This document shows positions 1 to 51,247 of a DNA stretch of 51,247 bases, piece after piece; the stretch's first letter is position 1; the number at the start of each line of letters is the position of its first letter. The DNA comes from Cnuella takakiae. Lineage in GTDB: Bacteria; Bacteroidota; Bacteroidia; Chitinophagales; Chitinophagaceae. The stretch covers positions 4,787,521 through 4,838,767 of the forward strand of contig NZ_MTFE01000010.1 of the NCBI RefSeq assembly GCF_001953305.1, written 5' to 3'. The translations under genes were made by a program, and so were the position numbers. The notes under the pieces are model-generated. The model saw only the letters and a list, made by a program, of their open reading frames with translations, searched no databases and was not told the origin of the DNA.

Positions 1-1
1 C

Positions 2-47
2 TTTAGGGGGACAGGGGGTATACTCTCTTCAGGGGGACAGGGGGTAT
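2..47. repeat. Two direct copies of the GGGGGACAGGGGGTAT repeat
   Basis: Two near-identical 20-nt copies (2-21 TTTAGGGGGACAGGGGGTAT; 28-47 with TTC in place of TTT) lie just after the stop of the oxidoreductase gene. The same sequence recurs as an inverted pair at 21751-21914, so this is an interspersed repeat family. The window edge probably cuts the element. Confidence 0.75.
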
Positions 48-56
48 GAACGGTTG

Positions 57-1904
57 TTAGAGATACTTTTTGATCTCCTCCATCAATTCCTTCTGGGTGA
101 TGGGCACGCCCATGATTTTGTTATAAGCCTGTGCATCGATCAAAAACTCGGAGCGGATGATCTTCACCAGCTGTCCGTTGTTGATCTCCGGAATCAGTAC
201 CGTTTTGTAATTGCGCAGCATGGCGCCCAGGTTGCGAGGAAAAGGACGCAGGTAGCGCAGTTGGGCATGTGCCACGCTGTGCCCTTCTGCCAGCAGTTCT
301 TCAACGGTAGCCTTGATCACACCATAGGTAGAACCCCAGCCCAGCACCAGCACATCGCCCTGCTCGGGACCGTTGTCCAGCTGCTGCTCCGGAATGTATT
401 GGGCGATCATGTCCACCTTTTGCTGGCGCAGCTTTACCATTACCTGGTGATTCTCGGGATCGTAGCTTACGTTGCCGGTAATATTGTCTTTTTCCAAACC
501 ACCTAAACGGTGCTCCAGTCCCGGTGTGCCGGGAATGGCCCAGGGGCGCACCCCTTTTTCATCGCGCTTGTATGGCTGGAACTTGGGCTCATCGTGGCCC
601 AGCTCGGTTTTGAATTCCACGTGGATGGGTTGCAGGCTGTCCGAAGACGGGTATTGCCAGGGCTCGGCGCCGTTGGCGATATAGCCGTCGCTCAGGAAGA
701 TCACGGGGGTCATGTGCTCCACGGAAATACGGGTAGCTTCATAAACCGCTTCAAAACAATCGGAAGGGGTGGATGCCGAAACAACGGGCATGGGACACTC
801 GCCGTTTCGGCCATAGTAGGCCTGTAAAAGGTCGCTCTGTTCGGTTTTGGTAGGCAGACCGGTGGAAGGACCGCCACGCTGTACGTTTACAATCACCAGG
901 GGAATTTCCAGCATTACTGCCAGGCCCATGGCCTCAGTTTTCAATGCCATACCCGGACCCGATGTGGTGGTAACCCCCAGGTGACCGCCATAAGCGGCGC
1001 CGATGGCCGATGTGATACCGGCAATCTCGTCTTCGGCCTGGAAGGTTTTGATGCCAAAGTTTTTGTGCTTGCTCAGCTCGTGCAAGATGTCGGAAGCCGG
1101 CGTGATGGGATAAGTACCCAGGAACATGGGCAGGCCACTCTTTACAGAAGCTGCAATCAGGCCGTAGGCCAGTGCCTGGTTGCCCATGATGCTGCGGTAG
1201 GAGCCTGCAGGAATGCGGGCCTTGTCAACCTTGTATTGCGTGGTAAACGTTTCGGTGGTATCGCCGTAGTTGTAACCCGCACGGAGCGCCTTGATGTTGG
1301 AATCAAAGATCTCGGGTTTGCGGCCAAATTTATCTTCTAGGAACTGCTCGGTACTGGCCATATCGCGGCTGTACATCCAGTACAGGAAACCCAGCACAAA
1401 CATGTTCTTGGCGCGGTCCTTCTCTTTGGTGCCCAGGCCCTGCACGTCTTTCAACGCCTCGCGGGTCATCTTGGTCACATCCATCTTAATTACCTCGTAG
1501 CCTTCCAGCGAACCATTTTCAATAGGGTTCACGCCATCGGGGTAATTGGCCAGGCGCAGGTTCTTGACGTCGAAACCATCGGTGTTGACGATCAGTTTAC
1601 CACCTTTTTTCAGGCTCTTGAGGTTGGTTTTGAGCGCAGCGGCGTTCATGGCCACCAGCACATCCCACTGGTCGCCGGGTGTATGAATACTTTCAGAAGA
1701 AAAGCGTAATTGAAAACCACTCACGCCGGGAATGGTACCCTGCGGAGCGCGGATCTCGGCCGGAAAGTCGGGGAAGGTGGAAAGGTCGGCGCCCAGCAAT
1801 GCGGTGTTCTGGGTAAACTGGGTACCCGTAAGCTGCATACCGTCACCGGAGTCGCCGGCGAACTTGATCACCACATCCTGAACTACTTCCTGTGTACGTG
1901 TCAT
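57..1904 (-). CDS. korA: 2-oxoacid:ferredoxin oxidoreductase, fused gamma/alpha subunit (KorA-like)
   Basis: The 615-residue product matches the fused subunit of bacterial 2-oxoglutarate (2-oxoacid):ferredoxin oxidoreductase. This enzyme makes acyl-CoA from a 2-oxoacid and CoA and reduces ferredoxin. Residues about 8-195 are the gamma domain (glycine-rich FAGDSGDGMQLTG near the start). From about 236 the alpha, TPP-pyrimidine domain begins (GNQALAYGL, then GTYPITPASD and TTTSGPGMALKTEA), followed by the C-terminal transketolase-like part. The ATG at 1904 is chosen over an upstream in-frame start because the family begins a few residues before the gamma domain. The beta (TPP/FeS) subunit usually follows directly and would lie left of the window. 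The substrate cannot be read from the sequence. Confidence 0.92.
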   Translation of the reverse strand: MTRTQEVVQDVVIKFAGDSGDGMQLTGTQFTQNTALLGADLSTFPDFPAEIRAPQGTIPGVSGFQLRFSSESIHTPGDQWDVLVAMNAAALKTNLKSLKKGGKLIVNTDGFDVKNLRLANYPDGVNPIENGSLEGYEVIKMDVTKMTREALKDVQGLGTKEKDRAKNMFVLGFLYWMYSRDMASTEQFLEDKFGRKPEIFDSNIKALRAGYNYGDTTETFTTQYKVDKARIPAGSYRSIMGNQALAYGLIAASVKSGLPMFLGTYPITPASDILHELSKHKNFGIKTFQAEDEIAGITSAIGAAYGGHLGVTTTSGPGMALKTEAMGLAVMLEIPLVIVNVQRGGPSTGLPTKTEQSDLLQAYYGRNGECPMPVVSASTPSDCFEAVYEATRISVEHMTPVIFLSDGYIANGAEPWQYPSSDSLQPIHVEFKTELGHDEPKFQPYKRDEKGVRPWAIPGTPGLEHRLGGLEKDNITGNVSYDPENHQVMVKLRQQKVDMIAQYIPEQQLDNGPEQGDVLVLGWGSTYGVIKATVEELLAEGHSVAHAQLRYLRPFPRNLGAMLRNYKTVLIPEINNGQLVKIIRSEFLIDAQAYNKIMGVPITQKELMEEIKKYL

Positions 1905-2181
1905 AAGGAAAATTGTGGGTGCAAAGGTAAGTATTGTAAGGTCAAAGCAGGTGGACAAAGCGTTTCGGAAGCGTTAAACAAAAAAGGGCAGTTGATTGAG
2001 GAAAACACCCATAAGCTGCGGGAAATCGGGGTTAAAACACCACTTGTAATGCAGGCCTTATATATATAATTTACACTCAATAAGTACAAAAAGTTATCAT
2101 CGCCGGCAGCGTACACCATTCCTTCTCTCTGAAAGCTGTTTCTATTGAGCTTCTGATTTATCCACGCCAAAAACAACTATC

Positions 2182-3198
2182 ATGAGCGGCTTCCCAATCG
2201 TTGACCTGGTCATAGGCATGATCTTCCTGTATTTCCTGTTAAGCATCATTTGCAGTTCGATGGTCGAAATCATTCAGACCTTTCTGCAGGTACGCGGAAA
2301 GATATTGGGCCAGTGGCTTACCCGGATTTTCGACCAGCCGGTGCCCGGCTATGGCAATAAAGTTTTAGGGGAAGTGCTCATGGACCATTGCGCCACCATC
2401 GGCCTTTCCCCAAAAGGAGCATCGCCCAATTATATGGATGCCAGGAACTTTTCGGCAGCCCTGGTAGAAAAGCTTACCTACAATCCGGCTAACCCGCACC
2501 AAATAGCTGTTGATATGGTTTCGCTAAAGGCCACACTGACACAATCAACCCTCCTTTCGCCAGAAATAAAACGAACCCTGCTTGGCTTTGCCGCGGAAAC
2601 TGAGGCCAATTACAACCTGATGGCCACCAAAACAACCAACGAAATGGAGTTGTTCCGAAGCAAGCTTGAGTTGTGGTACGACTCCACCATGGACCGGCTT
2701 GCCGGAACCCTTAAAAGAAAATACAGCCAGCCTTTCACCGGCATCGTTGTGGCACTGGTAGTTATTTGCATGAATGCCGATTCCATCAGCATTGCAAAAT
2801 ACCTGTACAACAACCCTACGGCAAGAGAAGAACTGGTAGCGCAGGCCAACCAGGTGGTTGCACATCCACAACGCATCAAGGATCCAATACAAACGGCAGC
2901 CATCACAGGACCGTCCATCAAAACACCAGATGAACTGCAGGCCACAACAGATTCCTTAATCCGGGAAATACGCACGGCGCGAACCATGCTTGCAGCAAAC
3001 CTGCCACTGGGATGGGATCATGATCAGACGCAGGGAGGCATGTGGTTCACAAAAATCATCGGGCTGCTGGCAACCATGCTTGCAGCTTTCATGGGTGCGC
3101 CCTTTTGGTTTGATGTGCTGAATAAAATTGCCAACATACGCGGCACAGGCCCCAAACCGGGTTCTACTGCAACAGGTGATTTCAACAAACCATCCTGA
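2182..3198 (+). CDS. Conserved membrane protein of unknown function, three TM segments
   Basis: This 338-residue protein belongs, as far as I recall, to a widespread unnamed bacterial family with a WFD/WYD...MDR signature, an N-A-D motif after the second membrane segment, and GAPFWFD near the C-terminus. Here these read LWYDSTMDRLAG (163-174), MNAD (197-200) and GAPFWFDVLNKIANIRGTG (305-323). Predicted membrane segments are 6-26, 185-206 and 289-313. The region between segments 1 and 2 is helical and charged; that between 2 and 3 ends in LPLGWD. It is the first of four same-strand genes (to 8721), 191 nt ahead of the next. No function is known to me. Confidence 0.8.
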   Translation: MSGFPIVDLVIGMIFLYFLLSIICSSMVEIIQTFLQVRGKILGQWLTRIFDQPVPGYGNKVLGEVLMDHCATIGLSPKGASPNYMDARNFSAALVEKLTYNPANPHQIAVDMVSLKATLTQSTLLSPEIKRTLLGFAAETEANYNLMATKTTNEMELFRSKLELWYDSTMDRLAGTLKRKYSQPFTGIVVALVVICMNADSISIAKYLYNNPTAREELVAQANQVVAHPQRIKDPIQTAAITGPSIKTPDELQATTDSLIREIRTARTMLAANLPLGWDHDQTQGGMWFTKIIGLLATMLAAFMGAPFWFDVLNKIANIRGTGPKPGSTATGDFNKPS

Positions 3199-3389
3199 TG
3201 CCGTACAAGGTTGTAACCCTGGCACAGTGGAACAAATTTTTATAGGCAGCAATGACTTTGGTTCCCCGCAACGGACCTTAAGCAACATTGTGCGTATACG
3301 CTAGGTACTATCCACATTCAGGAGGGACGAATTCACTGTAAAACCTTTCCAATTGTACGCTAAACATTACCAAAATTCAACTTAAAACT

Positions 3390-3656
3390 ATGGCAACGAT
3401 CCAGGTACAGGCAACCATGCAATCAGGCTCGGGATTTGGCGTTTTTGTACGCATCGACAATCTGAACCTTTTCTTTGACCGCTCGGGTGTGCAGGAGGTG
3501 GAGTTGGAACCCAACTTCTACGTAGCTACCATTGGCGGTCACGAGCCCAGCAGCGCCACAGTTCAAATAGATTTTATACAGGAAACCATAACCATTGGCA
3601 GCCAAACCTATAATACCCCTACCTTCTTTGGCTTCATCCCTTTTACCGTAAGCTAA
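3390..3656 (+). CDS. Small protein of unknown function, probably all-beta
   Basis: The 88-residue product has no signal peptide or membrane segment. It alternates hydrophobic and polar residues with many Gly, Val, Ile and Thr (MATIQVQATMQSGSGFGVFV at the start, FFGFIPFTVS at the end), which suggests a small beta-sandwich. The ATG at 3390 follows a 191-nt spacer. The next gene starts 5 nt after its stop, so the two are very likely co-transcribed. I do not recognise the family. Confidence 0.7.
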   Translation: MATIQVQATMQSGSGFGVFVRIDNLNLFFDRSGVQEVELEPNFYVATIGGHEPSSATVQIDFIQETITIGSQTYNTPTFFGFIPFTVS

Positions 3657-3661
3657 TCACC

Positions 3662-4864
3662 ATGAAAAGATTGATTCTGATATTCCTGCTTTCTTCAGTA
3701 CTGTTTGTACCGGCAATGGCCCAGGACACCGCCGGCACAGGCAAGCTGCATATTGAAGCAAAAAGAAAACTGGACACCGCCCGCAATGAAAAGCTCACTT
3801 CCATAAAGACCAACCTGCTGGCCGAAGTACTTCAAGCCTCCATATCCAATGGCATACTTACATCTACGGGGAGTGATTTCACCCTGCGCTCTACCATTTA
3901 TGGTTTGAAGAAAATGTTTGACAGCGATATTGCCATTGACACCAATTACGTAAGGCAAACCTTCAACCGCAACTTTGAAATAGGGCTTGGGTTTTCGCTC
4001 ACCGATGCCGCTAAGATCAACGGCGTTAATTCAGCGCTCACCTATGCCTTGGTGAACAAAAGAGATATCAGTTTGCAGGATGAAGCCAACCTAGGCACCG
4101 CACTTGCGGAAAAGAAGCAAGCCATCAACCAAAAAGTTGGCGCCCTCGTTATCCAATTATCTGAAGTTGCCACCCGGGTACAAAATGCAGTGCGCAGCGG
4201 CAGGCTTTCCAATACCGACTCAATAGCAGTAATGCAAGCGCTGACAAATTTCGGAACAGACAAAGACCTGGAGGCATTACTGACAACCCTCAATAGTTTT
4301 GGCATTGCCGCACCCGAAGGGCTGCTACAGGCATTTACCGATGAAAGGGCTGCTATTGACAACATGGTACAGGACCTGGAAAGAAGCATCAGCAGCCGCT
4401 CGCTTTGGACCATTGGCGCTGTTACCAACTACCAGGATAATCGATGGGACAGTATTCTTGTAAAAACGGAATTCCTGAATGGTTTGGGCTGGGAACAAAA
4501 TGCAGACAAACCCTGGGACCTTTATGCAGGCGCTTTCCTGAACTGGCGACAGGACACGCTGAACAAACAGGCATTGCAGCGCAGTGGTCTGACAGCAAAG
4601 TTGGGCCTTAACAAAGTACTGGCAGTAAAGACAGACGGCAGTTCTTTTATTGAAATTTTAGGTGCGGCCGAATACAACAATCTATTACGGGGCCGCTATC
4701 CCGGAGAAGAACGCAGCAACCTGATGGCAGCCTTCACGGTAACGGTTCGTATTTCTAATTCCCTCTTCCTGCCTTTCAATATCACCTATGACCCAAAAGG
4801 AGGAAACGTGCTCGGCTTTTTGAATGTGAAGTGGGATTTTTTGCGCACATCGCCTAAAGAGTAG
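3662..4864 (+). CDS. Exported protein of unknown function, possible outer-membrane end
   Basis: The 400-residue protein starts with a typical signal peptide (MKRLILIFLLSSVLFVPAMA, cleavage after AMA-Q). Residues about 25-250 are mostly helical with long amphipathic stretches and possible coiled coil (LVIQLSEVATRVQNAV). The last 150 residues turn beta-rich, with aromatic strands (LFLPFNITYDP and GFLNVKWDFLRTS at the C-terminus) as in outer-membrane strands or a periplasmic sandwich. It begins 5 nt after the 88-residue gene and is followed after 164 nt by the large Cache-like gene. A cell-envelope role beside the two membrane proteins is plausible. The family is unrecognised. Confidence 0.75.
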   Translation: MKRLILIFLLSSVLFVPAMAQDTAGTGKLHIEAKRKLDTARNEKLTSIKTNLLAEVLQASISNGILTSTGSDFTLRSTIYGLKKMFDSDIAIDTNYVRQTFNRNFEIGLGFSLTDAAKINGVNSALTYALVNKRDISLQDEANLGTALAEKKQAINQKVGALVIQLSEVATRVQNAVRSGRLSNTDSIAVMQALTNFGTDKDLEALLTTLNSFGIAAPEGLLQAFTDERAAIDNMVQDLERSISSRSLWTIGAVTNYQDNRWDSILVKTEFLNGLGWEQNADKPWDLYAGAFLNWRQDTLNKQALQRSGLTAKLGLNKVLAVKTDGSSFIEILGAAEYNNLLRGRYPGEERSNLMAAFTVTVRISNSLFLPFNITYDPKGGNVLGFLNVKWDFLRTSPKE

Positions 4865-5028
4865 CACTTGCCTACCCAATGAATAAACCAATCCAGGCCA
4901 GCCAGTTTACAGCGTGAGAAAAAGCGCATGAAATAGCAAAGCAACCAGAACAGGAAACGAAAAAATCAGGCAACTTCAACAGGCAAATTGGATTAGCAAA
5001 GGAGGCAAATACACCAAACCAAACGTAT

Positions 5029-8000
5029 ATGCCACTTAATATAAAAAAACCGGTTCTACGCCAGCTGCTGGTACTGCTTGCCTTTACCAGCCTGGTCGGG
5101 CTATTCTTTTTCCTCAACTTCTATCTATACATTCCCCGCCAGCAAAAAACATTCAACCAAAAGATCTTCCGGGTCCTTGAAGAAGTTGCCCGCGATTTTG
5201 CATCAACTCTGGAAGGCCAAATAGTAACAGCACTTAAAAACAACGCCAGCCAGGATACTATTGGCAGCATTAAACAATTAGGATCAGATACAAGTATCCA
5301 TGCACTTACTGTAAATTCTTTTCGCAGGCTGGACACAACAGTAGACAAGAGCCAGGATTTTACTTACACTTACCAGTTCAAAAAAGACAGTGTCCGCATC
5401 CAGCTTTTCCATAAAACAGGTAGACAATCAGACTCCACATTCGCTATTCCACTGGGCAAGATCATCGGGCCCAATTATGCAAACCTGCACAAAGATCTTT
5501 TCGACCTCTTGCTGTTGGTAAAACGGGGTGAAGTAAAGGGCAAAGACCCTATCCGGCTCAAGGACAGTTTGCTTTACCGGATCGGCGACATTCCGAGCCG
5601 CTATGCATTTATCCATGACACCTTGTTCAAGGACAAAAACTACGGCCAGTTCAGCACCATCAACCCCATTACCATACAGGAGCAACAATACCTGGCTTTT
5701 TCCATTCCTTTTCAATTCAGGGACGAGGAACTAATACTCACCGGGCTGCTTTCGGAAGAAGAATACAAAGACGAAGCCGCAAGGTTTTCCCGATCGGCCC
5801 TGATCATTATCGCTGCACTATTGTCATTTGTAATCCTGAGTCTGCCTTTGCTCAAAATCAGGATCTCGGGACGGAGCGAAAGGATAAGCGTAAACGAGGT
5901 CCGAATCCTGATCATCGTTTTCCTGGTAGCGCCCTTCCTGGTAGTACTGGGCCTGGGCACCACGCTGATTTACCAGTATGCCGACAACGACTCGGACCGG
6001 ACCCTCCAACTGGTTGAAAACATGGTGGAGGAAAACATGGAGCAAGAAGTGGGCCTTGCCCTGCAACAACTGAACTGGTATGGCCGGCTTACCGCAGACA
6101 AACAAAATATTCTTGACTCAAACGATAAAACAGGAACAATTGCTGGTACGGAAGCAAATAGAATAAGCATGCTGCACCAGCAATTAAGAAGGACCCGACA
6201 AGTTGATTCCGACTTACGCAACCTGATCTACTACCCTACACATTATTTTAACCTCGATGATATTTTCTGGGTAAACAATTCCGGTTACCAAATAGGCAAA
6301 TGGTTTTTGCTGGATGAAAAGGTTTCCTACCTCGATGTCAGCTCCCGGAATTATTACCAGAAAATCAAAGAAGGCGAAGCCGGAAGCTTTCCACGAACAG
6401 GAGCGCCATTTTACATAGAACCAACTATATCCTGGGCTACCGGCGATTATTCGGTCAATGTGGTTACTGCAAGCAGGCAAAACCTGGCTGGCAGCACTTC
6501 AGCTAAAAACAGGAATGCCAAGGAAGATGCTGCGCGTAACCAGGCCATCCTGATCGGGCTGGCTGCAAGGCTGTACGCTGTTTACCAACCCGTAATTGCA
6601 AAAGGCTACCATTTTGCCATTGTTAAACGCGATGGAGCAATCCTGTTTCATTCCGAAACAGAGCGATGCTTACATGAAAATATCATTGACGAAACCAATG
6701 AGCACCCTGCCCTGGTCAATGCCATGGCACGCAATGATTCGATACTGATTCCAAACATCAAAATGTATGACCTGGATGTAAAAATGCGGGTAAAGCCATG
6801 GCGGCTGATGCCCGAGTTTTACCTGGTTACCTATTTCACCAAAAGGGAACAAAATCTATTTGTATTTCATATTGCAGCATTCACCCTATTGGCCGTATCA
6901 GCCCTGCTGCTGGCACTCCTCTTTTTTCACCTGTTCAAATCTTTACTAACCAACAGCAACCATAACACTTTTGTGCGGAGTTATCCTTCGCAATGGATGC
7001 GCCCCTCAAAAGCCCGCAACGAAATTTATTCCAATACACTGGTGTTTTTTGCAATCATCACCATCATCGCCGCACTGCTGCTACTGGTAGCAACAGCCTT
7101 CAACAGGCTGCGCACGGAAGCTTATCTTTTTCAGGCACTTTTCCTGTTGCCATTCCTGATCACCACTGGATATTTCTTTGTTGTACAGAATACAAAGCTG
7201 CCAGGAACAGAAAGGCCACTTTCGTTTTCAGCCTGGTTGCTTAAAGAACGCAAGTTGGTTTTGTTTTACTTCTTTTTCATCGCACTCACCAGCATCCTGA
7301 TGGCCAGGCTGCTTCACGACTGCAGCAATTTTCACCTGGACAGTTTTCTTGCGCTGCTGCTTTCGCTTGCCGTTCCGCTATTGGGTTTCTTACACTACCG
7401 AAAGCCGCAGCTGTTTCATTTGAACAGACCCGATTACTTCAAAAACTACCTTTCGTTGCTAGGCGCCTGTATCCTGCTGGTAGCCATTGTGCCGGCGATA
7501 GGAATGATGTATTATGCTTTCCGCCAGGAATATGTAATGCGCATCAAAGCCGAACAACTGAAAGCAGCCAAGGACATCAGCGACAGGAGGCTGGCAATCA
7601 ATAATGATTTAAAGCGCAACAAGGTGGACCTGTCGCTTACCCCTGCGGGGAGCGCCTTTATTCGAAACCTGAAGTTCCATCCCAGCTACGGCATCTACCT
7701 GCCCCACCAGCAGATAAATCGACAAGACCAAATGCAGTATGGCAATGGGGACTGCGCCCATCGCCCCGACCAGCCACCGGTATACCTAGGCGCCACCCGC
7801 TTCTTACTACTGCCCAATGACCACAATGATATTTTCCAAAACAACGCGCAACATCAGTGGCTGGACAGCAGTAAGATTATTTTACAGTCCGCCAATATTA
7901 CCGACCGGCGCAACACGGATTCGCTGCTGCTTACTGCTACCCATGGTACGGCACCTGCACTGGGCGATGTGGTGCGCAACCCGGCAACCTATATCTGGCT

Positions 8001-8721
8001 GTTGCTGACGCTGATCTTTATTGTACTGCACCTGCTGGTCATGCGATCAACCGTTAAGAAAGTTTTCCTGCTCGATTACCTGGACGATGCCCTGCCCAAA
8101 CAACAGGGTGCAACCTGGAGTGACAGCTACTACAAACTGGTGTTGGGCGATAAAGAAGAATGGCAAAGCTTTGGAATAAGTGGCCGGCCCAACAGGAGTA
8201 AGGATATTCAGGTGGCAGAAAGATTCATTGCGCAAAAGCAGAAAGGCAAAGGCCCATACTACCTCCAATTGCAGCAGTTGCTCAAACCGGCCCATGAGCT
8301 GATGTGGCAGCAGATACCACCCGAAGAACAACTGGTATTGTACGACTTTGCATTAGATGGGTTTACCAATTACCGCAATACGGACCTTATTTATAACCTG
8401 ATGCAAAAAGGACTCATCATCCGCACCAGCGATGGCCACCTGGAAGTAATGACCCACAGCTTCCGCAACTACATGGTCAACAAAAATGCAACTGCAGAAG
8501 TAAAAGCACTTGAAGACAAGTTCAAAGTAAATACCAGTTGGAAAAGCCTCAAGAACCTGTTGCTTGGCCTATTACTGGCGGTTACCATCTTCCTGTTTGC
8601 CACCCAGCGCGACCTGACCGATAAAATGCTGGCCATTATTTCGGGCTTGGTAACCCTGGTACCGCTGGTGGTCAAGTTGTTCGATCGCCCGGCGGCGTCC
8701 AATAACAGCTCCGGCACTTGA
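5029..8721 (+). CDS. 1230-residue polytopic membrane protein with Cache-like sensor and winged-helix-like C-terminus
   Basis: Predicted membrane segments lie near 11-33, 256-277, 291-316, 611-637, 671-691, 699-719, 742-762, 773-790, 806-831, 986-1006, 1172-1192 and 1198-1217. Between segments 1 and 2, and between 3 and 4 (318-605), are large extracytoplasmic regions. The second resembles a double-Cache domain: a helical stalk, then VSYLDVSSRNYYQKIKEGE, a region like the ligand-pocket strands of Cache sensors. Residues about 1010-1165 are soluble, with a winged-helix-like stretch (EQLVLYDFALDGFTNYRN...LIYNLMQKGLI) and SFRNYMV before the last two membrane helices. No kinase, cyclase or methyl-accepting domain is present, so any signal output is unknown. 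The protein is the last of four collinear genes, 2182-8721. A Cache assignment is inference from pattern, not a profile search. Confidence 0.75.
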   Translation: MPLNIKKPVLRQLLVLLAFTSLVGLFFFLNFYLYIPRQQKTFNQKIFRVLEEVARDFASTLEGQIVTALKNNASQDTIGSIKQLGSDTSIHALTVNSFRRLDTTVDKSQDFTYTYQFKKDSVRIQLFHKTGRQSDSTFAIPLGKIIGPNYANLHKDLFDLLLLVKRGEVKGKDPIRLKDSLLYRIGDIPSRYAFIHDTLFKDKNYGQFSTINPITIQEQQYLAFSIPFQFRDEELILTGLLSEEEYKDEAARFSRSALIIIAALLSFVILSLPLLKIRISGRSERISVNEVRILIIVFLVAPFLVVLGLGTTLIYQYADNDSDRTLQLVENMVEENMEQEVGLALQQLNWYGRLTADKQNILDSNDKTGTIAGTEANRISMLHQQLRRTRQVDSDLRNLIYYPTHYFNLDDIFWVNNSGYQIGKWFLLDEKVSYLDVSSRNYYQKIKEGEAGSFPRTGAPFYIEPTISWATGDYSVNVVTASRQNLAGSTSAKNRNAKEDAARNQAILIGLAARLYAVYQPVIAKGYHFAIVKRDGAILFHSETERCLHENIIDETNEHPALVNAMARNDSILIPNIKMYDLDVKMRVKPWRLMPEFYLVTYFTKREQNLFVFHIAAFTLLAVSALLLALLFFHLFKSLLTNSNHNTFVRSYPSQWMRPSKARNEIYSNTLVFFAIITIIAALLLLVATAFNRLRTEAYLFQALFLLPFLITTGYFFVVQNTKLPGTERPLSFSAWLLKERKLVLFYFFFIALTSILMARLLHDCSNFHLDSFLALLLSLAVPLLGFLHYRKPQLFHLNRPDYFKNYLSLLGACILLVAIVPAIGMMYYAFRQEYVMRIKAEQLKAAKDISDRRLAINNDLKRNKVDLSLTPAGSAFIRNLKFHPSYGIYLPHQQINRQDQMQYGNGDCAHRPDQPPVYLGATRFLLLPNDHNDIFQNNAQHQWLDSSKIILQSANITDRRNTDSLLLTATHGTAPALGDVVRNPATYIWLLLTLIFIVLHLLVMRSTVKKVFLLDYLDDALPKQQGATWSDSYYKLVLGDKEEWQSFGISGRPNRSKDIQVAERFIAQKQKGKGPYYLQLQQLLKPAHELMWQQIPPEEQLVLYDFALDGFTNYRNTDLIYNLMQKGLIIRTSDGHLEVMTHSFRNYMVNKNATAEVKALEDKFKVNTSWKSLKNLLLGLLLAVTIFLFATQRDLTDKMLAIISGLVTLVPLVVKLFDRPAASNNSSGT

Positions 8722-8788
8722 AATGAAAGGCATTTATCATGGGCCGGTTCGCAGGGCGCACTGTATATTAGCTGCCAAACCACCACCA

Positions 8789-9715
8789 ATGCAAACCATC
8801 CTCGGCGCCGGCGGCGCCATAGGTACCGAACTGGCAAAAGCCCTGGCCGCATTTACCACCGACATTCGACTGGTAAGCCGCAACCCTAAAAAAGTAAATG
8901 CCTCCGACAACCTCCTATCCGCCAACCTGCTCGACGCGGCTGCTGTAAGTAAGGCCGTGGCGGGTTCCGACATTGTTTATTTAGTTGCCGGCCTGGAATA
9001 CAAGGCCAGGGTGTGGGAAGCACAATGGCCGGTAGTGATGCGCAACACCATTGATGCCTGCAAACAACACGGCGCCAAACTGGTATTCTTCGACATTATT
9101 TACATGTACGACCCTGCCTACCTGGGACATCTTACCGAGGAAACACCCATACGCCCTGTAAGCCGTAAAGGTGCCGTACGGGCAGCCATCGCACAAACCC
9201 TACTGGATGAAATAAAAGCCGGCAAGCTGCAGGCGATGATTGTAAGGGCCGCCGATTTTTTGGGCATGAAAAACAGCGTGCTTACCGACCTCGTAGGCCG
9301 CAATTTTGCCAAAGGGAAAAAAGCCAACTGGATCGGCAACCCCGACAAGCGGCATTCGTTTACCTATACCGTTGATGCCGGCCGGGCTACCGCGCTGCTG
9401 GGTAATACGCCGGACGCTTATGGACAGGTATGGCACCTGCCCACCGATAACACACCGCTTACCGGCAAACAGTGGATGGAAGCCTTTGCACAAACCTTCC
9501 AAACCCAACCGCGTTATAACCTTACTACCCGGGGCATGATGACCATACTGGGCCTGTTTATTCCCGTGCTGCGGGAAGTAAAGGAAATGGCTTACCAGTT
9601 TGAAGAAGATTATGGTTTCGACAGCAGCAAGTTCACCAACAGGTTCCACATCAAAGCCACACCTTATACCGAGTCGGTACAACAGGTAGCGGCTGCTATC
9701 AAAGCAGGCAAGTAG
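8789..9715 (+). CDS. NAD(P)-dependent epimerase/dehydratase-like protein (extended SDR)
   Basis: The 308-residue product starts with a Rossmann fold whose dinucleotide loop is GAGGAIG (residues 6-12), directly after the first beta strand. An acidic or basic coenzyme-selecting residue falls in LVSRNP, which favours NADP. The middle shows the SDR pattern (VYLVAGLEY, then FFDIIYMYDP) and a YMYD stretch in the active-site region. The ATG at 8789 is preferred over 8723 because the glycine loop must sit within the first residues. The C-terminal half resembles sugar-nucleotide or NmrA-type members. The substrate is unknown. It follows the Cache-like gene by 67 nt. Confidence 0.85.
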   Translation: MQTILGAGGAIGTELAKALAAFTTDIRLVSRNPKKVNASDNLLSANLLDAAAVSKAVAGSDIVYLVAGLEYKARVWEAQWPVVMRNTIDACKQHGAKLVFFDIIYMYDPAYLGHLTEETPIRPVSRKGAVRAAIAQTLLDEIKAGKLQAMIVRAADFLGMKNSVLTDLVGRNFAKGKKANWIGNPDKRHSFTYTVDAGRATALLGNTPDAYGQVWHLPTDNTPLTGKQWMEAFAQTFQTQPRYNLTTRGMMTILGLFIPVLREVKEMAYQFEEDYGFDSSKFTNRFHIKATPYTESVQQVAAAIKAGK

Positions 9716-9722
9716 CCAATCC

Positions 9723-9769
9723 TTTGCCTTAGCTGTGCCTTGGCAGCCTTTTTGCACAGCTAAGGCAAA
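9723..9769. other. Perfect 16-bp inverted repeat just before a start codon
   Basis: TTTGCCTTAGCTGTGC (9723-9738) and its exact complement (9754-9769) enclose a 15-nt loop ending in a T-run. The structure fills the 63-nt gap between 9715 and 9779 and ends 9 nt before the next ATG. There is no T-tract after the stem on the + strand, so it is either a weak terminator, an mRNA hairpin that covers the ribosome site, or a repeat remnant. Confidence 0.7.
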
Positions 9770-9778
9770 CAACCGGTT

Positions 9779-10270
9779 ATGGCTAGCCGAATAGAGCAAA
9801 TCAGTCACCCGCTGGACCTGGACGAAAAATTAAACCTGCACCACAAAGGGTGGATCATCCAGCCTGTTGGCAAGGTATTGTTGGTAGGCCTGATGGTGAT
9901 GGGCCTGCTGGGTCTTTTTGGTGAAGGCCTGCTCAGCCAGCAGCAGGTAAGGCAGGGCACTACCCAGCTTAGCTATGAAAAATTCTTCCGCCAATATGGC
10001 GAGATGGAACTCAAAGTGCAGCAGGCAGGCGTAAGCGGCCGCTCCGCCATCTCTTTTCCTTTGGATTATATCAACCACCTGCAGGTAACACAGGTACTGC
10101 CGCAACCCGAATCAACCTTTATCCGCGACGGGCAGCTATGGTATGTATTCCAGGCCGATCAAAACCTACAGGTCACTTTTTACATACGGCCCCAAACACG
10201 GGGCAACCTGCATGGATCGGTGTATGTAAACGAGGACAATATCCCTATTCATCACTTTTTCTATCCCTGA
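9779..10270 (+). CDS. Small membrane-anchored protein of unknown function, paired with DUF421
   Basis: The 163-residue protein has one clear membrane segment (residues about 32-52, VLLVGLMVMGLLGLFGEGLL) after a basic, cytosolic N-terminus. The remaining 110 residues form a soluble domain, probably beta-rich and outside the cytosol. The downstream DUF421 gene starts 1 nt after its stop, so they are one operon. Such single-span proteins next to DUF421 genes are common, but I know no function. Confidence 0.75.
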   Translation: MASRIEQISHPLDLDEKLNLHHKGWIIQPVGKVLLVGLMVMGLLGLFGEGLLSQQQVRQGTTQLSYEKFFRQYGEMELKVQQAGVSGRSAISFPLDYINHLQVTQVLPQPESTFIRDGQLWYVFQADQNLQVTFYIRPQTRGNLHGSVYVNEDNIPIHHFFYP

Positions 10271-10271
10271 T

Positions 10272-10718
10272 ATGAACCCTGTTATCAGAGCCATAGTCAT
10301 CTACCTGTTCCTGCTCATCGTCTTCCGCTTTATGGGCAAGCGCAGCCTTGCCTCTACCACCACTTTCGACTTTGTGGTGCTGCTCATTATTTCGGAGGTC
10401 ATCCAAAATGCCCTGGTGGGTGAAGATTATAGCCTTACCAACGGGCTGCTGCTGATTGCCACCCTGATGGGAATGGATGTCATCCTGTCGTTGGTTAAAT
10501 CCAAATTCAAAAAATTTGACCAGGTAGCTGAAGGTGTTCCCCTCATTATTGTAGAACAGGGCAAACCCCTTTATGAACGCATGCAAAAAACCGGTGTGGA
10601 GATAGACGATATAATGCAGGCTGCCCGTATGCTGCAAGGATTGGAACGGATGGACCAGATACGGTATGCAGTACTGGAAAAAGACGGCAGTATTTCCATC
10701 ATTCCGCAGAACGGATAA
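10272..10718 (+). CDS. DUF421 / YetF-type membrane protein
   Basis: The 148-residue protein matches DUF421 (YetF/YcaP). It has two or three N-terminal membrane helices (IVIYLFLLIVFRFMG, FVVLLIISEVIQNAL, GLLLIATLMGMDVIL) with the family motif RFMGKRSLASTTTFDFVVLL. A cytosolic alpha/beta domain carries VPLIIVEQGK and the IRYAVLEKDGSISIIP ending typical of the family. Members are implicated in envelope or spore-coat related processes, but no biochemical activity is established. It ends at a strong terminator (10732-10769). Confidence 0.88.
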   Translation: MNPVIRAIVIYLFLLIVFRFMGKRSLASTTTFDFVVLLIISEVIQNALVGEDYSLTNGLLLIATLMGMDVILSLVKSKFKKFDQVAEGVPLIIVEQGKPLYERMQKTGVEIDDIMQAARMLQGLERMDQIRYAVLEKDGSISIIPQNG

Positions 10719-10731
10719 AAAGCAGCAATGC

Positions 10732-10769
10732 AAAAACGGCTGGACACTAACCGGTGTTCAGCCGTTTTT
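10732..10769 (+). terminator. Rho-independent terminator after the DUF421 gene
   Basis: AAAAACGGCTGGACAC pairs with GTGTTCAGCCGTTTTT around a short loop (one G-T mismatch in the stem), 14 nt after the stop at 10718. The A-rich 5' and T-rich 3' flanks fit a bidirectional terminator. Confidence 0.85.
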
Positions 10770-10967
10770 ATTTACAGCCGTTTACTTGTTTATATGGCCG
10801 TTTTCTTTTGCAGCAAGGCTTGTATTTTAAATAATAAACAACCATATTTAAATACCCGGTTACGCTCCTTTTCCAAATACTAACAAACACCGCGCACCCA
10901 TTGAAAGCAGGACCGTCCCAGCTTATAAAAAAAGACAGCACAACAGCATCATTTATATGTAAAAACC

Positions 10968-10981
10968 GATAACCGGTTATC
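10968..10981. promoter_or_regulatory. 14-bp palindrome in the spacer before the GH19 gene
   Basis: GATAACCGGTTATC is a perfect palindrome 41 nt before the ATG at 11023. The surrounding gene-free stretch (10719-11022, about 300 nt) otherwise holds only the terminator at 10732-10769 and AT-rich sequence. A dimeric repressor or activator site is possible; nothing identifies its protein. Confidence 0.4.
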
Positions 10982-11022
10982 CTGCCCCAACCTAAACTTT
11001 AGTCAATTCAAATTGCAACCAT

Positions 11023-11619
11023 ATGGACCTGGCACAAATCATGGGTGCAGCCAATGCACCCCTCAAGGCAGCTCAAAAGTTTATGCCTTTTATTGTTGAT
11101 ACCTGCGATCGTTACCAGATCAACACGCCCATCCGGCAACTATGTTTCCTGGCACAGGTAGGGCATGAAAGCGGGGGATTATTTTATACGGAGGAACTGG
11201 CCAGCGGCAAGGCCTACGAAGGCCGCCCCGACCTGGGCAACACCGTGCCGGGCGACGGCGTACGGTTCAAGGGACGCGGCCTGATCCAAATTACCGGCCG
11301 CGCCAACTACGGAGCCCTGAGTACGGCACTCGGGGCAGACTTTATCGACAATCCTACCCTGCTGGGTGGCCGTAATGTAAACCTGTGCACCCCCGACCAG
11401 TTGAAATACGCGGCCCTCAGTGCCGGTTGGTATTGGAACAGCCGCAACCTGAATGCTGTTGCCGACAAAATTGACATCGGCCACTCCATTGATGATGGCG
11501 ACAACCTGAGCCAGTTCAAGCTCATGACCCGCAGGATCAATGGCGGCCTCAATGGCATTGCCGACCGGCTGGATCGTTTTAAAAAGGGGGTACAATTCTT
11601 TGTTGGTATGCCTGCCTAG
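11023..11619 (+). CDS. Glycoside hydrolase family 19 protein (chitinase / lysozyme type)
   Basis: The 198-residue product is a compact GH19 catalytic domain, the size of phage-type or Proteobacterial lysozyme-like GH19 enzymes without chitin-binding modules. Catalytic features are visible: FLAQVGHESGGLFYTEE (Glu49 acid candidate, second acidic pair 57-58) and FKGRGLIQITGRANY (about 83-97). GH19 enzymes hydrolyse beta-1,4 bonds in chitin or peptidoglycan by inversion. There is no signal peptide, so export would need another route (lysis, a contractile system or holin) or it acts inside. No phage genes are adjacent. It has its own upstream spacer and ends at a bidirectional terminator. Confidence 0.92.
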   Translation: MDLAQIMGAANAPLKAAQKFMPFIVDTCDRYQINTPIRQLCFLAQVGHESGGLFYTEELASGKAYEGRPDLGNTVPGDGVRFKGRGLIQITGRANYGALSTALGADFIDNPTLLGGRNVNLCTPDQLKYAALSAGWYWNSRNLNAVADKIDIGHSIDDGDNLSQFKLMTRRINGGLNGIADRLDRFKKGVQFFVGMPA

Positions 11620-11634
11620 GAATAGGCTGCGCAC

Positions 11635-11671
11635 AAAAAAGCGGAACCAGTGCTGTTGGTTCCGCTTTTTT
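11635..11671. terminator. Bidirectional terminator between GH19 and AIM24 genes
   Basis: AAAAAAGCGGAACCA and its exact complement TGGTTCCGCTTTTTT flank a 7-nt loop, between two convergent genes (stops at 11619 and 11688). The A/T flanks give a U-tract in both directions. Confidence 0.92.
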
Positions 11672-11687
11672 ATTGAAAGATTGCTTG

Positions 11688-12491
11688 CTACCAGCCATCG
11701 CCATCCAGCATATTGCCCAGGCCACCCAGCAGGCCGCCTTCTTCCTTGCGGGTAGTGGTGCCATACTGCAGGATGCGGCTGGCCAACCTGCTTACAGGCA
11801 GGGTTTGAATCCACACCCGGCCGGGGCCGCGCAGGGTGGCAAAAAACAGGCCTTCGCCACCAAAAAAAGTATTCTTGATACCGCCTACAAACTGGATATC
11901 ATAATCCACCGAAGGCGTGAAAGCTACTAGGCAACCGGTATCCACTTTCAACAGCTCGCCGGGTTGCAGGTCGCGCTCCACGATGTGGCCACCGGCATGT
12001 ACAAAAGCCAGGCCGTCGCCCTCCAGTTTTTGCATGATGAAACCTTCGCCACCAAACAGGCCGGTACCCAGCCTGCGCTGGAACTCGATGCCCACACTAA
12101 CGCCTTTGGCTGCACAGAGAAAAGAGTCTTTCTGACAAATCATCTTACCACCCATCCGCATCAGGTCCATGGCAATGACCTTACCGGGGTAGGGCGAGGC
12201 AAAGGTCACTTTACGACGACCCTGGTTTACATTGGTAAAGGCGGTCATGAACAGGCTTTCACCGGTGAGCAGGCGTTTACCAGCACCCATCAGTTTTCCA
12301 AAAAGGCCTTTATTCTGGGTGGAGCCGTCGCCAAAAATGGTTTCCATCATGATGCCATCGTCCATCATCATAAAGGCGCCGCTTTCCGCAATCGCCGTTT
12401 CGTTGGGATCCAGCTCTATTTCCACGCACTGCATTTCCTTACCCAGTATTTTGTAGTCGATCTCGTGTGCTCTTTGTCCGTAAGGGGTCAT
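11688..12491 (-). CDS. AIM24 / TIGR00266 family protein
   Basis: The 267-residue product shows the repeated beta pattern of the AIM24 family (TIGR00266). This includes GEYQ-like early strands ([19 protein letters not shown]), the mid-protein FFGGEGL and [17 protein letters not shown] repeats, [20 protein letters not shown], and the terminal GLLGGLG region. Bacterial members are cytosolic beta-sandwich proteins of unclear role. The ATG at 12491 is chosen because the upstream extension is unlike the family. It is transcribed alone, converging on the GH19 gene. Confidence 0.9.
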
Positions 12492-12657
12492 AAACAAAAA
12501 TTTGAACGGGGAAATTAAGTATGAAACAGGAAGTACAAAACAGGAAGTGTACAATGCGTGCAGAAAAGGATGAGCGGCAGCCACCCCCCATTCTAAAGAA
12601 ACTGCTTACAACCGCCATTTAGCTCCAGGCTTAAAAAGCAATGCCCGGGGCAGCCTG

Positions 12658-12665
12658 TATCTTTG
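12658..12665 (+). promoter_or_regulatory. Bacteroidota -7 box for recQ
   Basis: TATCTTTG fits the TAnnTTTG consensus of the Bacteroidota housekeeping sigma factor and lies 9-16 nt before the ATG at 12674. It argues against the upstream in-frame ATG at 12641, which would sit ahead of the promoter. A clear -33 TTTG is not seen. Confidence 0.55.
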
Positions 12666-12673
12666 AGCCGTAC

Positions 12674-14572
12674 ATGACCGACATCCACGACATCCTGCAT
12701 CAGTATTGGGGTTACGATGAGTTCCGGCCCTTGCAGCAACAGATCATCGAAGTGGTGCTGGAAGGCAGGGACACGCTGGCACTGCTGCCCACGGGTGGCG
12801 GCAAGAGCCTCTGCTACCAGGTGCCGGCAATGGCGCAGGAAGGTATCTGCATCGTGGTATCGCCACTCATTGCCCTGATGAAAGACCAGGTGGAAAACCT
12901 GAAACAGCGGGGCATACTGGCTGCGGCCATTTATACAGGCCAGTCGCGCAGGCAGATTGTGCAAACCCTGAAGAACGTAGCCTTTGGCCCCTACAAGCTG
13001 CTGTATGTGTCGCCCGAAAGGCTGGAAACAGACCTGTTCCAGGAGTTCCTGCCGGCAATGGATGTAAACCTGATTGCCGTGGATGAAGCACATTGTATCT
13101 CACAGTGGGGTTACGATTTCCGGCCAGCGTATACCCGCATTGCGCAGCTGCGCAAACAATTGCGGGGTGTGCCCGTGCTGGCCCTCACCGCCTCGGCAAC
13201 CACCCAAGTACAGGAAGACATTTGCACCCAGCTGCAGTTCAAAACACCGCATATCCTGCGCCAGTCGTTTGAACGAAAAAATATCAGCTATAGCGCATTC
13301 AACGAGCCCGCCAAAATCAACAAGCTCCAACAAATACTGGCTAAGGTGCCCGGTACCGCCATTGTGTATTGCAAAAGCCGCAGGCGCACCGTGGAACTTG
13401 CCGAACTGCTTTCCCTGCAGGGCATGGATGCCAAAGCCTACCATGCGGGTTTGAGTAATGAGGAAAGGGCGGCCAGGCAGGAAGCATGGATCCAGAATAA
13501 AACAAGGGTGATGGTGTGCACCAATGCATTTGGCATGGGCATCGACAAACCCGATGTGCGGGTGGTGGTGCACTACGATGCACCCGACTGCCTGGAGAAC
13601 TATTACCAGGAAGCAGGCCGCGCCGGCAGGGATGGCAAGAAATCCTATGCCGTGCTGCTATACGACAACAAAGACCTGGAAGAACTGGAAGCCTTACCAC
13701 AGAAACGCTTCCCGGCATTCGACGAGATCAGGGAAGTGTTTCGTTCGCTGGTAAACTTTTTACAGATGCCCACCTATACCGGGCAGGACCAGGCCTTTGA
13801 TTTCCGCTTCGATGTTTTTGTAAAAAACTTCAAGCTAGATAGCTATACGGCCTTGTATGCCTTGAAAGCACTGGAAAGCGATGGCTGGTTCGACTTCAAC
13901 GAACGCAGCTTTGCACCGGCAACAGTGACCTTCCGGGCCACCAAGGATTTGCTGTACGAATTTTACCGGTCCTACCCACAGTATGAAGCCATTTGCACCA
14001 CGCTGTTGCGTACCTATGGCGGCATCTTCGACTACCCTGCCAGTATTTCGGAGGCGCTGCTGGCCAAACTGATGCGGCTGAAAGAAGACGAAGTAAAACA
14101 GCTGCTGCGGGAAGTAATGGCCTTTCACATCATTGAATACAATGCTGCCAACGAAACACCCCAGGTCATCTGGCGCAAACACCGGGTGCCTGCAAAGGAA
14201 CTGACCATGAACCACCGGGCTTATATCGAGCGGCGCGAAACCTTTGCTGCCCGGGTGCAAACCATGTTGCAGTATGTGCACACACCAAGCTGCCGCAGCC
14301 GGTTTATCAACCAGTACTTTGGCGATGCAGCTGCTGTTGATTGCGGCACCTGCGATACCTGTTTACAACGCAAAAAGAAAGCCCTCAACCCGGAGGAGTT
14401 TGCAGCCATCAGCAAAGCCTTGCAACAACAATTGCAATCGCCCAAAACGCTTGCAGAACTGTTGCAGGAACTAAACGCCACACACCGCGATAAAACCAAA
14501 CAGGTGTTGCAGTTTTTGCAGGCGGAAGAAAAAGTGGTGGGAGATGAACTTGGGCGGCTGAAGTGGCGGTAA
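12674..14572 (+). CDS. recQ: ATP-dependent DNA helicase RecQ
   Basis: The 632-residue product carries the RecQ superfamily-2 helicase motifs in order: FRPLQQQII (motif 0), LPTGGGKS (Walker A, about 39-45), DEAHCISQWGYDFRP (motif II and the aromatic-rich loop), ALTASAT (motif III), and QEAGRAGRDG (motif VI). Near 560 a zinc-binding end of the RQC region is seen (CRSRF...CGTCDTC). No HRDC domain follows; the last 60 residues look like a degenerate winged helix, so it is the shorter RecQ type common in Bacteroidota. It unwinds DNA 3'-5' in recombination and fork repair. Confidence 0.95.
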   Translation: MTDIHDILHQYWGYDEFRPLQQQIIEVVLEGRDTLALLPTGGGKSLCYQVPAMAQEGICIVVSPLIALMKDQVENLKQRGILAAAIYTGQSRRQIVQTLKNVAFGPYKLLYVSPERLETDLFQEFLPAMDVNLIAVDEAHCISQWGYDFRPAYTRIAQLRKQLRGVPVLALTASATTQVQEDICTQLQFKTPHILRQSFERKNISYSAFNEPAKINKLQQILAKVPGTAIVYCKSRRRTVELAELLSLQGMDAKAYHAGLSNEERAARQEAWIQNKTRVMVCTNAFGMGIDKPDVRVVVHYDAPDCLENYYQEAGRAGRDGKKSYAVLLYDNKDLEELEALPQKRFPAFDEIREVFRSLVNFLQMPTYTGQDQAFDFRFDVFVKNFKLDSYTALYALKALESDGWFDFNERSFAPATVTFRATKDLLYEFYRSYPQYEAICTTLLRTYGGIFDYPASISEALLAKLMRLKEDEVKQLLREVMAFHIIEYNAANETPQVIWRKHRVPAKELTMNHRAYIERRETFAARVQTMLQYVHTPSCRSRFINQYFGDAAAVDCGTCDTCLQRKKKALNPEEFAAISKALQQQLQSPKTLAELLQELNATHRDKTKQVLQFLQAEEKVVGDELGRLKWR

Positions 14573-14596
14573 GCTGTTGGTGCAAAAGCGAACCTT

Positions 14597-14633
14597 AAAC
14601 ACCTCGGAGGTCTTGAAGACCTCCGAGGTGTTT
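14597..14633. repeat. CCTCGGAGG-type REP palindrome, copy 1
   Basis: A perfect 18-bp inverted repeat around one base, core ACCTCGGAGGTCTT. It lies 60 nt upstream of the transposase-like gene; further copies are at 15303-15339 and 17096-17130. Confidence 0.9.
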
Positions 14634-14692
14634 AAGACCTCCAGCGCTTTGACACTTGAAGTCCTGTTAGTCTTTTACTATCTTAAAGACAT

Positions 14693-15352
14693 ATGACTGC
14701 TTTCAAAGACCCGCTCCTTCCCGGCGCGCTTTACCACATCTTCAACCGCGCCGTTGGCAGGGAGCAGTTATTTGTACAACCGGGGAATTACGACTTTTTC
14801 TTCAGCAAGTTGCAGCACCACATTGCACCCTGTGCGCAAATTCTGGCCTACAGCTTTCTACCCAACCACTTTCACCTGATGGTTCGGCTTAATAGTGAGC
14901 CTGAGTTATTGTTGCAGCTGCAGCAACACAAAAGAACGCTCAGCACTGCGAATCTTCCTACATGACTACTGCAGCAGTGGTCCAATTGCTTCAACGCCTA
15001 TACAAAAGCGTTCAACAAGCAACAGCAACGCAGCGGCAAATTGTTCGAAGAGCCGTTTCGCAGACGGCAGATCACCCAACCGGATTACTACACGCGGCTA
15101 GTAGCTTATATCCATTGCAATGCGATCAAACACCGGCTTGCCGAAACAATCGACGGATGGCCACACAGTTCCTTCCATCAATACCTGCGACCTGAAGTTT
15201 GGCTGGGCAGGAACGAGGTAGCCAACTGGTTTGGCAGTCTGGAACACTTCTACCGCTTTCACCTGCAGTTGGGCCAGCATTATACAGCACAACAGGAAAC
15301 CGCCAAACCTCGGAGGTCTTATAGACCTCCGAGGTTTGGACATCCTCAATAA
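14693..15352 (+). pseudogene. REP-associated tyrosine transposase (RAYT), interrupted by an in-frame stop
   Basis: Reading frame 14693-15352 encodes a complete RAYT (TnpA_REP, IS200-like Y1 family) of about 218 residues, except that codon 91 (14963-14965) is TGA. Before it: the HUH metal motif LPNHFHLMVRL. After it, in the same frame: WSNCFNAYTKAFNKQQQRSG, LFEEPFRR and YTRLVAYIHCNAIKHRL with the nucleophile-region tyrosines. These enzymes nick and join REP hairpins and drive their spread. No frameshift is needed to join the halves, so a single nonsense change explains the break. Palindromes of the same type flank it (14597 and 15303), and the 3' copy encodes the last residues (KPRRSYRPPRFG). 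Readthrough or a recent mutation are both possible. Confidence 0.9.
15303..15339. repeat. CCTCGGAGG-type REP palindrome, copy 2
   Basis: CCAAACCTCGGAGGTCT and its complement surround TAT. It lies inside the 3' end of the RAYT frame and just before the convergent stop at 15346, so it may also act as a terminator for both genes. Confidence 0.9.
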
Positions 15353-16770
15353 GGCAATAAATACCTGCCTGCCTTCCTGCCCATCAGTCCCGGGTAGAAA
15401 CGCAGGTAAACCTGCGCCCCAAGCGGATTTTGACCATACAGTGAAGCCAGGCGCTGGTCGGGGCTAAAAAAGGTAAGATGGCCGCCACCGGCTATGTTGA
15501 TGTTGCCAACCGTAAACAACCGGTAGTTCAATCCCGCGGTGATAGCATGTACGCCAAAGAGCGCATCATGGCCATAGGCCTCTTCGTCCAGCACCAGTTC
15601 CTCGGTTGATTTCTGCACCCATTCGTAGCGGCTGTACACACCCAAGCGACGCACGGTATAGGCGCCTTCCACCAGTGCCGCATGTTCGCCTTTATGATTT
15701 TTGGTTTTATTCACGCCCCACAAGGCCGTAGCATTCCAATAGCTGTTGCCTTGGTTATACTTCGAGTAAATGACCGAAGCGGTAGTACGGCGCACATCTT
15801 CACCAGGGTGCAAAGGTTCCGGCTCTTTCAAAAACCCATGCGACACCTGCATGGCCCAGTTGGCAGAAGGGTTGTACGACAAGCGGCCACTCCAGGAGTC
15901 AAACCGGGGTTTGTCAAAGCCATAGCGGGCCTCATCGGGCTCACGGCCGGTAAAGGAAGATCCTTCCACCTTGAATTTACCATACCGCACACCCAGGGTA
16001 GCCACGCCAAAAGTGATGTGCGTAGCATCCGTCCAGTGATGGCTCAGGGTAGCATCGGGGTTGAGCAGTGCCGATGGGCGGTGCATAAAAGCAACCGGCC
16101 CGATTGCCGGCTCGCCCGGCAATCCCACATATGCATACACATCGGCCTTGGGAGAAAGGGCCAGGCTATATCCAACCGATAACTCTGATACCAGATCGTG
16201 CGGGTGTTGGCGATCCACAAGGGGCTTACCTTTCCATGATTCACCCGTTTGAAACAAAAGGGGGTAGCCTGCGCCTCCAGCAATTACGGGGTCAAGCGAC
16301 AACATGCCGCTGAAGCGAAACAGGCCGTTCTTCCCAACCCGTCTTTGTCCCATCAGCATTACCCAATTGGGTGCGTCTACCTTGGCATCGCCACGGGTGC
16401 CGCGATCCAAAAGGTCTTGTTTGTTGTACCGGAGAAAGGCGTTATAGTGGAGCATATACATCCACTTCTTGCTATGGTACATCTGGCCATACATGGGCGA
16501 TTCATCGGGCAGCCAACCGGTACCCGAACCATTCCGGTTCATGGGCAGGTTGAAGGAAAATGCGTGCGACATGGGTACCTCTGAGGGATGGTCATCGTGT
16601 TGGGCATGGCTGGCAGTGCTGTGGTCATGACCACCGGTATGGCTTTGTTGCCGGGGCTTAACAGTATCTGTTTTGGGGGTAGCATGATCGTGTTGGTGAT
16701 GCTGGTGTTCCTGTGCCAGCAATGCCTGGGTTATCAACAGGCTCATTACAAATGCGGTCAGTTGTTTCAT
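15346..16770 (-). CDS. His-rich exported, probable outer-membrane protein of the copper island
   Basis: The 474-residue protein has a signal peptide (MKQLTAFVMSLLITQALLA-Q). Residues 20-70 hold more than a dozen histidines (EHQHHQHDH, HTGGHDH, HAQHDDH), a likely metal-binding segment. The rest (about 75-474) is a long series of aromatic beta strands with alternating residues (MYMLHYNAFLRYN, LGVRYGKFKVEGSSF, YLRFYPGLMGRK), as in beta-barrel proteins. It is the distal gene of the copper cluster on this strand, separated from the HMA gene by a terminator. A role in copper binding or efflux at the outer membrane is inferred from context and the His tract. Confidence 0.78.
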   Translation of the reverse strand: MKQLTAFVMSLLITQALLAQEHQHHQHDHATPKTDTVKPRQQSHTGGHDHSTASHAQHDDHPSEVPMSHAFSFNLPMNRNGSGTGWLPDESPMYGQMYHSKKWMYMLHYNAFLRYNKQDLLDRGTRGDAKVDAPNWVMLMGQRRVGKNGLFRFSGMLSLDPVIAGGAGYPLLFQTGESWKGKPLVDRQHPHDLVSELSVGYSLALSPKADVYAYVGLPGEPAIGPVAFMHRPSALLNPDATLSHHWTDATHITFGVATLGVRYGKFKVEGSSFTGREPDEARYGFDKPRFDSWSGRLSYNPSANWAMQVSHGFLKEPEPLHPGEDVRRTTASVIYSKYNQGNSYWNATALWGVNKTKNHKGEHAALVEGAYTVRRLGVYSRYEWVQKSTEELVLDEEAYGHDALFGVHAITAGLNYRLFTVGNINIAGGGHLTFFSPDQRLASLYGQNPLGAQVYLRFYPGLMGRKAGRYLLPY

Positions 16771-16795
16771 ACCAAAGGTTTGGGTGTGTTGGGAT

Positions 16796-16843
16796 AAGAA
16801 AGATTGGCCTGCCTGGGAAAAGTGCGCAGCAATCAGGCCAATC
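16796..16843 (-). terminator. Terminator after the small HMA gene
   Basis: On the minus strand GATTGGCCTG pairs with CAGGCCAATC over a 22-nt loop and is followed by TTTCTT. It starts 8 nt after the HMA stop at 16851 and may separate that gene from the His-rich protein gene. Confidence 0.65.
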
Positions 16844-16850
16844 GTTTGGT

Positions 16851-17060
16851 TTACCTGGGTTGTGCGTTAAAGCCGGCCCTACCAACCAGTGACTGGATAT
16901 CGGAAGTGTTCAGCTCTTCCGTTTCAATCGTCAGTGTCTTCTGCGGCTCCCCGGTGGCCACATGCCATTTTTGAATCCGGGACTCTTTGTCCAGCAAAGG
17001 CTTTACAGCAGCCACACAGCAGTTACAGTTGATGTTAGTAGTGAATTGAAGGGTTTTCAT
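16851..17060 (-). CDS. Small heavy-metal-associated (HMA) domain protein, CopZ-like
   Basis: The 69-residue product is a single ferredoxin-like HMA domain. The metal loop reads INCNCC (residues 11-16), which contains the usual C-x-x-C with an extra cysteine. The second half (LTIETEELNTSDIQSLVGRAGF) matches the beta-alpha-beta end of the fold. Such proteins pass Cu(I) to P-type ATPases. It is 67 nt downstream of copA on the same strand, with a REP palindrome between them. The Met of MxCxxC is Ile here, as in many Bacteroidota copies. Confidence 0.88.
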   Translation of the reverse strand: MKTLQFTTNINCNCCVAAVKPLLDKESRIQKWHVATGEPQKTLTIETEELNTSDIQSLVGRAGFNAQPR

Positions 17061-17095
17061 GTTGTTGGTTATAATGATAGATAAAGGAGGGAGGC

Positions 17096-17130
17096 TAAAC
17101 CTCGGAGGTCTTAAAAACCTCCGAGGTTTA
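17096..17130. repeat. CCTCGGAGG-type REP palindrome, copy 3
   Basis: TAAACCTCGGAGGT and its complement around CTTAAAA, 1.8 kb from the RAYT. Its last three bases are the copA stop codon (17128-17130). Confidence 0.9.
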
Positions 17131-19548
17131 GCGCCATTTCAGCCTTAGGCTGTTGGCTACTACAGAAACCGAACTCAAAGCCATGGCGGCACCCGCAAGC
17201 ATGGGATTGAGCAGGAACCCATTCACCGGGTATAATACACCTGCAGCCAACGGTATTCCAATGATGTTGTAGATAAAGGCCCAGAACAGGTTTTGCCTAA
17301 TGGTGCTTACTGTTTTGCGCGAAAGCCTGATGGCCTTTGGAATATGCGCCAGGTCGGAAGAGATGAGCGTCATGCCCGCAACATCCATGGCGATATCGGT
17401 GCCCTGCCCCATGGCAATACTCACATCGGCCTGCGCCAGCGCATGACTGTCGTTGATGCCATCACCTACCATGGCTACTACCCTGCCGTTTTGCTGCAAT
17501 GCTTGAACAAAGGCTGCTTTATCAGCTGGCTTCACTTCGGCCCGGAAATTCCGGATGCCTGTGCTGCGCGCTACGGCTGCGGCAGTCTCCTGGTTGTCGC
17601 CGGTGAGCATATACACTTCCACGCCCATGGCCTGCAATTGTGCTACAGCTGCAGTCGAAGAAGGCTTTACGGCATCGGCAAGGGCAATGGCAGCCAGGGC
17701 TTCCTTTTCATCAGCCAGCCAGATCACCGTTTGGGCGTCCTTTAGCCATTGGGCTGCCTGTGCTTCCATAGCGGTGCCGGCGATGATGCCTTTTTCTGCC
17801 AGCAGTTTTGGACTGCCTAAAAAGTAAGACCTGTCCTGGTAGGTTACCGAAACACCTGCGCCGGTGATGCTTTCAAAACTTTGCGGCGTTATAGGTGCGA
17901 TTCCTTTTTCTTTACAATAACGCACTACTGCTTCTGCCAGCGGATGTTCGCTTTGCGCCTCGATGCCATGGAGCAGTGCGGAAAGCATTGCCTGGTCGGC
18001 ACCGGCCTTCCAGATGATATCGCGGACGGCAGGCCGTCCTTCGGTGATGGTGCCTGTTTTATCCAGGATCAGGGCATTGATGTGGTGTGCCTTTTCCAGG
18101 CTTTCCGCATCTTTAATCAGGATTCCATTTTCGGCACCGCGGCCCACCCCTACCATGATGGCCGTAGGTGTTGCTAACCCCAAAGCACAGGGACAGGCAA
18201 TGACCAAGACCGTTACCATGGCCAGTAAACCCTTTGTAACGCCATTGTCGCCCCCCAACGCCACCCATGCTACAAATGTGAGCAGGGCAATGGCTATCAC
18301 CACCGGCACAAAGATGCCCGCAATCTTATCAACCAGTTTTTGTACCGGCGCCTTGCTGCCCTGGGCCTGTTGCACGGCCTGTATGATGTGGGCCAGCACC
18401 GTATCGCCGCCCACCTTCTCGGCACGAAACTGAAAACTGCCCTTCTGGTTGATGGTACCGGCAAAAACTGCAGCCCCTTTTGTTTTGGGCACGGCAATGG
18501 GTTCGCCTGAAATCATGCTCTCATCTACGTAAGAATTGCCTTCCGTTACAAGGCCGTCAACAGGCACCTTTTCGCCGGGTTTTACCACCAGGATGTTACC
18601 AACGGCAACCTGTCCGATGGGCAGTTCGGCTGTGGCACCATCGGCATGCACAATGGTTACCGTTTTGGGTTGGAGCCCCATCAGCTTTTTGATGGCCGAA
18701 GAGGTACTGGCCTTTGCCCTTTCCTCCAGCAACTTGCCCAGCAGGATAAAAGCAATTACTACCGCAGCGGCTTCAAAGTATACATGTGGGTGCAAGCCAC
18801 GGCTATGCCAGAACTGCGGGTTGAGCGTATTGAACACGCTAAACACATAGGCGATGCCGGTGCTCAGCGCCACCAGTGTATCCATGTTGGCGCTTCGGTG
18901 TTTTGCCTGTTTCCAGGCGTTTACAAAAAACTGTTTTCCAAACACCAGCACCACAGGTGTGGCCAGGGCCCACATGATGTAGTTGGCAAAAGGCATGTTC
19001 ATATAAAACATCCCGATCACGACCAGCGGCATGGAAAAAAGCAGGGACAGCAAGGTTTTTCGCCGCAGGGAACGATAGTGTTCCTGCTGGATGGCTGCTA
19101 CAGAACTGGCAGCGGCTTCGGCATCAGCAATAATCAGGTCGTACCCGATTGCCTGAATGGATTGTTTGAAATGGGCAGGATCGGCCTGGCCGGGAATGTA
19201 TTCTACCGAGGCTGTGGCATTGGCAAAGTTTACCGAAGCGCCCACCACGCCGGGCTCATTGTTGAGCGTGCTTTCCACGCTTACGGCACAGGAGGCACAG
19301 CTGAGACCTGTAACCGGAAAGGACTGTTTTATGGTGGTTACATCATAACCCAGGCTGCGGATGGCGGCAACAGCTTCGCTTACGGTTCCTGGTTCATTGG
19401 TCTCAATAAAAGCCTGGCTATTATTCAGCTCCACATGGTGTGCCTTGATGCCCGGCACTTTGTCCAGGCCTTTGTCCACAATCAGGGCACAATGCTCGCT
19501 ATGTACGCCTTCCAATGGCAGCGCTACCCGATCTTTTGTTGTGTTCAT
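17128..19548 (-). CDS. copA: Copper-translocating P-type ATPase
   Basis: The 806-residue P1B ATPase exports Cu(I) (or Ag) from the cytosol. Two N-terminal HMA domains are present. The first (1-75) is degenerate, with HSEHC (16-20) where CxxC should be. The second has the intact GLSCASC (81-87). Then come the membrane helices, SGEP (347-350) in the actuator domain, CPC (452-454) in membrane helix 6, which defines Cu(I) specificity, DKTGT with the phosphorylated Asp496, and MVGDGINDSHAL. The C-terminal helices hold NxxxYN (FIYNIIGIPLAAG) and MAxSSxSV-type residues. A 120-nt gap separates it from the upstream HMA-AraC regulator. Confidence 0.97.
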   Translation of the reverse strand: MNTTKDRVALPLEGVHSEHCALIVDKGLDKVPGIKAHHVELNNSQAFIETNEPGTVSEAVAAIRSLGYDVTTIKQSFPVTGLSCASCAVSVESTLNNEPGVVGASVNFANATASVEYIPGQADPAHFKQSIQAIGYDLIIADAEAAASSVAAIQQEHYRSLRRKTLLSLLFSMPLVVIGMFYMNMPFANYIMWALATPVVLVFGKQFFVNAWKQAKHRSANMDTLVALSTGIAYVFSVFNTLNPQFWHSRGLHPHVYFEAAAVVIAFILLGKLLEERAKASTSSAIKKLMGLQPKTVTIVHADGATAELPIGQVAVGNILVVKPGEKVPVDGLVTEGNSYVDESMISGEPIAVPKTKGAAVFAGTINQKGSFQFRAEKVGGDTVLAHIIQAVQQAQGSKAPVQKLVDKIAGIFVPVVIAIALLTFVAWVALGGDNGVTKGLLAMVTVLVIACPCALGLATPTAIMVGVGRGAENGILIKDAESLEKAHHINALILDKTGTITEGRPAVRDIIWKAGADQAMLSALLHGIEAQSEHPLAEAVVRYCKEKGIAPITPQSFESITGAGVSVTYQDRSYFLGSPKLLAEKGIIAGTAMEAQAAQWLKDAQTVIWLADEKEALAAIALADAVKPSSTAAVAQLQAMGVEVYMLTGDNQETAAAVARSTGIRNFRAEVKPADKAAFVQALQQNGRVVAMVGDGINDSHALAQADVSIAMGQGTDIAMDVAGMTLISSDLAHIPKAIRLSRKTVSTIRQNLFWAFIYNIIGIPLAAGVLYPVNGFLLNPMLAGAAMALSSVSVVANSLRLKWR

Positions 19549-19668
19549 CGTATGATCGTTTTGTTAGCACAAAGGTCCAAACCCCTGTGGCAGCCATGTT
19601 ATAGCATTCTGTGTAAGTATTACATGATTTTGCTTTGGCCGACTTACGATGAACAGGTATAGGTGAAG

Positions 19669-20268
19669 CTAAAAGTTTGGAAGGTTACCGGAGGGATCGG
19701 TTAGGTTATCCAATGGTTTGCGGGGCTTGTGCTGCAGTGCCTTGAATTGGGAAGGTGTAAGACCGGTAGTCTTTTTAAACTGGGCTGACAGGTGTGCCGT
19801 GCTGCTATAGCCCATGTCGAAAGCAATCTGGCCCAGGGAGCGCTCATCGTACACCAGCAGTTCTTTAACACGTTCTATTTTTTGCAGGATGCTGAATTGT
19901 TCAATGGTAATGCCTTCCACCTCGGCGAAAAGGCGGCTCAGGTAAGGATAGTCGTAGTGCAGGGAAGAGGCAATGAGCTCGCTTAATTTATGACGGGAGG
20001 GCTCGCTGGTATGGTGCACCTGTTGGATGACGATGTTCTTGATGCTTTCTATCAGGCGGCTTTTGCGGTCATCGATTAATTCAAACCCAACCGCCTGCAA
20101 GGCTTCCGATACCGATTGGCGCTGGGCCTGGCTCAGCTGGTCACCGGCAAGGCGCACCGTACCCAGCTCCACAACCATTGGTTGCAGGTCCAGCTTTTCC
20201 AGCTCGGCCTGAACTACCATTTTGCAACGGTGGCAAACCATATTCTTGATGTGCAGGGTGAAGGGCAT
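19669..20268 (-). CDS. AraC-family regulator with N-terminal HMA-like metal-binding domain
   Basis: The 199-residue protein joins two parts. Residues 1-70 form an HMA-like ferredoxin fold with HIKNMVCHRC (metal cysteines 12 and 15) and a matching C-terminal half (VSEALQAVGFELIDD). Residues 80-185 are an AraC double helix-turn-helix (SLGQIAFDMGYSSTAHLSAQFKKTTGLTPSQFK). There is no sugar-binding cupin. The gene lies directly upstream of copA on the same strand, so it is probably its metal-responsive regulator, sensing Cu(I) or Ag(I) with the same fold as the ATPase and chaperone. Metal sensing is inferred, the domain calls are clear. Confidence 0.88.
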   Translation of the reverse strand: MPFTLHIKNMVCHRCKMVVQAELEKLDLQPMVVELGTVRLAGDQLSQAQRQSVSEALQAVGFELIDDRKSRLIESIKNIVIQQVHHTSEPSRHKLSELIASSLHYDYPYLSRLFAEVEGITIEQFSILQKIERVKELLVYDERSLGQIAFDMGYSSTAHLSAQFKKTTGLTPSQFKALQHKPRKPLDNLTDPSGNLPNF

Positions 20269-20528
20269 GAACCGGTGACTTATAAAATTTTAAAAGAAAT
20301 AATATAGGACTGGTACCTGCAGGACTTTTTAAAATGAACAAGCAAAGGTTTATACCGGTGGATCAATACTTAAAAGCCGATTGGTTTTAAAAAAAAGAGC
20401 ACAGCTCAACAGCATTGTTCCCGCCTGCAAAACCTAAATGTTACGCCCTGCCCACTAAGGCAAACCACATCCATATTCAGGTACAAACTAATCCTATTTA
20501 TCATTTACCAAAACCTGCAAATCATCCG

Positions 20529-20900
20529 TTACAGGTCTTCCTCTCTTTCCAACATCAGGATGGCGCTTTGTGGTACAATGAAGAGCTTTTCGCCTTCGTA
20601 CTGGATCTCTGTGGCGCCACTTACCAGATAGATAGCGATGTCGCCTTCACGTGCCTGCAGGGGCAGGTATTTCACCTGGTCTTCGGCGGCTTTCCAGGGT
20701 TCATCCTCCAGGGGCGAGGGTATAGCGTAACCCGGCCCGGTTTTTATTATGGTACCCTGCTGTACGCGTTCCTTCTCGCCTACGCCGGGTGGCAGAAACA
20801 ATCCACTGTCGGTACGGTCGCTGGCACGGGAGGGGCGCACCAATACGCGGTCGCCAATGATGATGAGTTTCTTGAGCTTATTATCGGGAGTGATCAGCAT
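20529..20900 (-). CDS. GroES-like (Cpn10) co-chaperonin, divergent and solitary
   Basis: The 123-residue product follows the GroES pattern: IIGDRVLVRP near the start, DRTDSGLFLPPG, where the mobile loop lies, VQQGTIIKTGPG, and a final beta hairpin EGEKLFIVPQSAIL. It is about 25 residues longer than classical GroES, with an insert around residues 62-80 (SPLEDEPWKAAEDQVKYLPL). No groEL is adjacent, so it is likely a second Cpn10 paralogue, as seen in several Bacteroidota. Whether it caps GroEL is not known. Confidence 0.85.
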   Translation of the reverse strand: MLITPDNKLKKLIIIGDRVLVRPSRASDRTDSGLFLPPGVGEKERVQQGTIIKTGPGYAIPSPLEDEPWKAAEDQVKYLPLQAREGDIAIYLVSGATEIQYEGEKLFIVPQSAILMLEREEDL

Positions 20901-21042
20901 AACAAATTTTTAACGGGAAAGGATAAGCGCTGCCATGGCGGCTGCGGCGCAAAATTAAGCTAAAGCCGCTGGAAAGAGATTTGTGGAGGTTCCCTGTGTT
21001 GAACCAAAACCATTATTTTTAAGCTACTTTAAACCAATCGTT

Positions 21043-21738
21043 ATGGACGGAAAGAAACCCAAGATCCTTTTGTGCGAAGATGATACCAACCTTGGCTCTG
21101 TACTGAAGAATTACCTGGAACTAAACGATTACGATGTTACCCTGGAACGCGACGGCCGCCTGGGCCTGGCAGCTTTTCAAAGGGAAAAATTCGACCTCTG
21201 CCTGCTGGATGTGATGATGCCCAATATGGACGGCTTTACCCTGGCCGAAGAGATCCGTGATGTGGATCCCGATATTCCCCTGTTCTTCCTCAGCGCCAAA
21301 ACCATGAAGGAAGACATCATCCAGGGTTACAAGCTGGGTGCCGACGACTATATCACCAAGCCCTTCGACTCCGAAGTGCTGTTGCATAAAATCAAAGCCA
21401 TCCTTAAACGTAACGAAGAGCTGAACAAGGAAAGTGAGAACCGCGAGTTCGACCTGGCCTCCTATCATTTCAACCCTAAGTTGCGCCAGTTGTCGCACGA
21501 TGGCAAGACCCAGACCCTTTCGCCCAAGGAAAACGAGCTGCTGAAAATGCTGGCCGAGCACCTCAACGACCTGCTGCCCCGCGAGCAGGCCCTGAAGAAA
21601 ATCTGGGGTTCAGATACCTACTTCAATGGCCGCTCCATGGACGTGTACATCGCCAAGCTGCGCAAATACCTGAAAGACGATCCCAAGATCGAGATCGTGA
21701 ATATTCATGGTAATGGGTTTAGGCTGGTGGTGCAGTAA
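21043..21738 (+). CDS. OmpR-family response regulator, RprY-like
   Basis: The 231-residue protein has a receiver domain with ILLCEDD (acidic pair 13-14), phospho-acceptor Asp56 in LCLLDVMMPNMDGF, SAKTMKED and the ITKPFD lysine. A winged-helix output domain ends with MDVYIAKLRKYLKDDP...GNGFRLVV. It closely resembles the RprY group of Bacteroidota. The ATG at 21043 is taken rather than 20983 because receiver domains begin just before the first strand. No histidine kinase is next to it, so its partner is encoded elsewhere. Confidence 0.92.
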   Translation: MDGKKPKILLCEDDTNLGSVLKNYLELNDYDVTLERDGRLGLAAFQREKFDLCLLDVMMPNMDGFTLAEEIRDVDPDIPLFFLSAKTMKEDIIQGYKLGADDYITKPFDSEVLLHKIKAILKRNEELNKESENREFDLASYHFNPKLRQLSHDGKTQTLSPKENELLKMLAEHLNDLLPREQALKKIWGSDTYFNGRSMDVYIAKLRKYLKDDPKIEIVNIHGNGFRLVVQ

Positions 21739-21750
21739 TACCCTGTCCGC

Positions 21751-21914
21751 ACCCCCTGTCCCCCTGAAGGGGGAACTTAGGTCATACAACCCTATCAACA
21801 ACAACGCCCCTCTTCTTTGAGGGGCATTGTTGTTTTATGAAATCATAACCTAAAAGAAGTACCAATAGATGCGGACACTCCGGCCTAAGTTCCCCCTTTA
21901 GGGGGACAGGGGGT
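21751..21914. repeat. Inverted pair of CCCCCTnnAGGGGG repeats
   Basis: Copies at 21751-21781 and 21884-21914 are inverted and nearly identical (ACCCCCTGTCCCCCTGAAGG then GGGAACTTAGG, against its complement with TAA for TGA). Each contains its own small hairpin. TGTCCGC and GCGGACA also lie as an inverted pair near the ends. The 102 nt between hold a separate terminator. The same repeat occurs at 2-47. Confidence 0.85.
21797..21836. terminator. Terminator between the response regulator and ruvB
   Basis: AACAACAACGCCCCTC pairs with GAGGGGCATTGTTGTT around TTCTTT, between two convergent genes and inside the inverted repeat pair. Confidence 0.85.
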
Positions 21915-21917
21915 GTT

Positions 21918-22958
21918 TTAGGTCAACCCAAACAGCGTCCCCGTCATTCCATGCATCGGGGGTGTTTTACCCAAGTGCGCATAGGCTTTCTCTGTAACTT
22001 CGCGGCCACGCGGCGTACGTTTGATAAAACCTTCCTGGATCAGGAATGGCTCATATACTTCTTCCAAAGTACCGGGCTCCTCACCTACCGAAGTGGCGAT
22101 GGTAGTAATACCCACGGGACCGCCTTTGAACTTCTCAATGATGGCAGACAAAATGCGGTTATCCATTTCATCCAAACCATGTTCGTCAACATTCAGGGCT
22201 TTCAGCGAATGCTGCGTGATGCCCAGGTCAATTTGGCCGTCGTTGAGCACTTGTGCAAAGTCGCGCACCCGGCGCAAGAGGCCGTTGGCAATACGGGGTG
22301 TACCACGGCTGCGCCGGGCGATTTCGCCGGCAGCTTCGGTTGTGATGGGCACCTTGAGGATTTCGGCAGAGCGCAGCATGATGCGCTTCAAGGTTTCCGC
22401 ATTGTAATACTCCAGGCGGCTCTTGATGGCAAAACGCGACAGGAGTGGCGCTGTCAGCAAACCGCTACGGGTAGTGGCGCCTACCAGCGTAAAAGGATTG
22501 AGGTTGATCTGGATGCTTCGGGCAGAAGGACCGCTGTCGATCATGATATCGATCCGGTAGTCTTCCATGGCCGAATAGAGGTACTCTTCTACCACCGTAC
22601 TCAGACGGTGAATTTCATCAATGAACAATACATCACGCGGACCCAGGCTGGTAAGCAGGCCTGCCAGGTCGCCGGGCTTTTCAATTACGGGCCCGGAAGT
22701 TTCCTTGATGCTTACACCCAGTTCGTTGGCCACAATCCGCGACAGGGTGGTTTTACCCAGTCCGGGAGGGCCATGAAACAACACGTGGTCGAGCGCCTCG
22801 CCCCGCAGCTTGGCGGCACGGATAAAAATGACCAGGTTTTCGATGAGCTGGGCCTGCCCTGTAAACTCGTCGATGCCCGCAGGCCTGATATTATTTTCAA
22901 ACTCCTTGTCGGCGGAAGTCATTGTGTCCTTCCCGGAGTTGAGGTTTGGATTTGCCAT
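21918..22958 (-). CDS. ruvB: Holliday junction branch migration helicase RuvB
   Basis: The 346-residue AAA+ protein contains [19 protein letters not shown] (Walker A), FIDEIHRL (Walker B), [17 protein letters not shown] (sensor 1 and RuvB signature) and [20 protein letters not shown] (sensor 2), followed by the winged-helix DNA-binding end. It forms the hexameric motor that moves Holliday junctions with RuvA. The ATG at 22958 is used because the longer reading begins with TTG. RuvC is encoded 23 kb away in the same window, not adjacent. Confidence 0.97.
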
Positions 22959-23130
22959 CGCTTGCAAGTTACAATTGTGCTTTTTACCGTTGCAAAAAGC
23001 TGGTTAATCGCTTCAAAACGAAGTGCGTGAAGGTAGGCTTTTTCCTAAAATTTTTAGCAGGAAAACTGTTAACAAAATGCATGAAAGGAAGAATAAACAA
23101 GCAACAATATTCCGATTCCTGAAAATTATA

Positions 23131-23163
23131 TTTGCATATACAAACAAAACTCTTTTATCTTTG
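23131..23163 (+). promoter_or_regulatory. marR promoter with overlapping palindromic operator
   Basis: TTTGCATATACAAA (23131-23144) is a near-perfect palindrome. Its TTTG is placed as a -33 element 21 nt before TATCTTTG (23156-23163), a good TAnnTTTG -7 box. The ATG at 23172 follows 8 nt later, so the mRNA is nearly leaderless. The same palindrome precedes the next gene. Confidence 0.75.
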
Positions 23164-23171
23164 TTCCAGGT

Positions 23172-23594
23172 ATGAAAACATCAGGCAGCAGGTTTGGCAA
23201 ATGTTTGTACTTCACCAGCAATGCGCTGGCCCGGAAGGTGGAGAAACTGGCGCAGGAATGCTGGAAGCCTTTGGGGCTTTCACCCAGCCATGCCTACCTA
23301 TTGATGGCCGTACTCGAAGAACCTGGCCTGCAACCCACCCAGCTTGCCGGCGAACTGCAGTTACAACCCAGCACCATAACACGTTTGATAGAAAAACTGG
23401 AAGAACAAAAGCTGGTACAGCGCACCACCGAAGGCAAGCTCACCAATGTGTATCCGACCCCTAAGGCAAAACAGCTGTTTCCCAAAATGCAGGCCTGCCA
23501 GCAGGATTTTTATACCCGCTACGTTGCTATTGTTGGCCAGGACATCAGCACCCAGTTGGTACAGGACATGAGCCAGGTGGCAGACAAACTCTAA
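23172..23594 (+). CDS. MarR-family transcriptional regulator
   Basis: The 140-residue protein has the MarR winged helix: PSHAYLLMAVLEEPGLQPTQ, the recognition helix LQPSTITRLIEKLEEQKLV, and the wing RTTEGKLTNVYPT, framed by dimerisation helices at both ends. Two cysteines near the N-terminus (Cys11 and Cys30) could serve redox sensing. It is followed by an NAD(P)-binding oxidoreductase gene with the same operator, a usual arrangement for a regulator of a quinone or electrophile-responsive reductase. The regulator probably represses both genes. Confidence 0.93.
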   Translation: MKTSGSRFGKCLYFTSNALARKVEKLAQECWKPLGLSPSHAYLLMAVLEEPGLQPTQLAGELQLQPSTITRLIEKLEEQKLVQRTTEGKLTNVYPTPKAKQLFPKMQACQQDFYTRYVAIVGQDISTQLVQDMSQVADKL

Positions 23595-23610
23595 TTTTTT
23601 TACTCATTCA

Positions 23611-23624
23611 TTTGTATATACAAA
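23611..23624 (+). promoter_or_regulatory. Palindromic operator before the NmrA-like gene
   Basis: TTTGTATATACAAA is a perfect 14-bp palindrome that differs by one base from the site at 23131-23144. It lies 17 nt before the ATG at 23642, and its 5' end overlaps TTCATTTG, a possible -7 box. MarR proteins bind such palindromes. Confidence 0.78.
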
Positions 23625-23641
23625 CATTAAAACCACAAACC

Positions 23642-24532
23642 ATGAAGTACGTAATCACCGGTGGCGCGGGCCACATCTCCAAACCGCTTGTTGAACGCCT
23701 GCTTGCCGAAGGCAAAGACGTAACCGTTATTGGCCGCAACGCCGAAAACCTGAAGCCCCTAACCTACAAAGGCGCCAAGGCTGCCATCGGCTCGGTAGAT
23801 GATGCCGCATTTTTGAAAGAGGCATTTGCCGGCGCCGATGCCGTATACACCATGGTGCCGCCCAACTTTGCCGCACAGGACTGGAAAGGCTACATCGCAC
23901 AGGTAGGCCACAACTATGCCGAGGCCATCAAAGCGGGCGGTGTACAATATGTGGTAAACCTAAGCTCAATTGGCGCCCACCGTCCCGATGGCTGCGGTCC
24001 TGTGAGCGGGCTGTACCGGGTGGAGCAGGAACTGAATACGCTTGAAGGTGTGCAGGTACGGCACCTGCGTCCCGGCTTTTTCTACCAGAACTTTTTTGCC
24101 AATATCGACATGATCAAACACCTAAACTTTATTGGCGGCAATTATGGCGACAACAGCACCGTTATGACCCTGGCTCATACCGATGATATCGCCGCAGCGG
24201 CAGCCGAAGAACTGCTGGCACTCAATTTTACCGGCAAGACCGTTTGCTACATCGTATCGGACGAGCGCTCCACAGGCGAGATCGCACAAACACTAGGCAA
24301 GGCCATCGGCAACCCCGAGCTCCCCTGGGTAAGCTTTTCCGACGAACAAAACCTGCAGGGCATGCAACAGGCCGGTCTGCCCAATGAAATTGCCAGCAAC
24401 TATACCGAGATGGGTGCGTCCATCCGTACCGGCATCATGGCGGAAGACTATTTGCAAAACAAACCCGCAACACTGGCGCCCACTAAACTGGAAATCTTTG
24501 CCGGACAGTTTGCACAGGCATACGGAGGTTAA
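23642..24532 (+). CDS. NmrA-like NAD(P)-binding oxidoreductase
   Basis: The 296-residue protein starts with a Rossmann fold (VITGGAGHISKPLVERLL, with GGAGHIS as the dinucleotide loop) and VIGRN after strand 2, which favours NADP. Later stretches (YTMVPPNF, VNLSSIGAH, LRPGFFYQNF) fit the NmrA/HSCARG group, which includes quinone reductases and redox sensors. The ATG at 23642 sits just before the fold; the ORF extends upstream across the operator. MarR control suggests induction by a small molecule. The substrate is unknown. Confidence 0.9.
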   Translation: MKYVITGGAGHISKPLVERLLAEGKDVTVIGRNAENLKPLTYKGAKAAIGSVDDAAFLKEAFAGADAVYTMVPPNFAAQDWKGYIAQVGHNYAEAIKAGGVQYVVNLSSIGAHRPDGCGPVSGLYRVEQELNTLEGVQVRHLRPGFFYQNFFANIDMIKHLNFIGGNYGDNSTVMTLAHTDDIAAAAAEELLALNFTGKTVCYIVSDERSTGEIAQTLGKAIGNPELPWVSFSDEQNLQGMQQAGLPNEIASNYTEMGASIRTGIMAEDYLQNKPATLAPTKLEIFAGQFAQAYGG

Positions 24533-24551
24533 ATAATTTTAAAGTTCACTG

Positions 24552-24582
24552 AAAGCAGCAGGCTCCCTCCTGCTGCTTTTTT
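24552..24582 (+). terminator. Terminator after the NmrA-like gene
   Basis: AAAGCAGCAGG and CCTGCTGCTTTTTT enclose CTCCCT, 20 nt after the stop at 24532. Confidence 0.9.
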
Positions 24583-24676
24583 GTGTACTTATAACAGAGG
24601 CAAAACCATTTGCAGCGACCCGGTTTCAAAAACAGGAACCTTTTGTTACCTTGATGCCATACCACCATCCGCTGCC

Positions 24677-25444
24677 ATGTCTTTTCCTTTTTCGGTACAC
24701 ATAGGATCGCTTCAATTGCCGCTGCATGGCATTTTTGAATTGCTGGCCTATTCAGGAGGTTTCCGCTACTACCTATACCTGCGCAACAAGCAGGGCGATG
24801 TGTTTGACACCCAGACCCGGATGGTGTTGCTTGCTGCCGCCATCTTCGGTGCACTGGCAGGTTCAAGAATCATCGGCATACTGGAAAGACCCGGCGAATG
24901 GCAAGAGGTAAGTAATTTCTGGATTTACCTGTTTAGCAATAAAACCATTTTAGGCGGGCTGTTGGGCGGACTAGCCGGTGTAGAGTTGGTGAAATGGAGG
25001 CTGCACGAGCAGCGTTCGTCCGGCGACCTGCTGGTGTACCCTTTGCTACTGGGCATGATCATCGGCAGGATCGGTTGTTTTACCATGGGTGTGTACGAGC
25101 CTGCTTATGGTTTACTCACCAACACTATTTGGGGCATGAACCTGGGCGATGGCATCAACAGGCACCCGGTCACCCTTTATGAAATATTTTTCCTGCTTAT
25201 GCTTTGGGGTGCATTGCAACAAACACAAAAGCGCTTGCCGCTTGCACCAGGTGCGCTGTTTAAACTCTTCATGATCGCATACCTGTTCTTTCGGTTCTTC
25301 ATTGAATATTTCAAACCTCATTATCCCTATCCTTATGTCGGCCTGTCGGCTATACAGTTAACCGCGATTATGGGATTGGTTTATTACCTGCCCTATTTAT
25401 ATCACCCGCGCAAACTACTCCTTCCTGCTTATGCCCGAACGTAA
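24677..25444 (+). CDS. Divergent prolipoprotein diacylglyceryl transferase-like membrane protein
   Basis: The 255-residue protein has about seven membrane helices and matches the Lgt fold, the enzyme that moves diacylglycerol from phosphatidylglycerol to lipoprotein cysteine. Kept features: LHGIFELLAYSGGFRYYLYL (start), MIIGRIGCF (the Arg of the GGRIGN motif), RHPVTLYE (as in RHPSQLYE) and RFFIEYFKP near the end. Missing: the His of the HGG segment (here KTILGGLLGGLAG) and the Asn-Gly-Glu after GRIG (here TMGVYEP). Its stop overlaps the radical SAM start by 14 nt, so translation is coupled. It is probably a paralogue with another acceptor or donor and not the housekeeping Lgt. Confidence 0.82.
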   Translation: MSFPFSVHIGSLQLPLHGIFELLAYSGGFRYYLYLRNKQGDVFDTQTRMVLLAAAIFGALAGSRIIGILERPGEWQEVSNFWIYLFSNKTILGGLLGGLAGVELVKWRLHEQRSSGDLLVYPLLLGMIIGRIGCFTMGVYEPAYGLLTNTIWGMNLGDGINRHPVTLYEIFFLLMLWGALQQTQKRLPLAPGALFKLFMIAYLFFRFFIEYFKPHYPYPYVGLSAIQLTAIMGLVYYLPYLYHPRKLLLPAYART

Positions 25445-26843
25445 CTATACCTACTACGATTTTACTGTTTCGCTTTGCCCGCACTGCCTCAAGCGCATCG
25501 ATGCCAAGATCGTGTTTGAAGATGGATGTGTATTTCAAATGAAGCGCTGCCCCGAACATGGGTTTATGAAAGTGTTGCTGGCAAACGATATTGCTTATTA
25601 TAAAAACATCCGCAACTACAACAAGCCTTCCGAAATGCCTTTGCGGTTTAACACGCAAACACATTATGGCTGCCCTTACGATTGCGGCCTTTGCACCGAT
25701 CATGAGCAGCATGGCTGCCTGAGCATTGTGGAAATTACCGACCGCTGCAACCTCTCTTGTCCTACCTGCTATGCCGAAAGCAGCCCGCACCATGGCCGCC
25801 ACCGTACAGTGGCCGAAGTGGAGGCAATGCTCGATGCCATTGTTGCCAACGAAGGCGAGCCCGACGTGGTGCAGATCAGTGGCGGCGAGCCCACCGTGCA
25901 TCCCGATTTCTGGGAGATCATGCACATAGCCCGGCGCAAACCCATCAAGCACCTGATGCTGAACACCAATGGTATCCGCATTGCCAAAGACTTCCGTTTT
26001 GCAGAAAAGCTGGCGGCACTGATGCCCGATTTTGAAGTATACCTGCAGTTCGATTCGTTTAAGCCAGATGCGCTCCGCGCCCTGCGCGGCGAAGATCTGA
26101 CCGCCACCAGGATGAAGGCACTGGAACACCTCAACCAACTCAATGTATCCACTACCCTGGTGGTTACTTTACAGAAAGGTTTAAACGATGACGAGATCGG
26201 GCAAATCATCGAGTTTGCCCTGCAACAACGCTGTGTGCGCGGGGTTACTTTTCAACCCACACAGGCCGCTGGCAGAACAGACAATTTCAATGCAGCCACA
26301 GATAGGATAACGCTCACCGAAGTGCGGCAAAAGATACTGGAGCAGGCGCCCCTGTTTCAGCCTTCCGACATCATCCCGGTGCCGTGCAATCCCGATGCAT
26401 TGGCCATGGGCTATGCACTGAAACTAAACAACCAGGTAGTACCGCTCACCCGTTATGTAGATCCGGCACACCTGCTCAACAACAGCCGCAACACCATTGT
26501 GTACGAACAGGATAAAGACCTGCACCAGCAGATGCTCGGCATCTTCAGTACGGGCATTTCGGTGGCCCGGGTGGAAGCCAACATCAACCAGCTATTGTGT
26601 TGCCTGCCGCAGGTGCATGCACCGGGGCTTACCTACAACAACCTGTTCCGCATCATCATCATGCGCTTTATGGATGCCTGGGATTTTGATGTACGGGCCG
26701 TGAAGAAAAGCTGCGTACACATCGTGCACAAAGACGGCAGGCTGATCCCGTTTGAAACCATGAACCTGTTTTACCGCGACGAAAAAGAACAGTACCTGCA
26801 TGCCCTCAGGGGCAACACCACCGTTAAAAATGTATACCAATGA
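25431..26843 (+). CDS. Radical SAM protein related to tetraether lipid synthase (Tes)
   Basis: The 470-residue protein has the layout of the archaeal Tes/MJ0619 family, which joins lipid tails by C-C coupling between unactivated carbons. An N-terminal rubredoxin-like site is seen (CPHC 16-19, Cys33, CPEHG 40-44), then GCPYDCGLC (80-88) with Cys96 for an auxiliary cluster. DRCNLSCPTCY follows, the SAM-binding CxxxCxxC (106, 110, 113), with ISGGEPTVHPDF (149-160). Further cysteines near the end (CNPDAL, LLCCLPQ, KKSCVHIV) could bind another cluster. It overlaps the Lgt-like gene upstream and a small membrane protein gene downstream. The substrate is unknown; a lipid or lipoprotein is suggested by the Lgt neighbour and family. 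Confidence 0.85.
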   Translation: MPERNYTYYDFTVSLCPHCLKRIDAKIVFEDGCVFQMKRCPEHGFMKVLLANDIAYYKNIRNYNKPSEMPLRFNTQTHYGCPYDCGLCTDHEQHGCLSIVEITDRCNLSCPTCYAESSPHHGRHRTVAEVEAMLDAIVANEGEPDVVQISGGEPTVHPDFWEIMHIARRKPIKHLMLNTNGIRIAKDFRFAEKLAALMPDFEVYLQFDSFKPDALRALRGEDLTATRMKALEHLNQLNVSTTLVVTLQKGLNDDEIGQIIEFALQQRCVRGVTFQPTQAAGRTDNFNAATDRITLTEVRQKILEQAPLFQPSDIIPVPCNPDALAMGYALKLNNQVVPLTRYVDPAHLLNNSRNTIVYEQDKDLHQQMLGIFSTGISVARVEANINQLLCCLPQVHAPGLTYNNLFRIIIMRFMDAWDFDVRAVKKSCVHIVHKDGRLIPFETMNLFYRDEKEQYLHALRGNTTVKNVYQ

Positions 26844-27121
26844 ACCGTTGGAAAAACCCGCTCCGGATGAATGGTGCTATCCTTGCAGGTATTGCATTTC
26901 TTTTCCTGATACCGGGCAATGTAAATGGCACCGACTTACTATTTCTATTGGGCACCATGATGCTCTTGCTGGCACCTGTGAACCTGGTAGTGGGCATGGT
27001 GCGCAACCGCAACAAAAGACCCGATGGGATGGCATTTATAATCAGTGCAGGCCTTTTGCTTTTACTTGGATTTGGCACCTGCGGTATTGGCTTTTCTTCG
27101 GGCAATTTCAACTTTCATTAA
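26840..27121 (+). CDS. Small three-helix membrane protein, third gene of the Lgt/radical SAM operon
   Basis: The 93-residue protein has three predicted membrane helices (about 12-25, 33-53, 63-82) with a short basic loop (VRNRNKRPDG) between the second and third. Its ATG overlaps the radical SAM stop by 4 nt (ATGA), which indicates translational coupling. I do not recognise a family. Its place suggests an accessory role for the membrane part of the pathway. Confidence 0.78.
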   Translation: MNRWKNPLRMNGAILAGIAFLFLIPGNVNGTDLLFLLGTMMLLLAPVNLVVGMVRNRNKRPDGMAFIISAGLLLLLGFGTCGIGFSSGNFNFH

Positions 27122-27151
27122 TTGGGAACTGCTTCAGTACAACAATGCTTT

Positions 27152-27226
27152 AAAAGCAAAGGCAAAAGTGAAAAACCAAAATCGGCTGTCCGGTTCAGGT
27201 ACCCCATTTGACTTTTGACTTAATAC
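27152..27226. repeat. Element E1: inverted arms of 7-bp units (AAGTCAA type)
   Basis: The left arm reads AAAAGCA AAGGCAA, then AAGTGAA AAACCAA. The right arm is the complement of AAGTCAA AAGTCAA. The period is 7. The right end lies about 4 nt from the stop of the M23 gene (27230). It is one of eleven elements of this design in the window. Confidence 0.6.
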
Positions 27227-27229
27227 CAA

Positions 27230-27934
27230 CTATAGGTACTGGTTCATGTTCAGGATCATGTCGGGATCGATACAGTTTTCCAGCCATTTATCGCGTTCCG
27301 AAAAAGCACACACCCCGGGATAATCGCCTTTCCAGCCCTGCATATCTGCCATTACCTGGAAGTGGAGATGAGGCGGCCACCAGCCATTGTCCTGCGGAAT
27401 GCCAAACTCGGCAAACACATCTCCAGCCGCAATACGCTGCCCTTCAAACATATTCTTGATCGAGCCCAGCGAAAGGTGCCCATACAGGGTGAAAAAACTT
27501 TGCCTATCCAGCTGGTGCGACAGGATGATCACCGCACCATAATCGCCCAGGGTGGGATGCAAACCGAAAGAATGCACGAACCCATCCAGCGGCGCCATCA
27601 CCGCCGTGTGCGGCTTGCCCCAGATATCCGTGCCCAGGTGCAGTCGTCGGGGTTCCGTTCCGCTTGCGTTATCGAAAACCGTACTTCGGCTGTAAATAGT
27701 GCGGTGCTCGTTGTAACCGCCAATGCCATAGCGGGCGCCTGCTTCAGACAACCGCCTGTTTATATAGGCTGAAAACAGCGCGTTATCATTCAAAATTTCA
27801 TCGGTGAGGGCCAGGTTGGCAGCCGTGAAATCAAGCGGCAGTAGCTGATCGCTACCAGGGTTGAAGGGTACGACAGGTGCAAACTGACCTTTGTGGCTTT
27901 TCAGGGCTGCTAATAGTGGAGCGACGTGTTCCAT
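27230..27934 (-). CDS. M23-family peptidase-like protein, paralogue A
   Basis: The 234-residue product holds an M23 (LytM) zinc peptidase core: HLGTD (His99 and Asp103), LSLGSIK after YGH, and PPHLHFQ with the H-x-H pair. It has no signal peptide. The N-terminal 95 residues (FNPGSDQLLPLDFTAAN, YGIGGYNEHRTIY) match the segment that, in my memory, precedes the M23 domain in the large APH-M23-class III aminotransferase proteins of Bacteroidota. It therefore looks like a free-standing form of that unit. The ATG at 27934 is used since the longer reading starts with TTG. Its paralogue lies directly upstream. Confidence 0.85.
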   Translation of the reverse strand: MEHVAPLLAALKSHKGQFAPVVPFNPGSDQLLPLDFTAANLALTDEILNDNALFSAYINRRLSEAGARYGIGGYNEHRTIYSRSTVFDNASGTEPRRLHLGTDIWGKPHTAVMAPLDGFVHSFGLHPTLGDYGAVIILSHQLDRQSFFTLYGHLSLGSIKNMFEGQRIAAGDVFAEFGIPQDNGWWPPHLHFQVMADMQGWKGDYPGVCAFSERDKWLENCIDPDMILNMNQYL

Positions 27935-27994
27935 AGGGAGCTTTTGATACAGGATCAAAAATAAGTGCCCAGGTTTATCATACAGCAGTTAATA

Positions 27995-28026
27995 CAAAGG
28001 CCGCTGCAGGTTTGCAACGGCCTTTG
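27995..28026 (-). terminator. Probable terminator between the two M23 paralogues
   Basis: CAAAGGCCG and CGGCCTTTG form a perfect 9-bp stem over a 14-nt loop, about 50 nt after the stop of the upstream paralogue. The T-run after the stem is weak. Confidence 0.5.
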
Positions 28027-28077
28027 AAATATTTAGATCTCACTTTGTAAAATAACGCCTGTTGGTGTACAGTTTTA

Positions 28078-28902
28078 TTATGCAGCCACAGAGCGCACTA
28101 CAGAACCGGACATATTGAGCATCAGTTCGGGGTCGGGTGAATTGGCCATCCATGCATCCCGTTCGTCAAAAGCACAAACACCGGGATAATCGCCATGCCA
28201 GCCAGCCATATCCTGGATAATTTGGAAATGAAGGTGTGGCGGACAGCCGCCATTGTCGCGGGGCATTCCGAACTCGGCAAACACATCCCCTTGCTCAATG
28301 TATTGTCCTTCCCGCAAGTTCATGATGGAGCCATATGACAAATGCCCGTAGAGCGTATAAAATGACATTCCTTCCAGGCGGTGCACCAAGATAATGACCG
28401 CACCGTAGTGCCCCGGCTCGTGGTGAAAACCAAAAGAGTGCACAATACCATCAAGGGGTGCCATTACATGGGTATGCAAAGGCCCCCAAATATCAACACC
28501 GAGGTGCAGCCGGCGAACGGGTGATTCATGTTCATTTGCAGCGCCAAAAGTCCCGGTGCGTTCTTCCTGTACCAGTACATCGGTTTGGATATAACTATCC
28601 GAGTATCCCTGTTTCAAATTGGGCTGTACTGCCTGCAGGTGGCCGGTATTGTACAATTCGGTTCGATCGTAAATAGTACGGTGTTCGCCATAAGGGCTGA
28701 TGCCATACCGGGCACCTGCCAATTCCAGTTGCTGGTTGATATAGGTGCCAAATGTGGTCGTATTACTGAGCGTCTCTGCCGATATGCCCCTATTATTGGC
28801 GGTTAGGTCCAACTGCACCAGCTGATCGCGGGAGGGATTGAAGGGCACCACAGGATGAAAGGCAGCATGATTGCTTAAAACCTGGTTTAATTGCATACTC
28901 AT
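28078..28902 (-). CDS. M23-family peptidase-like protein, paralogue B
   Basis: This 274-residue paralogue of the gene at 27230 shares FNPSRDQLVQLDLTANN, YGISPYGEHRTIYDR, RRLHLGVDIWGPLHTHVMAP (His133 and Asp137), FYTLYGHLSYGSIMN and PPHLHFQI. It has an insertion of about 40 residues (82-128) between the N-terminal part and the peptidase core. All zinc ligands are present and it lacks a signal peptide. The tandem arrangement points to duplication followed by divergence. The target may be a small cytosolic amide rather than peptidoglycan; this is inference. Confidence 0.85.
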   Translation of the reverse strand: MSMQLNQVLSNHAAFHPVVPFNPSRDQLVQLDLTANNRGISAETLSNTTTFGTYINQQLELAGARYGISPYGEHRTIYDRTELYNTGHLQAVQPNLKQGYSDSYIQTDVLVQEERTGTFGAANEHESPVRRLHLGVDIWGPLHTHVMAPLDGIVHSFGFHHEPGHYGAVIILVHRLEGMSFYTLYGHLSYGSIMNLREGQYIEQGDVFAEFGMPRDNGGCPPHLHFQIIQDMAGWHGDYPGVCAFDERDAWMANSPDPELMLNMSGSVVRSVAA

Positions 28903-29156
28903 TATAACAATTTAGCATACCAATTGCCACGCACCAAAGAAGATGGACAATAAATAATAATTTAATATATAAATTGACAGGAGCTATGGTTTTAAAACAC
29001 CTACTTACCTGTTGGGTAAAAACCAACAGTTTTCAAACAGCTTTCAACTCCATCCGCTACATGGATGATTTAACCGAACGGTAGCGAAAATTTATTATGA
29101 ATAATAAACAGCAGCTACCTCCTTAAACATACTAGCAGGCTGCGCTATTCGTTTAG

Positions 29157-30194
29157 ATGCAAATCCACATTTTGCTTTTACGTCTTTTCCTCACGCTTAG
29201 TATATTCTTTCCAGTTGCAGGCACCCTGATGGCCCAGCAACTTACCGGCATTTACCGCGGGCAGGTGGGCAAACAAAGGGCAGAAATTAAGTTTATCGTT
29301 CAGGGCGATAGCATCTGGGGCACCTCCTATTACCATGGGTTGGGCAGTGGCTACCGCAGGTACAGCATCAAAGGTTACCGCGATCCCTATACCAATGCTA
29401 TTGTTTGGTGGGACGATCAACTATTGGAAACAAAAGGTGGACTGATGCCCGGCAATCCCGGTAAAATACCACAGGCTTCCGAGGCCGATTTCAACTGCCC
29501 GGGTGGCGGTGTGGCCCTGCTGGATGGCAAAAGCAGCCCGGTGGATGAACCTACGGATGCCACAAGCCTGCACCTGCGGCAGGTGAGCCGCACCCAGTTT
29601 CCGGACGAATGGGACTGGGTAATTGACAATTTCCGGGTAGGCGCCAATCACCCCTATATTATTGACAGTGTTTCCAAGATAGCTATGGGACCCAAGAGTA
29701 GTCCGATCCCGGCGGCTGCGCCGCCTGTTGCCATGGGCCGGCAGCCTAAAAAAGGAATGGTAACCATCCCTCCCCCTCCGTTCCCTAAAGAGGAAATTCC
29801 AGCTCCAACGGTTCCAACCAAGGCCGTGCCCATCACCATAGAAGAAAAATTTGTCGCCCGCACACCCAAATGGGTAATGGATATTCCTTTGCGCGGCGAC
29901 TCCATTGAACTGCGTTTTTACGACAATGCCGAAATCGACGGCGATTCTATTTCCTTGTTTTTAAATAAAGAACTGATCTTCCGGCATGTGCGGCTCACAG
30001 CAAAAGCGCACGTGGTAAAACTGGCCGTAAGCAGCCTGCAGCCAAGCAATGAACTGGTGATGGTTGCCGAAAACCTGGGCCGCATACCGCCCAATACTTC
30101 TTTTATGGTTGCCCTGGTAGATGACCGGCGCTATGAAGCCAACCTGCAAAGCACGGAAGAAAGCAGTGCGTTGATTAAGCTGGTGAAACCTTAA
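29157..30194 (+). CDS. Exported protein of unknown function with a C-terminal beta domain
   Basis: The 345-residue product has a long signal peptide (residues 1-26, ending GTLMA-QQ). The first domain (28-175) is beta-rich and begins LTGIYRGQVGKQRAEIKF. A Pro-rich linker follows (about 185-230, MVTIPPPPFPKEEIPAPTVP). The last 110 residues (RGDSIELRFYDNAEIDGDSI, then AENLGRIPPNTSF) form a domain I recognise as frequent in exported Bacteroidota proteins of unknown role. It is transcribed divergently from the M23 pair, with a 254-nt AT-rich promoter region between. Confidence 0.8.
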   Translation: MQIHILLLRLFLTLSIFFPVAGTLMAQQLTGIYRGQVGKQRAEIKFIVQGDSIWGTSYYHGLGSGYRRYSIKGYRDPYTNAIVWWDDQLLETKGGLMPGNPGKIPQASEADFNCPGGGVALLDGKSSPVDEPTDATSLHLRQVSRTQFPDEWDWVIDNFRVGANHPYIIDSVSKIAMGPKSSPIPAAAPPVAMGRQPKKGMVTIPPPPFPKEEIPAPTVPTKAVPITIEEKFVARTPKWVMDIPLRGDSIELRFYDNAEIDGDSISLFLNKELIFRHVRLTAKAHVVKLAVSSLQPSNELVMVAENLGRIPPNTSFMVALVDDRRYEANLQSTEESSALIKLVKP

Positions 30195-30276
30195 TAAATT
30201 TTTCCTAATACACCTGTACACGCTGAATGTTAGCCTTTTCACTTTTACAAGGCATTACAAAATTGCTGGAGGCTTG

Positions 30277-30361
30277 TCCTGCTGAACTCTTTTCAACATC
30301 CCCCTCTTTATCCGGAGTTTATTAGATCAGCAGGAGATGCCGAAACAAGTTCGGCATGACA
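30277..30361. repeat. ATGCCGAA-N5-TTCGGCAT repeat with outer arms
   Basis: ATGCCGAA ACAAG TTCGGCAT (30337-30357) is a strong hairpin next to a second inverted pair, TCCTGCTGA (30277-30285) and TCAGCAGGA (30327-30335). The same hairpin recurs twice at 44709-44794, so it is an interspersed family. Confidence 0.85.
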
Positions 30362-30420
30362 GACCTAAAAGAACAAGGCCTTCAAACCTATTCGGTTATC
30401 ATCTCATAGATATGGAAGAT

Positions 30421-31266
30421 CTAAAACACCACCGTTGCAAACACCGGGAAATGATCTGAAGCAAACCGCCCCTGCCAGCTTTGCGACAGCGTAGCATGTT
30501 GCAGCACCTCAACCCCGTTGCGGATAAAAATATAATCGATCGGATCGTTGTCGCGCTCTTTAGGGCCAAAGCCGGTAAAAGTACCCGTTGGACCATAGTG
30601 CGGCTGGCGTGATAAAGGCTTTGTATCCTTTACCTGGATCAGGGCAGTGGCGTCGGTCAACACCTGTATGGGTTCATCGCTGGGTATGGCATTGAAATCA
30701 CCGGTTAGCACCACGGGCATGGTACCCGCCATCTGGTGAATACGGTTCAGCAGCAGGCGGGCGCTTTCCCTTCGCGCCTCTTTTCCAATATGATCGAAGT
30801 GGGTATTGAAGGCAAAAAACTCTTTATTGTTTACCCGGTCGCGGAAGCGGGCCCAGGTAACAATCCGGGTGATGGCCGCATCCCAGCTTTTGGAGCCCGC
30901 CACTTCGGGCGTTTGCGACAGCCAGAAGGTACCCGACTGCAAGGGCTGTAACCGCACCGTGTCGTAAAAAATAGCCGAATACTCACCCGCCTGTTTACCA
31001 TCATCGCGGCCAACGCCCAGGAATTTATGACGGGGCAGCCGCTGCTGCAAATCTACCATCTGATCGTGCAGCGCCTCCTGCACACCCAGCAGGTGGGTGC
31101 CATGGAAAAGAATTTGTGAAGCCACCTTATCCTTCCGGTAAGGCCAGGCATTGAGGCTATCGGCAGGGGTGTTCAGCCGGATGTTGAAGGTCATCACATG
31201 GAGGGGCTGCTGGGCACCGGCTGCAGAAAACAGTACAAGTAAAACAAACAAAAAAGCGGTACGCAT
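30421..31266 (-). CDS. Exported endonuclease/exonuclease/phosphatase (EEP) family protein
   Basis: The 281-residue protein has a signal peptide (MRTAFLFVLLVLFSAAGA-QQ) and the full EEP catalytic set: MTFNIR (Asn), GVQEAL (Glu), NTHFDH, TGDFNAIPSDEP (Asp, Asn), DPIDYIFI and the final SDHFPV (Asp-His). Members with this layout are metal-dependent phosphodiesterases or phosphatases acting outside the cytosol on nucleic acids, phosphoinositides or sphingomyelin-like lipids. The exact substrate is not readable. The C-terminus ends immediately after the last strand. It has no obvious operon partner. Confidence 0.92.
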   Translation of the reverse strand: MRTAFLFVLLVLFSAAGAQQPLHVMTFNIRLNTPADSLNAWPYRKDKVASQILFHGTHLLGVQEALHDQMVDLQQRLPRHKFLGVGRDDGKQAGEYSAIFYDTVRLQPLQSGTFWLSQTPEVAGSKSWDAAITRIVTWARFRDRVNNKEFFAFNTHFDHIGKEARRESARLLLNRIHQMAGTMPVVLTGDFNAIPSDEPIQVLTDATALIQVKDTKPLSRQPHYGPTGTFTGFGPKERDNDPIDYIFIRNGVEVLQHATLSQSWQGRFASDHFPVFATVVF

Positions 31267-31353
31267 TCCGTTAGGGGTTAGTCAACGAAAGGTACCGCGG
31301 AAATAGTTTCAAAGTGCAAAGCCAAAGGTGCAAGTTTACCAACCCAATCAGGA

Positions 31354-31821
31354 TCAGGCAAACACGGGCACGGCTTCTTCGGGCTTGGGAATTTCGATAT
31401 AGTTCAGCAGCCTTTCTTCCAGCCAGGCCGCATAGGTTTCAAAATATACAACCACATCTTCCCGCACATTCTTTTTCAACCAGCGGAAACCGCCGGGAAG
31501 GCGCTGCAGCACTTCTTTATTATTGAGGTACTCGAGGTGGTGGATATCGGGCGGGGTAAGGCCGATGGCTTCCAACCGCGAAATCAGCATATAGGCAGGC
31601 GCATTGGTAACGCCGCAGTATTCTTCGGCAATCTCGGTCCACTCGCCAATACCGGTATGGGCGTGCTTCAAAATTTCTTCCTTACTGAGGTGGGTAACGG
31701 TTTGCAACACATGGCCGCAGTTGCACGAACCATGGTGGCCCCAGGCATAATGTGCGCCTTCGCGCAGGTTCTGGGCCGCCTGGCGCAAGGCGCCGATCAG
31801 GGTTAAATTGGGATGAGCCAT
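31354..31821 (-). CDS. Conserved protein of unknown function
   Basis: The 155-residue protein has no signal peptide or membrane segment and is mainly helical. A conserved-looking HHGSCNCGH segment (29-37) could bind metal, with another histidine-rich piece, GLTPPDIHHLEYLNN, near 93-107. It ends with a charged amphipathic helix (FETYAAWLEERLLNYIEIPK). I do not recognise it. It lies between the EEP gene and the DoxX fusion, on the same strand as both but with gaps of about 90 nt. Confidence 0.75.
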   Translation of the reverse strand: MAHPNLTLIGALRQAAQNLREGAHYAWGHHGSCNCGHVLQTVTHLSKEEILKHAHTGIGEWTEIAEEYCGVTNAPAYMLISRLEAIGLTPPDIHHLEYLNNKEVLQRLPGGFRWLKKNVREDVVVYFETYAAWLEERLLNYIEIPKPEEAVPVFA

Positions 31822-31914
31822 AACATCGAATTGTGGGTGTATAACAGCAAAAGGTGTGCTTTTGTTGTTTCAAATTACGGCCATTCTGTAGATTGACAAC
31901 TGTTTAAGAATCAC

Positions 31915-32856
31915 TTACTTGGTTTTGTGCAACACATATTCGTTACGCGTAAAAAACGTTGAACGTTCGGGGTAGCGCACCTCGTTTTTACTACGGATTT
32001 CAGCTGCACCAAACGCATACGAAACCCGGAGGGTCGCCTGTTTTTCGTTGTCCAAACCCGCTGTTTCTTTTTGCCATACCAACTTGCCGTCGGCACTCGA
32101 TTGTTCCGGCCCGCTGTAGACAAGGGTATCCGTAAAATCGTGGCCTGCCTCGCCTGGAAACCGCACTGCCATCAGCGCAGCCCCGCTCTTTCCAAGCAGG
32201 GGCTTTACTTGCAACGTCATCGGAATGGATACCTGCTGTTCGGTTCTATAGTCGAGATAAGTAAGGGTACCCGTCCACTGCCCGGCATAGCGGTCAAACA
32301 AATTGGCTTCCTTTGTTTCCGCCCTGGATTGGGCTTGTACGCCCAGGCTGCCCAACAGCAGCAGCACACTCGCCGCAGCAGGCATGGCCAACTGCACCAG
32401 GCGCTCGCTGCGCCCAAGCAGCCAATGGTCCAGTGCATACCAGCCCGAACCCGCCGATGCAATCAGCACAAAGGCCCAGAAGATCAGCTGCTGGTAATAC
32501 ATACCCACAATAGGTGCGGGCTCTTTGTACCAGACAAAGGCCACGATGAAAAACTGGAAAGCCAGTTGTATAGCCGAAAAGCGGGTGAGCAATCCCAAGG
32601 CGATACACACACCACCGATAAATTCGCCCCAGGAAGCTACCGTGGCCCAGAAAGCCGGCGATGGATATAAAAAACCTATTTCCGCTACCTGCTGTACAAA
32701 CCAGTCGGGCGCCATACCGCCCTCCATTTTGGGCCAACCAGCACCGAGGGCCATGGAAATACCCGCATAAAAGCGGAAGGCGGCGTACACAACATTGAGT
32801 TGGGTATTGTGCGGAAGCGCATTACCCAGAAAAAGGGATTGAACAAACTTTTTCAT
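31915..32856 (-). CDS. DoxX-like membrane protein fused to a periplasmic lipocalin-like domain
   Basis: Residues 1-165 contain four membrane helices of the DoxX family (FRFYAGISMALGAGWPKM, VASWGEFIGGVCIALGLLTR, QLAFQFFIVAFVW, LIFWAFVLIASAGSGWY). A fifth helix (about 155-175) looks like a second signal-anchor and ends in GVQAQ. Residues about 185-313 form a soluble domain with the pattern RYAGQWTGTLTYLDY...EYVLHKTK, typical of a beta-barrel sheet that starts with a G-x-W motif. The fusion of DoxX with an exported domain is unusual. The gene is 32 nt downstream of a small exported-protein gene, so they are one operon with the operator at 33295. Confidence 0.8.
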   Translation of the reverse strand: MKKFVQSLFLGNALPHNTQLNVVYAAFRFYAGISMALGAGWPKMEGGMAPDWFVQQVAEIGFLYPSPAFWATVASWGEFIGGVCIALGLLTRFSAIQLAFQFFIVAFVWYKEPAPIVGMYYQQLIFWAFVLIASAGSGWYALDHWLLGRSERLVQLAMPAAASVLLLLGSLGVQAQSRAETKEANLFDRYAGQWTGTLTYLDYRTEQQVSIPMTLQVKPLLGKSGAALMAVRFPGEAGHDFTDTLVYSGPEQSSADGKLVWQKETAGLDNEKQATLRVSYAFGAAEIRSKNEVRYPERSTFFTRNEYVLHKTK

Positions 32857-32888
32857 ATTACATGTTTAAGGAGTGAAGAAGTGGATAG

Positions 32889-33251
32889 TTAGGGCAGCAG
32901 GGGCACTACGGCGCCGGCATCTTTTGCCGATACCACCAGCAGGGGCTTGTCGCGGAGTTGGACGCCGCTCATTACCACCGCCACCTGTTTGCTGGAGGCG
33001 TTGTACACGCGGGTACCCACAGTCAGCTGCATGCTTTTGCGCATACCGGGAGCAAGGATTAAAGAAGTAGCATCGTTGCCGTCCGCGCCGGGTTTGTAAG
33101 TAACAAGGGTAAACTTGCGGAAGAGCCAGCTGTTGTTGCGGAAGCTTAGCCGTACCAGATCGGAAGCGGGTGCGTCCGGAAGCTGGGCGGCACTTTCTTT
33201 TGCCGGCACCAGCTGCAGGAACAGCGCCATGAGTAGTAAGATGGATTTCAT
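32889..33251 (-). CDS. Small exported protein, first gene of the DoxX operon
   Basis: The 120-residue product begins with a signal peptide (MKSILLLMALFLQLVPAKESAA). The mature part is beta-rich (LVRLSFRNNSWLFRKFTLVT, LAPGMRKSMQLTVGTRVYNA), like a small immunoglobulin-type or stalk domain. The ATG at 33251 is chosen because the longer reading lacks a signal peptide and would cross the operator. The family is unrecognised. Its promoter region carries the CTCAAA-N6-TTTGAG site shared with the gene at 33375. Confidence 0.78.
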   Translation of the reverse strand: MKSILLLMALFLQLVPAKESAAQLPDAPASDLVRLSFRNNSWLFRKFTLVTYKPGADGNDATSLILAPGMRKSMQLTVGTRVYNASSKQVAVVMSGVQLRDKPLLVVSAKDAGAVVPLLP

Positions 33252-33294
33252 GTGGGGTTTATTTGCAATCGAAATTGGCCAATTCACCTCCCTC

Positions 33295-33318
33295 AGTCGC
33301 CTCAAAACAGGATTTGAG
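33295..33318 (-). promoter_or_regulatory. Shared operator, copy 1
   Basis: CTCAAA-N6-TTTGAG (33301-33318) preceded by AGTCGC. All 24 bases recur upstream of the next exported-protein gene. The site is 44 nt before the ATG at 33251. Confidence 0.8.
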
Positions 33319-33374
33319 TCCTATTAAAAATGCGTTTTTAAGCCCGGGAGCTTTTTTGATACCTTTTAAAAACA

Positions 33375-33815
33375 TCAATCCACCGAAGAAATCATTTCAA
33401 TCATTGCGGACTTGCCCTCGGCATCGGTAACATACTGCAACGACAGGTAGCGGAATCCCAACAGGCCGCCGGCATTGAACTGCTGGCTTTTGCCACCGGG
33501 CAAAAACAGCTCACCATTGGCAACCAGGATGCGCTTTTTACCGGCAATACCTACGAAGCTGCGGCCAATCTTCAGGGTACTGAAACGTAGGGTGACGCCT
33601 TCGGCCGCCAGGAAATTGCAGGCCTGGATTACATCCTGAGCCGTTGTGTTTTTGTCGAGCTGCACTACGGTGCGGATCAGCGAGCGGTTGTTTTGGGTAA
33701 ACTGGGAGCGGGTAATACTTTTTGGTAAATGATCTTCGGGAGGAGTAGCCCGGAGCAGGGTGGGCGAAAAAGCTAAAAACAGGAGGACCAGCAGTTGTTG
33801 CAAGGGATGACGCAT
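33375..33815 (-). CDS. Small exported protein under the shared operator
   Basis: The 146-residue product has a signal peptide (MRHPLQQLLVLLFLAFSPTLLRA-TPP) and a beta-rich mature region with two paralogue-like halves (VVQLDKNTTAQDVIQACNFL and GKKRILVANGELFLPGG). The ATG at 33815 is used because the longer ORF crosses the operator. It is not an evident homologue of the 33251 gene but is the same kind of small secreted product. I do not recognise the family. Confidence 0.75.
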   Translation of the reverse strand: MRHPLQQLLVLLFLAFSPTLLRATPPEDHLPKSITRSQFTQNNRSLIRTVVQLDKNTTAQDVIQACNFLAAEGVTLRFSTLKIGRSFVGIAGKKRILVANGELFLPGGKSQQFNAGGLLGFRYLSLQYVTDAEGKSAMIEMISSVD

Positions 33816-33855
33816 ATCGTAGGTTTTGAACAAAATTGCCACCCACGAAGGCGCT

Positions 33856-33879
33856 AGTCGCCTCAAAACAGGATTTGAG
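33856..33879 (-). promoter_or_regulatory. Shared operator, copy 2
   Basis: The same 24 bases as at 33295-33318, with CTCAAA (33862-33867) and TTTGAG (33874-33879), 41 nt before the ATG at 33815. The AraC-type gene lies just upstream. Confidence 0.8.
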
Positions 33880-33952
33880 ACTCATTTTTATGGTTGCCGG
33901 TAGCCGGTAGCCCATTTTGGTGAGCGTTTAAAAAAGGTTCAAATCATTATGA

Positions 33953-35158
33953 TCAGGAAAGCTGCTGGATATAAGCCTTTGGACTCAGCCCCGTTGCTTT
34001 CAGAAAAGCGCGGTTGAACGTGGCTTTTGAATTGAACCCGCAATCGAAGGCGATTCCCAAAAGGGTTTGCTTTTTGTGTTCGCCGCTGGCGATCATGGCT
34101 TTTACCGCCGCTACCCGGTAGCCGTTTACAAAGTCGTTGAAGTTGGTTCCAAAACCGGAATTGATGATCCGCGACAGCTGTCCGGCGGGTATGGCCAACT
34201 TGCGGGCAAGTGCCGTCAGGCTCAGTTCGGGGTCGGTGTACATCTTTTCCTTTTCCATAGCGGCCCTGATCTGCACCTGCCAGCCATCCCACTGCGGGTC
34301 GGGCCGGGCATCCGGAGCAGCTGTTTCAATTTCCAGCACCTCGGCCTCCACCGTATCGAGGGTGGCGGCGGGCAGGTACAGTTGTACCCTGTTTTCAAGC
34401 AGCAGCGACCTGAAACCAACTTTCACCTCCACGGTATTGCCATAGCCGGTGATGGCGATGAAATAATAGATGAGCGCAAAAGTCAGGAAGTACCACCAGC
34501 TGTTGCTGTAATCGTCGGTGATAACGAAGGAAGCCCCGAACAACAGCACCCTCGCCAGCAGCATCAACAGGAATGCACCCAGGAAGCGCTCAATCCAGGG
34601 AAAACGAACCGAATCAGCATAACTCACCACCTGTACCATCAACTTGCGAAACAAGCGGTAGTAGCGCAGCGACAGCAACAGGTACACCGACATAGACAGA
34701 AAGCCCAGCGATTGGTACCAGCTCTCAAAATCAGGATCTTGTTGCGAGGCAAGGAAAAAGTACCGGTCCAACACCCACTTATCAGTTACCACCATCACAC
34801 CACTATATATAAGGTAGAGCGCGGCAGGCAACAGGTGCAAAGCATTTTTCCAGCTAAACCGGAAGGACGGGTTGAGCAGGCTTTGTACATAAAAAAACAC
34901 CACGGGCCCGATCAATAATAGTTGCTGAAAAGGGGTGTAAAAAAGAATATCCCGGTAGGGCTGGTTGTCGTACCAGCCGGCAAAGCCCACCATCCAGGGA
35001 GTGATGTACAAAATGCACAGGAAAAGAAAAGCAGCCAGCCACTTGTCCGATCCCCGGTCTTGTTGTACGCCCCGCCGCAGCAGCAACAGGGCATACACCA
35101 GCCCGTGCACAAAAAAGATGAGCAGCAGGGAACTGTACCGGTTGAACTGGAAAAGCAT
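33953..35158 (-). CDS. Membrane-anchored AraC-family transcriptional regulator
   Basis: The 401-residue protein has seven or eight membrane helices in its first 240 residues (YSSLLLIFFVHGLVYALLLL, FLFLCILYITPWMVG, LLLIGPVVFFYVQSL and others), then a linker, then an AraC double helix-turn-helix (residues about 305-401: LSLTALARKLAIPAGQLSRI, LLGIAFDCGFNSKATFNRAF, TGLSPKAYIQQ). This 7TM-AraC type is common in Bacteroidota. The ligand is unknown. It lies just upstream of the operator-bearing genes on the same strand and is a candidate for their regulator. Confidence 0.92.
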   Translation of the reverse strand: MLFQFNRYSSLLLIFFVHGLVYALLLLRRGVQQDRGSDKWLAAFLFLCILYITPWMVGFAGWYDNQPYRDILFYTPFQQLLLIGPVVFFYVQSLLNPSFRFSWKNALHLLPAALYLIYSGVMVVTDKWVLDRYFFLASQQDPDFESWYQSLGFLSMSVYLLLSLRYYRLFRKLMVQVVSYADSVRFPWIERFLGAFLLMLLARVLLFGASFVITDDYSNSWWYFLTFALIYYFIAITGYGNTVEVKVGFRSLLLENRVQLYLPAATLDTVEAEVLEIETAAPDARPDPQWDGWQVQIRAAMEKEKMYTDPELSLTALARKLAIPAGQLSRIINSGFGTNFNDFVNGYRVAAVKAMIASGEHKKQTLLGIAFDCGFNSKATFNRAFLKATGLSPKAYIQQLS

Positions 35159-35193
35159 CGCATGAAGATAATGGGATGCGGCTTATCTCCGCA

Positions 35194-35865
35194 TCAGGCG
35201 GCCACTGTACGGGTGGCCCTTGGAGCCGCTGCCTGTTTGCGGTACTTCCGGATGGTGATCCCGATACAGGTACTGCCAATTACCGTTGGCGCCAGCCACA
35301 CCAGCACCGGCGGCAGGAAGTGAATATTGGTTACCAAAAATGCCGTCCAGGTGGCAATATACCCGCCGCCCATACCGGCAATGTGCACATACAGCCAGTG
35401 TTGCTTTGAAGATGGTCCATTAAGGAAGAGCCGCACATCTTTTATGGCAAAGCTGATAGCGAGGGCACCAAAAACAAAAGGAACCGGGTTGAAACCACCA
35501 AGCCCATGTACCAGGCTGGAAATGACTAGGGCTGCGCCAAAATGAATGGCCGTAATGGCGATGGCCCAATCAAGCGGGGCGGCCTTTTGTCCGGCACCCA
35601 GTTTTTTCAGGTACAAAATCCGGTAGCCACGCACTACCATATAATAACTGAAAAAGCCCACCATAAAGAGGAACCAGTTTTCCTTGAGTATGCCTAAGGA
35701 AATGGCCGTTATAAAAACGATGGTCATACCCCAGAAATAAATCTTTCCGGTTTTCCGGTGCGCAGGGCCGCCCTTTTGGGTGATTGCGGCAATAAAGCCA
35801 CTGATCAGCGCGGTAAATCCACCCGCGATGTGGATGATGAGGAGCAATGTGATAAGGAGTGCCAT
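35194..35865 (-). CDS. DUF2306-like membrane protein
   Basis: The 223-residue protein has six or seven membrane helices. The start shows LLITLLLIIHIAGGFTALISG, with a possible haem- or metal-binding His in IHIAGG, and KGGPAHRKTGKIYFWGMT, a pattern of the DUF2306 family. Further helices include FHFGAALVISSLVHG-like and YVHIAGMGGGYIATWTAF. The ATG at 35865 is preferred over an upstream reading because it begins the first helix. It sits between the AraC and LytTR membrane regulators, all on the minus strand with gaps of 35-110 nt, so a single unit is likely. Confidence 0.78.
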   Translation of the reverse strand: MALLITLLLIIHIAGGFTALISGFIAAITQKGGPAHRKTGKIYFWGMTIVFITAISLGILKENWFLFMVGFFSYYMVVRGYRILYLKKLGAGQKAAPLDWAIAITAIHFGAALVISSLVHGLGGFNPVPFVFGALAISFAIKDVRLFLNGPSSKQHWLYVHIAGMGGGYIATWTAFLVTNIHFLPPVLVWLAPTVIGSTCIGITIRKYRKQAAAPRATRTVAA

Positions 35866-35976
35866 AGTCGTTGTTTTGCCCAAAACAACAACAGCAGCCA
35901 CCCCATTCCAAACCGGGGGGACGGACGGCAGCCTTTTGGGGCCAAACGCATAAATTGGGGCCAACAGCACTGATTA

Positions 35977-36879
35977 TCAGGCCTGTTGGGGCGAATGGGA
36001 AAGGTGCGCCAGGCGTTCGCGGATGGGTTGGGTAAGGCTGCGGCTCACCGGAACGCTCTCTTCAGCGCCCTCGATATGCAGGCGCAGACCCTGGGCATTG
36101 CCGCTGACGGCGCTTACCAGTTCCAGGTTAACGAGGTACATCCGGTGGCAGCGAAACAGTTGGGGGTAAGGAGCTACCTGCTGTTCGATACTTTTCAGCG
36201 AAGCCCGGAGCAACTGGCTGCGCACCTGCCCGCCCAACCGGAAGTGGACCCGCACATAATTGTCGGCGGAAGCGATCCAAAGCAAACCAGCCAGCGGCAG
36301 TGTCAGCCGGTCTTTTTGACCATCACCCACCAGTTCAATTGCAGCAACCGGAACGTTTGCGGGAACAATGTCCGGCGCTGCAGTTGGCGCCTCCAGGGTT
36401 TGATTTACCGCCAGGGCCGCCGCCGCATACCTGCGGTACAACAACATTTGCTTGAAAAATACCACCGCCACCACCGGGAAAATGCCCACCTGCACCGTCA
36501 TCAGCAATACCTGCCCAAAACCCCGGTACATATTTGTTTGCGGGTACAGCCAAAACATCAACCCGTAGTTGCCCGCACTGATACAAAGCAGCACCAAGAG
36601 CAGCAGCACGATTTCCTTCCAACTTTTCCAGTGTTCTTCGGCAAACAATGCCGGCAACATACGCGGCAGCCCGGCCTGTATCAAACCGCTCACCACAAAA
36701 GTGACCAGCCCAAAGCAGGCGGCATGGAGCCAAAGGGTAGCTGCAGGCAGCTCATCCATTCCAAAAGGCTGGAACAAGCCGAGGAACAAGGTGACGAACA
36801 ACCCAATAATTGCGCATACGGATAACTTCCGTTGTGTGGAGTGGCCAAATGGATATGGCTGTAGGAGAAAGCTGCGCAT
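35977..36879 (-). CDS. Membrane-anchored LytTR-family regulator
   Basis: The 300-residue protein has four membrane helices in its first 150 residues (LSVCAIIGLFVTLFLGLFQP, LWLHAACFGLVTFVVSGLIQ, IVLLLLVLLCISAGNYGLM, VLLMTVQVGIFPVVAVVFF). Then comes a LytTR DNA-binding domain (about 205-290): ADNYVRVHFRLGGQ, LLRASLKSIEQQ, LFRCHRMYLVNLELV and RSLTQPIRERLA. No receiver domain is present, so it resembles the Bacteroidota 4TM-LytTR type. The ATG at 36879 is used in place of an upstream TTG. Downstream are DUF2306-like and AraC genes. Confidence 0.9.
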   Translation of the reverse strand: MRSFLLQPYPFGHSTQRKLSVCAIIGLFVTLFLGLFQPFGMDELPAATLWLHAACFGLVTFVVSGLIQAGLPRMLPALFAEEHWKSWKEIVLLLLVLLCISAGNYGLMFWLYPQTNMYRGFGQVLLMTVQVGIFPVVAVVFFKQMLLYRRYAAAALAVNQTLEAPTAAPDIVPANVPVAAIELVGDGQKDRLTLPLAGLLWIASADNYVRVHFRLGGQVRSQLLRASLKSIEQQVAPYPQLFRCHRMYLVNLELVSAVSGNAQGLRLHIEGAEESVPVSRSLTQPIRERLAHLSHSPQQA

Positions 36880-36899
36880 TCCCAAATGTATCAATTGAT

Positions 36900-37026
36900 G
36901 GGAACACGGATGGAACGGATGAAACGTATTTATGTTTCACGCAGAGGGCGCAGAGGAGCAGGGAGCGCAGAGCTTTCAAAATCCGTTCTTACCCGTTTCA
37001 TCCGTCCAATCCGTGTTCCTATTCCC
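36900..37026. repeat. Element E2: inverted arms of 9-bp units
   Basis: The left arm (36900-36926) and right arm (36994-37019) are complementary (GGAACACGGAT...CGGATGAAACG), built from CGGATnnnn steps of 9 nt. The middle (36939-36973) is a run of CGCAGAGGG-type units, also about 9 nt. Confidence 0.8.
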
Positions 37027-37096
37027 AAAATAAAAAATCCGCCACCTTAAACTGAGATGACGGATACATTATTAATCTTCTAAAAGACGGCAGGTG

Positions 37097-39904
37097 TTAC
37101 ACCACCAAGTTCACCATCTTTCCTTTCACAAAAATCACCTTTTTGGGCTGCTTGCCTTCCAGCCATTTCTGCACCACTTCGTTTTGCAGCACCAGCGCCT
37201 CTACTTCGGGCTGGGCAGCATCGAGTGCGATGTTCATGGTGGTACGGAGCTTGCCGTTTACAGAGATGGGATACTCCTTGGTGCTTTCCGCTACGTGCTG
37301 TGCTTCAAACTTGGGGAAGGGCGCATTCAGTACCGAACCTTCATTACCCAGTTGATGCCAGAGTTCTTCGGCAACGTGGGGCGCAAAAGGGGTGAGCAAT
37401 ACCAACAGTTGTTCCAGCACCGCTTTTTTGTGGCACTTCAGGTCGCTCAGTTCATTTACGCATACCATGAAACCCGAAACACAGGTATTAAAGGAAAAAC
37501 GCTCGATATCGTCCTCGATCTTCTTGATGGTTTTGTGGAGCACCTTCAGTTCCGCTGCGGTAGGCGCATCAGTCGTAACGATCAGACCTTTTTCTTCCGA
37601 CACAAACAAACGCCACAGCTTTTTGATAAAGCGGTGTACGCCCTCGATGCCCTTGGTTTCCCAAGGCTTGCTCATTTCAACGGGGCCAAGGAACATCTCG
37701 TACATCCGGAAGGTGTCAGCGCCATATTGGGCCACGATATTGTCGGGGTTGACGGTGTTGAATTTCGACTTCGACATTTTCTCTACTTCGTTGTCGCAGA
37801 TATACTTGCCGTCTTCCAGGATAAATTCAGCGGTATTATAATCGGGCTTCCAGGTTTTGAAAGCTTCGGTGTCCAGTTCTGTTCCGTCAACAATGTTCAC
37901 ATCCACGTGGAGCTTATCCACCAGTTTGCCTTCGTATTTGCCTTCAGCATCCAGCAGTCCTTTGGAAACAAAGGTGTTGGTGCCGTTGATCCGGAAGACA
38001 AAACGGGAAGAACCCTGGATCATTCCCTGGTTCAACAACTTCTTGAACGGCTCGTCAAAGGAGATATGACCAAGATCGTACAGGGCCTTGGTCCACATGC
38101 GGCTGTAGAGCAGGTGACCTACGGCGTGCTCGGTACCACCCACATACAGGTCAACCTGGCGCCAGTAGTCGGAAGCCTTGCGGTCGCAGAAAGCGCCTTC
38201 GTTGTGCGGGTCCATATAGCGGAGGAAGTACCAGGAGGAACCGGCATAGCCAGGCATCGTATTGGTTTCCAGGTGCTGGCTCGTCCATTCGGGAATATTT
38301 GAGAGGGGTCCTTCCCCTTCGGGGCCAGGGCCGTAGCTGTCCACGTGGGGCAGTTCCAGGGGCAACTCGCTTTCGCTGAGCGGGTAAGCCACGCCATCGA
38401 TCCATTTTACAGGAAAGGGCTCGCCCCAGTAGCGCTGGCGGCTGAAGGCAGCGTCGCGCATCCGGAAGTTGACCTTGCGTTTGCCGATGCCCATTTCTTC
38501 CAGTCTGGCAGCTACCACTTCAATAGCGTCGCGCATCACCATGCCGTCGAGGAAACCGCTGTTGGTGAGTTTCGCATCCTTGGTATTATTGGCTTCTTCG
38601 CCGTTGTAGGCATCGCCAATAATATTGGTGATGGGTATGTTGAAATGCTGGGCAAACTTGTGGTCGCGCTCATCGCCGCAGGGTACGGCCATGATGGCGC
38701 CGGTGCCATAACCGGCCAGCACGTATTCGGAAATCCAGATGGGAATCTCCCTTCCATCGAAAGGGTTCACGGCATAGGCGCCAGTGAACACACCCGAGAT
38801 TTTCTTCTCGGCCATGCGCTCCCTTTCGGAGCGGCTTTTTACATAAGCCACGTATTCATCCACCGCACCTTCCTGCCCGTTGCCCTTGATCTCGTGTACC
38901 AGGTCCAGTTCGGGGGCAATTACCATAAAGTCCACACCAAAGATGGTATCGGGACGGGTGGTGTACACCCGCAACTTTTTGTCGGAGCCCTTGATGGCAA
39001 AATCAATCTCCGCACCGGTGCTCTTACCGATCCAGTTCGATTGCATCTCCTTCATGGCGTCGGAGAAGTCAACGGTTTGCAGGCCTTGGAGCAGGCGGTC
39101 GGCGTACTCGGTAATGCGCAGGTACCATTGGCGGAGGCGTTTCTTTTCTACCGGGAAACCGCCGCGTTCGCTTACGCCGTTCACCACCTCGTCGTTGGCC
39201 AGCACGGTGCCAAGGGCCTCGCACCAGTTCACCTCGCCATAGCCGCAATAGGATACGCGGTACTCCATCAGGATGGTTTGGCGGGTCTTTTCATCGAAAG
39301 AAGCCCATTCTTCCGCTGTGAAGGTGTTCCCATATTCCGTTTCACGTTTCACGTTTGCCGGAAACTGGAACCCGGAATTCGGTATGGGATGGTTCCTGTT
39401 GCCTTCTTTTTCCAAAAAGGCAATCAAGCTTTCGATGGGCTCGGTTTTATTGCTTTGGCGGTTGTACCAGCTGTTGAAGAGCTGGAGGAAGATCCACTGC
39501 GTCCATTTATAATAACCGGGCTGCGACGTGTTCACTTCCCGGCTCCAGTCGAAGCAAAAGCCGATCTTATCCAGTTGCTTGCGGAAGGTGTCGATGTTTT
39601 TGGCGGTGCTCACGGCCGGGTGCACGCCGTGTTCGATGGCGTACTGCTCGGCGGGCAGGCCAAAAGCATCGTAACCCATGGGGTGGAGCACGTTGAAGCC
39701 CCGGTTGCGTTTGTAGCGGGCAAAGATGTCGGAGGCAATATAACCCAGGGGGTGTCCTACGTGAAGGCCTGCGCCACTGGGGTAAGGAAACATATCCAGT
39801 ACATAGTACTTGGGTTTGTCACTTTCATTGGGCACCTGGTAGGCCTTGGAAGCTTCCCACTGTGCCTGCCATTTCTGTTCGATTGCGCTGAAGTTGTATT
39901 CCAT
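37097..39904 (-). CDS. leuS: Leucine--tRNA ligase
   Basis: The 935-residue class I synthetase attaches Leu to tRNA-Leu. It shows PSGAGLHVGHPLGY (HIGH-type motif), the LeuRS family stretch GWDAFGLPAEQYAI-like (here GYDAFGLPAEQYAIEHGVHP), an editing (CP1) domain with TTRPDTIFGV and GTGAIMAVPCGDERDHKFA, a KMSKSKFN signature near 720, and an anticodon-binding end. The length is somewhat above the 860-870 of E. coli and fits Bacteroidota. It has its own promoter region, shared with ftsX on the other strand, which contains element E3. Confidence 0.98.
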   Translation of the reverse strand: MEYNFSAIEQKWQAQWEASKAYQVPNESDKPKYYVLDMFPYPSGAGLHVGHPLGYIASDIFARYKRNRGFNVLHPMGYDAFGLPAEQYAIEHGVHPAVSTAKNIDTFRKQLDKIGFCFDWSREVNTSQPGYYKWTQWIFLQLFNSWYNRQSNKTEPIESLIAFLEKEGNRNHPIPNSGFQFPANVKRETEYGNTFTAEEWASFDEKTRQTILMEYRVSYCGYGEVNWCEALGTVLANDEVVNGVSERGGFPVEKKRLRQWYLRITEYADRLLQGLQTVDFSDAMKEMQSNWIGKSTGAEIDFAIKGSDKKLRVYTTRPDTIFGVDFMVIAPELDLVHEIKGNGQEGAVDEYVAYVKSRSERERMAEKKISGVFTGAYAVNPFDGREIPIWISEYVLAGYGTGAIMAVPCGDERDHKFAQHFNIPITNIIGDAYNGEEANNTKDAKLTNSGFLDGMVMRDAIEVVAARLEEMGIGKRKVNFRMRDAAFSRQRYWGEPFPVKWIDGVAYPLSESELPLELPHVDSYGPGPEGEGPLSNIPEWTSQHLETNTMPGYAGSSWYFLRYMDPHNEGAFCDRKASDYWRQVDLYVGGTEHAVGHLLYSRMWTKALYDLGHISFDEPFKKLLNQGMIQGSSRFVFRINGTNTFVSKGLLDAEGKYEGKLVDKLHVDVNIVDGTELDTEAFKTWKPDYNTAEFILEDGKYICDNEVEKMSKSKFNTVNPDNIVAQYGADTFRMYEMFLGPVEMSKPWETKGIEGVHRFIKKLWRLFVSEEKGLIVTTDAPTAAELKVLHKTIKKIEDDIERFSFNTCVSGFMVCVNELSDLKCHKKAVLEQLLVLLTPFAPHVAEELWHQLGNEGSVLNAPFPKFEAQHVAESTKEYPISVNGKLRTTMNIALDAAQPEVEALVLQNEVVQKWLEGKQPKKVIFVKGKMVNLVV

Positions 39905-39922
39905 GGAGGAGGTCGATCATTT

Positions 39923-40012
39923 ATCGTGAATGGGGAATGGTGAATGAGCAATACTGCCGGTCTATTGGTGTATTCAATATTCACAATTCACCATTGACCA
40001 TTCACCGTCCGG
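39923..40012. repeat. Element E3: inverted arms of 7-bp units (ATGGTGA type)
   Basis: Left: ATCGTGA ATGGGGA, then ATGGTGA ATGAGCA. Right, complemented: ATGGTCA ATGGTGA, then ATTGTGA ATATTGA. It lies in the divergent leuS/ftsX promoter region, 18 nt from the leuS ATG. Confidence 0.85.
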
Positions 40013-40118
40013 CAATATCCGCCGGCCCCTGCCGTTAAAGGTTGGCAAAAATAACTGATTGATCCTGTAATACATGGCCTTTCGCCGAGGGTCTTCCCCC
40101 TTTCTGACCCTGATCCTT

Positions 40119-40126
40119 TATTTTTG
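40119..40126 (+). promoter_or_regulatory. Bacteroidota -7 box for ftsX
   Basis: TATTTTTG fits TAnnTTTG, 25 nt before the ATG at 40152. It supports that start over the ORF beginning at 40074. Confidence 0.6.
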
Positions 40127-40151
40127 CCCCACTTCAAAAACAACTGAACCG

Positions 40152-41024
40152 ATGTCGCAATTTGGCAAAGCCGCTTCCAAACGTGGAAAACCGTCCTACT
40201 TCATGTCGATCCTGGGTGTAACCCTGGTGCTTTTTCTGTTGGGCATCGTGGGTTGGATCACCATCAACTCGCAAAAACTGATCGAATATTTCAAGGAGAG
40301 TGTGGAAGTACAGGTGTTCCTCAAACCCAATATCCAGGACACCGCCCGCCAAAGCCTGCAAAACTATATTGCCGCCCAGCCTTATACCAAGGCGGTGCGC
40401 TATACCGATAAGGAATCAGCCAAAAAAGAATGGATGAAAACCGGTGGCGAAGATTTTACCGAGTTCCTCGACAACGCACTGCTGCCTACTTCCATCGATT
40501 TTACCCTCAAGGCCGACTTCGTGGATTCGGTGCGCCTCAACCAGATCAAGACCACCATCGGCAGCAACCCCAACGTGGATGAAGTAAAATACCCCACCGC
40601 CGTGGTAGGCAAGATGCAGCGCAACTTCAACCTGATCAGCCTGGTGCTGGCAGGCGTGGCCATCCTCATCGCCGTGCTGGTAATTGTGCTGATCGACAAT
40701 ACCATCCGCCTGGCGATGTTTTCGAACCGCTTTATCATCAAAACCATGCAGATGGTGGGTGCTACGCGCTGGTTTATTGCCAAGCCGCTGAACATCAGGG
40801 CTATTGTAAACGGCGCTGTATCGGCACTGATTGCCATTGCACTGGTGTATGGCGTCATCACCGTTGCCGAGCGCTTCCTGCCCGACCTGCAGGCCCTCCG
40901 CGACAACGGCCTGCTGCTCCTTTTGTTCCTGGCACTCATCATCATCGGCATCACCATCACCCTTTTCAGCACCCACCGCAGCGTGGTGAAGTATTTGCGG
41001 ATGAAGCTGGATGAACTGTATTAA
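40152..41024 (+). CDS. ftsX: Cell division / ABC transporter permease FtsX
   Basis: The 290-residue protein has the FtsX layout. One membrane helix (about 20-38) is followed by an extracytoplasmic domain (45-170, VEVQVFLKPNI...YTDKESAKKEWM), then three more helices with the conserved cytosolic loop MFSNRFIIKTMQMVGATRWFI. It ends in FSTHRSVVKYLRMKLDELY. With the ATPase FtsE (not in the window), it forms an ABC-type complex that controls peptidoglycan hydrolases at division. DUF3098 and uppP follow, the usual order in Bacteroidota. Confidence 0.95.
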   Translation: MSQFGKAASKRGKPSYFMSILGVTLVLFLLGIVGWITINSQKLIEYFKESVEVQVFLKPNIQDTARQSLQNYIAAQPYTKAVRYTDKESAKKEWMKTGGEDFTEFLDNALLPTSIDFTLKADFVDSVRLNQIKTTIGSNPNVDEVKYPTAVVGKMQRNFNLISLVLAGVAILIAVLVIVLIDNTIRLAMFSNRFIIKTMQMVGATRWFIAKPLNIRAIVNGAVSALIAIALVYGVITVAERFLPDLQALRDNGLLLLLFLALIIIGITITLFSTHRSVVKYLRMKLDELY

Positions 41025-41025
41025 T

Positions 41026-41115
41026 CAGCTAATTAGCCAATGGGCTAATTAGCTAAAATATCTACAGCTAGTTGCCTTCATTAGCACATTAGCATATTAT
41101 CACATTAGCTCATTG
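41026..41115. repeat. Element E4: inverted arms of 8-bp units (GCTAATTA type)
   Basis: Left: GCTAATTA GCCAATGG, then GCTAATTA GCTAAAAT. Right, complemented: GCTAATGT GATAATAT, then GCTAATGT GCTAATGA. It starts 2 nt after the ftsX stop. The core ACAGC...TGCC and TTAGCACATT resemble E8. Confidence 0.88.
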
Positions 41116-41153
41116 TCCTTTTTCCTTTTCTTTGCCCCACTTAAGTTTGATTC

Positions 41154-41432
41154 ATGGAAACAAAAACAAAAAGAACGGCCCTCGATACAGAAACCGCTTC
41201 CGGTGCCGGCCGCGTTTCTTTTTTTGATAAAAGCAATTACACCTGGATGCTGATTGGCGCCGCGGTAATGATTGTGGGCTTTCTGCTGATGGCCGGCGGC
41301 CGCAGCGAAGACCCCAACGTGTTCAAACCCGAAGAAGTGTACAGCACTACCCGCATCACCATTGCGCCCATCCTCATCCTGGCAGGCCTGGTGATCGAGA
41401 TCTATGCCATCTTTCGTAATCCCAAAGCCTGA
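41154..41432 (+). CDS. DUF3098 family membrane protein
   Basis: The 92-residue protein has two membrane helices (about 27-45 and 65-83). It carries the DUF3098 signature FDKSNYTWMLIGAAVMIVG and the second-helix start YSTTRITIAPILILAGLVIE. The family sits between ftsX and uppP in Bacteroidota and may help cell-envelope function, but no activity is known. The next gene starts 22 nt downstream, so they form an operon. Confidence 0.92.
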   Translation: METKTKRTALDTETASGAGRVSFFDKSNYTWMLIGAAVMIVGFLLMAGGRSEDPNVFKPEEVYSTTRITIAPILILAGLVIEIYAIFRNPKA

Positions 41433-41454
41433 CCCGCTCATATTTCAATAATCC

Positions 41455-42312
41455 ATGAGCATTCTTGAAGCCGTTATCGTGGCCATAATTGAAGGCCTGA
41501 CCGAGTTTTTGCCCGTGTCTTCCACCGGGCATATGATCATCGCCTCCTCACTATTGGGCGTAGCCGAAAACGACTTCACCAAGGTATTTGAAGTTTCTAT
41601 TCAGCTGGGCGCCATCCTGGCCGTAGTGCTGGTATACTGGCGCAAGTTTTTCCAGTTCAACAACCCCATTTTTTACGCCAAGCTCATTGCCGGCGTTGTG
41701 CCCGCCCTGCTGGCAGGCCTGTTTTTCAACGATGCCATCGAGGCCCTGTTGGGCAGCGAACTGGTGGTAGCCATCGCCCTGCTGCTGGGTGGCTTTATCC
41801 TTTTGTACATCGACCGCCTTTTTCCACAGCCTGTTCACTCCGACCTGCTGGCTACCGAAACTACCCGTAGCGAATTGATTGAAGCCGACGAGCAACTGAC
41901 TTTTAAAAAAGCGTTTGTTGTGGGTTGCTGGCAGCTCCTGGCCATGATCCCGGGTGTGAGCCGCAGTGCTTCCTCCATCATTGGTGGCATGCAGCAAAAG
42001 TTGAGTCGCAACTTCGCTGCAGAATTCTCTTTCTTCCTGGCCGTACCCACCATGGTGGCGGCAACCGGTTATTCCCTTTTCCTGAAAGACTGGGGTACAG
42101 AAGAAGCCAAGGGCTTTGAACTGATCCTGGCATCGCAGCAAAACATCATTGCCTTTGTGGTTGGCAACATGGTGGCCTTTGTGGTGGCGCTACTGGCTAT
42201 CCGCTTCTTTATTTCCTATTTAAAAAAATACGGTTTCCGCATCTTCGGCATCTACCGCATCATTGTTGGCACCATCCTGATTGTGTTGTACTGGATGGGA
42301 CTGCTCGGGTGA
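41455..42312 (+). CDS. uppP: Undecaprenyl-diphosphatase (UppP/BacA)
   Basis: The 285-residue integral membrane enzyme turns undecaprenyl diphosphate into the monophosphate carrier used for cell-wall synthesis, and over-expression gives bacitracin resistance. Motifs: EGLTEFLPVSSTGH (first active site region, with Glu17 and the Ser/His pair) and PGVSRSAS (second, with Arg). There are about eight membrane helices. It follows DUF3098 and stands near ftsX, a usual gene order in this phylum. The next gene in related genomes is often truB; here an intergenic repeat and an UMF1 transporter follow. Confidence 0.96.
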   Translation: MSILEAVIVAIIEGLTEFLPVSSTGHMIIASSLLGVAENDFTKVFEVSIQLGAILAVVLVYWRKFFQFNNPIFYAKLIAGVVPALLAGLFFNDAIEALLGSELVVAIALLLGGFILLYIDRLFPQPVHSDLLATETTRSELIEADEQLTFKKAFVVGCWQLLAMIPGVSRSASSIIGGMQQKLSRNFAAEFSFFLAVPTMVAATGYSLFLKDWGTEEAKGFELILASQQNIIAFVVGNMVAFVVALLAIRFFISYLKKYGFRIFGIYRIIVGTILIVLYWMGLLG

Positions 42313-42411
42313 TTGATGATTATTGATTATTCAAGTCAACCTACTGTGGCAACTGGTCCCAAACCAGGAAAACGCCAATAATTAGTAATGAATAATCAAT
42401 AATCACTCACT
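42310..42411. repeat. Element E5: inverted arms of 7-bp units (TTGATTA type)
   Basis: Left: ATGATTA TTGATTA TTC. Right, complemented: GTGAGTG ATTATTG, then ATTATTC ATTACTA. The left end overlaps the uppP stop codon (42310-42312). Confidence 0.85.
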
Positions 42412-42472
42412 AAGACAGCCAGCTGCAATCAAGGGCACAAATGCCTATTTTCACAGCCTTACAATTCCACCA

Positions 42473-43795
42473 ATGCAGCAAACCGCCTCCAAAAAAGTGG
42501 TGAATGCCTGGGCCATGTACGACTGGGCCAACAGTGCGTACAACCTGGTGATCACCACCACCATATTTCCCGAATACTTTGCCGCCATTACCGGCGATGA
42601 TAACCCGGCAACCTTGGACACGGTCCAGTTCCTCGGCCGCACCTTCCGGAGCGATTCGCTGTATAGCTACTCCTTATCCTTTGCATTCCTGATTGTAGCA
42701 CTGGCATCTCCCCTGCTTTCTTCCATTGCTGATACCAGGGGTAATAAGAAGCACTTCCTGGCCTTCTTCATGACCATGGGCAGCATCGCCTGTTGTTCGC
42801 TGTACTTTTTTACCAGTGAACGACTGGGGCTGGGCATCTTTTGCATGATTATCGCCTGTATCGGCTATTGGTCGAGCCTGGTGTTTTACAACTCCTACCT
42901 TCCCGAGATTGCCGCACCACAGGACCGCGACCGCATTTCGGCAAAAGGTTTTGCCTTTGGTTATATCGGCAGCGTGCTGCTGCAGTTGATCTGTTTCCTG
43001 TTTGTGCTCAAGCACGACTGGTTTGGTTTTGCCGATACAGGAGCAGGTTCACGCTTTTCGTTCCTGGCAACGGGCATCTGGTGGTTCCTGTTTGCACTGG
43101 TGCCCCTGTACCGCCTGCCCCGTTATAGCATGACGCTTATTGATCCCAACCGGAGCGCGGTGTTCAATGGCTATGTAGAACTGCGCAAAGTATGGCAGCA
43201 ACTAAAACAACTACCACCCCTGCGCCGCTTCCTGGGTGCCTATTTCTTTTACAATATGGGCGTGCAAACGGTGATGCTGGCGGCAACGCTGTATGCTAAA
43301 TCGGAACTGCAGATACCAACGGCCAACCTGATCATAGCCTTGGTTTTGATCCAGTTGATTGCCGTACCCGGCGCTTTTGCCATTTCCAAACTTTCAGAAA
43401 AAGTGGGCAATATCCGTGCATTGATGATCGTGGTAGCTATTTGGATAGGTCTTTGCGTAGCTGGATACCTGGCACCTGTTGGTGGCGTGGTATATTTCTA
43501 CCTGCTTGCAGCAGCCATAGGCTTTGTGATGGGCGGTATTCAATCGCTTAGCCGCAGCACCTATGCCAAGCTGATGCCCGATACTAAGGATACCACTTCA
43601 TTCTTTTCCTTTTTTGATGTAACTGAAAAGATTGCCAACGTGGTGGGGCTTTTTGCCTTTGGCTATATCAGCGAGCTAACCGGTACGCAGCGCAACTCGG
43701 TACTTGCGCTGGTGGTTTATTTTATCATTGGTTTGCTGAACCTCTTTTATACTTTGCGCACCAAACCCAAAACCGATTATCCCGCAACAGCATGA
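42473..43795 (+). CDS. MFS transporter, UMF1 / Atg22-like family
   Basis: The 440-residue protein has about twelve membrane helices and the UMF1 start MYDWANSAYNLVITTTIFPEYF. Other family features are NSYLPEIA and GGIQSLSRSTYAKLMP plus FFSFFDVTEKIANVVGLF. This group is related to the yeast vacuolar Atg22 amino-acid exporter. The substrate in bacteria is unknown. Its stop overlaps the start of the MBL gene by 4 nt, so the two may act together (for example transport and hydrolysis of one compound). Confidence 0.93.
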   Translation: MQQTASKKVVNAWAMYDWANSAYNLVITTTIFPEYFAAITGDDNPATLDTVQFLGRTFRSDSLYSYSLSFAFLIVALASPLLSSIADTRGNKKHFLAFFMTMGSIACCSLYFFTSERLGLGIFCMIIACIGYWSSLVFYNSYLPEIAAPQDRDRISAKGFAFGYIGSVLLQLICFLFVLKHDWFGFADTGAGSRFSFLATGIWWFLFALVPLYRLPRYSMTLIDPNRSAVFNGYVELRKVWQQLKQLPPLRRFLGAYFFYNMGVQTVMLAATLYAKSELQIPTANLIIALVLIQLIAVPGAFAISKLSEKVGNIRALMIVVAIWIGLCVAGYLAPVGGVVYFYLLAAAIGFVMGGIQSLSRSTYAKLMPDTKDTTSFFSFFDVTEKIANVVGLFAFGYISELTGTQRNSVLALVVYFIIGLLNLFYTLRTKPKTDYPATA

Positions 43796-44652
43796 AACTA
43801 TATACCATCGATACCGAGTTGTTCAAACTGGATGGCGGCGCCATGTTTGGCGTGGTGCCCAAGGTGCTTTGGAACAAGATCAACCCGGCCGACGAAAACA
43901 ACCTCTGTACCTGGGCCATGCGCCTGCTGCTGATTGAAGATGCTGGCCGGCTGATACTGGTAGACACCGGCATCGGCAATAAGCAGGACGAGAAGTTCTT
44001 TGGGCATTACTACCTCCATGGCAATGCCACATTGAACAACTCGCTGGCAAAGCATGGTTTTCATCGGGATGACATTACTGATGTGATCCTCACCCACCTG
44101 CATTTCGATCATTGCGGCGGTGCCATTGTACGCAACGGCGAAAGACTGGAGCCGGCCTTTAAGAATGCCCGCTACTGGAGCAACGCACAACACTGGGACT
44201 GGGCCGTTCATCCCAACGACCGCGAAAAAGCATCATTCCTGAAGGATAATATATTACCCATCCAGCAAAGCGGCCAACTGAACTTTATCACCATGCCACA
44301 AGGCGGTGGCGACCAACTAGCTACTGCATCTTTTGCACAGGATATTTCCCTGCGTTTTGTAAGCGGCCACACCAATAGCATGATGCTGCCGCAGATCAAC
44401 TACAAGGGCCGCACCTTGGTGTACATGGCCGACCTGCTGCCTTCTGCAGGGCATATTCCCCTGCCTTATGTGATGGCTTATGATATGTTCCCACTCACAA
44501 CCTTGCAGGAAAAGAAAAGCTTTCTGACGGAAGCTGTGGAAAATGATTACGTGCTTTTCTTTGAGCACGATCCGCAACTGGAGTGCTGCACCTTGCAGCA
44601 AACGGAGAAGGGAATAAGAATGAAGGAAAGCTTTAAGCTGGCGGAGTTATAG
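43792..44652 (+). CDS. MBL-fold metallo-hydrolase
   Basis: The 286-residue protein has the metallo-beta-lactamase fold metal site: LTHLHFDHCGG (HxHxDH), with later His in SGHTNSM and the Asp in MADLLPSAGH. The start YTIDTELFKLDGGAMFG and the VDTGIG strand are typical of the quorum-quenching lactonase or related esterase groups. These use two zinc or iron ions to hydrolyse esters or lactones. The start codon overlaps the transporter stop (ATGA). No signal peptide is seen, so it is cytosolic. Confidence 0.9.
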   Translation: MKLYTIDTELFKLDGGAMFGVVPKVLWNKINPADENNLCTWAMRLLLIEDAGRLILVDTGIGNKQDEKFFGHYYLHGNATLNNSLAKHGFHRDDITDVILTHLHFDHCGGAIVRNGERLEPAFKNARYWSNAQHWDWAVHPNDREKASFLKDNILPIQQSGQLNFITMPQGGGDQLATASFAQDISLRFVSGHTNSMMLPQINYKGRTLVYMADLLPSAGHIPLPYVMAYDMFPLTTLQEKKSFLTEAVENDYVLFFEHDPQLECCTLQQTEKGIRMKESFKLAEL

Positions 44653-44708
44653 GAAAGCGTATTTGCAATTATTCCTTCATTTAGTAAGGTCGGAAATACT
44701 TAGCGTTT

Positions 44709-44794
44709 GTCATGCCGAACTTGTTTCGGCATCTCCTTTTAATATCAAAACCTCGGACAGCAGCGGGGGATGCCGAAACAAGTTCGGCATGACA
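44709..44794. repeat. Inverted pair of ATGCCGAA-N5-TTCGGCAT hairpins
   Basis: GTCATGCCGAACTTGTTTCG... (44709-44736) and its inverted copy (44768-44794) each form a hairpin and also pair with each other, a REPIN-like layout. A third copy is at 30337-30357. Confidence 0.88.
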
Positions 44795-44839
44795 GCCACA
44801 AACATGCATTGACTATCCTTGCTACCTTAGAAAGTTTGT

Positions 44840-44910
44840 TCCAAACTCCAAACTCCAAACTCCAAACTCCAAACTCCAAACAAGAAACGAAAAACCAAAA
44901 ACCAGAAAAC
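44840..44910. repeat. Element E6: six perfect TCCAAAC units and degenerate 7-mers
   Basis: TCCAAAC is repeated six times without change (44840-44881). Then follow AAGAAAC, GAAAAAC, CAAAAAC and CAGAAAA in the same 7-nt phase, to 2 nt before the stop of the DUF3108 gene at 44913. No left arm is seen. Confidence 0.92.
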
Positions 44911-44912
44911 GT

Positions 44913-45710
44913 TCATTTCCGCAATTTCACCAACGCCTTCATCGGGTACCGCAATCCCCTATATCCCATCATATCCACTTTCACCGATCCTACTACGATC
45001 GGGCTTTCAATACGCACCGGCATGCGGTTGGCATCGTTGGTAACCCAAACGGTCATCTTTTCACCGCCTTCGAAGATGGTACCTTTTATCAGCAGCGGGC
45101 TGAACTTGATGGCCCGGAACGTACCATAACGGGTCTTCACTTCTTCCACGCCCAAGAAGCGCACATAGAGGTTGTGCAACTCTTCGTCTAAAAACATGGA
45201 GAAGGGTATTTTATCACCGGGCTTATACCGCGCATAGTTGATGTTGCGGGCATAATAAATGGCACTGAGCACATCCTGTACACAGGCCGGAACTTTGTAC
45301 ACGCCTTTGCTGGTGATGGCTGTATTGGCAGCTTTGTTGAACGTAACGTTCTCTAACTTTTTATCACCGCCCTCATATACGTTGCGGATAAACTTCAGCG
45401 GCAGCATGGAAGCCGTATCCACAAAGGTTTCGTACCGGTCGCGCACCTTGTAGATCCAGTCGTAGGAGTTATGGGTGCGCCCCTCGCCAACAATATGGTA
45501 GGTAGGGCGGCCATTGGTAGCAACAAGGGTTGTGGTAAAAGACGCTTCACCCGCATTGACATACACACCGGCAAGATTGTAAAACACGTTGAACCGGATT
45601 TGCTCACCGGCACTGAACGAGGTATTGCGGATCCCGCAAAACTCATCATGTTGCGGAGCCTGCAACGCCAACATCGGAAACAACAGCAACAAAAAAAGCA
45701 GTAAACGCAT
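44913..45710 (-). CDS. DUF3108 domain exported protein
   Basis: The 265-residue product has a signal peptide (MRLLLFLLLLFPMLALQAP) and a single DUF3108 domain. Characteristic strands are GEQIRFNVFYNLAGVYVNAG (early, the membrane-facing cavity), YDWIYKVRDRYETFVD and MTVWVTNDANRMPVRIESPI near the end. The fold is a beta-barrel-like sheet, thought to bind a lipid or sugar polymer, but its role is unknown. It is transcribed away from ruvC, with a short 81-nt region between. Confidence 0.92.
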   Translation of the reverse strand: MRLLLFLLLLFPMLALQAPQHDEFCGIRNTSFSAGEQIRFNVFYNLAGVYVNAGEASFTTTLVATNGRPTYHIVGEGRTHNSYDWIYKVRDRYETFVDTASMLPLKFIRNVYEGGDKKLENVTFNKAANTAITSKGVYKVPACVQDVLSAIYYARNINYARYKPGDKIPFSMFLDEELHNLYVRFLGVEEVKTRYGTFRAIKFSPLLIKGTIFEGGEKMTVWVTNDANRMPVRIESPIVVGSVKVDMMGYRGLRYPMKALVKLRK

Positions 45711-45924
45711 CCGAATGATTTGAACTACAAGATAAGACAGGCTGCAAAGGCCCGGTGTTAATTCCGTTAAGCAACAATTATCTGGACTGCAATGATCAGG
45801 AAGCTGTTAAAAAAATGTCTTGACCTGCATCATTCATTGGCCTGCAACAGCACAGAAACGAACATTCAACGGCTGTCTGTTCCTTTCAGCCGAACAGGCG
45901 AAAGCCCGTTGCGGGATATTTGGT

Positions 45925-45932
45925 TAGCTTTG
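45925..45932 (+). promoter_or_regulatory. -7 box for ruvC inside the longest reading
   Basis: TAGCTTTG fits TAnnTTTG and lies 49 nt before the TTG at 45981. Because it sits inside the frame that starts at ATG 45792, it argues that the long start is not used. Confidence 0.5.
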
Positions 45933-45980
45933 CTGCCTGACCCAAGCGGGTCCACTCATTCACCAGCAATACCCCCGTCC

Positions 45981-46559
45981 TTGCAAAAACCAGAGAAGAT
46001 CATATTAGGCGTTGACCCCGGCACCCTCGTTATGGGGTATGGATTGATTGCCGCCAGTGGCGATACCATCAAGGTCATTAGCATTGATGCCCTGAAACTA
46101 TCGGCTAAAAAAGACAACTACGAACGCCTGCGGCTGATTTACCAAAAGATTGCGGAAATAGTACAGCTATACAAACCCACCGAGTTTGCTATTGAAGCAC
46201 CTTTCTTTGGCAAGAACGTACAGAGTATGATGAAACTGGGAAGGGCGCAGGGTGTGGCCATCGCCGCTGCCATGGCCGGCAATATTCCCGTTACCGAATA
46301 CTCGCCCAAAAAAGTAAAGCAGGCCATCACCGGCAATGGTAACGCCGACAAGGAACAGGTATGGCAGATGCTCCAACGCATTACGGGCCTGGAAGACCGC
46401 CCTGCCGTATTCGATGCTTCCGATGCCCTTGCCGTAGCCATTTGCCACCACTTCTCTGCCCAGCGTCCCTACGCCGCCAGCGCCACACCCAACAAAAGAG
46501 GCCGCAGCAAGGCTGGATGGGATGCTTTTTTGCAGCAGAACCCGGAAAGAATTGGGTGA
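45981..46559 (+). CDS. ruvC: Crossover junction endodeoxyribonuclease RuvC
   Basis: The 192-residue product resolves Holliday junctions with RuvAB. The four acidic residues are visible: ILGVDPGT (Asp), AIEAPFFGKN (Glu), and the DASDALAVAICHH segment (two Asp). KLGRAQGVAI and KKVKQAITGNGNADKEQV are family features. The frame is open from ATG 45792, but that adds 63 residues of low-similarity sequence. A TTG at 45981 gives MQKPEKIILGVDPGT, the usual length, so TTG is taken. The last residues (KRGRSKAGWDAF) are a lineage-specific tail. Confidence 0.9.
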   Translation: MQKPEKIILGVDPGTLVMGYGLIAASGDTIKVISIDALKLSAKKDNYERLRLIYQKIAEIVQLYKPTEFAIEAPFFGKNVQSMMKLGRAQGVAIAAAMAGNIPVTEYSPKKVKQAITGNGNADKEQVWQMLQRITGLEDRPAVFDASDALAVAICHHFSAQRPYAASATPNKRGRSKAGWDAFLQQNPERIG

Positions 46560-46570
46560 GGGAAGGGGAA

Positions 46571-46790
46571 AATGGGAAGGACGAAGTGGGAAGTTAGAAG
46601 CGGGACGGAGATCAGTAAAGACGAAAAAGATCATAATTAAATTGAAGAGCCCTTTAGGATTGCAGCGGATGCGCAATTCTAAAGGGCTCTTTTATTCAAC
46701 AGAAACGTCTTTGTGGACATTACTGACTTATGTCTTTTCAAACTTCGTACTTCCCACTTCGTACTTCCCACTTCGTACTTCTCACTTTTT
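46571..46790. repeat. Element E7: inverted arms of 7-bp units (GGGAAGT type)
   Basis: Left (46573-46606): GGGAAGG ACGAAGT, then GGGAAGT TAGAAGC. Right (46738-46795), complemented: GTACGAA GTGGGAA, repeated three times. Between them is a terminator (46645-46694). The right arm covers the HIT gene stop (46782). Confidence 0.88.
46645..46694. terminator. Terminator between ruvC and the HIT gene
   Basis: AAGAGCCCTTTAG and CTAAAGGGCTCTT with a TTTATT tail, stem also extended by ATTGC/GCGCAAT. The two genes are convergent, and the element's arms flank it. Confidence 0.85.
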
Positions 46791-47186
46791 CCCCACTTCC
46801 ATCGCCTTCAATATCTTTTCCTGCACTTCCTTCAGGGCAGCATCATCGGCCTTGGCTTTGGGCTGGGCAAAGTTCAGATCGTTGGCAGTGCTGATGGGCA
46901 TGAGGTGCAGGTGGGCATGGGGCACTTCCAGTCCAATTACCGAAATACCGCATCGGCGGCAGGGAATGGCTTTTTCGATGGCCTTTGCAATTGGTTGTGC
47001 AAACACCAGGATTTCCGACAGGTAGTCGGCTTCCAGGTCGAAGAACTTATCTATTTCCACTTTGGGTATGACCAGCACATGGCCGGTACGCAAGGGATAC
47101 ACATCCAGGAATGCATAAAACTTATCGTTCTCGGCAATCTTAAACGAAGGGATTTCGCCGGCAATGATCTTTGAAAAAAGAGTCAT
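46782..47186 (-). CDS. HIT family hydrolase (histidine triad)
   Basis: The 134-residue protein has the HIT fold: FAFLDVYPLRTGHVLVIPK-like second segment (YAFLDVYPLRTGHVLVIPK) and the triad PHAHLHLMP. Members hydrolyse nucleotide phosphoramidates or dinucleoside polyphosphates (Hint/Ap4A type). The C-terminal helix LKEVQEKILKAME closes the domain. It is downstream of greA on the same strand and separated from it by repeat E8, so it is probably read from the same transcript. Confidence 0.93.
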   Translation of the reverse strand: MTLFSKIIAGEIPSFKIAENDKFYAFLDVYPLRTGHVLVIPKVEIDKFFDLEADYLSEILVFAQPIAKAIEKAIPCRRCGISVIGLEVPHAHLHLMPISTANDLNFAQPKAKADDAALKEVQEKILKAMEVGKK

Positions 47187-47194
47187 GATAATAT

Positions 47195-47286
47195 GGTAAT
47201 GTGATAATGTGATAATTAGCTAATGTGCTAATGGAACAGCCGGCTGCCCTTTTTAGCACATTAGCTAATTAGCCAATTAGCTAATT
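47195..47286. repeat. Element E8: inverted arms of 8-bp units (GCTAATGT type)
   Basis: Left: GGTAATGT GATAATGT, GATAATTA GCTAATGT, GCTAATGG. Core GGAACAGCCGGCTGCC. Right: TTAGCACATTAGC and TAATTAGCC units. It spans the greA-HIT space and reaches the greA stop (47285-47287). Confidence 0.9.
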
Positions 47287-47758
47287 AAATAGAGATTTCT
47301 TCCACTTTAAATTTGATTACACCAGCGGGGGCCACCACTTCGGCTATATCACCCACCACCTTACCCAACAGGCCCTTGCCTATGGGCGAGGAAAAAGAGA
47401 TTTTACCCAGTTTCAGGTCGGCTTCTTTTTCACTTACAATCTGGTAGGTTACTTCTTTCTTGGTGTTCAGGTTGGTTACCCGCACTTTGGTGAGGATGGA
47501 CACTTTGGAAGTATCGATGGTAGATTCATCCACAATACGGGCAGTAGCGATCTGGCCTTCCAGCACGGCAATACGTGCTTCCAGCAGGCCCTGGGCCTCT
47601 TTGGCCGCATCGTATTCGGCGTTCTCACGCAGGTCGCCTTTTTCGCGGGCTTCAGCAATGGCACGCGAAGCCGCAGGGCGGTCAACGGTGCGCATCTTTT
47701 GCAGCTCGGCCCTCATTTGCTCTAAAGTTTCCTTGGTCACGTACTGAACACTGCTCAT
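47285..47758 (-). CDS. greA: Transcription elongation factor GreA
   Basis: The 157-residue product has the N-terminal coiled coil of GreA with the tip GDLRENAEYDAAKEAQG (acidic residues that act in RNA polymerase's active site). A C-terminal FKBP-like domain follows (KVRVTNLNTKKEVTYQIVSE and SFSSPIGKGLLGKVVGD). It rescues backtracked RNA polymerase by stimulating transcript cleavage. The ATG at 47758 (MSSVQYVTKE) is chosen; the frame extends upstream by 30 residues of unrelated sequence. Confidence 0.96.
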   Translation of the reverse strand: MSSVQYVTKETLEQMRAELQKMRTVDRPAASRAIAEAREKGDLRENAEYDAAKEAQGLLEARIAVLEGQIATARIVDESTIDTSKVSILTKVRVTNLNTKKEVTYQIVSEKEADLKLGKISFSSPIGKGLLGKVVGDIAEVVAPAGVIKFKVEEISI

Positions 47759-47956
47759 ACAAAAATCGCTTTTGGTAAAAGAGTAAAAAAAACCGGTGAG
47801 GGTGTTCAGCACCTCCACCGACATACAAAAAAGCCCTCCCAAAGGCACCGGCCTTGGGGTAGGACGAAAAAAATAGCAACGCCCCAGCGGTAACTGAAGC
47901 GTTGCATAGTGGGGTAAAGATAAAAATATTTTGAATGAAACAAGAGGGAGGGAAAA

Positions 47957-48043
47957 TGAGCTAATTAGCTAATGTGATAATGAGCTAAGAGAACAGCCTC
48001 GATCCTTTTAGCACATTGGCTAATTAGCTCATTAGCCAATTAC
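47957..48043. repeat. Element E9: inverted arms of 8-bp units, same type as E8
   Basis: Left: GAGCTAATTAGCTAATG, GATAATGA. Core AGAACAGCC...CCTTTTAGCACATT, which matches E8 except for the inner bases. Right: GGCTAATTAGCTCATTAGCC. It ends 2 nt before the stop codon (48045) of the dehydrogenase gene. Confidence 0.9.
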
Positions 48044-48044
48044 C

Positions 48045-48992
48045 TCACAGTTTTCCTGCTGCTTCCAGTTTCTCCAACAGCACTTCCGACATGCGGCGGT
48101 AAGCTTCGTGGCTGTAGCCGGCAATATGTGGGGTGACGATCACATTCTTTTGGACTTTCAGGAAGTCCAGTTGTTCCTGCTGCCCGGGCGTATAGGTTGC
48201 AAACTTTTCGTTTTCCAAAACATCCAGTGCGGCACCGGCGATCTTGCCGTTTTTCAAAGCTTCGATCAGGGCGGCGGTATTGGTAACCTTGCCCCTGCAT
48301 GTGCTCATGAAGTAAGGCTTGCGTTGCAGGCTGTTGAAAAACTGTGTGCCCGCCAGGTGATAGGTTTCATCGGTCAGCGGTACATGGAAAGAAACAACAT
48401 CGGCTTCGGCGGCAATCTGCTCCAGGGTGGCTTCGTGAACATAATCGTTTGCAAAACCCTGCTTGTACTTATCGCAAGCCAGCACCTTTACGCCAAAACA
48501 TTGCAGCAGGCGGCCAAAGGCTGCACCATTGTTGCCATAACCTACAATGCCTACCGTGCGGCCGCTCAGTTCCGTCCCCCGGTTTTCGTTGCGCAACCAA
48601 AGTCCCTGTTTTACTTCCTCGTAGGAGCAGGAAATGCGGTTCATGAGGTTGAGGAGCAGGCCAAGGGCATGCTCCGCCACAGCATTGCGGTTGCCTTCAG
48701 GCGTGGACATGCAGAAGATGCCTTTAGTTTCGGCATAGGCTTCGTCAATCAATTCCATGCCACTGCCCAGCCGGCCAATCCAATGTAGTTGGGGCGCAGC
48801 ATCCAATACGCGTTTATCAATTTTCAGGCGGGTGGTTACTACCAACCCATTCATAAATGGGATACGCTCCAGCAGCTCCTCATAAGTGATCTTGGGTGCG
48901 TATTCTACAGTATAGCCTTTTTCTTCAAAGGCTTCAATCAGCATATCGTGAACCGGTGCGGTAATGAGGATGCGGGTTTGTTCGGTGGCCAT
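48045..48992 (-). CDS. D-2-hydroxyacid dehydrogenase (PGDH-like)
   Basis: The 315-residue product belongs to the D-isomer-specific 2-hydroxyacid dehydrogenases. The NAD site is [16 protein letters not shown]. Catalytic residues are the Arg in [19 protein letters not shown], the Glu in LENEKFATY and the His in [12 protein letters not shown]. It is most like phosphoglycerate dehydrogenase type enzymes that lack the C-terminal ACT domain. The true substrate may be phosphoglycerate, or another 2-oxoacid. It lies between rsmA and greA on the same strand, with repeats E10 and E9 on either side. Confidence 0.9.
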
Positions 48993-49199
48993 GAATTATG
49001 AATAATGAGGGATGAGTGGTGAAGAGTGAATAAAAAGGGATGAATAATGAGGTATGAGTAGTGAATGATGAATGGTGAGTGATGAATAGTAGCAATAAAT
49101 TATTATGCTCCTGGAATAAGCCAGTATGCGTAACCAGCCAGTTACTTATAATTCATCCCTCATCATTGATTATTGATCACTCATCACGCCTCATTGCAT
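48993..49199. repeat. Element E10: long inverted arms of 7-bp units (ATGAATA type)
   Basis: About 14 units in the left arm: ATGAATT ATGAATA, ATGAGGG ATGAGTG, GTGAAGA GTGAATA and so on to 49090. Right, complemented: GTGATGA GTGATCA, ATAATCA ATGATGA. The 207 nt run from the dehydrogenase ATG into the rsmA stop codon (49191-49193). Confidence 0.92.
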
Positions 49200-49943
49200 G
49201 CGAAACGTAAGTGCGGCAAAATCAGCAACGTTCAATTGCTCGGGGCGTTTATTGAAAATTTCGTCCTGCAGGGTAGCAGCGTCAAACAGGCCCTTGCAGG
49301 CATTGCGCAGTGTTTTGCGGCGCTGCTGAAAAGCGGTTTTTACAAGGTTGAACAAACGCTTTTCACTGTGCATGGGCACGGGTTCTTTTCGGGGCAACAG
49401 CCTGATGACCGCACTCTTTACTTTAGGCGGCGGGTTAAAGGCATCTTCATCCACCTGGAAGAGGTACTCGGTATCAAACCAGGCTTGCGTCAGTACGGAA
49501 GTTACCCCGTACACTTTGCTGCCATGCCTGGCCACAATACGTTCGGCCACTTCTTTTTGAAACATACCTACCATGCATTCCACGGCACCTTTCCATTCCA
49601 TGATCTTGAATACGATCTGTGTGGAAATATTATAGGGGAAGTTGCCCACAACAGTGAAGGGTTCCGCAAAAGGCGGCTCTATGTCGAGGAAACTTTTATG
49701 AATGATTTTATCGGCAAGCTGGGGATAGGTTTTAGAAAGATATTTAACCTTTTCATCATCAATCTCCACGGCTTTGAAATCAACTGCTTTCAATTCCAGC
49801 AGGTACTTGGTGAGGGCGCCACCACCGGGACCCACTTCCACCAGCCGCTGAAAAGGCTGCTTTTGCAGTTCCGCCACAATACGCTGACACACACTTTCAT
49901 CTTTCAGAAAGTGCTGCCCAAGCGATTTCTTGAGTGTGTACAT
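49191..49943 (-). CDS. rsmA: 16S rRNA (adenine1518-N6/adenine1519-N6)-dimethyltransferase
   Basis: The 250-residue RsmA/KsgA enzyme dimethylates two adenines in helix 45 of 16S rRNA. The SAM site is LVEVGPGGGALTKYLLE and the catalytic motif is GNFPYNIS (NLPY type, here with Phe). The C-terminal helical domain has KTAFQQRRKTLRNACKGL. It is short, starting MYTLKKSLGQHFLKDE. Loss gives kasugamycin resistance in other bacteria. Its divergent neighbour is pdxA, with element E11 in the shared promoter space. Confidence 0.96.
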   Translation of the reverse strand: MYTLKKSLGQHFLKDESVCQRIVAELQKQPFQRLVEVGPGGGALTKYLLELKAVDFKAVEIDDEKVKYLSKTYPQLADKIIHKSFLDIEPPFAEPFTVVGNFPYNISTQIVFKIMEWKGAVECMVGMFQKEVAERIVARHGSKVYGVTSVLTQAWFDTEYLFQVDEDAFNPPPKVKSAVIRLLPRKEPVPMHSEKRLFNLVKTAFQQRRKTLRNACKGLFDAATLQDEIFNKRPEQLNVADFAALTFRMQ

Positions 49944-49961
49944 GGGGCAAAGGTCGGGAAT

Positions 49962-50067
49962 AAGGGATTTCGGATTTGAGATTTCGGATGTCGGTATTTG
50001 TCACTGTAGCAAAGGGCAATACTGTAGTACACGGTCCGAAATCTCAAATCCCAAATCCTCAATCTCT
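49962..50067. repeat. Element E11: inverted arms of 7-bp units (GGATTTC type)
   Basis: Left: GGGATTT CGGATTT, then GAGATTT CGGATGT. Right, complemented: GATTTGG GATTTGA, then GATTTCG GACCGTG. The element takes up most of the 160 nt between the divergent rsmA and pdxA start codons. Confidence 0.9.
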
Positions 50068-50103
50068 TTCCGGCTTACCTTTAGGCCCCTAATTTTTTGC
50101 ACA

Positions 50104-51180
50104 ATGACCAAACCTATCATAGGCATATCCTGTGGCGACATCAATGGCATCGGGCCGGAGGTGATCATCAAGGCCTTGGCCGACAACCGTATCCTGGAGC
50201 AGTGTACCCCCGTAATTTTCGGATCGCAGAAGCTGGTCAATTTTTACAAAAAAGCTGCTGGCGACCAGCCATTCAATTTCCAGGTGATCAAGGATTTCAC
50301 CCGCATCAACCACAAGCAGGTGAATGTATTTGCCTGCTGGGAAGAAGACGTGGCCATTACCCCCGGACAGCTGAACGAAACCGGCGGCAAATACGCAGTA
50401 ATGTCCTTGCTTGCTGCTGCCGATGCCCTCAAGGCCGGGCATATCCACGGACTGGTAACCGCTCCTATTCATAAGAAAAATGTTCAGGGTGAAGGGTTTG
50501 CCTACACCGGCCATACCCCCTGGCTGAAAGAAGTAGCCGGCGCCGACGATGTGCTGATGCTGTTGTACACCGATGCACTGCGGGTGGCGCTGCTCACCGA
50601 GCATGTGCCGGTAAAAGACGTAGCCCAATACGTTACCCGGGGCAATATCATTTCCAAGCTGCGCCTGCTCCACAACAGCCTGCGTAAGGATTTTGGTATC
50701 GATAAACCCAAGATCGCGGTGCTGGGCCTGAACCCGCACGCAGGCGACGAAGGCCTGATTGGTGAAGAAGAAGAAAACATCATTAAACCCACCCTGCGCG
50801 AAGCCCGCCAGCACATGCTGGTGTTTGGTCCTTACAGCGCAGATGCTTTTTTTGCCCGCCACAGCTACCAGGAGTTTGATGCAGTGCTGGCGCTCTACCA
50901 CGACCAAGGCCTGATTCCGTTTAAAACCATCGCAGGTGGTGAAGGCGTGAACTTTTCCGCGGGCCTGCCTTTTGTACGCACCTCTCCCGACCACGGTACC
51001 GGCTTCGACATAGCGGGTAAAAATGTTGCGGATGCCACTTCTTTCCTGACTGCACTTTTTGGCTGCCTCGACATCATCAACAGCCGGGCGGGTTATGAAG
51101 AGCGTACCCGCAACCCACTGCGCAAGATCACGGCACAGGTGCTGAAGAATATGGAGGATGAAAAAATTGAGGAAGCTTAA
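50104..51180 (+). CDS. pdxA: 4-hydroxythreonine-4-phosphate dehydrogenase
   Basis: The 358-residue product acts in pyridoxal-phosphate synthesis (DXP-dependent route), oxidising 4-phosphohydroxy-L-threonine with NAD. Typical features: GISCGDINGIGPEVI (start), GLVTAPIHKKN with a metal-binding His, LGLNPHAGDEGLIGEEEENI with another His, and LYHDQGLIPFK with the third His. The ATG at 50104 gives the standard beginning MTKPIIGISCGD; the open frame to 49930 would add 58 unrelated residues that cross the repeat E11. A terminator follows. Confidence 0.96.
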   Translation: MTKPIIGISCGDINGIGPEVIIKALADNRILEQCTPVIFGSQKLVNFYKKAAGDQPFNFQVIKDFTRINHKQVNVFACWEEDVAITPGQLNETGGKYAVMSLLAAADALKAGHIHGLVTAPIHKKNVQGEGFAYTGHTPWLKEVAGADDVLMLLYTDALRVALLTEHVPVKDVAQYVTRGNIISKLRLLHNSLRKDFGIDKPKIAVLGLNPHAGDEGLIGEEEENIIKPTLREARQHMLVFGPYSADAFFARHSYQEFDAVLALYHDQGLIPFKTIAGGEGVNFSAGLPFVRTSPDHGTGFDIAGKNVADATSFLTALFGCLDIINSRAGYEERTRNPLRKITAQVLKNMEDEKIEEA

Positions 51181-51199
51181 GCGCCTGATATAATTTATA

Positions 51200-51240
51200 C
51201 ACCTAACAGGTTTTTAAAACCGGTTAGGTGTTCCCTTTTT
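51200..51240 (+). terminator. Terminator after pdxA
   Basis: CACCTAACAGGTTTT pairs with AACCGGTTAGGTG with one bulged or mismatched base and a short A-rich loop, followed by TTCCCTTTTT, 20 nt after the stop. Confidence 0.85.
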
Positions 51241-51247
51241 CGAAAGC

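Follow-up and report, generated by a model that had tools for sequence, protein, structure and literature searches.

Genes of Cnuella takakiae are separated in many places by facing arrays of short tandem units with a period of 7 or 8 nt, an observation that is confirmed in the window analysed here (the whole stretch of 51,247 nucleotides from contig NZ_MTFE01000010.1) and in a larger sample of the genome. Arrays were detected by direct reading, by Tandem Repeats Finder and by our own period scan; genes were called by our own ORF scoring, not by a published caller. A 451-kb sample of the genome contained 106 arrays of period 7, 8 or 9, compared with 1–4 per shuffle in 10 Markov resamplings, and 26 neighbouring pairs of the same period, compared with none in the same resamplings. 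The family is thus real, and it withstands the shuffled-sequence control that the sequence-only reading had proposed as a way to refute it. At a score of 12, 54 period-7 islands were found against 6 in one resampling, and two 50-kb stretches of Escherichia coli yielded 1 array and no pairs. Arrays were present in 55 of the 262 sampled gaps of at least 60 nt; if the sample is representative, the genome would hold about 1,300 arrays. Of 76 islands, 28 comprise four units, with the score cut-off imposing a floor near 3.5 units.

The period-7/8 islands are largely intergenic, as only 5 of the 92 lie inside called genes and 1 overlaps a gene. The claim of a genome-wide intergenic family of one design, whose arms share an inverted unit, is supported. 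Period-9 elements had been grouped with those of periods 7 and 8, but 9 of the 14 period-9 islands in the sample lie inside called genes and 2 overlap them. Because 11 of 14 are in or overlap genes, period 9 is mostly a coding pattern apart from 7 and 8, and we rejected it as a member of the family.

Within the window, two islands fall in 27–39 kb and 20 in 39–51 kb. None occurs in 1–27 kb, where 16 gaps of at least 60 nt and 3507 non-coding bases were available for scanning, so the earlier statement to this effect holds. The periods first assigned to E3–E11 were likewise reproduced (Table 1), and the two-armed design was recovered in eight of these nine elements (E3–E5 and E7–E11) but not in E6. 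E1 (33892–33912) and E2 (36906–36929), which had been counted as elements, are weak; a second periodic arm was not found near either, and their surroundings offered only short inverted pairs of 75–76% complementarity. Nor is each unit peculiar to one element, as had been thought: E4, E8 and E9 form one class, TAATnnGn, of which 20 further loci were retrieved from the genome, giving 23 in all.

Table 1. Elements E3–E11 of the window (positions in the window; fold z, RNA folding z-score).
Element	Span	Strand	Arms	Period (nt)	Unit	Fold z	Remarks
E3	39916..40006	.	39916-39946, 39971-40006	7	ATGGTGA	-3.3	divergent gap
E4	41022..41116	.	41022-41056, 41079-41114	8	TAATnnGn	-4.2	begins at ftsX stop codon
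E5	42310..42408	.	42310-42331, 42379-42405	7	TGATTAT	-5.4	begins at a TGA stop codon
E6	44840..44908	.		7	TCCAAAC		single array, without second arm: six perfect units, then degenerate copies
E7	46560..46788	.	46569-46605, 46752-46788	7			arms 37 nt each, 146 nt apart
E8	47185..47287	.	47185-47233, 47253-47287	8	TAATnnGn	-5.4	whole greA-HIT gap, stop codon to start codon
E9	47955..48047	.	47955-47988, 48008-48047	8	TAATnnGn	-4.9	
E10	48991..49193	.	48991-49085, 49153-49193	7	ATGAnnn	-2.3	fills gap between 2-hydroxyacid dehydrogenase gene and ksgA
E11	49960..50066	.	49965-49994, 50039-50064	7	GGATTTC	-7.6	divergent gap ksgA-pdxA

The arms of E3 agree in inverted (0.71) rather than direct (0.36) orientation, those of E7 are 84% complementary and the stem of E11 is nearly perfect. 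The first arm of E10 consists of two islands whose starts lie 49 nt, that is 7 × 7, apart, and the loop of E7 encloses a terminator-like hairpin (46637–46699). RNA folding of seven elements gave z-scores from -2.3 to -7.6, and a search of the window against Rfam returned no matches at the gathering score.

Greedy clustering sorted the units into six multi-locus groups with periods of 7 and 8. In TAATnnGn, five of the eight columns are conserved at 0.88–0.99 over the 23 loci and 19 of 34 arms have four units; the arms are AT-rich without a fixed T run, the loops (13–203 nt) are unrelated by eye and the outer boundaries vary. Inside units, column overdispersion amounts to 1.35, compared with 0.79 in a simulated null. 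Between different 20-kb stretches, units are shared at 11.2% within a genome and at 6.3% between three congeners, an excess equalled in none of 300 label permutations. The best unit agreement is 0.69–0.73 within genomes and 0.60–0.65 between them, with 0.64 for the column-scrambled null of the own genome.

Neighbouring arrays mostly face each other. Inverted agreement reached at least 0.6 in 18 of 26 pairs and direct agreement in 10 of 26, inverted exceeded direct in 20 of 26, and 21% of 312 cross-element comparisons attained the same inverted level. Among TAATnnGn loci having both arms, the unit arm precedes the other in 17 of 17, as it does in 9 of 10 ATGGTGA pairs and in 7 of 9 GCAAAGGC pairs. 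A G-rich strand leaving gene edges lost weight as a special signal, as array-free gap edges before start codons carry the same skew (29/34, right side of ++ gaps).

The arms of one element had been proposed to be copied from each other and were to be compared with arms of other elements. Inverted agreement exceeds the cross-element baseline in this comparison, but no significant excess of unit identity remains within three unit classes. For TAATnnGn, unit identity is 6.04 of 8 within elements and 6.03 after re-pairing (p 0.39, 19 opposite-strand neighbour pairs), although the choice of these loci by similarity to E8 may mask some coupling; covariation at variable columns in nested register was absent (0.544 versus 0.542, 17 elements), which argues against selection on an exact stem. 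Likewise, arms from distinct loci displayed no significant coupling among 10 ATGGTGA pairs (unit identity, p 0.30; exact variants, p 0.075) or 9 pairs of the GCAAAGGC class (p 0.22 and 0.44); two further classes had just 2 pairs each. The order of unit variants is shared between arms at p<0.05 in 2 of 39 pairs with column shuffles and in 1 of 39 with unit permutation (mean best match 15.2 versus 14.2 shuffled), a test of low power because arms have few units. A mixed heptamer class (seed ATGGACC, drifted to ATTCACC), in which several loci were entered two or three times, gave p 0.010 for unit identity and 0.065 for exact variants. Copying between arms thus finds no support in the three testable classes, though some coupling appears in a looser comparison over all classes, where 20 of 28 within-element matches exceeded the mean for arms loosely of the same class; we count this residue against an exchange of units between gaps. 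As a whole, the sequence-only interpretation is partly supported.

Arrays are positioned relative to genes. Of 81 gap islands, 45 lie no more than 12 nt from a called gene edge, compared with 15 expected and at most 26 in 1000 placements, and in 17 of 19 genomes at the two best-occupied orthologous gaps the first array starts no more than 9 nt from the upstream stop codon. Divergent gaps of at least 60 nt are array-poor (7/60 versus 48/202 other gaps; Fisher p 0.048, Fisher tests here and below being unadjusted), and among paired elements 3 of the 15 occupied gaps are divergent. E3 and E11 lie in such gaps, where no transcript end is needed, and count against a role at transcript boundaries. 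Since terminator-like hairpins are not clearly rarer in tandem gaps of at least 90 nt with arrays (10/37) than in those without (31/93), arrays do not simply replace terminators. Nor do they match intrinsic terminators, which have a GC-rich hairpin with a T run on its 3′ side, as the TAATnnGn arms are AT-rich and show no fixed T run.

Six gaps were compared with their orthologous counterparts in relatives. The names of the nine genes at these gaps were checked against Pfam (uppP corresponds to Pfam BacA), and the counts leave out uppP-MFS in G001 and G009, where the genes are more than 900 nt apart, and ksgA-dehydrogenase in G016 and G012, where they overlap by 46 nt. Arrays are widely kept in two gaps only. 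The greA-HIT gap is occupied in 8 of 17 genomes, always with period 8, and the ftsX-DUF3098 gap in 11 of 18, with period 7 in 10 of the 11 (period versus gap, Fisher p 1.2e-4 for these two best-occupied of the six gaps); where both are occupied, the periods differ between the gaps in 4 of 5 genomes. At both gaps the unit letters have changed while the period stayed, and between species the units at greA-HIT agree at 0.617, compared with 0.514 for non-orthologous period-8 arrays. The remaining four gaps hold arrays in 4/15, 0/9, 1/14 and 1/5 relatives, a rarity that counts against the account favoured below. By eye, hairpins of ordinary or terminator-like form can be made out at the same gaps in some relatives, for example uppP-MFS and ftsX-DUF3098, and the ftsX gap of G010 contains a separate terminator-like hairpin in its loop.

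Cyanobacterial STRR repeats are heptamers, REPIN arms are single palindromic words and not tandem arrays, and eukaryotic foldback transposons are mobile and have much longer inverted arms of short tandem repeats. The foldback arrangement of inverted tandem arms recurs in C. takakiae, but its elements are shorter and only candidates for mobility. The inverted-arm format, which the sequence-only reading had thought unknown, has a precedent for heptamers, since two Xanthomonas genomes are reported to contain 70 and 75 convergent pairs in the work of Rehm et al. 2015 on the GGGAATC/GGGGA(C/T)T heptamers of Xanthomonas and Nostoc (PMC4692102). According to that report, the Xanthomonas heptamers are mostly intergenic and near gene edges, with some overlapping stop codons; they are scarce between divergent genes and prefer four units, and a sister species keeps the repeat of the same gap with altered length and sequence (PMC4692102). 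Over-representation outside genes, convergent pairing, siting at gene edges and depletion in divergent gaps are common to both systems. Whereas the Xanthomonas account concerns one G-rich heptamer type discussed through G-quadruplexes (PMC4692102), C. takakiae uses several units with periods of 7 and 8, and four G3 tracts occur in just 5 of 76 arrays. The C. takakiae arrays are a multi-unit, two-period variant of the published Xanthomonas inverted heptamer format. Because most of them are without G tracts, the G-quadruplex explanation of four-unit inverted heptamers is not general.

Direct repeats of TAACTGA are found in Beggiatoaceae, Cyanobacteria and five Bacteroidetes as intergenic arrays near gene starts, which the shorter gaps of near relatives lack (MacGregor 2015, PMC4679880). 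They resemble the present arrays in being intergenic heptamers, some of them in Bacteroidetes, but as described there comprise one unit in direct orientation, with one indirect repeat in Maribeggiatoa and no repertoire of classes (PMC4679880). Among long simple sequence repeats the heptamer is the commonest unit in most genomes, and a polymerase footprint has been proposed as the cause of heptamer repeats (Mrazek et al. 2007, via PMC4679880 and PMC4692102); STRR and long simple repeats differ from our elements in that inverted arms and concerted unit change are not described for them in these sources. REPINs are similar as dispersed intergenic inverted pairs with a variable spacer (PMC3116915), yet the palindromic words of REP-RAYT systems measure 20–40 nt (PMC3733652), whereas the arms here are tandem arrays of 7/8-mers whose units contain free columns. 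Nor was a RAYT gene found linked to the family, as no period-8 array accompanies the two PF01797 genes, and the elements do not match the REPIN/RAYT design.

The account we favour, tentatively, is that convergent arrays of the Xanthomonas GGGAATC kind have grown into a repertoire of units that are exchanged between gaps and tolerated or kept at transcript boundaries. Each array is a short run in which a degenerate 7- or 8-mer is repeated in register about four times; it begins at a gene edge, often a stop codon, and extends inward. From the opposite edge comes another array of that class in inverted orientation, so that the gap would become a long imperfect hairpin. Within a genome, short stretches may be copied in register from one gap to another, unlinked one, possibly through template switching or conversion at the repeat register, and such exchange of units would blur arm-to-arm identity and let the vocabulary drift in each species. 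The RNA hairpin may mark the boundary of a transcript, and arrays may for this reason be kept, or merely tolerated, in gaps that separate transcription units; imperfect hairpins at such boundaries would then be the function of the elements. Concerted unit change between gaps is suggested by the sequences of three genomes, with exchange itself as a candidate process. A related reading, possible though rather doubtful to us, is a satellite-like dispersed concerted evolution in which each species of the genus holds a small vocabulary of degenerate 7- and 8-mers that is spread over many unlinked gaps, perhaps hundreds, and rewritten there in register; the gap would inherit the period, the letters would follow the species and each unit would be drawn almost independently from the profile of its class.

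A purely local origin, in which slippage seeded by stop-codon sequence makes an array and template switching (hairpin-templated synthesis) then copies it to the other arm, is unlikely. Array starts on or close to the stop codon (17 of 19 occupied cases, two gaps), the nearly identical arms of elements such as E11 or L017 5216–5393 and the all-class coupling (20/28) would fit it, but 37 of 39 pairs show no significant sharing of variant order, arms of TAATnnGn and, by unit identity, of two more classes are no closer within than between elements, and independent seeding would hardly give one genome 23 loci of a single sharp class. Mobile DNA, with a transposase spreading every class as a family akin to REPINs or MITEs and the arms as its ends, is quite unlikely. 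One Flavobacterium-group gap of 178 nt that includes a GCAAAG-class inverted pair measures 7–17 nt in six relatives with both flanks matched (41 genomes searched), of 296 Bacteroidota genomes 20 contain GCAAAG arrays and none a reversed control pattern (exact patterns, which miss diverged units), and the fixed arm order of TAATnnGn is also in line with mobility. However, polarity is looser in the other two classes, loops and outer boundaries do not recur, and starts cluster at gene edges instead of varied points in the gap. Furthermore, the genome has only two Y1 transposase (PF01797) genes for several classes, and within about 3.3 kb at each there is no period-8 array, one locus being free of arrays and the other holding one of period 7 and two of period 9. 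Selection for transcription terminators or insulators with incidental repeat units would explain the strong folding, the fewer arrays in divergent gaps and the hairpins that some relatives have, by eye, in corresponding gaps; it is made distinctly improbable by the lack of stem covariation, by paired elements in divergent gaps and by the separate terminator-like hairpins in the loops of E7 and, judged by eye, of the G010 ftsX gap. That the arrays serve as rows of binding sites, with a DNA- or RNA-binding protein recognising a degenerate 7–8-mer such as TAATnnGn, is very improbable, as the presence of several classes in each genome and the change of unit between species at the same gap would need several proteins to change together, even though conserved and free columns, overdispersion and five nearly fixed TAATnnGn positions are what such sites would display.

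Bacterial intergenic DNA, usually seen as spacers for promoters and terminators, here hosts a recognisable repeat system in many gaps, with a species-biased vocabulary and a period kept at two orthologous gaps. As the period goes with the gap and the letters with the genome, the long-standing problem of the dominance of heptamers among bacterial repeats becomes testable by comparison. Array-filled gaps may also mislead RNA-family and terminator predictions. In a wider survey of 80 greA loci, 900 kb contained 73 period-7/8 islands, compared with 8 after shuffling, and 5 inverted pairs; the 19 loci ranking highest in greA similarity, 213 kb in total, account for 27 of the 73 islands.

The nine elements E3–E11, all located in gene gaps between 39.9 and 50.1 kb of the window, were confirmed by direct reading and scans; eight of them are two-armed, as the sequence-only reading had stated for most, and E6 is a single array. 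A period scan covering the window and a further 20 stretches of 20 kb each, evenly spaced along its contig, detected 106 arrays with periods of 7 (65), 8 (27) and 9 nt (14), as well as 26 neighbouring same-period pairs. As ten first-order resamplings returned only 1–4 arrays each and no pair, the periodic inverted arms exceed chance. Periods of 4–6 and 10–13 nt displayed no clear excess, and the identical scan of two 50-kb stretches of E. coli K-12 yielded one array and no pair. The congeneric genomes G015 and G003 contain 60 and 30 arrays, respectively, in 200 kb scanned in each. Consistent with the earlier impression, positions 1–27000 of the window lack arrays in all 16 gaps (3507 non-coding bases), compared with 20 islands in 39–51 kb. 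Long arrays may be under-counted, since N runs in L016, L023 and L024, three of the fetched stretches, come right after long perfect heptamer arrays. The best named relative for greA, at 80% identity, is Flaviaesturariibacter aridisoli, and the matches that follow include Chitinophagaceae records.

The claim that both arms of an element share their unit was substantiated: inverted agreement reached at least 0.6 in 18/26 pairs, compared with 21% for arms from different elements. In direct orientation this level was attained by 10/26 neighbouring pairs, and inverted agreement surpassed direct agreement in 20/26. Substitutions within arrays cluster in certain unit columns (chi-square/df 1.35 versus 0.79 in a simulated null). 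The elements have strong hairpin potential, with RNA folding z-scores from -2.3 to -7.6 for seven window elements. Arrays lie at most 12 nt from a gene edge in 45/81 cases (15 expected) and are rarer in divergent gaps (7/60) than in other gaps (48/202); E8 spans the region from the greA stop to the start of the HIT gene. A separate hairpin appears to adjoin E6, and a terminator-like hairpin inside the E7 loop indicates that an ordinary terminator can lie between array arms.

Coordinates of hairpins, N runs and further loci (window: part of contig C1, 4787521-4838767, of the 5.7-Mb genome)
Sequence	Position	Observation
Window	44708-44794	Inverted repeat without periodicity: 29 nt, 97% complementary, loop of 29 nt (TGTCATGCCGAACTTGTTTCGGCATC...)
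Window	46637-46699	Terminator-like hairpin with T run; 27 nt, 85% complementary
L011	6353-6404	N run
L016	from ~12705	N run
L018	6802-7825	N run
L023	from 19622	N run
L024	5441-5457	N run
L210 (G238, Flavobacterium group)	~1570-1725	GCAAAG inverted arms inside longer similar sequence, ends like CAATGTCATTAAGTT; likewise L206 and L209
L196 (PF01797 locus)	3111-3282	Flank of Y1-transposase gene: CACAGATGACACGGAT... and, in inverted orientation, ...ATCCGTGTCATCTGTG, both arrays of period 9

Shared units had been taken to suggest that arms are copied from each other, for example by hairpin-templated synthesis; this is mostly not supported. For the TAATnnGn class (column profile T.88, A.99, A.98, T.96, G/T/A, T/A/G, G.98, C/A), 23 loci were collected in this genome by similarity to E8, a selection that can mask arm coupling; in 19 opposite-strand neighbour pairs, the mean unit identity was 6.04/8 for arms of one element and 6.03 for re-paired arms (p 0.39), and exact-variant sharing was unremarkable (p 0.30). 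With one fixed arm order required, 17 pairs were retained, whose variable columns in nested register matched at 0.544 versus 0.542 re-paired. The unit arm comes first at 17/17 two-armed loci, 19/34 arms have four units, and the loop-proximal unit is TAATGTGC in 19/34 arms. Pairs from distinct loci gave similar results for the ATGGTGA class (10 pairs; unit identity 4.61 within versus 4.56 for re-paired arms, with p 0.30, and p 0.075 for exact variants; unit arm first in 9/10) and the GCAAAGGC class (9 pairs; 5.69 versus 5.58, p 0.22; exact variants p 0.44; unit arm first in 7/9). Variant order was common to both arms beyond column shuffling in 2/39 pairs, a comparison of low power owing to few units. 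Two results run counter to this: with all classes pooled (28 pairs), arms of one element matched at 0.47 against a loose same-class mean of 0.37 (higher in 20/28), and a mixed heptamer class, with some loci entered more than once, gave p 0.010 for arm coupling.

Units are shared within genomes. Among period-7 arrays from different 20-kb stretches, agreement of at least 0.65 was found in 11.2% of within-genome pairs but 6.3% of between-genome pairs (own genome, G015 and G003), a difference matched by 0/300 label permutations. Best-match agreement was 0.69–0.73 within genomes, 0.60–0.65 between genomes and 0.64 in a column-scrambled null. Hence, the same units recur at unlinked gaps within a genome, and congeners differ in their units.

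We compared six gene pairs with verified gene families in up to 18 congeners. The greA-HIT gap carries arrays in 8/17 genomes, all of period 8 and with similar-looking units (TAATTAGC, GATAATGG, GATGATTT, GTTGATTG), whereas ftsX-DUF3098 carries them in 11/18, with period 7 in ten and period 8 in the own genome (Fisher p 1.2e-4). In five genomes both gaps are occupied, and in 4/5 their periods differ. The period is thus inherited at these two gaps, where the first array starts at most 9 nt from the upstream stop codon in 17/19 occupied genomes. Unit agreement across species was 0.617 at greA-HIT versus 0.514 for non-orthologous period-8 arrays, and 0.540 at ftsX-DUF3098 versus 0.504 for non-orthologous arrays. 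Occupancy elsewhere, own genome included, was 5/16 (uppP-MFS), 1/10 (dehydrogenase-greA), 2/15 (ksgA-dehydrogenase) and 2/6 (ksgA-pdxA). Since the ksgA-dehydrogenase gap measures at most 35 nt in 8/13 array-free genomes and 201 nt here, arrays were probably gained in short gaps.

We propose that short in-register copying between loci would spread the units, and that the hairpins may serve, or be tolerated, as transcript boundaries. Of these two proposals, the boundary role is the less secure, because arrays do not clearly replace terminators (terminator-like sites in 10/37 tandem gaps with arrays versus 31/93 without) and some arrays lie in divergent gaps. The nearest published case found is that of the Xanthomonas GGGAATC heptamers, for which Rehm et al. 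2015 (PMC4692102) describe 70 and 75 convergent pairs, similar edge positions, stop-codon overlap, few copies between divergent genes, and retention of the same gap, with altered sequence, in a sister species. Our elements resemble these in convergent pairing, gene-edge position, stop-codon overlap and scarcity in divergent gaps; they differ in their many units, periods of 7 and 8, and mostly absent quadruplex-type G tracts (four tracts in 5/76 arrays). As the features match apart from units, periods and G tracts, we group the elements with this kind. Among the titles listed by searches of an open-access library, from which subscription journals are largely absent, none described a repertoire of this kind for Chitinophagaceae or Flavobacterium.

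The GCAAAG pattern occurs in 20/296 sampled Bacteroidota genomes (12/139 genera) and the TAATnnGC triple in 3/296, own among them; reversed-pattern controls gave 0 and 1 matches, respectively. A GCAAAG-class inverted pair lies in a Flavobacterium-group gap (L210) that measures 178 nt, compared with 7–17 nt in the six relatives matched at both flanks. At this locus the arms seem, by eye, embedded in a longer dispersed sequence, and the G238 array is possibly carried by a MITE-like element. Across several genera (L203-L221), TCTC or TCAC, outside the period, precedes the GCAAAG arrays in 14/22 pattern matches listed.
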